34,825 nt of DNA from Bacteroidota bacterium (GTDB lineage: Bacteria > Bacteroidota > Bacteroidia > Flavobacteriales_E > Vicingaceae): assembly GCA_016183805.1 (NCBI GenBank), contig JACPDX010000014.1, forward strand, positions 1-34,825. The letters are read 5' to 3'. This document shows, one piece after another, positions 1-34,825 of this stretch. A program made the position numbers and the translations under genes. Under the pieces are notes generated by a model that saw nothing but the letters and a program-made list of their open reading frames with translations, did no database searches and was not told the DNA's origin. Each line of letters begins with the position of its first letter. Position 1 is the first letter of the stretch.

Positions 1-2
1 AC

Positions 3-317
3 TTGTTTAATGAGGCCATAAAACACGCCAAAGAAATGGGTAGGCTCGGAAAAAAAGGACATCGGTCGGGCGAATTTGAAAGCTTTGGCGAACGAATGAA
101 ACCTTTAGAAAAAAAGTTTACGAAAGTAAAAGAAAGCAATCAATATGGTTTTCCTGATGCTCTTTCAATTGTTGTAGATTTATTGATTGACGACGAACAA
201 GAAAGTTTACGTCACCGAAAAATGCTACTCGACCCTGAATTAACACATGTCGGAGTTGGAATTCGTGCTCATAAAAAATTTATGATTAATACTTCTATTT
301 TATTGGGGGGAAGCTAG
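3..317 (+). CDS. CAP/SCP-like domain protein, 3' part only
   Basis: The reading frame is open from the first bases of the window, so the gene starts upstream; the TTG at 3 is not evidence of a start. The 104 visible residues end in a pattern typical of bacterial CAP (SCP/PR-1/allergen V5) domains: an alternating hydrophobic and Asp segment (VVDLLIDD), then SLRHRKMLLDPELTHVGVGI, which resembles the 'GHRxNLL...VGVGI' core of the family. CAP proteins are usually exported and of uncertain biochemical role. The signal peptide and N-terminal half cannot be seen. It converges with nusB, separated by a 70-bp word-repeat spacer. The family call is fairly safe; the function is open. Confidence 0.7.
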   Translation: MFNEAIKHAKEMGRLGKKGHRSGEFESFGERMKPLEKKFTKVKESNQYGFPDALSIVVDLLIDDEQESLRHRKMLLDPELTHVGVGIRAHKKFMINTSILLGGS

Positions 318-387
318 TATTCAGTTCTCAGTCTCCAATCTTCAGTCTTCAAGCTATAGTTGAGAACTGTAGGCTGTGAACTAAAAA
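318..387. repeat. Intergenic degenerate word array (CAGTTCTCAG family)
   Basis: This spacer lies between the convergent CAP gene and nusB. It is built from short related words: CAGTTCTCAG, CTTCAGTCTTCA, and the inverted GAGAACTG followed by GCTGTGAACT. Related words occur in other spacers of this window (near 1398, 9797, 14615 and 23603). No coding frame or clear terminator is visible. Confidence 0.6.
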
Positions 388-1341
388 CTAAGCATCCAAT
401 AAACCTCTTCCTATTTTTTTCAATTCACCGCTTTCTACAAGCTCAAGAACCAGTTTATCCAGAATACCATTAACAAAAATTTTGCTGTTGGGTGAACTAA
501 ACCACTTAGCCAATTCAATGTATTCGTTTAAGGTAACTTTTACAGGAACCGATTTAAAATGAAGCAACTCGGTTAACGCCATTTTCATTAAAATAATATC
601 AACCAAAGCAATACGTTCTACATCCCAGTTTTGAGTTTTTTTAGAAATTTTTTCGGAGTTGTAATCATCGTTTGAAATGGTTTTTCTGAATAAATCTTTC
701 ACCATTTTCACATCTTCATCATAATCAGTGTATAAACTCAAAATCGGGTCAAATCCATTTGATTTTTTCGAGAATTTTTTGATGGTTTTAAGCACCATAC
801 TTAACACAAAATCTATCTCATCAAAGCCCCAAAAAATACTTTTATCCTGCAATTCGGCAAGCATTGAATCAAACTCAGGAATAACTTTTTTGTAAATGTC
901 AACCACCAATTTTTGATCTTCTTCAAACGAAGTTTCTCTGGTAGCTAAATAAGTGGTATAAACTTCGTGTTGTCTTAAAAACACCAAAAACTTTGAAACC
1001 AACTCTTGATCGGCACTCCACGAAATTTTCTTTTCCTTTAACTGGGCATTTAAAGCCGTATTTTCTGCCAACAGCTTAAAAATGGCATTATTTACAAACT
1101 TCAAATTTGGATTCAAGTCATTTTCGGTAGGCAATCTTTTGGTTTTAACCTCTTCAATTTTTAATTCCGATTGATGAACCAACTCTTTTCCTAAAGCTAA
1201 AAAAAAGATATACAAATCATACATTCTTTCAAGACTTAAAAAAAGCTCGTTTTCAGCTTTTTTTACATTTCTTTCTTCCGATTGAAAATAAGCGTATAAT
1301 GCCTGAAATGTTTTTACTCTTAAATATCGTCTGCTTATCAT
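388..1341 (-). CDS. nusB: Transcription antitermination factor NusB (long Bacteroidota form)
   Basis: NusB binds boxA RNA together with NusE (ribosomal protein S10) and helps rRNA operons escape premature termination. The N-terminus (RRYLRVKTFQALYAYFQSEE) is the usual start of Bacteroidota NusB. The C-terminal third (about residues 230-305) carries the NusB fold, with 'DVERIALVDIILMKMALTEL', 'VTLNEYIELAKWF' and 'FVNGILDKLV'. At 317 aa it is about twice the E. coli length; the middle is Lys/Glu-rich and helical, as is usual in this phylum. It is downstream of, and on the same strand as, the leucine dehydrogenase-type gene, with a 73-bp word-repeat leader before its ATG. The identification is confident. 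Confidence 0.93.
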   Translation of the reverse strand: MISRRYLRVKTFQALYAYFQSEERNVKKAENELFLSLERMYDLYIFFLALGKELVHQSELKIEEVKTKRLPTENDLNPNLKFVNNAIFKLLAENTALNAQLKEKKISWSADQELVSKFLVFLRQHEVYTTYLATRETSFEEDQKLVVDIYKKVIPEFDSMLAELQDKSIFWGFDEIDFVLSMVLKTIKKFSKKSNGFDPILSLYTDYDEDVKMVKDLFRKTISNDDYNSEKISKKTQNWDVERIALVDIILMKMALTELLHFKSVPVKVTLNEYIELAKWFSSPNSKIFVNGILDKLVLELVESGELKKIGRGLLDA

Positions 1342-1414
1342 TTAGTGATTACCTGTTACTTGTTATTGGTTAATTGTTATTGGTTTCTAACAACTGACAA
1401 CTGAGAACTTTTTC
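1342..1414 (-). repeat. Word-repeat leader before nusB
   Basis: Read in the sense of nusB, this spacer holds GTTCTCAGTTGTCAGTTG followed by repeated words such as CAATAACAATTAACCAATAAC directly before the ATG. It belongs to the same family and has the same sense orientation as the leaders before the NUDIX gene, recG and the PorE-like gene. The sense strand just before the start codon is A/C-rich and poor in G. No promoter match is evident. Confidence 0.55.
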
Positions 1415-2509
1415 TTACATCGTCATTTTTATCTTTCCTATGGCTTCAATCCGTTCTTCTGCCATTTGGTTTGCAATAGCGTAAGTTGGTCTGTTTTGGT
1501 CTTTTGAGCGTTTTAAAATGTTGGCTGTAGTGTTGTAAATATCTTCGGCTTTAGCCATTGCCCATTCGGCTGTTAAGTCTGCTACTTCTGCATAACAATT
1601 AATTACACCTCCGGCATTTAACATAAAATCGGGAGCATAAATCAACCCTTTTTCCATCACTATTTTTCCGTGAACATCTTCTTGTTGCAATTGATTGTTT
1701 GCTGCTCCGGCAATAATCGAACATTTTAATCTTTTTAAGGTATCATCGTTTAATGTTGCACCCAATGCACATGGAGCGTAAATATCAATGTCTAAATCGT
1801 AGATTTCGTTTAAACCAACCACTTCTGCTTTATATTTTGCCGAAACTCTTTTTAATGCTTCTTCATTAATATCGGTAATGTAAACTTTAGCTCCTTCTTC
1901 GGTTAAATGTTTAACCAAATATTCGCCAACATGACCAATACCTTGTACGGCAATTTTTTTACCTGATAACGAATCTGAACCGAATTGTTGTTTGGCACAA
2001 GCTTTCATTCCTACGTAAACTCCAAAAGCAGTTACCGGCGACGGATCGCCACTTTTTCCGGGTAAACCTGCCACATGATTGGTTTCCATATTTACCCATA
2101 CCATGTCATTTGTTGAAATACCAACATCTTCTGCCGTAATATATTTTCCGGAAAGTGAGTTTACAAATTTTCCAAATCTGCGAAACAAGGCTTCATTTTT
2201 TTGAGTTTTAGAATCACCAATAATAACTGCTTTTCCGCCACCCAAATTTAATCCTGCCAAAGCATTTTTATAAGTCATTCCTCTCGATAGTCTTAACACA
2301 TCGGTTATTGCTTCAGCTTCGGTAGCGTAATTCCACATACGTGTACCACCTAAAGCCGGACCGCAAACGGTGTTATGTACTGCAATAATTGCTTTTAAAC
2401 CCGTTGCCTTGTCCTGACAAAAAACAACTTGTTCGTGGTTGTAAACCGACATACTTTCAAGTATAGAGTTCACGGCTGTTTTAGTTTGATTCTCTAAAAT
2501 TGTTGACAT
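1415..2509 (-). CDS. Glu/Leu/Phe/Val dehydrogenase, leucine dehydrogenase type
   Basis: This enzyme should carry out NAD-dependent reversible oxidative deamination of branched-chain amino acids to 2-oxo acids and ammonia in the cytoplasm. At 364 aa it matches leucine and valine dehydrogenases and is shorter than typical glutamate dehydrogenase (about 420-450 aa). The N-terminal catalytic domain shows GPALGGTRMW, the substrate lysine in 'TYKNALAG' (K81) and the glycine-rich GLNLGGGKAV (K93). The C-terminal Rossmann domain has GIGHVG near residues 190-195 and 'CALGATLND' near the nicotinamide site. nusB follows on the same strand. Substrate preference (Leu versus Val/Phe) is inferred from length and overall similarity. 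Confidence 0.88.
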   Translation of the reverse strand: MSTILENQTKTAVNSILESMSVYNHEQVVFCQDKATGLKAIIAVHNTVCGPALGGTRMWNYATEAEAITDVLRLSRGMTYKNALAGLNLGGGKAVIIGDSKTQKNEALFRRFGKFVNSLSGKYITAEDVGISTNDMVWVNMETNHVAGLPGKSGDPSPVTAFGVYVGMKACAKQQFGSDSLSGKKIAVQGIGHVGEYLVKHLTEEGAKVYITDINEEALKRVSAKYKAEVVGLNEIYDLDIDIYAPCALGATLNDDTLKRLKCSIIAGAANNQLQQEDVHGKIVMEKGLIYAPDFMLNAGGVINCYAEVADLTAEWAMAKAEDIYNTTANILKRSKDQNRPTYAIANQMAEERIEAIGKIKMTM

Positions 2510-2669
2510 ATTATATAAGTTTATCCGATAGCTATCGAGATTGATTAAAGATACTTATTTTTGCAATCCCGATATTGTCGGGGTAGTTTCTGACGACAAA
2601 AATAATCTTTATTAGTGAATAGTTAAAGTTATTCGACAAAAACTAAAAACGCACCAATTAGTTAGTTAA
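2510..2669. other. Divergent spacer with two small palindromes
   Basis: This 160-bp region separates the divergent dehydrogenase and ABC exporter genes. It contains a perfect 12-bp palindrome, CGATAGCTATCG (2526-2537), and a hairpin with arms CCCGA/TCGGG (2568-2582). Both resemble short palindromic repeats scattered in Bacteroidota spacers. A -7 match, TATTTTTG (2556-2563, plus strand), could serve the exporter, and CAAAAATA (2597-2604, TATTTTTG on the minus strand) could serve the dehydrogenase. Neither has a well-spaced -33 element, so these promoters are tentative. Confidence 0.4.
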
Positions 2670-4472
2670 ATGAAGTCATTAAAGCATTTAAACAAATATT
2701 TATTTAAGTACAAGTACCGTTTATTGCTCGGAACATTTTTTATTGTTCTGTCAAACATTTTTGCCTTATACCCTGCCCAAATTATTCGGGAAACATTTAA
2801 TTTAGTAGAAGCAAGATTAACCAACCAACCCATTGCAAGTACCGGTTTTATTGGCGATTATTTTCAATCGTTAAGTTTCGGAAAAGCCATTCTTGCCTTT
2901 GGCATTGTGGTTTTTATGTTGGCAATTATTAAAGGTGTTTTTATGTTTTTTACCCGTCAAACCATCATCATCATGTCGAGGTTGATTGAGTACGATTTGA
3001 AAAACGAAATTTTTAACCATTTTCAGTTATTAGACACTTCTTTTTACAAGGAAAATAATACAGGCGATATCATGAACCGTATCAGCGAAGATGTAAGCAA
3101 AGTTCGTATGTACTTAGGCCCCGGAATTATGTATAGTTTAAACCTTATTACGTTGTTTGCATTGGTTGTTCCGGTAATGTTTTCTATCAATGTTAAGTTA
3201 ACGCTGTATTCGCTAACTCCACTGCCTGTTTTATCGTTTATCATTTATTATGTAAGCAGCAGAATTAATAAACAAAGCGAAGAAGTTCAGGCAAAATTAT
3301 CAGATATTACTACACTTTCGCAAGAAACTTATTCGGGAATACGAATTATAAAATCGTTTGTAAAAGAAAAATTATTCATTACAAAATTGCACGATGAAAA
3401 TGAAATCTATTTAAAACATTCCATGAAATTGGTTAGAACCCATGCTGTGTTTTTTCCGGTAATGATGTTGTTGATTGGATTAAGCACCATATTTACCATT
3501 TACATTGGAGGTTTAGAATACATCAAGGGCAACGTAACTCTGGGAAATATATTGGAGTTTGTATTTTACATCAACATGCTAACATGGCCTGTAACAGCAA
3601 TTGGTTGGGTTACATCAATAATTCAGCGGGCAGCAGCATCGCAAACCCGATTAAATGAATTTTTGGAAACCCAGCCTAAAATTAAAAACCCAACCAACCA
3701 ACATTTTGAATATTCGGGTAAAATTGAGTTTAAAAATGTGTCGTTTGCTTATCCCGAATCGGGAATAATAGCCATAAAAAATATTTCGTTTGATATCAAA
3801 ATTGGCGAAACCCTTGCCATTGTTGGAAGAACAGGTTCCGGAAAATCGTCTGTTATCAACCTTATTTTAAGAAAATATGATGCTACCGATGGTACCGTAT
3901 TGATTGATAACCAAAACATACAAACACTAAATTTGAATGAACTGAGAGAAAACATTGGTTATGTTCCTCAAGAAGTGTTTTTGTTTTCGGACAGCATTGA
4001 AAACAACATTGGTTTTGGCTACAAAAATGGTTTGCCCGATGACGAAATTATTAAACAAGCAGCAAAAGATGCTGCTATTTACAGCAACATTATTGAGTTT
4101 CCGAAAGGATTTAAAACCAGAATTGGCGAACGTGGTGTTACCTTGTCGGGTGGACAAAAACAACGAATTTCTATTGCACGAGCCATTATTAAAGAACCTA
4201 AAATTTTAATTTTCGACGATTGTTTATCGGCTGTTGATACCGAAACCGAAGACGTTATTTTAGGTAATTTGGAACGTATCATGAAAAACAAAACTTCATT
4301 AATTGTTAGCCACAGGGTTTCGTCGGTAAAAAATGCCGATAAAATTTTGGTAATTGAAAACGGAGAAATTATTGAAACAGGTACTCATCAAAGCTTAATG
4401 GAGTTGGGTAAAATGTACTATACCATGTACCAAAATCAGTTGTTAGAAATGGGTAAACAAAAAGTAGAATAA
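2670..4472 (+). CDS. ABC exporter, fused permease/ATPase (MsbA-like)
   Basis: A half-size ABC exporter expected to work as a homodimer in the inner membrane. Residues about 1-320 form the transmembrane domain with several hydrophobic helices and the conserved 'FYKENNTGDIMNRISEDV' coupling-helix region. The nucleotide-binding domain follows: Walker A GRTGSGKSS (about 386-394), Q-loop 'VPQEVFLFSDSI', signature LSGGQKQRISIARA (about 492), Walker B ILIFDDCLSAVD and switch histidine SHR. At 600 aa it has the standard length. The substrate is unknown; lipid, lipid A, drug or peptide export are all possible for this subfamily. Walker B ends 'FDDCLSAVD', with Asp where many members have the catalytic Glu. 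That is seen in some exporters of this type and may lower ATP hydrolysis at that site. Confidence 0.9.
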   Translation: MKSLKHLNKYLFKYKYRLLLGTFFIVLSNIFALYPAQIIRETFNLVEARLTNQPIASTGFIGDYFQSLSFGKAILAFGIVVFMLAIIKGVFMFFTRQTIIIMSRLIEYDLKNEIFNHFQLLDTSFYKENNTGDIMNRISEDVSKVRMYLGPGIMYSLNLITLFALVVPVMFSINVKLTLYSLTPLPVLSFIIYYVSSRINKQSEEVQAKLSDITTLSQETYSGIRIIKSFVKEKLFITKLHDENEIYLKHSMKLVRTHAVFFPVMMLLIGLSTIFTIYIGGLEYIKGNVTLGNILEFVFYINMLTWPVTAIGWVTSIIQRAAASQTRLNEFLETQPKIKNPTNQHFEYSGKIEFKNVSFAYPESGIIAIKNISFDIKIGETLAIVGRTGSGKSSVINLILRKYDATDGTVLIDNQNIQTLNLNELRENIGYVPQEVFLFSDSIENNIGFGYKNGLPDDEIIKQAAKDAAIYSNIIEFPKGFKTRIGERGVTLSGGQKQRISIARAIIKEPKILIFDDCLSAVDTETEDVILGNLERIMKNKTSLIVSHRVSSVKNADKILVIENGEIIETGTHQSLMELGKMYYTMYQNQLLEMGKQKVE

Positions 4473-4488
4473 ATAGTTGCGAAAATAT

Positions 4489-4518
4489 TTGATAACTAAT
4501 TTTTAATGTATAAATTTG
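4489..4518 (+). promoter_or_regulatory. Bacteroidota-type promoter for rplS
   Basis: TTTG at 4489-4492 and TAAATTTG at 4511-4518, separated by 18 bp, match the -33 TTTG / -7 TAnnTTTG consensus exactly. Transcription would start around 4525, giving a leader of about 30 nt before the rplS ATG at 4556. Confidence 0.75.
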
Positions 4519-4555
4519 CAGCCCTTTAAAAAGGATATTTTAATATTTAAGAAGC

Positions 4556-4915
4556 ATGGAAGCGATAAAATTTGTAGAAAACGACTTGTCACCAATCAAT
4601 GAATTCCCGGCGTTTAAAGCAGGAGATACCATTATTGTATATTATAAAATTAAAGAAGGAGCTAAAGAAAGAATTCAGCATTTTCAAGGTGTTGTATTAC
4701 AGAAAAAAAGTCCGGGAGCTAACGAAACGTTTACCATCCGTAAAATGTCGGGTAACATTGGTGTAGAAAGAATTTTCCCAATGGCTTCTCCAATGTTAGA
4801 TAAAATTGAAGTGGTTAAACATGGTCACGTTAAACGTGCCAGAATTTATTACTTGAGAGACTTAACCGGTAAATCGGCTCGTATTAAAGAGAAAAAGAGA
4901 GTTGCTACCAAGTAA
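4556..4915 (+). CDS. rplS: 50S ribosomal protein L19
   Basis: L19 sits at the 30S-50S interface of the ribosome and contributes to intersubunit bridges. The 119-residue product has the usual L19 features: '[19 protein letters not shown]', '[13 protein letters not shown]', '[18 protein letters not shown]', and the basic C-terminus with '[20 protein letters not shown]'. It has its own well-matched promoter and a strong intrinsic terminator, so it is probably a single-gene transcription unit. It is full length. Confidence 0.97.
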
Positions 4916-4935
4916 TCTCCTTACAAGAATATATA

Positions 4936-4970
4936 AAAGAGGCTAACCGTTTGGTTAGCCTCTTTTTTTT
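4936..4970 (+). terminator. Intrinsic terminator after rplS
   Basis: A 13-bp perfect stem (AAAGAGGCTAACC / GGTTAGCCTCTTT) with a GTTT loop runs directly into a T-tract. It lies 21 bp after the rplS stop. It is the cleanest terminator in the window. Confidence 0.92.
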
Positions 4971-5004
4971 GTGATAAAATTTGTTATATTTGAAAATAAA
5001 TAAA

Positions 5005-5075
5005 CCTCAACTTGAGTTGAGTATATCTATCCAATTAGATATAGATATACTCAGTTTATTACGCAATAGTTGAGG
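5005..5075. repeat. Nested inverted repeat with two alternative pairings
   Basis: The outer arms CCTCAACT (5005-5012) and AGTTGAGG (5068-5075) enclose a perfect 13-bp inner stem, TGAGTATATCTAT (5018-5030) / ATAGATATACTCA (5041-5053). The left outer arm can instead pair with the adjacent AGTTGAG (5015-5021), which overlaps the inner stem, so the two folds exclude each other. It sits at the upstream edge of the foreign-looking cassette region and before the SdiA-like gene. A -7-like TATATTTG at 4985-4992 lacks a well-placed -33 box. Confidence 0.55.
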
Positions 5076-5157
5076 ATATAAATAAGTTACCTGCAAGCGT
5101 AAGCGACAGTGCAACTTGACAAAATGTAACGGACAGACAACTAATAAAAATGACAAA

Positions 5158-6063
5158 ATGTTAAATCTAATTTCAAATATTCCGACAGTTTTGACAATAT
5201 TTCTATTGGGCTGCGGTGCGACATTTACCAACAATGAAAAAATAACTGGTTACAATCTTTCGACACCTGACAAAACCCTCATTCTTCCCGACACATTGCG
5301 TGAAGTATCGGGACTGACAAATATTGACTCCACCACTTTTGCGTGCATACAAGACGAAAACGGAATTCTATTTATTTATGACGCAATAAATAGTCAACTT
5401 AAAAAGCAATATACTTTTAACATTGACGGTGACTATGAAGGAATAACAAGAGTTGACCAGACAATATATGTTTTAAGAAGTGACGGAACTTTATTTGAAA
5501 TATTAAACTATACATCGGACAATTTCAAATTGACTTCTTATGATACTGGCATTCCAGCCAATAATAATGAAGGGCTTTGTTACGACAAGGACAACAACCG
5601 ACTACTGGTTGCCTGTAAAGGAAAAATTGGAAAAGGTCCCGAATTCAAGGACAAACGAGTAATTTACGGCTTTGACTTGCAGACAAAAACATTGACAAAA
5701 GAACCCGTTTTTGATTTTGACTTGCAAGTGCTAAAAGAATTCGCCATCAAGAACAAACTTAACCTTCCAACAAAGACACGCAAAAAGAAAGGAGAGCCGA
5801 CAACAGAACCATTTATTAAATTCAGGGCTTCGGCAATTTGCATTCACCCGGTGACAAAAAAGCTATTTCTTCTTTCCGCTTCCGACTATTTACTTTTCAT
5901 CTTTAGTATGAACGGAGACATTGAGCATATTGAACAGCTCAACCCTGCAAAGTATAACAAAGCCGAAGGAATTACATTTTATGAAAATGGCGATATGCTA
6001 ATTACAAACGAGGGACAAGACAAAAAGCCGACACTTTTATATTTTAAATACAGTCAGAAATAA
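5158..6063 (+). CDS. SdiA-regulated-like beta-propeller lipoprotein
   Basis: The product resembles the SdiA-regulated/phytase-like propeller family of exported proteins. Repeated strand motifs are visible: 'EVSGLTNIDSTTFACIQDENG', 'DYEGITRVDQTIYVLRSDG', 'NNEGLCYDKDNNRLLVACKG', 'AEGITFYENGDMLITNEG'. I place the start at 5158 rather than the in-frame ATG at 5116, because this gives a lipoprotein signal (MLNLISN...FLLGC) with the lipidated Cys at residue 19. It should therefore be membrane anchored and face the periplasm or cell surface. Its molecular function is unknown. It lies 22 bp upstream of the YitT gene, with which it may be co-transcribed. The word usage here is rich in GACA/ACAA and differs from the flanking housekeeping genes, which hints at transfer. 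Confidence 0.75.
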   Translation: MLNLISNIPTVLTIFLLGCGATFTNNEKITGYNLSTPDKTLILPDTLREVSGLTNIDSTTFACIQDENGILFIYDAINSQLKKQYTFNIDGDYEGITRVDQTIYVLRSDGTLFEILNYTSDNFKLTSYDTGIPANNNEGLCYDKDNNRLLVACKGKIGKGPEFKDKRVIYGFDLQTKTLTKEPVFDFDLQVLKEFAIKNKLNLPTKTRKKKGEPTTEPFIKFRASAICIHPVTKKLFLLSASDYLLFIFSMNGDIEHIEQLNPAKYNKAEGITFYENGDMLITNEGQDKKPTLLYFKYSQK

Positions 6064-6085
6064 AAAAACTACCGACACAACGATT

Positions 6086-7063
6086 ATGAACCCACTTTGG
6101 ACACAAATAATTATTCAAACGACACTTAGACACAAGAAAAATAAATCGGGTGACAAAGACCGTTATTCTGACTACCAACTTGCAAAGAGTTATCGGGAAT
6201 TTCTTATCACAACTAAACGACACATTAAGGACTTTTTCCTAATTACTCTCGGTATTTTTTCTGCATCTTTTGGTTTTAAAGGCTTCTTATTGACAAATCA
6301 TTTTATTGACGGTGGAGCCACGGGTATTTCATTATTGATTTCCGCTTTGACAAAAATTCCTCTTCCTATTTTGATTGTTTGTGTAAACATTCCATTTATA
6401 TTTCTTGCTTACAAAATTCTTGGCAAATCCTTCGCAATAAAAACGGCTCTTGCAATTTCAGGACTTGCACTTTGTCTTGCGATAGTTAATTTTCCAGATG
6501 TTACGAAAGACAATTTATTGGTGGCAGTTTTTGGTGGTTTTTTTCTTGGTGCTGGTATCGGACTTTCTGTTAGAGGCGGTGCAGTAATTGACGGAACTGA
6601 AGTTCTTGCAATCTTTTTAAGTCGCAAACTCGGGACAACTATTGGCGACATCATTATCGCAATTAATGTTGTAATTTTTTCTGCGGCTGTATATTTTCTT
6701 TCTGTTGAAATTGCTCTTTATTCAATGATTACCTACTTAGCTGCATCAAAGACACTTGATTTTATTATTGAAGGAATTGAGGAATATATTGGTGTTACTA
6801 TTATTTCATCACATAGTGAGGAAATAAGACAAATGATTATTGATAATATGGGACGGGGTGTAACTATATATAACGGAAAACGCGGTTTTGGTAAAAAGGG
6901 AGAAGCGAAAGAGATGGACATTGTTTATACTGTGGTAACCAGACTTGAATTGAATAAATTAAATACTGAAATAGAAAAAATTGACCCCAACGCTTTTGTT
7001 GTGATGAGTAGCATAAAGGACACAAAAGGAGGAATGATAAAAAAAAGACCTTTAAAACATTGA
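6086..7063 (+). CDS. YitT family membrane protein (YitT domain plus DUF2179)
   Basis: An integral membrane protein of the YitT family (formerly DUF161). A soluble basic N-terminus of about 48 residues precedes five or six hydrophobic helices that include the family motifs 'FGFKGFLLTNHFIDGGATGISLL' and 'GAGIGLSVRGGAVIDGTEVLA'. The C-terminal DUF2179 region covers about residues 235-320, with 'ISSHSEEIRQMIIDNMGRGVTIY' and 'VVTRLELNKLNTEIEKIDP'. The physiological substrate of the family is not established. The N-terminal tail before the first helix is longer than usual, so a later start is possible, but no in-frame ATG precedes the first helix. The gene lies between the propeller lipoprotein and the attC-like palindrome. 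Confidence 0.85.
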   Translation: MNPLWTQIIIQTTLRHKKNKSGDKDRYSDYQLAKSYREFLITTKRHIKDFFLITLGIFSASFGFKGFLLTNHFIDGGATGISLLISALTKIPLPILIVCVNIPFIFLAYKILGKSFAIKTALAISGLALCLAIVNFPDVTKDNLLVAVFGGFFLGAGIGLSVRGGAVIDGTEVLAIFLSRKLGTTIGDIIIAINVVIFSAAVYFLSVEIALYSMITYLAASKTLDFIIEGIEEYIGVTIISSHSEEIRQMIIDNMGRGVTIYNGKRGFGKKGEAKEMDIVYTVVTRLELNKLNTEIEKIDPNAFVVMSSIKDTKGGMIKKRPLKH

Positions 7064-7094
7064 CACAGCAACGATTGACAAGAACGCCAGCAGG

Positions 7095-7220
7095 TAACAG
7101 CACCTTGCCAAAAGTGGCGGTTTAGTGCTTCGTAGGACAGTTTTGTAGGTATATAAACTTTGGTGCTTCGATGAAAGTTTGTGCTGAAAATCGCCACCGT
7201 CGGCAAGCTGCAAAACGTTA
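7095..7220. repeat. attC-like 126-bp imperfect palindrome
   Basis: Left arm (7095-7123): TAAC, GC, TTGCC and GGCG blocks in that order. Right arm (7187-7220), read in reverse complement, gives TAAC, GC, TTGCC and GGCG in the same order, with unpaired bases between blocks. The central part holds a direct repeat GTGCTTCG (7125-7132, 7163-7170) and an inner hairpin AAACTTT/AAAGTTT (7155-7161, 7174-7180). It starts 32 bp after the YitT stop and ends in GTTA. Block-wise imperfect pairing ending in AAC/GTT is the architecture of integron attC sites. The canonical RYYYAAC/GTTRRRY boxes are not matched exactly, so the name is by analogy. Confidence 0.5.
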
Positions 7221-7251
7221 TCGGTCAGCATAAAAGACGACACCCCTCTCT

Positions 7252-7328
7252 CTCGCAAGCATCCGCTTGTGAGCTATTTCATACTAATTGTATGCTATAT
7301 ATTTTGTTTCAAGCGAACACTTGAAACA
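7252..7328. repeat. Cluster of three consecutive perfect hairpins
   Basis: Three stems follow one another: CTCGCAAGC/GCTTGTGAG (7252-7273, one G-T pair, loop ATCC), CATAC/GTATG (7280-7294) and TGTTTCAAG/CTTGAAACA (7305-7328). Pyrimidine-rich CCCCTCTCTC on the left (7243-7252) and GAGAAGGGAGAG on the right (7329-7340) could close the set imperfectly. There is no coding sequence here. It could be a structured leader RNA for the following ORF or the end of a mobile element. Confidence 0.45.
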
Positions 7329-7369
7329 GAGAAGGGAGAGTAACAAGGAGAGAAATTAAGACGACAATT

Positions 7370-7645
7370 TTGTTAGAACTTACGGTAATTGGATTAAAAA
7401 CTGCTTCGAAATATTCACCACTTGCATTAGAAAGTTATGACAGCACCGAAAGTGATTTAAAAGAAATGGGTAGCGAAAATGCAATAGTTAAAATTTCAAC
7501 AATTGAAAATAGTGGAGCTTGTATTAATATGCTGTATGCATTGGAAGGTGCAATACAAGGAATTAGATGGCATAACTTAAGTAAAGACAGGAAGAAAGAA
7601 CTGAATGATTTTTATAGAATCCTAAAAAAGAAAAACACACTATAA
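7370..7645 (+). CDS. Hypothetical small protein, no ATG start
   Basis: A 91-codon frame that I do not recognise. It has no in-frame ATG at its beginning: the frame opens after a stop at 7322, and TTG at 7370 is the first conventional alternative start. A purine-rich AAGGAG at 7345-7350 is 20 bases upstream, too far for normal spacing. The translation is mixed alpha/beta in character, with a hydrophobic 'LELTVIGLKTASKY' start and a basic C-terminus (DRKKELNDFYRILKKK). It may be a real cassette gene or the 3' remnant of a longer gene whose 5' end was replaced by the hairpin cluster. It has no visible terminator and is convergent with cinA. Confidence 0.4.
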   Translation: MLELTVIGLKTASKYSPLALESYDSTESDLKEMGSENAIVKISTIENSGACINMLYALEGAIQGIRWHNLSKDRKKELNDFYRILKKKNTL

Positions 7646-7701
7646 CACGGGGTTCTGAATTTTCTTGCCTTTGTTTGTGTCTAAGCAGAAATAACGAGTT
7701 T

Positions 7702-8940
7702 TTAACCTTGTAAAACTTCCCTCAACATTCCCAAAGCAGCAACAGCAGAGCGTTCAATGTTTACGCTACGTAGTTTTCCAAAAGTAAATTGTTTGCTCAC
7801 CACTCCGTTTTTGTTTGCAACGGCAATCCAAACAGTGCCTACGGGCTTTTCGGCTGTTCCTCCAGTTGGACCTGCAATGCCTGAGGTTGCTACAGCATAA
7901 TCTACCGTAAATTTTTTAAGCACACCCAATGCCATTTGTTCCACCACTTGTTGGCTTACTGCACCAAAGTTTTCCAAATCAGATTTTTTAACTCCCAATT
8001 CGTTAATTTTAATTTCGTTGGCGTAACTAATTACCGAACCCTTAAAATAATCGGAACTACCCGAAATACTGGTAATTAAATGAGCTAAATATCCTCCAGT
8101 ACAGCTTTCGGCAGTAGCCAAAGTGGCTTTTTGTTGCACCAGCATTTTGCCAATCACTTCTTCTAAATTACTGTTGTCGGTAGAATAAATGTTTTGCGGA
8201 ATAATCTGCATCAATTTAGCCACTTGTTCATCAATTTTATGTTGAACTTCTGCCCTACTCTTGCCTTTCGACGACAACCTCAACTTAACTCTTCCGGGTG
8301 AAGGCAAATATGCCAATTTTATGGTGGCAGGAAGTTGGTTTTCCCAATCGGCAATTAGTTCTGCTAACTTCGATTCGGGCAGTCCTTGTGTTAATACCAT
8401 TTGATGAACAATTTCCGGTAAAACATATTTTTCTTTTAACCAAGGAATAACGGTATCGGTAATCATCGCTTTCATTTCAAAAGGCACACCGGGCATTGCC
8501 ACTACAACTTTATCACCTTGTTCAAACCATAACCCTGGTGCTGTTCCATGTGCATTTCTTACCACCTTACAATTATCAGGAATTAAAGCCTGTCTTTTAT
8601 TATTTTCGTTCATTTCAAAACCTCTCCCTAAAATCAGTTTTTCAATGTCGTTGTAAACTGCTGCATCCGTTATCAATTTACCACCAAAATAATCATTTAA
8701 AACAGGCATGGTTAAATCGTCGTTGGTTGGACCTAAACCACCTGTAATCAGTACCACATCACTTTTTTCGAGAACATTCGACAATGTTTCGATAATATGT
8801 TCTTTGTTATCACTAATGGAAGTCTGTTGACGGATAGTAAAACCTATTTTATCCAATTCAGCAGCAATCCAATGTGCATTGGTATTTAGGGTCTGACCTA
8901 TTAACAGTTCATCACCTATCGAAATAATGTCTAAATTCAT
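7702..8940 (-). CDS. cinA: CinA-like protein: MoCF domain plus NMN deamidase-type domain
   Basis: A 412-aa, full-length two-domain protein. The N-terminal molybdopterin-binding (MoCF/COG1058) fold has 'ISIGDELLIGQTLNTNAHWIA' and 'VLITGGLGPTNDDLT'. The C-terminal CinA/PncC domain (from about residue 258) has 'ATAESCTGGYLAHLITSISG', 'FKGSVISYANEIK' and 'VATSGIAGPTGGTAEKPVGTVWIA'. Characterised relatives cleave ADP-ribose or deamidate nicotinamide mononucleotide in pyridine nucleotide salvage; the competence link is historical. It is transcribed away from the DUF4197 gene. The nearby ADP-sugar-type NUDIX gene would fit a shared role in nucleotide recycling, but that is only an inference. Confidence 0.92.
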   Translation of the reverse strand: MNLDIISIGDELLIGQTLNTNAHWIAAELDKIGFTIRQQTSISDNKEHIIETLSNVLEKSDVVLITGGLGPTNDDLTMPVLNDYFGGKLITDAAVYNDIEKLILGRGFEMNENNKRQALIPDNCKVVRNAHGTAPGLWFEQGDKVVVAMPGVPFEMKAMITDTVIPWLKEKYVLPEIVHQMVLTQGLPESKLAELIADWENQLPATIKLAYLPSPGRVKLRLSSKGKSRAEVQHKIDEQVAKLMQIIPQNIYSTDNSNLEEVIGKMLVQQKATLATAESCTGGYLAHLITSISGSSDYFKGSVISYANEIKINELGVKKSDLENFGAVSQQVVEQMALGVLKKFTVDYAVATSGIAGPTGGTAEKPVGTVWIAVANKNGVVSKQFTFGKLRSVNIERSAVAALGMLREVLQG

Positions 8941-9026
8941 GCAACGAAATTAAGATTCTTCAGTTCATTTGTTATCGAAAATCTTACTGATTTACGAACA
9001 AATTTCGTTCAGAATGACAAGGAATA
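8941..9026. repeat. Spacer with dispersed-repeat remnant (GATTCTTC ... CGTTCAGAATGACA)
   Basis: The spacer between divergent cinA and the DUF4197 gene contains GATTCTTCAG (8954-8963) and CGTTCAGAATGACA (9006-9019). These words resemble the ends of a repeat commonly seen in bacterial spacers (ATTCTTC...CAGAATGACA). The left and right parts also share ATTTGTT/AACAAAT. CGAAATTA at 8945-8952 (minus-strand TAATTTCG) is a weak -7 candidate for cinA. Confidence 0.35.
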
Positions 9027-9058
9027 TTGCTAATAAAAATATCTTTTACTTACTTTTG
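9027..9058 (+). promoter_or_regulatory. Putative promoter for the DUF4197 lipoprotein
   Basis: TTG at 9027-9029 and TACTTTTG at 9051-9058, with a 21-bp spacer, fit the TTG/TAnnTTTG pattern. The start codon at 9080 would lie about 15 nt after the predicted transcription start. Confidence 0.5.
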
Positions 9059-9079
9059 AAGCTAATCAAAAATAAATAG

Positions 9080-9790
9080 ATGAGAAAAACAATAATAGCA
9101 GTAATTTCAATTTCTACTTTGGTTAGCTGTGCCGAAATGACTACCGTAATGGAACAAGTAAATACAGCGACAGGCAGCACTAATCCTGCTTTAACTAACG
9201 ACGAAGTAATCCGTGGTTTACGGGAAGCACTGACGGTTGGAACAAACAATTCATCCAACTTAACTTCTAAATTGGATGGTTTTTATAAAAATCCAGAGAT
9301 ATTTATTCCTTTTCCCCCTGAAGCATTAAAAGTGAAAGAAAAAGTGGAACAGTTGGGTATGAAAAAACAAGTGGATGAATTTGTGATGACCTTAAATCGT
9401 GCTGCTGAAACTGCTACTTCCGAAGCTGCTCCAATTTTTGTTAATGCCATTAAAGAAATGACTATTGCCGATGGTTTTGCCATTTTGAGAGGAAACGACA
9501 ATGCTGCTACTCAGTATTTAAAAGATAAAACTGCTGCTCAGTTAAAGGTTAAATTTAATCCAATAGTAAAAGCTGCCATCCAAAAAGTAGAAGTAACCAA
9601 ATACTGGAATCCAATTATAAATACCTACAACAAAGTTCCGTTTGTAGAAAAAATGAACCCCGATTTAGAAGATTATGTAACTGCCAAAGCAATGGACGGC
9701 TTGTTTTTAATGATAGCAAAAGAAGAAACCAAAATTAGAAAAGACCCTATGGCTCGTGTTACTGATTTGTTAAAGAAAGTTTTTCAGTAA
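9080..9790 (+). CDS. DUF4197 domain lipoprotein
   Basis: A 236-aa exported protein matching the DUF4197 family, which is of unknown function. The N-terminus MRKTIIAVISISTLVSC is a lipoprotein signal with the lipidated Cys at residue 17. The family pattern begins 'LTNDEVIRGLREALTVGTNNSSN' and continues with 'FYKNPEIFIPFPPEA', 'DGFAILRGNDNAATQYLKDKT' and 'DYVTAKAMDGLFLMIAKEE'. It is entirely helical in character after the signal. It is followed by the NUDIX gene after an 86-bp word-repeat spacer. Confidence 0.85.
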   Translation: MRKTIIAVISISTLVSCAEMTTVMEQVNTATGSTNPALTNDEVIRGLREALTVGTNNSSNLTSKLDGFYKNPEIFIPFPPEALKVKEKVEQLGMKKQVDEFVMTLNRAAETATSEAAPIFVNAIKEMTIADGFAILRGNDNAATQYLKDKTAAQLKVKFNPIVKAAIQKVEVTKYWNPIINTYNKVPFVEKMNPDLEDYVTAKAMDGLFLMIAKEETKIRKDPMARVTDLLKKVFQ

Positions 9791-9876
9791 ATAGTCAACA
9801 GTCTTCAGTTTTCAGTCTTCAATAAACAAGAAACGCTAAACTCTAAACCCTAAACTTGAAACTCTAAACTAGATAA
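9791..9876 (+). repeat. Word-repeat leader before the NUDIX gene
   Basis: Short near-tandem words in the sense of the downstream gene: AGTCAACAGTCTTCAGTTTTC, then AAACAAGAAACG, then CTAAACTCTAAACCCTAAAC and AAACTCTAAACTAG just before the ATG. The sense strand is A/C-rich and G-poor, as in the other leader arrays of this window. Confidence 0.6.
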
Positions 9877-10425
9877 ATGAAAAACCCTTGGAAAACAAAA
9901 AGTAGCGAATTAAAATACAACAATCCATGGATTAGTGTTACCGAACATCAGGTAGTAAATGCTGCCGGAAACGATGGGATTTATGGCACGGTACATTTTA
10001 AAAATATTGCCATTGGAATTATTCCTTTAGATGAAAATAACAATACTTGGTTGGTTGGGCAGTTCCGATATCCTTTAAACGAATACAGTTGGGAAATTTG
10101 TGAAGGTGGCGGAAAATTGGATATCGACCCTCTTCTTTCGGCTCAAAGAGAGTTAATGGAAGAATTAGGGATAAAAGCTGAGAAGTGGACGAAGTTGTTA
10201 GATATGCATTTAAGCAATTCGGTATCGGATGAAATCGGAATTATTTACATCGCTAAAGATTTAACTTATTTTACACCAGAACCTGAAGAAGATGAAGTTT
10301 TATCCATAAAAAAAATTAGTTTAACCGATGCTTTTGAAATGGTGATGAATGGAGAAATTACCGACAGTTTAAGTGTAGCAGGAATTTTAAAAACAAAAAT
10401 TTTGGTGGATAAAAATCTTATTTAA
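9877..10425 (+). CDS. NUDIX hydrolase, ADP-sugar pyrophosphatase type
   Basis: NUDIX enzymes hydrolyse nucleoside diphosphates linked to another moiety. The NUDIX helix lies at about residues 77-99: 'EGGGKLDIDPLLSAQ' followed by RELMEELGI, which supplies the REUxEExGU part with E92, E95 and E96. The residue normally Glu in the G-x5-E half is Ile83, a departure from consensus; the metal-binding REUxEE core is intact. Length (182 aa), 'VGQFRYPLNEYSWEICEGGG' and the late 'TPEPEEDEVL' acidic stretch favour an ADP-ribose/ADP-sugar pyrophosphatase. The GT-C membrane protein starts 6 bp after its stop, so they are likely co-transcribed. Confidence 0.85.
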   Translation: MKNPWKTKSSELKYNNPWISVTEHQVVNAAGNDGIYGTVHFKNIAIGIIPLDENNNTWLVGQFRYPLNEYSWEICEGGGKLDIDPLLSAQRELMEELGIKAEKWTKLLDMHLSNSVSDEIGIIYIAKDLTYFTPEPEEDEVLSIKKISLTDAFEMVMNGEITDSLSVAGILKTKILVDKNLI

Positions 10426-10431
10426 AATTAA

Positions 10432-11934
10432 ATGAAGGTGATAAAACCAATATGGATTGTAGTTGTTTTATCGTTTTTTACTTCTACTTTTTTTAACCAA
10501 CTAAATTTAAACAATCTTCCAAATGAAAGACTTCGGGAAAATGAAACCGTAAGAACTAATGATGATTTAAGTTATTTAAGACCAGCTATACATCTTTACC
10601 AAAACGGGATTTGGAAAGACGAAATAAAAGGTGATTTAAGCTATTTTTTACGACCACCAGGCTATGGTGCAATCTATTATATAGCTTTAGTTATTAACCC
10701 TAACCGTCCACTTTTAGTTTTAAAAATAATTCAAGTACTACTTTTCTCCATTTCGGTTTATTGCCTTTACTTTATTGCCCTTTCGTTTTTAGCACATAAA
10801 AAATCAGCTTTAATCGTTTCCATTATTTATGGACTCACTCCTTTAGCGAGTAATTTTTTATTCTACACCTTAACCGAAGGTGTAACTCCTGCACTATTTA
10901 TTTTTTACCTTTTCTTTTTATTAAAAGCAAAAAATCAATCACAACCAAAAAATAAATTTTTATATCTAACCCTATCAGCATCTATTTTCGCTAGCTTATT
11001 TATAATCAGACCAGTGCTAGGAATATTTATTGGATTAATTCCTTTAACTGTTTTTCTGTCGTATGATGTAATCAAACATAAAATTATTTACAGTGTACTC
11101 TTTATTTTATTAGGGTATAGTTGTATGGGATTATGGCAATATCGAAATTATAAATTAACTAACCATTACATTGGTTTACACCCGATTTATTATGCAGATA
11201 ATAATGCCATCTATCGACCTACTTTTCAGGAATTTTGGAATTTTACTCTAGGTTGGGCAGAAGATGGCTCAACGGTTCATACTTATATGTTACCCTTTTG
11301 GGAAAATACCATCAAAGGTGATACATCGAAGGTTTACATCAACAACATCATAGAACATTTTCCTTTATACGTGCAAAAATATTTTGGAAAACAACGTTTG
11401 ACTGATGTATTAACCAATTACCAAAAATCAATTCTCTATCAAAAACAATTTTACGACAGGAATGAAACATTGCCTTTAACCAAAATTAACATTGAAACAA
11501 CAACAGTTTTACAACTTAAACAATTGGTTTCTGAATTCAAAAAAGAGTTTTGGTTTACTTATTATATAAGTTCACCAATAAAAGTGTACACTAAAATGGC
11601 ATTTCATTCTAATTTATCATTGTACATTTTTCAAAAAACCTATCGGGGAAATTTCTTTATGGAATCATTACGATGGTTTTCATTTTTAATACATTCGGCA
11701 AGTTTCATGTCTATTTTATTGATTTTATTAAGGATTAAAAAAATCAAACCCATTCATTATTCCATTTACTTATTTACCTTTTTTTATCTTTTCTATTTGA
11801 GTTTTTTTCAACGAGGAATAGAAGAACGTTATACGCTTCCTATTTTTTCTGTTTTATTGATTTCTTTTAGCAATATGATTTACGTATTGATAGGATATTT
11901 TGCACAAAGAAGAATTAATTCGAAAAAACATTAA
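10432..11934 (+). CDS. GT-C type polytopic membrane protein, putative glycosyltransferase
   Basis: A 500-aa polytopic membrane protein with about ten hydrophobic helices. A large extracytoplasmic loop follows the first helix and contains 'RTNDDLSYLRPAIHLYQNG' and 'SYFLRPPGYGAIYYIAL'. An acidic pair in the first loop followed by an RPPGY-like motif and a membrane helix is the layout of PMT/ArnT-like (GT39/GT83) lipid-linked-sugar glycosyltransferases. A second loop of about 100 residues (260-370) is soluble. Donor and acceptor are unknown. It lies directly behind the NUDIX gene. It is confidently a membrane protein; the GT-C assignment is moderately confident. Confidence 0.65.
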   Translation: MKVIKPIWIVVVLSFFTSTFFNQLNLNNLPNERLRENETVRTNDDLSYLRPAIHLYQNGIWKDEIKGDLSYFLRPPGYGAIYYIALVINPNRPLLVLKIIQVLLFSISVYCLYFIALSFLAHKKSALIVSIIYGLTPLASNFLFYTLTEGVTPALFIFYLFFLLKAKNQSQPKNKFLYLTLSASIFASLFIIRPVLGIFIGLIPLTVFLSYDVIKHKIIYSVLFILLGYSCMGLWQYRNYKLTNHYIGLHPIYYADNNAIYRPTFQEFWNFTLGWAEDGSTVHTYMLPFWENTIKGDTSKVYINNIIEHFPLYVQKYFGKQRLTDVLTNYQKSILYQKQFYDRNETLPLTKINIETTTVLQLKQLVSEFKKEFWFTYYISSPIKVYTKMAFHSNLSLYIFQKTYRGNFFMESLRWFSFLIHSASFMSILLILLRIKKIKPIHYSIYLFTFFYLFYLSFFQRGIEERYTLPIFSVLLISFSNMIYVLIGYFAQRRINSKKH

Positions 11935-12071
11935 CACTACTAAATATCATGTTTTTTTTTCGCACTTTATTTGGTAATTTCGTTGGCGTAAAATAACTAC
12001 TTAAATAACTTTAAAATATTACCATGAACTGCGTAGCACTCATGAATACTTTAAATAAAAAATAAAAACCT

Positions 12072-12815
12072 ATGAATAAAATATTAGTATGTATTAGTAA
12101 AGCCCCTGATACCACATCAAAAATTTCGTTTGCCGACGGCAACACAAAATTTGATGAAAATGGGGTTCAATTTATTATTAATCCTTTCGATGAATGGTTT
12201 GCTCTTGTTAGAGGATTGGAATTAAAAGAAGCTAACGGTGGTAATGTAACCGTTTTAAATGTTGGAGGTGCCGATAACGACCCTATTATTAGAAAAGCTC
12301 TTGCAATTGGTGCTGATGATGCGGTAAGAATTGACGCAAAAACAGACGATGCTTTGTATGTTGCAAAACAAATTGCGGCTTATGCCAAACAAAATAGTTT
12401 CGATTTGTTGCTTTTTGGAAAAGAAACCATTGATTATAACGGCTCTCAAGTAGCTGGAATGGTTGCAGAATTAATGAACTTGCCTTATGTTTCGTTAGCC
12501 TCTAAATTAGATATGAACGGCAACAATGCAACCATAGAAAGAGAAATTGAAGGTGGTGTTGAAGTGATAGAAACCTCAACTCCATTTATTTTAAGTGCTG
12601 CAAAAGGTATGGCAGAAGCTCGTATTCCAAACATGAGAGGTATTATGGCTGCCAGAACAAAACCTTTAACGGTTGTGCCTGCTTTTGAAGCTACAAATTC
12701 AACAAAAATTAAATCTTTTACTATGCCTCCAGCAAAATCTTCTTGTAAATATGTAGATGCTGCAAATGTTGAAGAATTGGTAAGTTTATTACACAACGAA
12801 GCTAAAGCTATTTAA
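12072..12815 (+). CDS. etfB: Electron transfer flavoprotein, beta subunit
   Basis: EtfB binds AMP and, with EtfA, shuttles electrons from acyl-CoA and other dehydrogenases to the respiratory chain through ETF:quinone oxidoreductase. The family is visible from 'MNKILVCISKAPDTTSKI', 'FIINPFDEWFALVRGLEL', 'ALAIGADDAVRID' and the signature-like 'DLLLFGKETIDYNGSQVAGMVAELMNLPYVS'. The length, 247 aa, is standard. etfA follows in the same direction after 112 bp. A weak -7-like TAATTTCG at 11975-11982 lies about 90 bp upstream. Confidence 0.95.
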   Translation: MNKILVCISKAPDTTSKISFADGNTKFDENGVQFIINPFDEWFALVRGLELKEANGGNVTVLNVGGADNDPIIRKALAIGADDAVRIDAKTDDALYVAKQIAAYAKQNSFDLLLFGKETIDYNGSQVAGMVAELMNLPYVSLASKLDMNGNNATIEREIEGGVEVIETSTPFILSAAKGMAEARIPNMRGIMAARTKPLTVVPAFEATNSTKIKSFTMPPAKSSCKYVDAANVEELVSLLHNEAKAI

Positions 12816-12927
12816 TATAACAATTAAACAATTTAAAATGTACCAATTTATTTATGTTTATAATTTGAGCCAAAAAAATTATTTCATTGCTACATTGCTA
12901 CATTAAACAATTAATACATTAAAAAAT
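12816..12927 (+). repeat. Word-repeat spacer between etfB and etfA
   Basis: An AT-rich spacer with short near-tandem words in the sense of etfA: ACAATTAAACAATT near its start and ATTGCTACATTGCTACATT (12885-12903) followed by AAACAATTAATACATTAAA before the ATG. No terminator or promoter is visible, so etfB and etfA are probably one transcript. Confidence 0.5.
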
Positions 12928-13893
12928 ATGTCAATTTTAATATATGCCGATTCAAGTAACGGCCATCTAACTAAAAATGCTTTCGAAGCCGCAAACTATG
13001 CTTCTCAGTTGGCTCAAAAAACCGGCGACAAAGCTGTAGCTGTTGTTACCGGAAATGTTTCTGGATTAGATCAATTAGGAAAATTTGGAATTAGTAAAGT
13101 ATTACACGTTGCTAACGCCGAATTAAACAATTTCGACCCACAAAAAATTGCTCATGCTATTGCAGAAGCAGCTAAAGCAGAAAATTCATCGGTAATTGTT
13201 TTTGCTCACGATTATTCAGGAAAATCAGTAGCTCCATTTTTGGCAGCTAAACTCGATGCCGGATTAGTTACCGGTGCAATTGCTTTACCAAATACTGATG
13301 GCGGGTTCACCGTAAAAAAATCGGTATTTTCAGGTAAAGCTTTTGCTGAAGTAGAAGTTTTAACCCCAATTAAAATTATTTCTGTGTTGCCTAATGCAAT
13401 TGCAAAAATTGAAAACAATGTAACTGCCGAAATAGTTGATTATACTGTTTCTCTTCCTTCAACCAACCTAAAAGTAAAAGAAATTAAAAAAGAATCATCT
13501 GAATTATCACTTACCGAAGCCGACATTGTTGTTTCTGCTGGTAGAGGATTAAAAGGTCCTGAAAACTGGGGAATGATTGAAGAATTGGCTCACGTTTTAG
13601 GTGCTGCAACAGCATGCTCACGACCTGTAGCTGATATTGGTTGGAGACCTCACCACGAACACGTTGGTCAAACTGGTTTAGCCATTCGTCCAAATTTATA
13701 TTTTGCAATAGGAATTTCCGGTGCAATTCAGCATTTAGCAGGAGTTAACGGAAGCAAAATAATTGTGGCTATTAATACGGATGCAGAAGCTCCATTTTTT
13801 AAAGCTGCCGACTATGGTATTGTTGGCGATGCTTTTGATGTGGTTCCTAAACTAATTGACGCATTTAAGAAATTTAAAGCAGCGAATAATTAA
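12928..13893 (+). CDS. etfA: Electron transfer flavoprotein, alpha subunit
   Basis: EtfA carries the FAD of the ETF heterodimer. The C-terminal FAD domain (about residues 195-321) is clear: 'IVVSAGRGLKGPENW', 'CSRPVADIGWRPHHEHVGQTG', 'YFAIGISGAIQHLAGV', and 'IVAINTDAEAPFFKAADYGIVGD', which is the family signature. The N-terminal alpha/beta domain is intact. The 321-aa length is normal. It is partnered with etfB upstream. The spacer after it carries another leader array before the bifunctional nuclease gene. Confidence 0.96.
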   Translation: MSILIYADSSNGHLTKNAFEAANYASQLAQKTGDKAVAVVTGNVSGLDQLGKFGISKVLHVANAELNNFDPQKIAHAIAEAAKAENSSVIVFAHDYSGKSVAPFLAAKLDAGLVTGAIALPNTDGGFTVKKSVFSGKAFAEVEVLTPIKIISVLPNAIAKIENNVTAEIVDYTVSLPSTNLKVKEIKKESSELSLTEADIVVSAGRGLKGPENWGMIEELAHVLGAATACSRPVADIGWRPHHEHVGQTGLAIRPNLYFAIGISGAIQHLAGVNGSKIIVAINTDAEAPFFKAADYGIVGDAFDVVPKLIDAFKKFKAANN

Positions 13894-13986
13894 AAAAGAA
13901 GAAGACCGAAGTCAGAAGTTGGAAGAACCGAGACACTAGATACTAGACACTAGAAACCAAACACTAGAAACAAGAAACCAGCAAAA
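13894..13986 (+). repeat. Word-repeat leader before the bifunctional nuclease gene
   Basis: Two word families in the sense of the downstream gene: GACCGAAGTCAGAAGTTGGAAG (one unit per 6-7 bp), then ACACTAGATACTAGACACTAG followed by AAACACTAGAAACAAGAAAC immediately before the start codon. The CAAGAAAC word is shared with the leaders at 9791-9876 and 23565-23654. Confidence 0.6.
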
Positions 13987-14610
13987 ATGGAAAAAATAGC
14001 GATAGAAATTATTGGTCTTTCATACAGTCAAACCCAAACCGGTGCTTACGCATTAGTGCTTGGTGAAACTACTGGAGAGAAACGTCGTTTACCAATAATT
14101 ATTGGTGGATTTGAAGCTCAGGCAATTGCTATCGAGTTGGAATCAATGACTCCTACACGTCCATTGACCCACGATTTATTCAAATCCTTTTCTGAAGTTT
14201 TTGATATTGAAATTAAAGAAGTAATTATCTACGATTTACGTGAAGGGATTTTCTTTGCCAAATTAATTTCTGAAAAAGACGGTAAACAAGTTGAAATTGA
14301 AACCCGAACTTCTGATGCCATTGCTATTGCTGTTCGTTTTAAATGCCCTATTTACACTTACGAGTTTATTTTATCAAGTGCCGGAATTATTTTGGACGAC
14401 ACTACAAAAGACAGTAACGAAGAAATTGAAAAACAAATTGAAGACATAGAAGAGGAATTGGATGAACCAAAAAAAGCACCTAAAACTAAAAAATTGGAAG
14501 ACCTTTCGTTAAACGAATTAAACAGCAAACTTCAAAATGCTATTGATAATGAAGATTACGAACAGGCATCAAAAATTAAACAAGAAATAGACAATCGAAA
14601 TAAGAATTAA
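13987..14610 (+). CDS. Bifunctional nuclease family protein (DUF151) with C-terminal UVR motif
   Basis: A 207-aa protein of the bifunctional nuclease (BFN, DUF151) family. The N-terminal domain (about 1-135) has 'GAYALVLGETTGEKRRLPIIIGGFEAQAIAIELE', 'RPLTHDLFKSFSEVF' and 'EIETRTSDAIAIAVRFKCPIYT'. A Glu/Lys-rich linker (about 140-170) leads to a UvrB/UvrC-type motif at the C-terminus, 'LNSKLQNAIDNEDYEQASKIKQEI'. Plant relatives have DNase and RNase activity; the bacterial role is not settled. The BFN plus UVR architecture is common in Bacteroidota. recG follows downstream after the tandem array. Confidence 0.88.
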   Translation: MEKIAIEIIGLSYSQTQTGAYALVLGETTGEKRRLPIIIGGFEAQAIAIELESMTPTRPLTHDLFKSFSEVFDIEIKEVIIYDLREGIFFAKLISEKDGKQVEIETRTSDAIAIAVRFKCPIYTYEFILSSAGIILDDTTKDSNEEIEKQIEDIEEELDEPKKAPKTKKLEDLSLNELNSKLQNAIDNEDYEQASKIKQEIDNRNKN

Positions 14611-14614
14611 TTAG

Positions 14615-14733
14615 TTGACAGTTCTCAGTTGACAGTTCTCAGTTGACAGTTCTCAGTTGACAGTTCTCAGTTGACAGTTCTCAGTTGACAGTTCTCAGTT
14701 GACAAGTTGACAGTTGACAGTTGACAGTTGACA
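14615..14733 (+). repeat. Tandem array: 6 x 14 bp, then 7-bp units
   Basis: Six perfect contiguous copies of TTGACAGTTCTCAG (14615-14698) are followed by TTGACAAG, three copies of TTGACAG (14707-14727) and a final TTGACA (14728-14733). The 7-bp units are the first half of the 14-bp unit, so the array seems to have grown by slippage at two scales. It lies between the nuclease gene and recG, in the sense of recG. Such perfect arrays are expected to vary in copy number between strains. Confidence 0.95.
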
Positions 14734-14766
14734 AAATCGTAAATCAAAAATCGTAAATCGTAAATC
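14734..14766 (+). repeat. AAATCGTAAATC word array
   Basis: A second simple-word family directly after the tandem array: AAATCGTAAATC, then AAAAATCGTAAATCGTAAATC. It ends about 38 bp before the recG start. Confidence 0.7.
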
Positions 14767-14804
14767 CAAAATAGTAACTTTATAGTCTAGCTCAAAACTA
14801 ACTA

Positions 14805-17348
14805 TTGAACAATAATCTACTCGATACCAAAATTGAATTTTTAAAAGGAGTTGGTCCTGCCAGAGCCGAATTGCTTCAACAGGAATTGGGTATTTACACT
14901 TTTGGTCAATTGTTGGAGTATTACCCTTTTCGTTACGTTGATAAATCTAAAGTGTACAACATTTGTGACATCAATTCCGACCAAGCATACATCCAGCTAA
15001 AAGGTAAAATTACCAATATTCAAATTATTGGCGAAAAACAAGCCAAACGAATGGTAGCCATGTTTAAAGACACCACCGGAGAAATTGAATTGGTGTGGTT
15101 TAAGGGCATCAAATGGCTGTCGTCCTCTTTAAAAATTAACCAGGAATATGTGCTTTTTGGAAAACCAACTTTATACCGAAACAATTACAACATTACTCAC
15201 CCCGAATTAGAACCAGTGGAGCAATCTTTAGTAGCTAATTCGGTAAGTTTAGAAGGCGTTTATTCTACTACCGATAAACTTACCAACAAAGGCTTATCTG
15301 CCAAAGGAATTCATAAAATTCAACAAAATTTAATTGCACAGATTAAAGGTTACATACAGGAAACGTTACCTGATGAATTGTTGGATAAACTCCATTTAAT
15401 GCCTAAAGAAGTTGCTCTAATTAATGCTCATGCCCCGGAAAATGAACAACAATTACAACGGGCAGTATTTCGTTTAAAATTTGAAGAATTATTTTTCCTT
15501 CAACTTCGATTGTTACGTCAAAAAGTGATTAAAACACAAACCTTAAAAGGGTATGTTTTTAATGCTGTTGGAGAAAATTTTAATACCTTTTACAACAACT
15601 ATTTAGCTTTTGAATTAACCGAAGCTCAAAAAAGAGTAATTCGGGAAATCCGTAAAGACATCGGTTCTGGAAAACACATGAACAGGTTGTTGCAAGGCGA
15701 TGTTGGTAGTGGTAAAACTGTGGTGGCTTTATTAACTATGCTAATTGCTATCGACAATGGTTTTCAGGCTTGTTTGATGGCTCCAACCGAAATTTTGGCA
15801 ACCCAACATTATTTGGGTTTAGCAGAAATGTTGAAAGACATGAACGTAACCATTGAATTGTTGACCGGCTCAACAAAAAAAGCAAGACGAACAGAAATCC
15901 ATTCGGATTTGTTGAATGGAACATTAAAAATTCTTGTAGGAACTCATGCTTTGTTGGAAGATGTGGTACAATTTAATAATTTAGGTTATGTGGTGGTGGA
16001 CGAGCAACACCGTTTTGGAGTAGCACAACGAGCAAAACTTTGGGCGAAGGACAGCCCCTCCAACCTCCCCGAAAGGGAGGCTTTAAAAAAAGTGTTCTTT
16101 AAATACCAGACTGCTCGTCCATCTACTTATGCGTTACTTAAAGCCAATCAACAAGAACGAAAAAAACAAACTACTGAAGCAGAACAAGTATTGTGGGAGA
16201 ATTTAAAAACAAAACAACTAGGCACAAAATTTAGACGGCAACATATTATTGACGAGTTTATTGTTGATTTTGTTGGTTTGGAAAAAAAATTGGTAATAGA
16301 AGTTGATGGAAAATACCATAACTCAAGCGAACAAATTGAAGCTGATAAAATGAGAACACAAATTCTCGAAGAATTAGGTTTTAAAGTAATTCGATTTACC
16401 AACGAAGAAGTTTTGTTAGATATTGATAATGTTCTAAAAAAAATTACAGAAGCTACGAACTCCCTCCCCTTCGGGGAGGGTCGGGGTGGGGCTCTAATTC
16501 CTCATGTATTAGTAATGACTGCAACTCCAATTCCTCGGACTTTAGCAATGACTTTTTATGGTGATTTAGATATTTCTATAATTGATGAATTACCAGCAGG
16601 AAGAAAACCCATAAAAACCATTCATAAATTCGATTCATCTCGATTGAGAGTGTTTGGCATGATGGAAGAAGAAATAAAAAAAGGCCGACAAATTTATGTG
16701 GTTTATCCATTGATAAACGAATCGGAAAAAATGGATTACAAAGATTTGATGGATGGTTTCGATGCTATTTTACGCCGTTTTCCGATGCCACAATACCAAG
16801 TTAGTATTGTTCACGGACAAATGAAACCCAAAGACAAAGAATTTGAAATGCAACGTTTTGTAAAAGGCGAAACCAATATTATGGTTGCCACCACTGTAAT
16901 TGAAGTAGGGGTAAATGTGCCCAATGCCAGTGTTATGGTTATTGAAAGTGCCGAACGTTTTGGTTTATCGCAATTGCACCAGTTGAGAGGTCGGGTTGGT
17001 AGAGGTGCTGAACAATCGTATTGTATTTTAATGAGCGGAAATAAATTGAGCCCCGAAGGAAAATTACGCCTCGAAACAATGGTAAGAACCAACGATGGTT
17101 TTGAAATTGCAGAAGTTGACCTTAAACTTCGTGGACCGGGCGATATACAAGGTACACAACAAAGTGGTTTGCTTAATTTAAAAATTGCCGACCTAGCCAA
17201 AGACGGACAAATTTTACAAGCCGCACGCACCGAAGCTGTAGAAATTTTAAAAGAGGATGCCAACCTGCAATTGCCCAAACATTACCGTTTGATAGAAGCC
17301 TTGAATACCATTAAGCGAAATAAAAAGAATTGGAGCAGAATTTCTTAG
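14805..17348 (+). CDS. recG: ATP-dependent DNA helicase RecG with an in-frame DUF559 nuclease insert
   Basis: RecG reverses stalled forks and processes branched DNA and R-loops. The wedge domain is N-terminal (helix-hairpin-helix-like 'EFLKGVGPARAELLQQELGI'). The helicase core has Walker A GDVGSGKT (298-305), motif II DEQH (399-402), TATPIPRT (from 572), and 'QLRGRVGRGAEQSYC', with the C-terminal RecG region intact. The start is TTG at 14805: an in-frame stop lies two codons upstream and the first ATG is near residue 83, inside the wedge domain. Residues 417-563 are foreign: a DUF559 (Vsr-like) nuclease domain flanked by peptides encoded by inverted repeats. Without them the protein is 700 aa, the usual RecG size, and reads LWAKD-LIPHVLVMTATP without a break. 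The frame is open throughout; whether the helicase works with the insert cannot be seen. Confidence 0.96.
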   Translation: MNNNLLDTKIEFLKGVGPARAELLQQELGIYTFGQLLEYYPFRYVDKSKVYNICDINSDQAYIQLKGKITNIQIIGEKQAKRMVAMFKDTTGEIELVWFKGIKWLSSSLKINQEYVLFGKPTLYRNNYNITHPELEPVEQSLVANSVSLEGVYSTTDKLTNKGLSAKGIHKIQQNLIAQIKGYIQETLPDELLDKLHLMPKEVALINAHAPENEQQLQRAVFRLKFEELFFLQLRLLRQKVIKTQTLKGYVFNAVGENFNTFYNNYLAFELTEAQKRVIREIRKDIGSGKHMNRLLQGDVGSGKTVVALLTMLIAIDNGFQACLMAPTEILATQHYLGLAEMLKDMNVTIELLTGSTKKARRTEIHSDLLNGTLKILVGTHALLEDVVQFNNLGYVVVDEQHRFGVAQRAKLWAKDSPSNLPEREALKKVFFKYQTARPSTYALLKANQQERKKQTTEAEQVLWENLKTKQLGTKFRRQHIIDEFIVDFVGLEKKLVIEVDGKYHNSSEQIEADKMRTQILEELGFKVIRFTNEEVLLDIDNVLKKITEATNSLPFGEGRGGALIPHVLVMTATPIPRTLAMTFYGDLDISIIDELPAGRKPIKTIHKFDSSRLRVFGMMEEEIKKGRQIYVVYPLINESEKMDYKDLMDGFDAILRRFPMPQYQVSIVHGQMKPKDKEFEMQRFVKGETNIMVATTVIEVGVNVPNASVMVIESAERFGLSQLHQLRGRVGRGAEQSYCILMSGNKLSPEGKLRLETMVRTNDGFEIAEVDLKLRGPGDIQGTQQSGLLNLKIADLAKDGQILQAARTEAVEILKEDANLQLPKHYRLIEALNTIKRNKKNWSRIS
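16053..16080 (+). repeat. Left terminal inverted repeat of the recG insert
   Basis: It begins AGCCCCTCCAACCTCCCC and ends GAAAGGGAGG. Internally it forms the hairpin CCTCCC/GGGAGG. It is translated as Ser-Pro-Ser-Asn-Leu-Pro-Glu-Arg-Glu. It is G/C-rich in a strongly AT-rich gene. Confidence 0.88.
16461..16493 (-). repeat. Right terminal inverted repeat of the recG insert
   Basis: The reverse complement begins AGCCCCACCCCGACCC and continues TCCCCGAAGGGGAGGG. It matches the left repeat apart from small indels and substitutions. The internal hairpin CCCTCCCC/GGGGAGGG (16462-16480) is perfect with a TTC loop. It is translated in frame as Ser-Leu-Pro-Phe-Gly-Glu-Gly-Arg-Gly-Gly-Ala. Confidence 0.88.
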
Positions 17349-17465
17349 CTTTTTAAATTTGAAAGTAAAATTGAATGACTACATTTGATTAAACCTAAGG
17401 CGTGAAAAGTGACTGGAAGAAGAATAATAGGGTAACTGAAATATTTTCAATAACACAGGCAAATA

Positions 17466-18437
17466 ATGACAATAAAAGAAGCCATTTTAAAAAGTTTAGA
17501 TGAAATTAATGGATTAACGACCTACATGGATATTTACAACAATATCTTAAAACACAACTATTACGACTTTGGGCAAGCCAAAACACCAGCTGCTACTATA
17601 TCTGCACTTCTTGGCGACTTCATTCGTAATGGTGATAGTAGAGTTAAACGAATAAAACAAGTTGGAGGAACATATTCTTATTATTTGACAAAAAATGAAC
17701 AGAATATTGGAATTGATGTTTTGACTGGTGTAACTAAATCAATTGCCATAAACTTAAAACAAATTGATAAATTAAAAACTTATGAAGAAAGAGATTTACA
17801 CAAACTCTTAAGTACATTTCTAAAAAGTCATGGGATAAGTTCAAAAACAATTTTCCATGAAAAATCCTCGAACAGTAAAGACAAAAATCAAAAGTGGATT
17901 CATCCAGATATGGTTGGAATAGCATTCTTAAAGTTGGAGACAAAAGTAAGTCAAGCATTTTTAAAAACTGTTAATCGTGAAGATACATTCAAACTCAATT
18001 CTTATGAGATAAAAAAAGAAATAAATACTGATTATGAATTAAAAGAAGCATTTTTTCAAGCAGTATCAAATTCAAGCTGGGCAAATCATGGGTATTTAGT
18101 GGCTTTTGAAATAAATGAAAGTTTGCATGATGAAATGAAACGACTTAATCAATCTTTTGGGATTGGTGTTATTGAATTAAGAGCAAACCCATACGAAAGT
18201 AAAGTCTTATTTGCTTCTAAATTTAAAAACTTGGATTTTAAAACAATAGACAAACTTTGTAAGATTAACCATGATTTTGAAAAATTTATTGAGCAGACTG
18301 AAAAAGTTATGACAGCTAGCGATAAGTATATTAATGCGATAGAAAAAGAGCTAGAAGAATTTTGCGATAAATATTTGCAAAATGATTCAGAAATTGAAAC
18401 ATATTGTAAAGAAAAAAATATATCTTCAAACCAATAA
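17466..18437 (+). CDS. HARE-HTH domain protein with PD-(D/E)xK nuclease-like domain (HrgA-like)
   Basis: A 323-aa protein. Residues 1-75 resemble the HARE-HTH (HB1/ASXL/restriction endonuclease HTH) winged helix: 'TIKEAILKSLDEINGLTTYMDIY', 'TPAATISALLGDFIRN', 'GGTYSYYLT'. Residues about 105-265 look like a PD-(D/E)xK fold, with 'WIHPDMVGI' (D148), 'SYEIKKEI' (E181-x-K183) and a helical 'ELKEAFFQAVSNSSWANHGYLVAFEI'. The combination resembles H. pylori HrgA/COG2958 proteins, which are restriction-like but of unproven function. A helical, acidic tail follows. No methyltransferase or specificity subunit is nearby, so it is not an obvious R-M system. The transporter gene starts 11 bp after its stop. 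Confidence 0.68.
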   Translation: MTIKEAILKSLDEINGLTTYMDIYNNILKHNYYDFGQAKTPAATISALLGDFIRNGDSRVKRIKQVGGTYSYYLTKNEQNIGIDVLTGVTKSIAINLKQIDKLKTYEERDLHKLLSTFLKSHGISSKTIFHEKSSNSKDKNQKWIHPDMVGIAFLKLETKVSQAFLKTVNREDTFKLNSYEIKKEINTDYELKEAFFQAVSNSSWANHGYLVAFEINESLHDEMKRLNQSFGIGVIELRANPYESKVLFASKFKNLDFKTIDKLCKINHDFEKFIEQTEKVMTASDKYINAIEKELEEFCDKYLQNDSEIETYCKEKNISSNQ

Positions 18438-18448
18438 AAACAAACAAC

Positions 18449-19702
18449 ATGGGCATTAAGTTACGACTTACGATAATGAACTTTCTTCAATTTTTTATTT
18501 GGGGAGCTTGGTTAATCACTATTGGTGGATATTGGTTTCAAACCAAACAATGGAGTGGAGCCGAATTTGGTGCTATTTTCTCTACCATTGGTATAGCTTC
18601 GTTATTTATGCCTGCCATAGCTGGTATTGTTGCTGATAGATGGATTAATGCCGAAAAATTATTGGGTGTTTTTCACCTTATTGGAGCAGTCGTGCTTTTT
18701 ACCGTTCCCATGACGGAATCGCCAACAGCCATGTTTTGGGTTTTATTGGTTAACATGATGTTTTATATGCCCACCATTTCGCTTTCTATCGCTGTTGCTT
18801 ATTCTGCTTTAAAGAAAGAAAAACTGGATGTGGTAACGGTTTTCCCACCCATTAGAGTCTGGGGTACCATTGGTTTTATTGTTGCCATGTGGACGGTAAG
18901 TTTATTAAAATTAGAAACCTCAGCAGCTCAGTTTTATGTTGCTTCCGGAGCCTCATTGTTATTGGGAATTTATTCGTTTACTTTACCAAAGTGCGAAATC
19001 ATTAAAAATTTCGATAAGAAAAATTTTGTTGAAGCATTGGGTTTAAAAGCCTTTACCTTGTTTAAGCAAAAACGAATGGCATTGTTTTTTGTGTTTTCCA
19101 TGCTTTTAGGTGCAGCATTGCAGCTAACCAACATGTACGGCGATACATTTATTCACGATTTTGCAAAATTTCCTGAATACAAAGATTTATTGGCAGTAAA
19201 ATATCCTGCCATTATCATGTCTATTTCTCAAATTTCAGAAACCGTATTTATTTTAACCATTCCTTTTTTCTTAAAACGATTTGGCATTAAACAAGTGATG
19301 CTGATGAGCATGTTTGCCTGGGTGCTACGTTTCGCATTGTTAGGTCTTGGAAATCCTGCCGACGGACTTTGGATGATAATTTTATCGTGTATTGTTTACG
19401 GAATGGCGTTTGATTTTTTCAACATTTCAGGTTCACTTTATATCGAAACAGAAACCGATTCAGGAATACGAGCAAGTGCTCAAGGTTTGTTTATGATGAT
19501 GACTAACGGTTTTGGTGCAATTATGGGAAGTTCTTTAAGCGGTTTAATGATTGATGCCTTTTTTAAAGCAGAAACCGGCGAATATTTATGGAAAGGAATT
19601 TGGTTTTCTTTCGCTGCATATTCTTTGATTGTTGCCATTATTTTTGCGTTAGTGTTTAAATATAAACACAATCGTGAGGCAACAATAGTAATTCAGCACT
19701 AA
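18449..19702 (+). CDS. NupG-like nucleoside:H+ symporter (MFS)
   Basis: A 417-aa major facilitator protein with about twelve hydrophobic helices. The start 'LRLTIMNFLQFFIWGAWLITIGGYWF' and the following 'GAIFSTIGIASLFMPAIAGIVADRWINAEK' are typical of the nucleoside permease family NupG/XapB. Further family-like stretches are 'PPIRVWGTIGFIVAMW' and 'GIRASAQGLFMMMTNGFGAIMGS'. It should import nucleosides by proton symport at the inner membrane; the exact substrate is not readable. It sits 11 bp after the HARE-HTH gene, so they may share a transcript. It is convergent with the L,D-transpeptidase gene. Confidence 0.88.
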   Translation: MGIKLRLTIMNFLQFFIWGAWLITIGGYWFQTKQWSGAEFGAIFSTIGIASLFMPAIAGIVADRWINAEKLLGVFHLIGAVVLFTVPMTESPTAMFWVLLVNMMFYMPTISLSIAVAYSALKKEKLDVVTVFPPIRVWGTIGFIVAMWTVSLLKLETSAAQFYVASGASLLLGIYSFTLPKCEIIKNFDKKNFVEALGLKAFTLFKQKRMALFFVFSMLLGAALQLTNMYGDTFIHDFAKFPEYKDLLAVKYPAIIMSISQISETVFILTIPFFLKRFGIKQVMLMSMFAWVLRFALLGLGNPADGLWMIILSCIVYGMAFDFFNISGSLYIETETDSGIRASAQGLFMMMTNGFGAIMGSSLSGLMIDAFFKAETGEYLWKGIWFSFAAYSLIVAIIFALVFKYKHNREATIVIQH

Positions 19703-19745
19703 ACTTCTAAAAAATAGGAAAGATTACTTCAGCTTCTAAATATGA

Positions 19746-20447
19746 TTACACTTTTAGGATGATTACCGGAATCTCCTCTTGTACCGTATCGAAAAGTTCT
19801 ATAATATCAGCATTTTTCATTCTTATACAACCATGAGAAGCAGGAACACCAATGTATCCTTCTTCAGAAGTTCCATGAATATAAATAAATCTTTTGTACG
19901 AATCAATATCTCTACCTTTATTAATTCCGGGTTCTTCACCATGTAACCACATGATACGGGAAGTAACATCATCCGTAAGCGATTTTTCTTGCTCAACAAA
20001 TATTTTAGCTGTTTTTCCTGAATATACACGAGAGTAAAACAATCCGCCTAACGGAACATTTTCACCTATTTTTCGCTTAACGGTATGTAAGCCTAAAGGT
20101 GTTTGATTGCTGTTAAATTTATTTCCAATACCATAAGTAGAAGTGGAAACAGGGTATTTTTTTATTACTTTTTGGTTTTTAATGAGATATAACGATTGAT
20201 ATTTTACCGAAACATAAAGAAACGTTGTAAAATCTTTATCAGGATATTTTAAGTTGAGGTATTCGGTTAAAAAGTCAGCAATGGTTTCGTTAGAGGATTC
20301 CACTACTTTTATTTCATATTCTGTATCATCTTCAGGAGGAACCCCAACAATGTAAGGTGATTTTACCACTTTTGTACTTTTACATGAAAACAACATAATT
20401 ACAGCAAAAAACGCAACATGACATATTATTTTTTTTATAAAATTCAT
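19746..20447 (-). CDS. L,D-transpeptidase (YkuD) lipoprotein
   Basis: L,D-transpeptidases make 3-3 peptidoglycan crosslinks or attach proteins to peptidoglycan in the periplasm. The 233-aa product has a lipoprotein signal (MNFIKKII...MLFSC, Cys22). The YkuD domain (about residues 77-233) contains 'TPLGLHTVKRKIG', 'IYIHGTSEEGYIG' (His191) and the catalytic SHGCIRM (His205, Cys207). Its ATG overlaps the stop of the upstream short-chain dehydrogenase by one base (TAATG), which suggests translational coupling. Confidence 0.9.
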   Translation of the reverse strand: MNFIKKIICHVAFFAVIMLFSCKSTKVVKSPYIVGVPPEDDTEYEIKVVESSNETIADFLTEYLNLKYPDKDFTTFLYVSVKYQSLYLIKNQKVIKKYPVSTSTYGIGNKFNSNQTPLGLHTVKRKIGENVPLGGLFYSRVYSGKTAKIFVEQEKSLTDDVTSRIMWLHGEEPGINKGRDIDSYKRFIYIHGTSEEGYIGVPASHGCIRMKNADIIELFDTVQEEIPVIILKV

Positions 20448-21244
20448 TACTTTCCTTTACTCATTTTGTCCATAATAGTATAAAATAGCTTGGGCAGAAG
20501 CATTTTAAAAGGAATAGCCAGCAACTCTTTGTTACCAATATAAATGTGTTGTTTATTTCGTTTTAATGCTGAAATTAGTTTTTTAGCAAACACACCTGTT
20601 TTCATTCCATTCATTTGTGCAGGGCTATCCTGATTTGAAATACTTCCATCAGCATTTAGTGAATTAATGGATGCATTGGTATTTATAAAGCCAGGTGCAA
20701 CCAACAATACATTAATGTTAAAAGGTTTTAATTCCATTCGTAACGAATCGTAATAACCATACAAAGCATGTTTTGAAGCAGCATAAGTAGTATGAAAAGG
20801 CAGACCAAATTTACCTAAAATACTGGTAGTAACCACTAGATGCCCCGATTGTTGTTTTTGCATGACAGGAATCACGGCTTTAGTTAAAGCTATATTTCCG
20901 AAGTAATTAATCTCCATTATTTTGCGTTCCACTTCAGTAGTAGTTTGCATGGCTGTACCTTTCTGACTTAAACCTCCGTTATTTACAAGTACATCTATTC
21001 GCCCAAATTTTGCTAAAATAATACTTACCCATTCAGGGGCAGCAACATGATTTTCTAAATCCAAGGGTAAAATCAAAATAGAATCATCAGTCAAATTAGT
21101 AGATGTTTTTACCCGCTGCAACTCGCTTTCACGCCGAGCTGAAATAACTAACTTGCAACCTTCTTTGGCAAAAGCATAACTCAACGCCTCTCCTATTCCT
21201 GAAGAAGCTCCCGTGATCCAAACTACCTTATTTTTTAGCTCCAT
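20447..21244 (-). CDS. Short-chain dehydrogenase/reductase (classical SDR)
   Basis: A 265-aa NAD(P)-dependent oxidoreductase. The Rossmann motif TGASSGIG is at residues 11-18, NNGG at 88-91 (usually NNAG), and the catalytic triad is Ser141, Tyr154 (YAASK) and Lys158. It resembles the DHRS7-like subgroup of Bacteroidota SDRs. The substrate is unknown. The basic, hydrophobic C-terminus (KRNKQHIYIGNKELLAIPFKMLLPKLFYTIM) may associate with the membrane. The gene has a plausible promoter directly upstream and is coupled to the L,D-transpeptidase gene. Confidence 0.9.
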   Translation of the reverse strand: MELKNKVVWITGASSGIGEALSYAFAKEGCKLVISARRESELQRVKTSTNLTDDSILILPLDLENHVAAPEWVSIILAKFGRIDVLVNNGGLSQKGTAMQTTTEVERKIMEINYFGNIALTKAVIPVMQKQQSGHLVVTTSILGKFGLPFHTTYAASKHALYGYYDSLRMELKPFNINVLLVAPGFINTNASINSLNADGSISNQDSPAQMNGMKTGVFAKKLISALKRNKQHIYIGNKELLAIPFKMLLPKLFYTIMDKMSKGK

Positions 21245-21261
21245 TTTTTTGATGTATAAAG

Positions 21262-21292
21262 CAAAACTATGAATTTTAAGCTATTTGCTCAA
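21262..21292 (-). promoter_or_regulatory. Putative promoter for the SDR / L,D-transpeptidase pair
   Basis: On the minus strand TTG (21292-21290) and TAGTTTTG (21269-21262) are separated by 20 bp and match the TTG/TAnnTTTG pattern. The predicted start of transcription is only about 10 nt before the ATG at 21244, giving a very short leader. Confidence 0.5.
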
Positions 21293-21372
21293 TTGCTTAG
21301 ATTTGTTTTATAAAAAATGGATTGTCAATAAGTAGTAGGGGCAAATATATAACGCTTTTGGAGTTATATTAA

Positions 21373-21407
21373 GTAGAGACGGACAATTGATAATTGTCCG
21401 TCTCTAC
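21373..21407. repeat. Perfect 35-nt palindrome (GTAGAGACGG type)
   Basis: A perfect 16-bp stem, GTAGAGACGGACAATT / AATTGTCCGTCTCTAC, with a GAT loop. It lies 6 bp beyond the 3' end of the PorE-like gene. On the gene's own strand it is not followed by a T-run, so it is not a standard terminator. It resembles GTAGAGACG...CGTCTCTAC palindromes dispersed in several phyla. A smaller hairpin, ATATAAC/GTTATAT (21347-21369), lies beside it. Confidence 0.8.
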
Positions 21408-21413
21408 AAAAAA

Positions 21414-23564
21414 TTACTTACTCAAAATTTTAAACTCTGTTCTTCTATTTTGTTGGTGGGCTTCTTCTTTTTCGTCGTCAAATTTAAGTTTGGCAATTTC
21501 TGCATCGCTAACAATCAATTGTTGTTCACCATAACCTTTAGAAACCAAACGGTCGGTTGAAATTCCTGCATTTATCAAATAATCTACACACGATTGAGCT
21601 CTTTTTTGTGACAATTCTTCATTGTATTTATCACCCCCGCGAGAATCGGTATGGGCAGAAAGTTCAATTTTTAAACTTGGATTTTCTTGTAACAATTTGG
21701 TTAAACGATCTAACTCATTTTTAGAAGCATCACGTAAAGTAGCTTTATTGTAATCGTAAAAAATATTTTTTAATACAATTTTACTACCCACCTCTACTCT
21801 TTCTAAATCAATATTTTTTTCCACTTCTTGGTAAGCAGCAGTTTCAGGTATGTTGAAATTTTCGGAATGGAACAAATAACCCTCGGCACGAACAATTAAA
21901 CCATAGTTTTTACCTGATGGTAACGAAACCAAGTATTTTCCGGTAGTTGAATTCGACTCAAATTTTGCCAACGTTTTATTTTCTTCTACATCAATTAATT
22001 CAATATCAGAATACAAAGGTTTTAGGGTTTTTGCATCACGCACCACCCCTTTTAAAATGGTAATTCGTTTGGTAGCAGCATCTACTTGTTTTTCAATAAT
22101 TTTTTCACGAACAGGTTCTGCAATGTTTGCCAATAAATTATCTTCAGCACTTAATTGAACTGGTTTTTCAGGACCTAAAAAAGTAATCATGTAAATGTCT
22201 TTTTCGCCAAAACCATCGGCTTTAAACGAAGAATAATATCCTCTTCTCCCACTGGCATTAATTACAAAAAATACATCATCGTCAACCGAATTAATTGGAT
22301 AACCAATATTTTCGGGTTTGCCCCAAGTTACCCCATCGGCTTGTAATTTCGACATAAAAATATCGTAACCACCCATGGTTTCATGACCTTGAGAACTAAA
22401 ATAAAGCGTTTTTCCATCGGGATGAATTACTACACTTTCTTCGTTATACTTTGTGTTAACTACTGGTCCAACGTTCACTGCCAAACCCCATTCTTTTTTA
22501 ATAGGATCCCATTTGGTATAGTAAATATCATGTTCACCAAAACCACCGGGTTTGTTCGATACAAAATACAAAGTTTTGGCATCGTTCGAATAACTTGCCG
22601 ATGATTCGTGGTATTTAGTATTAATGTTTTTGTTCATTTTTATCGGTTTACTCCATGTTGCACCTGCCAGTTTAGTCTCATAAAGATTACCATCACCTTT
22701 ATCATCTTTGTAAATAATCATACTTTGTGCATCTGGAGCAACAGCTACAGTGGCATCATGTTCATTTGAATTCACATTGGTTCCCATGTTTACTGGTGTT
22801 GTCCATTGACCACCCGATTTTGTGGTAATGTAAATATCTTCGTAATACTCATTCAACCCTTCAGCGATGCCACCTCCTGTTGTTGTATTTCTTCTTGAAG
22901 TAAACATCATTACCGATTCATCAGCAGAAATGATAGCTCCATATTCAGGATATTTTGAATTCACTACACTTCCAAAATTGTCAATAAATGCACGAACAGG
23001 TTTAGCAACTAATTTTTTACCCATTTCACATTCTTTTATTCTATTTTGTGTTTCTTCAACTTCAATAGGGTCTTTTCCGGTTAATACCGATTGATGTATT
23101 TTAAATGCAGCAATGGCTTTATCAAATTCCATGGTTAATTGGTAACACATTCCTAAAAAATAATGAATGTCGCGAGCTACATTTGGATTTAATTTTTGAG
23201 CTTTTAAAAAGTGAGGTAAACATTCTTCTTTATAAACGGGAGAAACCAAATAACAACGACCTATTCTATAATTTAATTGGGCATTATCCGAATTAAATTT
23301 ATTGGCTTCAAACAATAATGGCAATGCTTCTTTGTACGAGCTGGCTCTACCTCTATAATCGAGGTGATTTACACTCATAAAAGTTTCTGGATAGACTTCA
23401 TAAATGGCATAACCTTGTTCCAGTTTTTCTTTAGCCAATTTAAACTCCTCTTTCCGTTCCTTAAATAAACTTTTGTCAAAAGGAACATCTTGAGCTAAAC
23501 AGTTAAAAGTTAATAGTAAAAAGTTAAAAGTTAATATAACTATTGTATAAAATTTTGTGTTCAT
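21414..23564 (-). CDS. OmpA family protein with TPR, PD40 propeller and CRD (PorE-like)
   Basis: A 716-aa exported protein. A signal peptide (cleavage near CLAQ) is followed by TPR-like helices (about 40-170, 'AQLNYRIGRCYLVSP', 'HYFLGMCYQLTMEFDKAIAAF'), PD40 propeller blades (about 200-460, including 'PEYGAIISADESVMMFTSRR', 'HPDGKTLYFSSQG'), a carboxypeptidase-regulatory-like beta domain (about 505-580), and a C-terminal OmpA domain (about 595-716, 'LSAHTDSRGGDKYNEELSQKRAQS') that should bind peptidoglycan. This order matches PorE, a T9SS component that links the outer-membrane complex to peptidoglycan. The T9SS cargo locus at 28485 onward supports that reading. Many paralogues share this layout, so orthology to PorE is unproven. 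Confidence 0.85.
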   Translation of the reverse strand: MNTKFYTIVILTFNFLLLTFNCLAQDVPFDKSLFKERKEEFKLAKEKLEQGYAIYEVYPETFMSVNHLDYRGRASSYKEALPLLFEANKFNSDNAQLNYRIGRCYLVSPVYKEECLPHFLKAQKLNPNVARDIHYFLGMCYQLTMEFDKAIAAFKIHQSVLTGKDPIEVEETQNRIKECEMGKKLVAKPVRAFIDNFGSVVNSKYPEYGAIISADESVMMFTSRRNTTTGGGIAEGLNEYYEDIYITTKSGGQWTTPVNMGTNVNSNEHDATVAVAPDAQSMIIYKDDKGDGNLYETKLAGATWSKPIKMNKNINTKYHESSASYSNDAKTLYFVSNKPGGFGEHDIYYTKWDPIKKEWGLAVNVGPVVNTKYNEESVVIHPDGKTLYFSSQGHETMGGYDIFMSKLQADGVTWGKPENIGYPINSVDDDVFFVINASGRRGYYSSFKADGFGEKDIYMITFLGPEKPVQLSAEDNLLANIAEPVREKIIEKQVDAATKRITILKGVVRDAKTLKPLYSDIELIDVEENKTLAKFESNSTTGKYLVSLPSGKNYGLIVRAEGYLFHSENFNIPETAAYQEVEKNIDLERVEVGSKIVLKNIFYDYNKATLRDASKNELDRLTKLLQENPSLKIELSAHTDSRGGDKYNEELSQKRAQSCVDYLINAGISTDRLVSKGYGEQQLIVSDAEIAKLKFDDEKEEAHQQNRRTEFKILSK
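23501..23536 (-). repeat. 15-bp direct repeat inside the signal-peptide coding region
   Basis: AGTTAAAAGTTAATA occurs at 23501-23515 and 23522-23536 (plus-strand reading), 21 bp apart, so in the same frame. On the coding strand the repeat gives the doubled Leu-Thr-Phe-Asn of the signal-peptide core (ILTFNFLLLTFN). The word resembles the AACTTTTAAC simple words of Bacteroidota spacers and lies next to the leader array at 23565. Confidence 0.75.
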
Positions 23565-23654
23565 GGTTTCTTGTTTCTTGTTTTTTTGTTTCTTGTTTTT
23601 TGTTGTCTGAGAACTGTTGACTGATGACTAGTGAGTCTTCTCTTGTCCTTTTAA
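23565..23654 (-). repeat. Word-repeat leader before the PorE-like gene
   Basis: In the sense of the downstream gene this spacer reads through CATCAGTCAACAGTTCTCAG and then CAAGAAACAAAAAAACAAG and AAACAAGAAACC directly before the ATG. It follows the same order of families seen elsewhere: a CAGTTCTCAG word first, then a CAAGAAAC word next to the start codon. Confidence 0.65.
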
Positions 23655-24716
23655 CTAGTTACAACTTTCTTGAGCAAAGGTTTTTCCATTTTTTAGTCCT
23701 AATGAAGCTGCTTTATTCCAGTCTTCACAAGCTTTATCTTCTTTACGAAGCATTTCGTTTGCAATACCTCTATTTAAGTATGCCGGACCAAAATCATCAT
23801 TCAATAAAATGGCTTTGTTGCAATCTTCAACGGTTCCTTTGTAATCTTCCAGCTTATATTTAGATGCAGCTCTATTGTTATAGGCTTGCACGTAACTTGC
23901 TTTTAAACGAATGGCATCGTTAAAATCTTCGATGGCTGCTTTATAATCGCCTTTTTCGTGTTTGGTATAACCTCTGTTATTGTAAGCTATGTAGTAGTCA
24001 TTTTTTAAAACAATGGCTTTATCATAACTTTTTATAGCCTCATCGTACTGTTTATTGATACGAAGTACACTCCCTAAATTATTGTATGCAAAATATAATT
24101 TATCATCAGCTAAAACCGCTTTTTTATAATCAGCAATGGCTCCTGTAATGTCGTTTGTTTGACGTTTTGCACTACCTCTGTCGTTAAAAGCATAAGCATA
24201 GTTGGGCTTGTTTTTAATAGCATTATCATAATCGCTAATGGCTTCGGTATATTTTTCTTGTAAAAAGTATAAGCCACCACGATAATAATAAGCATCAGCG
24301 TTCGTATTTTCTTGTTCTATTGCTTTTGTAAAATCTACCATGGCTTGGTCTTTTTCGTTTCTCTCATAATGCGACCTTGCTTTTAGGAAATAAACACCCG
24401 TATAATTAGCATTTAATTGAATTACAGTGTTTAAATCAATAATGGCTCCTGTGTAATCTTTTTTCTGGAATTTTACCGAACCCCTGTTAAAGATAGCTTT
24501 TTCGAAAGTCGGAACTAACACTATTGCCGAATCAAAATCGGTAATGGCACCATTCAGGTCTTTAGCATTAAATTTTTCAATTCCACTGTTGTAAAACTCT
24601 TCTGCTTTTGCAACACTTATCGCAGACTCGTCTCCAACAACTACATCTTGAGCGTAATTTGCATGAAAAGTGAGTAAAATCACTAGTCCTAAAAGGGTAA
24701 ATTTTAATTTGTCCAT
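23655..24716 (-). CDS. Exported tetratricopeptide-repeat protein
   Basis: A 353-aa protein with a signal peptide (cleavage near NYAQ) and about nine TPR units covering nearly all of the mature chain. The repeats are regular, for example 'NADAYYYRGGLYFLQEKYTEAISDYDNAI', 'IAYNNRGYTKHEKGDYKAAIEDFNDAI', and 'QAYNNRAASKYKLEDYKGTVEDCNKAI'. It ends with the 'ACEDWNKAASLGLKNG' pattern common in such Bacteroidota proteins. TPR arrays bind other proteins. Its position directly upstream of the PorE-like gene on the same strand suggests a periplasmic partner role, but this is inference. Confidence 0.88.
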   Translation of the reverse strand: MDKLKFTLLGLVILLTFHANYAQDVVVGDESAISVAKAEEFYNSGIEKFNAKDLNGAITDFDSAIVLVPTFEKAIFNRGSVKFQKKDYTGAIIDLNTVIQLNANYTGVYFLKARSHYERNEKDQAMVDFTKAIEQENTNADAYYYRGGLYFLQEKYTEAISDYDNAIKNKPNYAYAFNDRGSAKRQTNDITGAIADYKKAVLADDKLYFAYNNLGSVLRINKQYDEAIKSYDKAIVLKNDYYIAYNNRGYTKHEKGDYKAAIEDFNDAIRLKASYVQAYNNRAASKYKLEDYKGTVEDCNKAILLNDDFGPAYLNRGIANEMLRKEDKACEDWNKAASLGLKNGKTFAQESCN

Positions 24717-24837
24717 AATTAATATTTTTTTAAAGAAGCCAATTTAACAATTTAGTTCGTTACTCTCAAAAATATTGCCACTTGTTTTTTAATTATTAAT
24801 AACAAAAGCAAAATCAATTGAATAATTTTACACCACC

Positions 24838-25704
24838 ATGAAAATGCCCGAAAACACCATAAAAGCAGTGATTACTTACGTTAGAAGCAAATTAAATGAG
24901 TATTATCCGACTTCTGAATTAAACAGTATGCTTTATATAATGCTGGATAAGTTTTTTGATGTTTCTAAAAAAGAGGTAGTGATTGGTAACGAAAAACGCC
25001 TTTCTGAATCGGAATTGCTAAAAATTATCTATGCGGTAAAGGATTTAAAAAAACACAGACCTTTGGCTTATATTTTGGGCGAATGGGAGTTTTTTGGATT
25101 ACCTTTTATTGTTAATGAACATACTTTAATTCCACGACCGGAAACAGAGGAATTGGTTCAACTAATTATTGAAGAAAACGAGTTGCCCAACGTATCTATT
25201 TTGGACATTGGAACTGGCTCTGGTTGTATTGCTATTTCTTTAAAGGCAAGCATCCCAAATAGCCATGTATTTGCTTACGATGTTTCAAAAGAAGCACTTG
25301 GTGTGGCTAAGCAAAATGCCAATAAAAACAATGTGGAGGTAACTTTTAAAGAAGTTGATATTTTAAACGATGAGGAGGATTTAACCTTAAAACTTGATGT
25401 AATTGTGAGTAATCCGCCTTACATTCCTGTTAAAGATAAGGATAGTATGGATAAAAATGTGTTGGAATATGAACCGCACTTGGCTTTGTTTGTTGAAAAT
25501 GAACAACCTTTACTATTTTATATTGCCATTGCTGAATTTGCTAAAAAACACCTTACAAATAGAGGTAAATTGTATTTCGAAATTCATGAAGGTTTAGGAA
25601 ACGAAGTAAATAATATGTTGGAATCCAAAGGATTTTATAATATTGAATTGGTAAAAGACATGAACGGGAAAAATAGAATGGTTAAATGCAGTTTTGTTGA
25701 ATAA
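24838..25704 (+). CDS. prmC: Peptide chain release factor N5-glutamine methyltransferase PrmC
   Basis: PrmC (HemK) methylates the GGQ glutamine of release factors RF1 and RF2, using S-adenosylmethionine. At 288 aa it is full length. The N-terminal helical domain ends with 'RPLAYILGEWEFFGLPF' and 'LIPRPETEELV'. The SAM-binding 'ILDIGTGSGCIAISL' lies near residue 122, and the catalytic NPPYIP near 191. Codon context supports the ATG at 24838. It is followed by a 291-bp non-coding stretch before the tRNA genes. Confidence 0.95.
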   Translation: MKMPENTIKAVITYVRSKLNEYYPTSELNSMLYIMLDKFFDVSKKEVVIGNEKRLSESELLKIIYAVKDLKKHRPLAYILGEWEFFGLPFIVNEHTLIPRPETEELVQLIIEENELPNVSILDIGTGSGCIAISLKASIPNSHVFAYDVSKEALGVAKQNANKNNVEVTFKEVDILNDEEDLTLKLDVIVSNPPYIPVKDKDSMDKNVLEYEPHLALFVENEQPLLFYIAIAEFAKKHLTNRGKLYFEIHEGLGNEVNNMLESKGFYNIELVKDMNGKNRMVKCSFVE

Positions 25705-25995
25705 TGAAATTACTTCGGTCTTCCGACAAAAAAATAATTACATCAATCTCACTAATTTCGTGTAATTCATGTTAAAATATAGGGGTTAAGTAGTAAGTTT
25801 TCCAACTAAATAACGTGATTAAAAGCAAGTTAAACTACTCAAAGAAGTTTATTCAAAAAACTGACGTTAAAAAAAGTAAAAATATTTGGCAGAATTAAAA
25901 ATTTATATACTTTTGCACACTCCTTTTTAAGGAAGGAAAGTTCTAATTACAAAACTGGTAATTAATTTTACAACACAGCTTAATATAAAATTTAA
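25705..25995. other. Non-coding stretch upstream of the tRNA genes
   Basis: An AT-rich spacer without a convincing ORF. It contains words such as TTTCGTGTAATTCATGTTAA (25756-25775), resembling repeated spacer words of related genomes. Its right end carries the tRNA promoter (25885-25915). No terminator for prmC is evident. Confidence 0.5.
25885..25915 (+). promoter_or_regulatory. Bacteroidota-type promoter for the tRNA-Gly/tRNA-Leu unit
   Basis: TTTG (25885-25888) and TACTTTTG (25908-25915) with a 19-bp spacer match the phylum consensus exactly. Transcription would start near 25922, about 74 nt before tRNA-Gly. Confidence 0.75.
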
Positions 25996-26068
25996 GCGAG
26001 AGTAGCTCAGCTGGTAGAGCGCGACCTTGCCAAGGTCGAGGTCGCGGGTTCGAACCCCGTCTCTCGCT
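25996..26068 (+). tRNA. tRNA-Gly (anticodon GCC)
   Basis: A 73-nt cloverleaf: acceptor GCGAGAG/CTCTCGC, D-arm with AGCTCAGCTGGTAGAGC, anticodon loop TTGCCAA giving GCC, T-arm GCGGG-TTCGAAC-CCCGT. The discriminator is T, followed by CA rather than an encoded CCA. Confidence 0.95.
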
Positions 26069-26092
26069 CATTTTCTTTTTATAAAAGTCGAT

Positions 26093-26176
26093 GCTCGGAT
26101 GGTGGAATTGGTAGACACGCCGGACTTAAAATCCTGTGTTCGTAAGGACGTGCGGGTTCAAGTCCCGCTCCGAGTA
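26093..26176 (+). tRNA. tRNA-Leu (anticodon TAA)
   Basis: An 84-nt class II tRNA: acceptor GCTCGGA/TCCGAGT, D-arm with TGGAATTGGTAGACACG, anticodon loop CTTAAAA giving TAA, a long variable arm, T-arm GCGGG-TTCAAGT-CCCGC, discriminator A. CCA is not encoded. It is 24 bp after tRNA-Gly and probably in one transcript with it. Confidence 0.95.
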
Positions 26177-26178
26177 CT

Positions 26179-26228
26179 AAAAACAGAGCGAGAAACAAAG
26201 CGAGAGCGAAGTTTCTCCTCTGTTTTTT
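26179..26228 (+). terminator. Intrinsic terminator after the tRNA pair
   Basis: A long stem, AAAAACAGAG plus GAGAAAC, pairs with GTTTCTC plus CTCTGTTTTT, with a single bulged C at 26189 and a 14-nt loop. It ends in a T-run at 26223-26228, 3 nt after the tRNA-Leu discriminator base. Confidence 0.85.
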
Positions 26229-26268
26229 CTTCACTCTCATTCTGTTTCTCACTCTAACAATATACACT

Positions 26269-26613
26269 ATGTTCGATTTCCAAAAACTCGAAGTTTACAA
26301 AAAAGCTAAGGTTTTTCATATTTCCTGCAAAAAGTTAATTATTGAGAAAAAGGTTGACAATTATGTAAAAGATCAGTTGGGACGTGCTTCTTTTAGTGTA
26401 CCCTTAAATATTGCAGAAGGATCAGGAAAGTTTTCGAAAGCCGACCGAAAAAATTATTTTACTACTGCAAGAGCTTCAGTTTTTGAGTGTGTTGCTGTTT
26501 TAGACATACTTACTGATGAAGAAAAAATTACAAAAACAGAATTTGAAGTATATCAACTAAACGCTGACGAACTTTCAAGAATTTTGTATGCTATGATTAA
26601 GAATCTTTCTTAA
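26269..26613 (+). CDS. Four-helix-bundle protein (S23/IVS-type)
   Basis: A 114-aa protein of the four-helix-bundle family related to proteins encoded in 23S rRNA intervening sequences. Characteristic stretches are 'FDFQKLEVYKKAKVF', 'DQLGRASFSVPLNIAEGSGKFSKADRKNYF' and 'ARASVFECVAVLDIL'. The family is common in Bacteroidota, often as free-standing genes; its role is unknown. It lies directly behind the tRNA terminator. Confidence 0.88.
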   Translation: MFDFQKLEVYKKAKVFHISCKKLIIEKKVDNYVKDQLGRASFSVPLNIAEGSGKFSKADRKNYFTTARASVFECVAVLDILTDEEKITKTEFEVYQLNADELSRILYAMIKNLS

Positions 26614-26696
26614 TTTAGCACAAAAAATATTAAAAATACTTCTGAGAAGGCTTCCACCTCTCACTTGTAAAGTTAAATCCCATTCGTCTTTTGATG

Positions 26697-26725
26697 TTTG
26701 GGGTTTTTCATTTTTATTATATTTG
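26697..26725 (+). promoter_or_regulatory. Promoter for the secreted 174-aa protein
   Basis: TTTG (26697-26700) and TATATTTG (26718-26725) with a 17-bp spacer match the phylum consensus. The predicted transcription start, near 26732, lies after the in-frame ATG at 26691, which therefore cannot be the start. It supports the ATG at 26748. Confidence 0.7.
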
Positions 26726-26747
26726 TCGTAATTCTAAAAACAATCTT

Positions 26748-27272
26748 ATGAAACACCTATTAATTGTATTTGTACTAATAAGCTCAATCAACTTAAAAGC
26801 CCAATCAGAAGCCGAAAATTTTTATTTGTCGGCACCCGAAATTAGTTGGAAAAAGGTGTATGAAACCACCAAAACCAAACAAGAATTGATTGATTATTTT
26901 AAAGCTTCCGGTTTGTTTTGGTCAACCGAAACTATTGCTGACACTATGTTTTGCAAACTAAAACCTCAGCATGTTGACGAAACCAAAACCGGAGTTGCCG
27001 GAGTTCCAGCCATTGTAAATAAAACTTCTTTTAAAGGTTTGGTACGAATTGAATTAAAAGATAAAAAATACCGAATTATTTTTAAAAACATTATTTTAGT
27101 GGGCGATGGCGAAATATTGAAAAAAGGAGAGGAACAATCGTTTGAATTGAATTTTTTAACGAAAGAATTTACCGAATACCGACCAGGCTTTTTGAAAAAA
27201 CCAAACTCTATTTACAACACTACTTTTAGTGAGTTGTTCGAAATTAAAACAAAGGCAAAAGACGAGTGGTAG
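26748..27272 (+). CDS. Secreted protein of unknown function
   Basis: I start this gene at 26748, which gives MKHLLIVFVLISSINLKAQ, a clear signal peptide cleaved near KAQ. An earlier in-frame ATG (26691) would overlap the promoter. The mature part (about 155 aa) is alpha/beta with a central strand-rich part, 'FKGLVRIELKDKKYRIIFKNIILVG'. That pattern is reminiscent of DUF4468/TBP-like domains of Bacteroidota periplasmic proteins, but the match is too weak for a firm call. The gene is convergent with the small ORF at 27276, with only 3 bp between the stops. Confidence 0.72.
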   Translation: MKHLLIVFVLISSINLKAQSEAENFYLSAPEISWKKVYETTKTKQELIDYFKASGLFWSTETIADTMFCKLKPQHVDETKTGVAGVPAIVNKTSFKGLVRIELKDKKYRIIFKNIILVGDGEILKKGEEQSFELNFLTKEFTEYRPGFLKKPNSIYNTTFSELFEIKTKAKDEW

Positions 27273-27275
27273 GAT

Positions 27276-27461
27276 TTAGAATGATTTGAATATTTCTTCG
27301 TATTCCTGAAATCGGTGTTCTCTAATGGGTTTTACCTTAGGTTCGGTAGAAAAGTGAAGTAATAAACACGTAGATATATTTTTATACTTATCCACATATT
27401 CATACCGTATCAATTCTTGATTTTTTATGCGTTGTTTTATCTTATTGTGATAAGGATACAT
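27276..27461 (-). CDS. Small conserved-looking protein, function unknown
   Basis: A 61-aa frame lying 13 bp after the stop of the DEAD-like gene, on the same strand. The sequence is not low complexity. It has 'YPYHNKIKQRIKNQELIRYEYVDKYKNI', 'CLLLHFSTEPKVKPIREHRF' and an 'EY' near the C-terminus. This resembles a short conserved protein I associate with Bacteroidota genomes, though I cannot confirm that here. The tight packing between two genes favours a real gene. No function can be assigned. Confidence 0.55.
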   Translation of the reverse strand: MYPYHNKIKQRIKNQELIRYEYVDKYKNISTCLLLHFSTEPKVKPIREHRFQEYEEIFKSF

Positions 27462-27474
27462 ATAAAAAAACAGA

Positions 27475-28089
27475 TTATTCTACTTCAACAATTTGAGCGT
27501 TTTCCATAAATAAATCTTGTAATTTTTCCATTCGGTTGGTAAAAGCTTTATTAAAAACAAGCAACTGGCATTTTGGAACGCTTTCGGTAATTCGTTTTAC
27601 ATCGGTATGGCAACTGTTGTCGAAAATAAATTCGGCATCCTCAACCACTAAAAGTTGTAACCGAGCTAAATTAATGCCGTTCATGTAATACAACTTACTC
27701 AATCGTTTGGGTGTAGCAATAACAATATCAACACCAGCATAAATGTCATCACGTTGATTGTTAATTTTTGGTTCTTCGTAAGCGGAGTAAATTCTTAAAT
27801 CGGAATTGCCCAAAAACATTTTAAATTTTTCTTCCAACGCATGTGCAGCATCTCTGTCTTTTACAAAAATTAATGCACGAGGAACATCGTCAAAAGCAAC
27901 CCCATTTAATTTTTGTATCACACCAAGAGCCAAAGCAGTAGATTTCCCACTGCCTTCAGGGGCAATTCCAAACAGGTTTAAACCTCCTTTAATCTTTGGG
28001 ATTATTTGTTGTTGAAAAGGTGTTGCATGTTCAAAACCCAATTCAGTTAATGATTCTTGCAACGGTTTAATTAATTTCTTGAAGGGCAT
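27475..28089 (-). CDS. DEAD-box helicase-like protein, RecA1 domain only
   Basis: A 204-aa protein with only the first RecA-like domain of a DEAD-box helicase. A Q-motif-like 'FEHATPFQQQIIPKI', Walker A APEGSGKST (about 43-51) and motif Ib ATPKRL are present. Motif II is VVEDAEF (148-154) instead of VLDEAD, and the SAT motif is replaced by 'LLVFNKAF'. The second helicase domain is absent, and no remnant lies downstream, where the small ORF follows. It may bind ATP or RNA without unwinding. Similar short proteins appear to be usual in this phylum, so it is not necessarily truncated. A minus-strand -7 match TACCTTTG (28132-28125) has no well-spaced -33 box. Confidence 0.75.
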   Translation of the reverse strand: MPFKKLIKPLQESLTELGFEHATPFQQQIIPKIKGGLNLFGIAPEGSGKSTALALGVIQKLNGVAFDDVPRALIFVKDRDAAHALEEKFKMFLGNSDLRIYSAYEEPKINNQRDDIYAGVDIVIATPKRLSKLYYMNGINLARLQLLVVEDAEFIFDNSCHTDVKRITESVPKCQLLVFNKAFTNRMEKLQDLFMENAQIVEVE

Positions 28090-28484
28090 AACTTTATTTT
28101 AACAAATATCTAACGAAGATGATACAAAGGTATTAAGAACTTTTTGCAATGATTGGTTTTACATAAACAAATAAACAATAAAATCAGGCCGACAACAAGA
28201 TTGAAATTTATACCATATTATGGTTGAAAACATTAAAATAAAATGAAAAAAAATATCAATGAAACTTGTAACTATTATCCATGTTTTGCCGTAAATTTAC
28301 TCAATTACATTATAGGTATTTATACTTAATTAAGAATTAATCTATTAAAATAACCCAATAGTCGAATTTACTCGTGATTGATAAATAATTTTTTGTAACT
28401 TTTCGGGGTGTAAACATGTATATATTACTTATTATGAATAAACGATTACCTTTTATTGAAATCCATCCAATTTAAAGAACTATA
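28090..28484. other. AT-rich intergenic region before the T9SS surface locus
   Basis: A 395-bp spacer between the divergent DEAD-like gene and the surface-protein locus, with no convincing ORF. It contains a near-perfect palindrome, ACCATATTATGGT (28212-28224), which could be an operator, and long A/T tracts. No exact TAnnTTTG match on the plus strand has a proper -33 element, so the locus promoter is not identified. Confidence 0.5.
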
Positions 28485-30995
28485 ATGAACAGTTTTTACT
28501 ATTTATTTATGGTTGGATTTAAATTTATTTTTGTTTCACTATTTGTTCTAACCAGCAATTTGGTGTTATCTCAAAATATTGGGGTACTGTCTGCTCCTAG
28601 CCCAGTTTCTGGATGCGAATTATCCAACAATGAGCTAGTTACAATTGTTGTGTTCAATTATGGAAGCTCATTTAGCGGATCATTTGAGGTGAGCTATCAA
28701 ATTAACGGAGGAGTTCCTGTTACTAATACAGTTACACTTTCGCCCTTTCCCTCAACATCTACTTATGCATATACTTTTTCTGCTTTGGCTGATTTGTCAA
28801 TACCTGGAACTTACAATTTTACCTTCTATACTAATCTGGTTGGAGATATAAACCCGAGTAACGATACGTTGAGTAACATCATCGTAGTTTCAGACCCGTT
28901 TACAAATGGTGGAACTGTTGATTCTAACCAATCTGTTTGTGTCAGTGGTAATAATGGAGTGTTAAATTTATTATCATCAGTAGGAAATACGCAGTTTTGG
29001 CAAAATTCAATTAATGGTGGCTCTTCCTGGAGTAACATAGCTAATACTACAAATTCACAAAACTTTATGAATATCACACAAGAAACATGGTACAGAGCTC
29101 TTGTAAAGAGTGGTTTATGCCCTGTTGATACTTCATCTATTGCCATTATTAGTGTTGACTCAACAACAATAGGCGGCTCAATATCGGGAGGCACAACAGT
29201 TTGTGTTCCACCAAACAATGGTACATTAACCTTATCGGGAGAAAGAGGCACCATATTGGATTGGGAATTCTCTTCTAATGGGGGTGGGGCATGGAATAGT
29301 CTTTCAAACAATTTAAATACTTACAATATTATCAATCAACCTTCCACTTACTTATACCGTGCATTAATACAAAACGGAAGTTGCCAAATTCAATATTCTG
29401 ACACTGCTGAGGTTATTGTTTTGAGTGGTGCTATAGGAGGCTTGTTATCACCTGCATCACAAACTGTATGTACGGGAACTAACTCAGGAAACATTACGCT
29501 CTCCGGATATGCAGGAACTGTTTCCTCTTGGGAACAATCTACAACCAACGGTGCATCGTGGATGCCAATTGCAAACAGCTCAAATTCTCAAGGGTTTACT
29601 AACCTGACACAAGAAACATGGTATAGAGCAATTGTTATTGATTGTAATGTCGATACATCATCTATTGCCAAAATTTTTATTGAAACACTCCCTGTTGGAG
29701 GTACTTTAACACCTGATGAAACTGTTTGTATTAGTTCAAACTCAGGCAGTATTTCTCTAACCGGAGAAAGTGGAAATATTATTGATTGGGAATTTTCTAC
29801 AAATGGAGGAAGTTCATGGTCGTCGTTGAGTAATATCACGAACAGTTATAATTATAATAATTTAACTGTTTCAACAATGTATAGAGTAATTGTTAGTAAT
29901 GGTTCTTGTTCAAATGTATATTCTGATACAACTATAATTACAGTAGATAATTTAGCTGATGCAGGAACGATTACTGCACCAACGAATGTTTGTATATTAG
30001 AAAATTCAGGTGTTCTAACCACAACCGGAACAATCGGAACTATTTTAGACTGGGAAAGTTCAATCAATGGTGGATTATCGTGGACATCAACAAGTAATAC
30101 AAGCAACACCAATCCATTTACCAATTTAGCTCAAACAACATGGTTTCGTGTAATAACCAATAATGGTGTTTGTCCAAACGATACTGCCCAATATTTAATA
30201 ACAGTTGATGATGCTTCAAATACAAATATTTTATATACTTCGGATAGTGTTTGTGTTAATTCTTCAGGAATCAATTATTTAAGTGGATATGTTGGAAATA
30301 TTACAGGATGGGAAATAACCACCAACAATGGTTTAACATGGAATCCAATAGCAATTACTTCAGATACCATTAGTTATGTTGTTACAACTACTTCTATTGG
30401 TTATAGAACTTTCGTGAAAAATGGTACCTGTCCAATAGACACCTCTAACACCATTACTATTGATGTTTTTCCTTTCAATATTACAACCAGTAACGACACG
30501 ATAATTGATTTGGGAAGTAGTGCAACTATTTATGCGACAGGGGGAGTGTTTTATAATTGGACACCAAGTTCAACCTTAGTTTCCCCAAATAATGCTTCTA
30601 CTATTGCCAATCCAAGCACTACAACAAACTATTTGGTGTCGATAATTGATGCCCACGGATGTTTATATACCGATAGTGTTTTGGTAAGCGTTGTTATTCC
30701 AATAATTAAAGACACTTCAAACATTTCCGAAATAGTTATTGCAGACCTTATTACAGCAAATGGAGATGGATATAATGATACTTGGAACATTATAGGAATT
30801 GAGAATTATCCTGATTCTAAGGTAATGGTTTTTAATACTTCAGGAAATTTAGTTTATGAATCGTCTAACTACATAAATGATTGGAAGGGAACTTGGAGGG
30901 GCAACCAATTGCCTGATGGAACGTATTATTATTTAGTAGAAATATTTGGTGAAACCAGCACTAGAAAAGGCTTTTTAACCATTGTATCCCAATAA
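28485..30995 (+). CDS. T9SS type B surface protein with six approximately 85-aa repeats
   Basis: An 836-aa secreted protein. The signal peptide ends near LVLSQ; ATG 28485 is used, but ATG 28509 would also give a good signal. After an N-terminal CARDB/Ig-like domain there are six repeats of about 85 residues (about 145-660), each with the pattern 'VC...NSG.L.L.G..G.I..WE.S.NGG.SW..ISN' and then 'YRA.V.NG.C'. An Ig/PKD-like segment (about 665-735) follows. The C-terminal domain with 'ITANGDGYNDTWNIIGIENYP', 'VMVFNTSGNLVYE' and 'LPDGTYYYLVEI' is the gliding-motility-associated type B sorting signal, which directs export by the T9SS and surface attachment. PorP/SprF follows at once, as is typical for type B cargo. 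It is probably an adhesin. Confidence 0.9.
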   Translation: MNSFYYLFMVGFKFIFVSLFVLTSNLVLSQNIGVLSAPSPVSGCELSNNELVTIVVFNYGSSFSGSFEVSYQINGGVPVTNTVTLSPFPSTSTYAYTFSALADLSIPGTYNFTFYTNLVGDINPSNDTLSNIIVVSDPFTNGGTVDSNQSVCVSGNNGVLNLLSSVGNTQFWQNSINGGSSWSNIANTTNSQNFMNITQETWYRALVKSGLCPVDTSSIAIISVDSTTIGGSISGGTTVCVPPNNGTLTLSGERGTILDWEFSSNGGGAWNSLSNNLNTYNIINQPSTYLYRALIQNGSCQIQYSDTAEVIVLSGAIGGLLSPASQTVCTGTNSGNITLSGYAGTVSSWEQSTTNGASWMPIANSSNSQGFTNLTQETWYRAIVIDCNVDTSSIAKIFIETLPVGGTLTPDETVCISSNSGSISLTGESGNIIDWEFSTNGGSSWSSLSNITNSYNYNNLTVSTMYRVIVSNGSCSNVYSDTTIITVDNLADAGTITAPTNVCILENSGVLTTTGTIGTILDWESSINGGLSWTSTSNTSNTNPFTNLAQTTWFRVITNNGVCPNDTAQYLITVDDASNTNILYTSDSVCVNSSGINYLSGYVGNITGWEITTNNGLTWNPIAITSDTISYVVTTTSIGYRTFVKNGTCPIDTSNTITIDVFPFNITTSNDTIIDLGSSATIYATGGVFYNWTPSSTLVSPNNASTIANPSTTTNYLVSIIDAHGCLYTDSVLVSVVIPIIKDTSNISEIVIADLITANGDGYNDTWNIIGIENYPDSKVMVFNTSGNLVYESSNYINDWKGTWRGNQLPDGTYYYLVEIFGETSTRKGFLTIVSQ

Positions 30996-30996
30996 T

Positions 30997-32088
30997 ATGA
31001 GAAAAACAATTTACATATTATTTATTTCAGTTGGCTTGCTTCCTGTTTTTACTTTTGGACAGGAATTACCTTTGTTTTCTAATTATACTGTAAATCCATT
31101 AATTTACAACCCTGCAAATGCCGGACAAAGTAATGATATTCAAACATTTTTACACCAAAGAACACAATGGACAGGTTTTAAAGGGTCTCCGGTAAGTCAT
31201 TTGTTAACTATGTCGGCTCCGTTAACAAAAATTAATTCCGGTATTGGCATAAGTGTTCAAAATGATCAACGTGGTCTTTTTAACACCTTAATAGGTTCTG
31301 TAAAATATGCTTATCACGCAAAAATAAACCAACAATCCCGATTAAGTTTAGGTGTGGGCATAGATGTTCAAAATCGTTTGTTAAGAATTGGTGAATCAAC
31401 GGTTAGGGATGTCGATGACCCTTTATTAAATAACGGTTCGTTATCAGAAACATTTATGGACGCCTCTTTTGGTATAGAATATCATTTCTTAAATAAATTA
31501 TCTATTGGCTTAAGCGCTCCTCAACTTCTCAAAGGTAATGGAGGAGGTGACTTTTATGTTAAAAATTCCAGATATTTTATTAGTCAGATCTCTTATATGT
31601 TTGAAGTATCTTCTTCTAAAAACATTAAACTCCAACCGTTAGTTTTAGCCAGATATTCAAACAACATTCCGTTACAATACGATATAAATGCTTTATTACA
31701 CTATAAAGATATGTTTATGATTGGTACAGGTTATAGAAGTAATTACGCGTTAAATTTTCATGCCGGAGTGGTGTTAAAAAATTTAACATTTAGGTATGTG
31801 TACGATTTTGCAACTGTAAATTCAAATTTGAATTCCGGATTAAGTCATGAAATTACGCTGGGTTATACGTTTGGACTAAATAAAAAAGAGCCGGTGATAT
31901 TACCCCAAGAAGATACTATGGTTGAAGAGGAAGAACCTCTTTCAGCAGATAAAATTAGAGCAATATTAAACTTATTAATTGATGAATATTTTGAATCGGG
32001 TAATAACAATCCCGAAGAACTTAAGAAAGTAGAATTATTAAAAGAAACTATCTTCAATTTATTGGATAGTATGGATAAGAAAGAATAG
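30997..32088 (+). CDS. PorP/SprF family type IX secretion protein
   Basis: PorP/SprF proteins are outer-membrane components that help T9SS deliver and anchor type B cargo. I start at 30997 (MRKTIYILFISVGLLPV), one base after the stop of the upstream cargo gene; this gives a clean signal peptide ending near FGQ. The family start is clear: 'LPLFSNYTVNPLIYNPANAGQS', then 'LHQRTQWTGFKGSP' and 'TMSAPL'. Beta-barrel strands alternate to about residue 295. A C-terminal extension of about 65 residues (EDTMVEEEEPLSADKI... to DSMDKKE) is acidic and helical and is not part of the usual barrel. The next gene begins 4 bp after the stop, so all three are probably co-transcribed. Confidence 0.92.
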   Translation: MRKTIYILFISVGLLPVFTFGQELPLFSNYTVNPLIYNPANAGQSNDIQTFLHQRTQWTGFKGSPVSHLLTMSAPLTKINSGIGISVQNDQRGLFNTLIGSVKYAYHAKINQQSRLSLGVGIDVQNRLLRIGESTVRDVDDPLLNNGSLSETFMDASFGIEYHFLNKLSIGLSAPQLLKGNGGGDFYVKNSRYFISQISYMFEVSSSKNIKLQPLVLARYSNNIPLQYDINALLHYKDMFMIGTGYRSNYALNFHAGVVLKNLTFRYVYDFATVNSNLNSGLSHEITLGYTFGLNKKEPVILPQEDTMVEEEEPLSADKIRAILNLLIDEYFESGNNNPEELKKVELLKETIFNLLDSMDKKE

Positions 32089-32092
32089 TAAC

Positions 32093-34825
32093 ATGAGATT
32101 AATAATTTACATATCATTTTTACTACTGCTTTTTGTTGGATTATTACCAGATAAATTGAGTGCACAATGTGACCCCAATACACCTACATTTACTGTTGAT
32201 TTAACAGGAAACCCTCAAGGAACCTGGATTAGTCCGGCTGTAAAAAGAGAAGATGATTGCTGTGGTGGAGGTGCAGGTTTTACAAATTGTGTATTGTTTA
32301 TTATTACTTTAGATCCGGATGCAGAAGGAATATCACTGGATTTATATTCCGGTGCTAATGGTAATGCCTTTGAATATGCTGTGAATTGTGGGGTAACCAC
32401 TGATGCAGGAGATCCAATTTGTTTAACAGGAGTCGGACCACATACTGTAACCATGTGTAAAAGTGGGGGGGATATTAGTCAATACATTGTTACATCACTG
32501 GCAATACCGAACGTAACTACCTCAACTTATGTCAATAACGGTTGCTCAAGTGATATTAATACAACAGGATACGTCGAATCCTCCATTCAATGGACATCGA
32601 TTGCACCGGGCAATAATGGGGATTGGAATTATTACCTCGATTGCATTTCCGGTTGCGATACTGTAACAGTTACTCCTTCTGACTCATTATTTCCTCCATT
32701 CATAGATTATCAAGTTTGTGGTAACCCAATGGGTGGTTGTGCCATAATTACAGTTTGTGATACGGTTCGTGTATTTTTTAATCCCACACTAAATGCTGAA
32801 ATTAATCCCAACCCGGCTATTATGTGCCCCGGAGATACAAGTATAGATTTAACTGTAAGCACATCAGGTGGATCTCCTCCGTTCACTTACCAATGGAGTA
32901 ATTTAGAGACCACACCAACAATAAGTGTTGGTCCGGGGAATTATACGGTCGTTATTAGTGATTTATCGGATTGTCCTCCAAAAGCTGTTTCCCAACTGGT
33001 AACACAAATACCGGGAACGATAAGTACCAATGCAGGACAGGATACTATTGTTTGTTCAGTGGAAACATCTGTTCAACTACATGGTAGTCAAACTGGTGGG
33101 ACAGGTGGTGTATGGTCGGGAGGAACAAACACCTTTAGTCCAAATAATGCTGATCTAAATGCTATATATTATCCCTCTGCTGCAGAAATAGCTTCCGGTT
33201 CGGTAGACTTGTATCTAACCAATTCAGGAACAGGTAATTGTCCTGCTACGACGGATACCGTTAAAATAAATTTTGTAAATTTCCAAGGTACAAATACCAT
33301 TACTCCTATTAGTGCAGCTTGTTTTGGTGCCTCTTCGGGTAGTGCAACTATTTCAACAGTTGGAGCTACAAATCCATACCTTTATTCCTGGAATACTACT
33401 CCGGTTCAAACCGGAAATACGGCATCAAATATTCCAAATGGATCATATACCGTAGATGTAACAGATGGGAACGGATGTATTATAGAAGAAAATTTCACCA
33501 TAGCTCAACCACAACCGCTTACAGCCACTTATGTTGCTACAAATACCTCTTGTTTTTTTGGAAACAATGGTTCAGCCTATGTTACCCCGTTTGGAGGAAC
33601 TGCTCCTTACACCTATTCATGGGCACCTTCAGGTGGTACCGATTCTGTAGCAACCGGACTTTCAGCCGGGACATATGATGTTACCATTACAGATTTTAAT
33701 AATTGCGATACCACCATTAGTATTACTATAAGCCAACCACCTGTTTTAGTTTCTTCCATCTCAAATATAACTCATGTTCAATGTTTTGGGAACAGTACAG
33801 GTCAAGCTACTGTAAATGTCTTTGGAGGCACACCCGGATATACGTATGCCTGGACTCCAAGTGGTGGGAATGCACCTACTGCTATTGGATTAGCTGCGGG
33901 AACATACAATATAACAGTAACAGATTCGAAAGGGTGTCAATCTATTGCAAATGTGGTAATTAACCAGCCACCAGCCAGCCTGAGTGCCACTCAAAGCCAA
34001 ACTGAAGTAAGTTGTTTTGGGGGCAATAATGGTACTGCAGGTGTTGTAGTTGCCGGTGGTTCTCCACCTTATTCATACAGTTGGAGTCCTTCTGGTGACA
34101 CAACAAATTCAGTAGTGGGATTACAAGCAGGGATTCATACCGTAACAATATCTGATACCGGTAGTTGTACTTTACCAAAAACATTTACTATTACTCAACC
34201 AACAGATTTAGTAGCTTCTCCAACTTTTACCAGTTCTACATGTGGACTATCAAATGGTTCAATGAACGCTAATACCTCCGGAGGAACTCCCGGGTATACT
34301 TATTTATGGTCAACCGGTGATACAACAGCAAATATTGCAAATGTTTCTGCTGGTACCTATTCTATTGTTGTAACTGATAATAACAACTGTACTGATTCTA
34401 CCACAGTAATAGTAACAAATGCGACACCTCCTTTAGTTGCCTCAATAAATGCTTCAACCAATGTTTCGTGTTTTGGTGGAAATGATGGAACAGCCACAGT
34501 AACAGTAACTGGCGGTACTGCAAACTTTAATTATACCTGGGCCCCAATTGGGGGAAATGGTGTAATTGGAACAAATTTAATTGCAGATGATTACTTGGTT
34601 ACTGTTACAGATGTTAATGGTTGTACAGATACTTCTACGGTAACTATAACTGAACCGGTAGCACCTCTTACCATTTCTCTAGCCCAAACCAATGTAAGTT
34701 GTAATGGGGGAACAAATGGACAAGCAATAGTAACGCCATCAGGAGGGACACCAAATTATACATATTTATGGAGCAATGCCGATGCTGATTCCATTGCCGG
34801 AAATCTTGCTGCAAATACCTATACA
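32093..34825 (+). CDS. SprB-repeat surface protein (gliding adhesin-like), 5' part
   Basis: The frame is open from ATG 32093 to the window end (911 codons) and continues beyond. A signal peptide (cleaved near LSAQ) is followed by a Cys-rich region of about 230 residues with 'REDDCCGGGAGFTNCVLFI', 'ICLTGVGPHTVTMCKSGG' and 'CISGCDTV'. SprB-type repeats of about 66 residues follow: one divergent unit near 32825 and seven in series from about 33317 to the end. Each has 'CFGGNNGTA', 'GGTPPYTYSW' and 'AGTY.VTVTD..GC' elements, the last cut by the window. SprB is the mobile gliding adhesin of Flavobacterium and is partnered with SprF. Here the PorP/SprF gene is upstream, not downstream. The sorting domain lies outside the window. 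Confidence 0.9.
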   Translation, partial: MRLIIYISFLLLLFVGLLPDKLSAQCDPNTPTFTVDLTGNPQGTWISPAVKREDDCCGGGAGFTNCVLFIITLDPDAEGISLDLYSGANGNAFEYAVNCGVTTDAGDPICLTGVGPHTVTMCKSGGDISQYIVTSLAIPNVTTSTYVNNGCSSDINTTGYVESSIQWTSIAPGNNGDWNYYLDCISGCDTVTVTPSDSLFPPFIDYQVCGNPMGGCAIITVCDTVRVFFNPTLNAEINPNPAIMCPGDTSIDLTVSTSGGSPPFTYQWSNLETTPTISVGPGNYTVVISDLSDCPPKAVSQLVTQIPGTISTNAGQDTIVCSVETSVQLHGSQTGGTGGVWSGGTNTFSPNNADLNAIYYPSAAEIASGSVDLYLTNSGTGNCPATTDTVKINFVNFQGTNTITPISAACFGASSGSATISTVGATNPYLYSWNTTPVQTGNTASNIPNGSYTVDVTDGNGCIIEENFTIAQPQPLTATYVATNTSCFFGNNGSAYVTPFGGTAPYTYSWAPSGGTDSVATGLSAGTYDVTITDFNNCDTTISITISQPPVLVSSISNITHVQCFGNSTGQATVNVFGGTPGYTYAWTPSGGNAPTAIGLAAGTYNITVTDSKGCQSIANVVINQPPASLSATQSQTEVSCFGGNNGTAGVVVAGGSPPYSYSWSPSGDTTNSVVGLQAGIHTVTISDTGSCTLPKTFTITQPTDLVASPTFTSSTCGLSNGSMNANTSGGTPGYTYLWSTGDTTANIANVSAGTYSIVVTDNNNCTDSTTVIVTNATPPLVASINASTNVSCFGGNDGTATVTVTGGTANFNYTWAPIGGNGVIGTNLIADDYLVTVTDVNGCTDTSTVTITEPVAPLTISLAQTNVSCNGGTNGQAIVTPSGGTPNYTYLWSNADADSIAGNLAANTYT

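Follow-up and report, generated by a model that had tools for sequence, protein, structure and literature searches.

A palindrome-flanked DUF559 nuclease element in frame within recG: a probable unspliced, homing-type selfish element of Bacteroidota

Selfish genes that reside in coding sequences are generally thought either to require splicing, as in the case of introns and inteins, or to be small, passive palindromes. At their junctions, inteins may start with Ser, and they end with His-Asn. Outside of genes, REP and REPIN sequences are short GC-rich palindromes that form inverted pairs and occur in many copies, and the RAYT transposases, which are Y1 HUH enzymes, are said to nick or cut the hairpins of REP sequences. 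Rickettsia palindromic elements (RPE) are found in frame in unrelated genes and are translated; according to the available text of the source they comprise about 150 bp and encode only a conserved peptide (PMC10969869). The ShiLan-type insertion in phage methylase genes is described in the accessible part of the report as unspliced and patchily distributed, with an open host frame and a homing-type nuclease; this HNH nuclease is encoded out of frame with its own start, and the peptide read in the host frame is not the nuclease (PMC11855218). The PDB lists I-Bth0305I as a mobile intron protein; according to the available text, its DNA-binding regions are extended and its target spans nearly 60 bp (PMC3943268). 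In Caulobacter, the SOS response in the absence of the cytosine methyltransferase depends on the DUF559 protein VsrA, which suggests that this protein is an active nuclease, as far as the available text goes (PMC12907096).

The element analyzed here lies in a contig of 34,825 nucleotides from a Bacteroidota bacterium (JACPDX010000014.1), the whole of which is referred to as the window. It resembles the I-Bth0305I-type EDxHD/Vsr-like homing endonucleases in fold, in sequence and in a site-faithful spread, and shares with homing endonucleases in general that the site is empty in other alleles and that, for some copies of its family, spread has occurred horizontally to the same site across species. 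Unlike I-Bth0305I, its nuclease is an internal domain of the host protein, has its own palindromes and, according to Pfam, no further DNA-binding domain. Like the RPE it is palindromic and lies in frame in host genes, where it is presumably translated, whereas with 441 bp it contains a full nuclease domain in place of the conserved peptide that the available RPE text describes. Its nuclease is read in the host frame, in contrast to that of the ShiLan-type insertion, which resides in phage genes and for which the accessible part of the report mentions no terminal palindromes (PMC11855218). The element family shares GC-rich palindromes, inverted pairs and many non-genic copies with REP and REPIN sequences; however, its enzyme is of the PD-(D/E)xK and not of the Y1 HUH type, and the nuclease-containing form is found inside coding frames and alone. 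VsrA has the same Pfam domain but is encoded by a stand-alone gene, with a proposed role in mismatch repair in the available text (PMC12907096). No published account of the element family was found in a search of the literature largely outside subscription journals, and none of the literature naming DUF559 concerns a mobile or in-frame element as judged by title and the start of the abstract.

The host gene encodes an otherwise complete RecG (TIGR00643 score of 690.5 against a cut-off of 659.4) in which Pfam places RecG domains before and after the insert (wedge, DEAD, Helicase_C and RecG_dom3_C), and the frame is open all through recG and the insert. The insert is placed after helicase motif II (DEQH, residues 399-402) and before TATPIPR (residues 572-578). 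A preliminary description of this DNA had reported 441 bp or exactly 147 codons starting on a codon boundary, with AGCCCC at the beginning, GGGGCT at the end, both ends read in frame, and a RecG of 700 residues upon removal; all of this was reproduced (14805 + 3 x 416 = 16053). Its assignment of a DUF559 domain also holds, with a PF04480 score of 108.4 bits (E = 2.1e-31) against a gathering score of 20.6, and the three acidic residues it had named are intact, their equivalents being invariant in an alignment of 49 elements (A3). Only nuclease models match the insert; Pfam and model scans detected no other enzyme or DNA-binding domain in it.

Table 1. Features of the interrupted recG gene in the window
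Feature	Position	Strand	Compared with
recG open reading frame, host gene, 847 aa, TTG as first possible start	14805..17348	+	RecG 1gm5 (best structure match of the model)
Whole in-frame element, 441 bp/147 codons, RecG residues 417-563	16053..16493	+	relatives with empty site
Left terminal palindrome AGCCCCTCCAACCTCCCCGAAAGGGAGGCT, codes SPSNLPEREA, hairpin at about 16064-16080	16053..16082	+	
DUF559 (PF04480) PD-(D/E)xK nuclease domain, RecG residues 446-550; acids D488, E499, D501	16140..16454	+	
Right terminal palindrome CTCCCTCCCCTTCGGGGAGGGTCGGGGTGGGGCT, codes SLPFGEGRGGA (from 16461), hairpin at about 16462-16480	16460..16493	+	

The catalytic fold of I-Bth0305I and Vsr is present in the insert. 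Its nearest structures are 3hrl (Z 15.3), I-Bth0305I (PDB 3r3p; Z 11.9, rmsd 2.6, 95 aligned), which is also matched by sequence (E = 2.6e-6), and Vsr (Z 10.1). The D/E/D acids are retained in all of the at least 105 in-frame elements described below, 103 of which were scored by pattern and two by eye. For the 19 usable out of 435 pairs of filled recG genes, dN/dS amounts to 0.13 in the element and 0.07 in recG; the nuclease is under purifying selection, and this selection together with the open frame argues for translation of the element. A free nuclease made from an internal start was also considered. Of the elements that have the motif (8 of 105 in-frame and 21 of 41 stand-alone ones lack it), 49 of 97 in the in-frame group and 18 of 20 in the stand-alone group contain an ATG in the 45 codons preceding the core, and this evidence is weak because the 45-codon stretch takes in host codons.

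The search for other copies proposed in the preliminary description yielded both in-frame and stand-alone relatives. From 156 domain rows, at least 105 in-frame relatives (104 distinct, L161 and L190 being identical) were obtained in 22 Bacteroidota host protein families, which include RecG, the Ile-, Leu- and Val-tRNA synthetases, MetH, HsdR, urocanase and SpoIIE; in addition, 41 stand-alone genes were found, many of them flanked by palindromes. Models identified each host family from one or more representatives, and the remaining members were assigned by clustering and motif. This set is uneven, having been gathered mostly by a profile of in-frame elements. A fairly even count comes from searching the window's family (46 genomes) for PF04480: of 47 matches, 11 exceed the 80-bit cut and are embedded in a host frame at either end, whereas a twelfth (L069), in a methyltransferase-like frame with 1102 and 114 codons on either side, scored 68 and was left out. 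In 10 of 10 genomes, no frame other than the interrupted leuS scores above the leuS cut-off, and the same holds for the interrupted ileS in 7 of 7; the fused tRNA synthetases therefore presumably work.

We consider it probable that the insert represents an unspliced, translated-through element of the homing type, which enters new genes from time to time and undergoes decay in frame. The foremost alternative is transposition driven by the palindromes: the nuclease would nick or cut the hairpins at its own ends in a RAYT-like manner, and recurrence at the same site would reflect tolerance of the loop and inheritance. We regard this as rather unlikely, although several observations would suit it. 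As the preliminary description had claimed, a GC-rich hairpin forms at each end of the window's element (-6.3 and -9.1 kcal/mol in DNA folding). A terminal inverted repeat is likewise present, but instead of the clean 28-33 bp given there it is imperfect, the ungapped match comprising 24 nt at 83%. Compared with shuffled sequences, the two hairpins reach z values of only -2.05 and -1.75, and the palindrome argument therefore rests on the comparison of many elements. Among the 103 in-frame elements whose host frame extends for 60 codons or more on each side, 42 have a stem of at least 6 at both ends, as compared to 50 of 409 single control windows from the same genes, and 63 show an inverted match of at least 8 between the ends, as compared to 19 of 103 control pairs. 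Thus, palindromic ends are commoner in the family than expected by chance, and they flank other DUF559 copies, in-frame as well as stand-alone; their absence there would, according to the preliminary description, have weakened the claim. Furthermore, the right terminal palindrome belongs to a common repeat family with solo copies elsewhere in the window's genome. At up to three mismatches there are 17 of them (none with the reversed control), 15 of which lie outside any frame that stays open for 40 codons in both directions, and several are arranged as inverted pairs like REPINs. As a point against the homing-type reading, repeat and element do not always co-occur: of 10 genomes with an in-frame element, 4 are without the tested repeat, and of 36 genomes without such an element, 4 have it.

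Transposition would also fit the arrival in new genes and sites and the sharp borders of the horizontal signal. The identity of the flanking host sequence drops within about 10-25 codons of the element, and the co-conversion of flanks that homing repair should produce extends a short way or not at all. At the leuS and ileS sites several nuclease lineages are found, with 6 label changes each; site fidelity is thus not strict. On the whole, however, the nucleases group by host site, with 37 label changes as compared to 99.5 after shuffling and, for the recG site, 3 as compared to 27.7, in quick trees built from few alignment columns for the nuclease. Recent interspecies transfers enter the same site. 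Among solved structures, the closest are those of an endonuclease-like protein, of a homing endonuclease and of Vsr, whereas the transposase TnsA matches with a Z of only 6.8. All three observations argue against transposition.

Very improbable, in our view, is an old, fixed accessory domain of RecG that was inherited vertically and lost many times. The class-wide presence of the insert, which according to the preliminary description would make it such a domain, is ruled out: most RecG proteins examined have a short, empty loop. Of 30 genomes with a RecG match, counting that of the window, 2 contain the insert; in the window's family it is present in 6 or more of the 46 genomes, and in one other genus in 7 of 150 (147 with a RecG match). 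Its distribution is patchy within genera, and a tree of 86 RecG proteins (30 filled, 56 empty) contains 12 state changes, at least 8 of which are forced by starred branches. As a point against the homing-type element, no target-site duplication was seen in L137/L163, L072/L073, L200/L207/L228 and other filled/empty pairs, which are too diverged to exclude one, and among the pairs compared none was close enough to fix the junction; between L200 and L207 (86-88% at the DNA level) two codons are replaced at the site and not duplicated. A fixed domain would agree with the finding that the nucleases of the recG site form one starred group (30 from recG, one from a recG cut by the contig end, and one from a nested urocanase element) and with the correlation of host and element amino-acid distances in recG (Spearman 0.74). 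A scan along the gene showed the element to be no more alike than the host between the window's recG and that of genome G001, and likewise in one other filled pair; taken together with the correlated distances, this suggests that much of the recG set may be vertically inherited.

In 5 of the 435 filled pairs, however, which fall into three independent groups, the codon divergence of the element is significantly lower than that of the surrounding recG after Bonferroni correction, whereas the reverse was found in none. In one such pair the element differs in 2 of 147 codons and recG in 128 of 689. The synonymous divergence of the element is much lower than that of the host gene in these five pairs. 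Vertical inheritance is contradicted for some copies, unless a constraint at the DNA level lowers synonymous divergence; over all pairs, however, the median synonymous difference is 0.68 for the element and 0.72 for the host. Moreover, the same element family occurs in 21 other host families, and copies appear to have moved within single genomes. In G025, two SpoIIE paralogues share 82-100% identity in seven 60-nt windows of the element (97-100% in five of them), whereas past the element the paralogues share 75% in the adjacent conserved motif and then 32-56% (the left end of one element copy is off its contig). In L137, one metH gene contains two element copies that are sisters in the tree (support 89); the close relative L163 is without the second one, which could also be due to loss. 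The earlier reading of the insert as a mobile element thus gains support from the movement of several copies, though not from the window's own copy when compared to G001. Phages are apparently not the chief vehicle, since the viral relatives are mostly distant: among the best 80 of 103 relatives in a scan of viral contigs, one near a contig end showed 53% identity and the others 27-50%.

More doubtful still is a fusion of adaptive value, with the nuclease assisting RecG in the processing of branched DNA. Both partners act on DNA, and purifying selection on the nuclease would be in keeping with such a role, but most RecG genes examined are without the insert, and the joint action of helicase and nuclease that had been raised earlier is not favoured because kindred elements reside in tRNA synthetases, methionine synthase and urocanase, enzymes without a DNA role. 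Least credible of all, an element that is spliced out, either as an intein or as an intron with an incidentally open frame, would account for the continuous frame, the presumably retained host function, the homing-type nuclease and the Ser with which many recG elements begin, but the last residues of these elements resemble Gly-Gly-Ala instead of being His-Asn, no intein domain was detected by Pfam in 24 interrupted proteins (E <= 1e-3 for the window's, 1e-8 for the others), and in Rfam (E <= 1, positions 15500-17000) no intron family was found, the one match lying below its gathering score.

With parts of inteins or introns thus undetected, the homing-type element is most likely never removed, and the host protein would carry a Vsr/EDxHD-like nuclease, framed by two inverted GC-rich palindromes in a RecG loop, on palindrome-coded linkers as tethers. 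It would be an autonomous selfish element of a large and apparently undescribed Bacteroidota family, its nuclease being made by the promoter of the host gene and by the ribosome that translates it. Its spread is largely site-faithful, most cleanly so at recG, with the nuclease presumably cutting an empty allele into which repair would copy the element; occasionally it inserts into a new gene or site, perhaps by way of the palindromes. It seems that homing to the same loop has once occurred across phyla (L158). In loops that tolerate it within essential single-copy genes, the element would be shielded from selection, and its removal from such genes would be costly if it broke the frame. That these elements never splice or leave, are translated inside essential proteins, home to the same loop, jump via their palindromes and leave peptide fossils is a chain of claims to which, as a whole, we give even chances.

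If so, an active-looking nuclease element would persist as a permanent domain in RecG, in tRNA synthetases, in methionine synthase and in about twenty further proteins, which would explain odd multi-domain annotations in Bacteroidota. The family might further provide a natural catalogue of loops that tolerate an insert of 150 residues, as well as compact nucleases whose specificity may be high. One site is found full, scarred and empty in related species, which makes insertion, homing and decay directly testable.

Decay would proceed by loss of the nuclease part, leaving an in-frame palindromic peptide, while nuclease-less palindrome pairs would populate other DNA. In tsaB, an in-frame scar is present in the window's genome and a degenerate one in G001, and a full element occupies that site in G041; the scars look like RPE-like remnants. 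RPE-like in-frame palindromes elsewhere might be the remains of nuclease-bearing parents, and the element family is a candidate engine for the problem of in-frame palindromes. At the element ends, hairpin-centred 33-mers are open in all six frames in 36 of 125 cases, as compared to 7 of 206 controls, a moderate trend that GC content may explain in part. Some of the empty RecG loops (L010, L011, L013 and L231) are longer than the others, and their length is at most suggestive of eroded scars.

By Pfam, RecG domains lie on either side of the insert in recG and a DUF559 domain lies between them (residues 446-550, 108 bits), and D488, E499 and D501 are invariant columns in an alignment of 49 elements. 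Coordinates, Pfam and alignment thereby confirm the in-frame insert with its end sequences, its DUF559 domain and these three residues, as proposed in the preliminary description. Terminal inverted repeats with GC hairpins had also been described there: the ends of the window's element are indeed mutually inverted and each is able to form a GC hairpin, the repeat itself being imperfect. Around the PF05635 gene of the tRNA region, no inverted repeats were found.

Positions of the host frame, the element and the gene of the tRNA region in the window
Feature	Position	Strand	Remarks
recG frame	14805-17348	+	open reading frame, host of the insert
in-frame element	16053-16493	+	441 extra bases, exactly 147 codons; starts AGCCCC, ends GGGGCT
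23S-rRNA-intervening-sequence-type protein gene (PF05635)	26269-26613		directly after tRNA-Gly(gcc) and tRNA-Leu(taa)

RecG was matched in 30 of 31 genomes (the window's own and 30 relatives), and the insert was present only in the window's genome and its relative G001. The empty loop, from DEQHRFG to MTATPIPR, is short, typically SKLWKKN-x-IPPHVLV. One relative, G026, has a long recG frame yet an empty loop, and six relatives missed by the motif pattern have recG frames that, at about 702-736 codons, leave no room for the insert. In another genus, recG frames of at least 844 codons occur in 7 of 150 genomes (147 with a RecG match), all seven holding the insert; the loop measures 15 residues in 33 of 34 further recG loci of this genus and 23 residues in one. 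The predicted empty site thus exists in relatives, and the insert is not class-wide. In a tree built from 86 RecG proteins with the insert removed (30 filled, 56 empty), the state switches 12 times, at least eight switches being forced by starred branches. Four empty loops beside filled lineages (L010, L011, L013, L231) exceed the usual length, perhaps as eroded scars.

With PF04480, 47 matches were found in 22 of the family's 46 genomes. Eleven of these, all above 80 bits (a cut set later than the search), lie within a host frame on both sides, namely recG (six), leuS (two), ileS, metH and tsaB. Across the phylum, the profile search matched 186 of 395 genomes. From the scan of named genomes, the best 80 of 577 relatives were kept as loci; among the matches listed, all are Bacteroidota by title except one Paceibacterota. 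After pooling of all loci and removal of duplicates, at least 156 domain rows were obtained: at least 105 in-frame (one identical pair; 103 with at least 60 codons of frame on both sides), at least 41 stand-alone, at least seven terminal fusions and at least three at contig edges, so that both kinds of further copy sought after the preliminary description were found. In three terminal fusions from Prevotellaceae/Prevotella MAGs (L143, L154, L155), which form one tree clade, the longer frame has an N-terminal DUF559 of the same lineage. At least 22 host families were named by family models, run on at least one representative of each: RecG, IleRS, LeuRS, ValRS, MetH, HsdR, TsaB, SpoIIE-type phosphatase, CoA-transferase III, methylmalonyl-CoA mutase, UvrD, M23 peptidase, WecB-type epimerase, urocanase, ABC ATPase, AAA_11/12 helicase, Ham1, acetyl-CoA synthetase, DegT aminotransferase, poly(A)/CCA polymerase, MazG and GH31. 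The interrupted leuS is the sole frame above the leuS cut-off in 10 of 10 genomes tested (in G023 it reaches the contig end, and a fragment elsewhere is perhaps its tail), and the interrupted ileS is the sole one above the ileS cut-off in 7 of 7 genomes tested that carry it (three further genomes in this comparison have an uninterrupted ileS). Because the interrupted gene is the genome's only frame above the cut-off, the fused enzymes presumably work.

Genome G025 holds an almost identical element in two paralogous SpoIIE-type genes, one copy's left end lying beyond its contig. Across seven 60-nt element windows, identity is 97-100% in five and 82% and 87% in the other two; it is 75% in the adjoining conserved motif and 32-56% in the hosts further out. 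One metH (L137) contains two copies, 83% alike and sisters in the nuclease tree, and a close relative (L163) has the first copy only. Among 435 filled recG pairs, compared at conserved residues with Bonferroni correction, there were five in which the elements differed at significantly fewer codons than the host genes, and none with the significant reverse; one trio accounts for three of these pairs, leaving three independent groups. L168 and L198 differ at 2/147 element versus 128/689 host codons, two Tenacibaculum species at 16/139 versus 211/680. In scans along recG, the excess identity ends close to the element borders; the elements of the window and G001 showed no excess over their host recG, nor did those of L046 and L047 over their host gene. 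A further locus, L158 (Candidatus Paceibacterota MAG DeMMO2_19), has the element at the leuS site known from Bacteroidota. Its host gene has a median identity of only 36% to the Bacteroidota leuS genes compared, against medians of 52-58% for the latter, which makes a plain misbinned Bacteroidota contig unlikely. These comparisons show that some elements have recently moved horizontally and that others have reached new sites.

The nuclease tree sorts by host site much more strongly than chance would give (37 changes versus 99.5 when shuffled). The recG elements form one group with a urocanase element nested within, and the ileS and leuS sites require six changes each. Insertion is in frame, distribution is patchy and largely site-specific, and the active site is conserved. 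Homing-type spread of an unspliced, translated-through element is probably the best explanation, since it best accounts for the site fidelity; our confidence is lowered because the five pairs represent three groups and several lineages occupy the leuS site, as they do the ileS site. The element would be translated as a fusion with its host protein, the nuclease would cut an empty allele, and repair would copy from the filled one. Palindromes may help it to reach new sites.

The leading alternative is palindrome-driven transposition, which may also be a second way in which this element spreads. In its favour, flank co-conversion is weak and palindrome pairs without a nuclease are common; site fidelity is better explained by homing. 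The palindromes looked for around other DUF559 copies are present, with stems of at least six at both ends in 42 of 103 in-frame elements (50/409 single control windows) and GC hairpins on both flanks of 18 of 39 stand-alone genes (3/148). In the window's own genome the repeat occurs 17 times when up to three mismatches are allowed, a reversed control pattern giving no match there at this threshold. Several copies are paired in inverted orientation across a short spacer, like REPINs, and two lie within frames open for at least 40 codons on both sides. The repeat occurs in 10 of the 46 family genomes, more often where an in-frame element is present (6/10 versus 4/36 without; Fisher p 0.003).

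Structure modelling of the element's 147 residues (mean pLDDT 83.9) gave a fold resembling 3hrl (Z 15.3; 93 aligned at rmsd 1.4), the homing endonuclease I-Bth0305I (Z 11.9; 95 aligned at rmsd 2.6) and Vsr (Z 10.1; 100 aligned at rmsd 2.3). In the RecG model (mean pLDDT 76.7, pTM 0.54), both junctions (417-422 and 558-562) have pLDDT below 50, which would suit a tethered domain. With dN/dS of 0.13 versus 0.07 for the host (19 usable pairs), the element is under purifying selection. In-frame palindromes are already known in Rickettsia (PMC10969869). Phage methylases are known to carry a homing insertion that is not spliced and whose HNH nuclease is read out of frame (PMC11855218), and DUF559 occurs in Caulobacter as VsrA, linked to DNA damage (PMC12907096). 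No description of in-frame DUF559 elements was found in the open-access literature searched. We regard the element as a so far undescribed variant among homing-type elements, and it may be a class of its own.

Short in-frame remnants are probably scars of the element, which deletion would produce. The tsaB loop that holds a full element in G041 contains TDSLPFGEVQGGV in the window's genome and SIAFGEGWNDA, apparently a degenerate version, in G001. Of 30 tsaB loci surveyed, 26 were measurable; apart from these two genomes, the loop has 21-25 residues in 22, 27 in G045 and 31 in G049. The second leuS site of G041 holds a solo palindrome where other genomes have a full element. In G049 (L372), the tsaB loop that carries the scar or the full element elsewhere contains a short in-frame insert of another sequence, ACTERSRS. 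In addition to its tsaB scar, the window's genome has solo palindromes read in frame within long open frames on contigs C15 and C37 (L354, L357). Two bioF-like frames, named by eye, with a C-terminal DUF559 (L067 on G037:C181, L068 on G041:C172) also hold in-frame copies of a different short repeat, RQGDMSPCYG / QGVSTPCYGG; the family may harbour in-frame repeats of a second kind.
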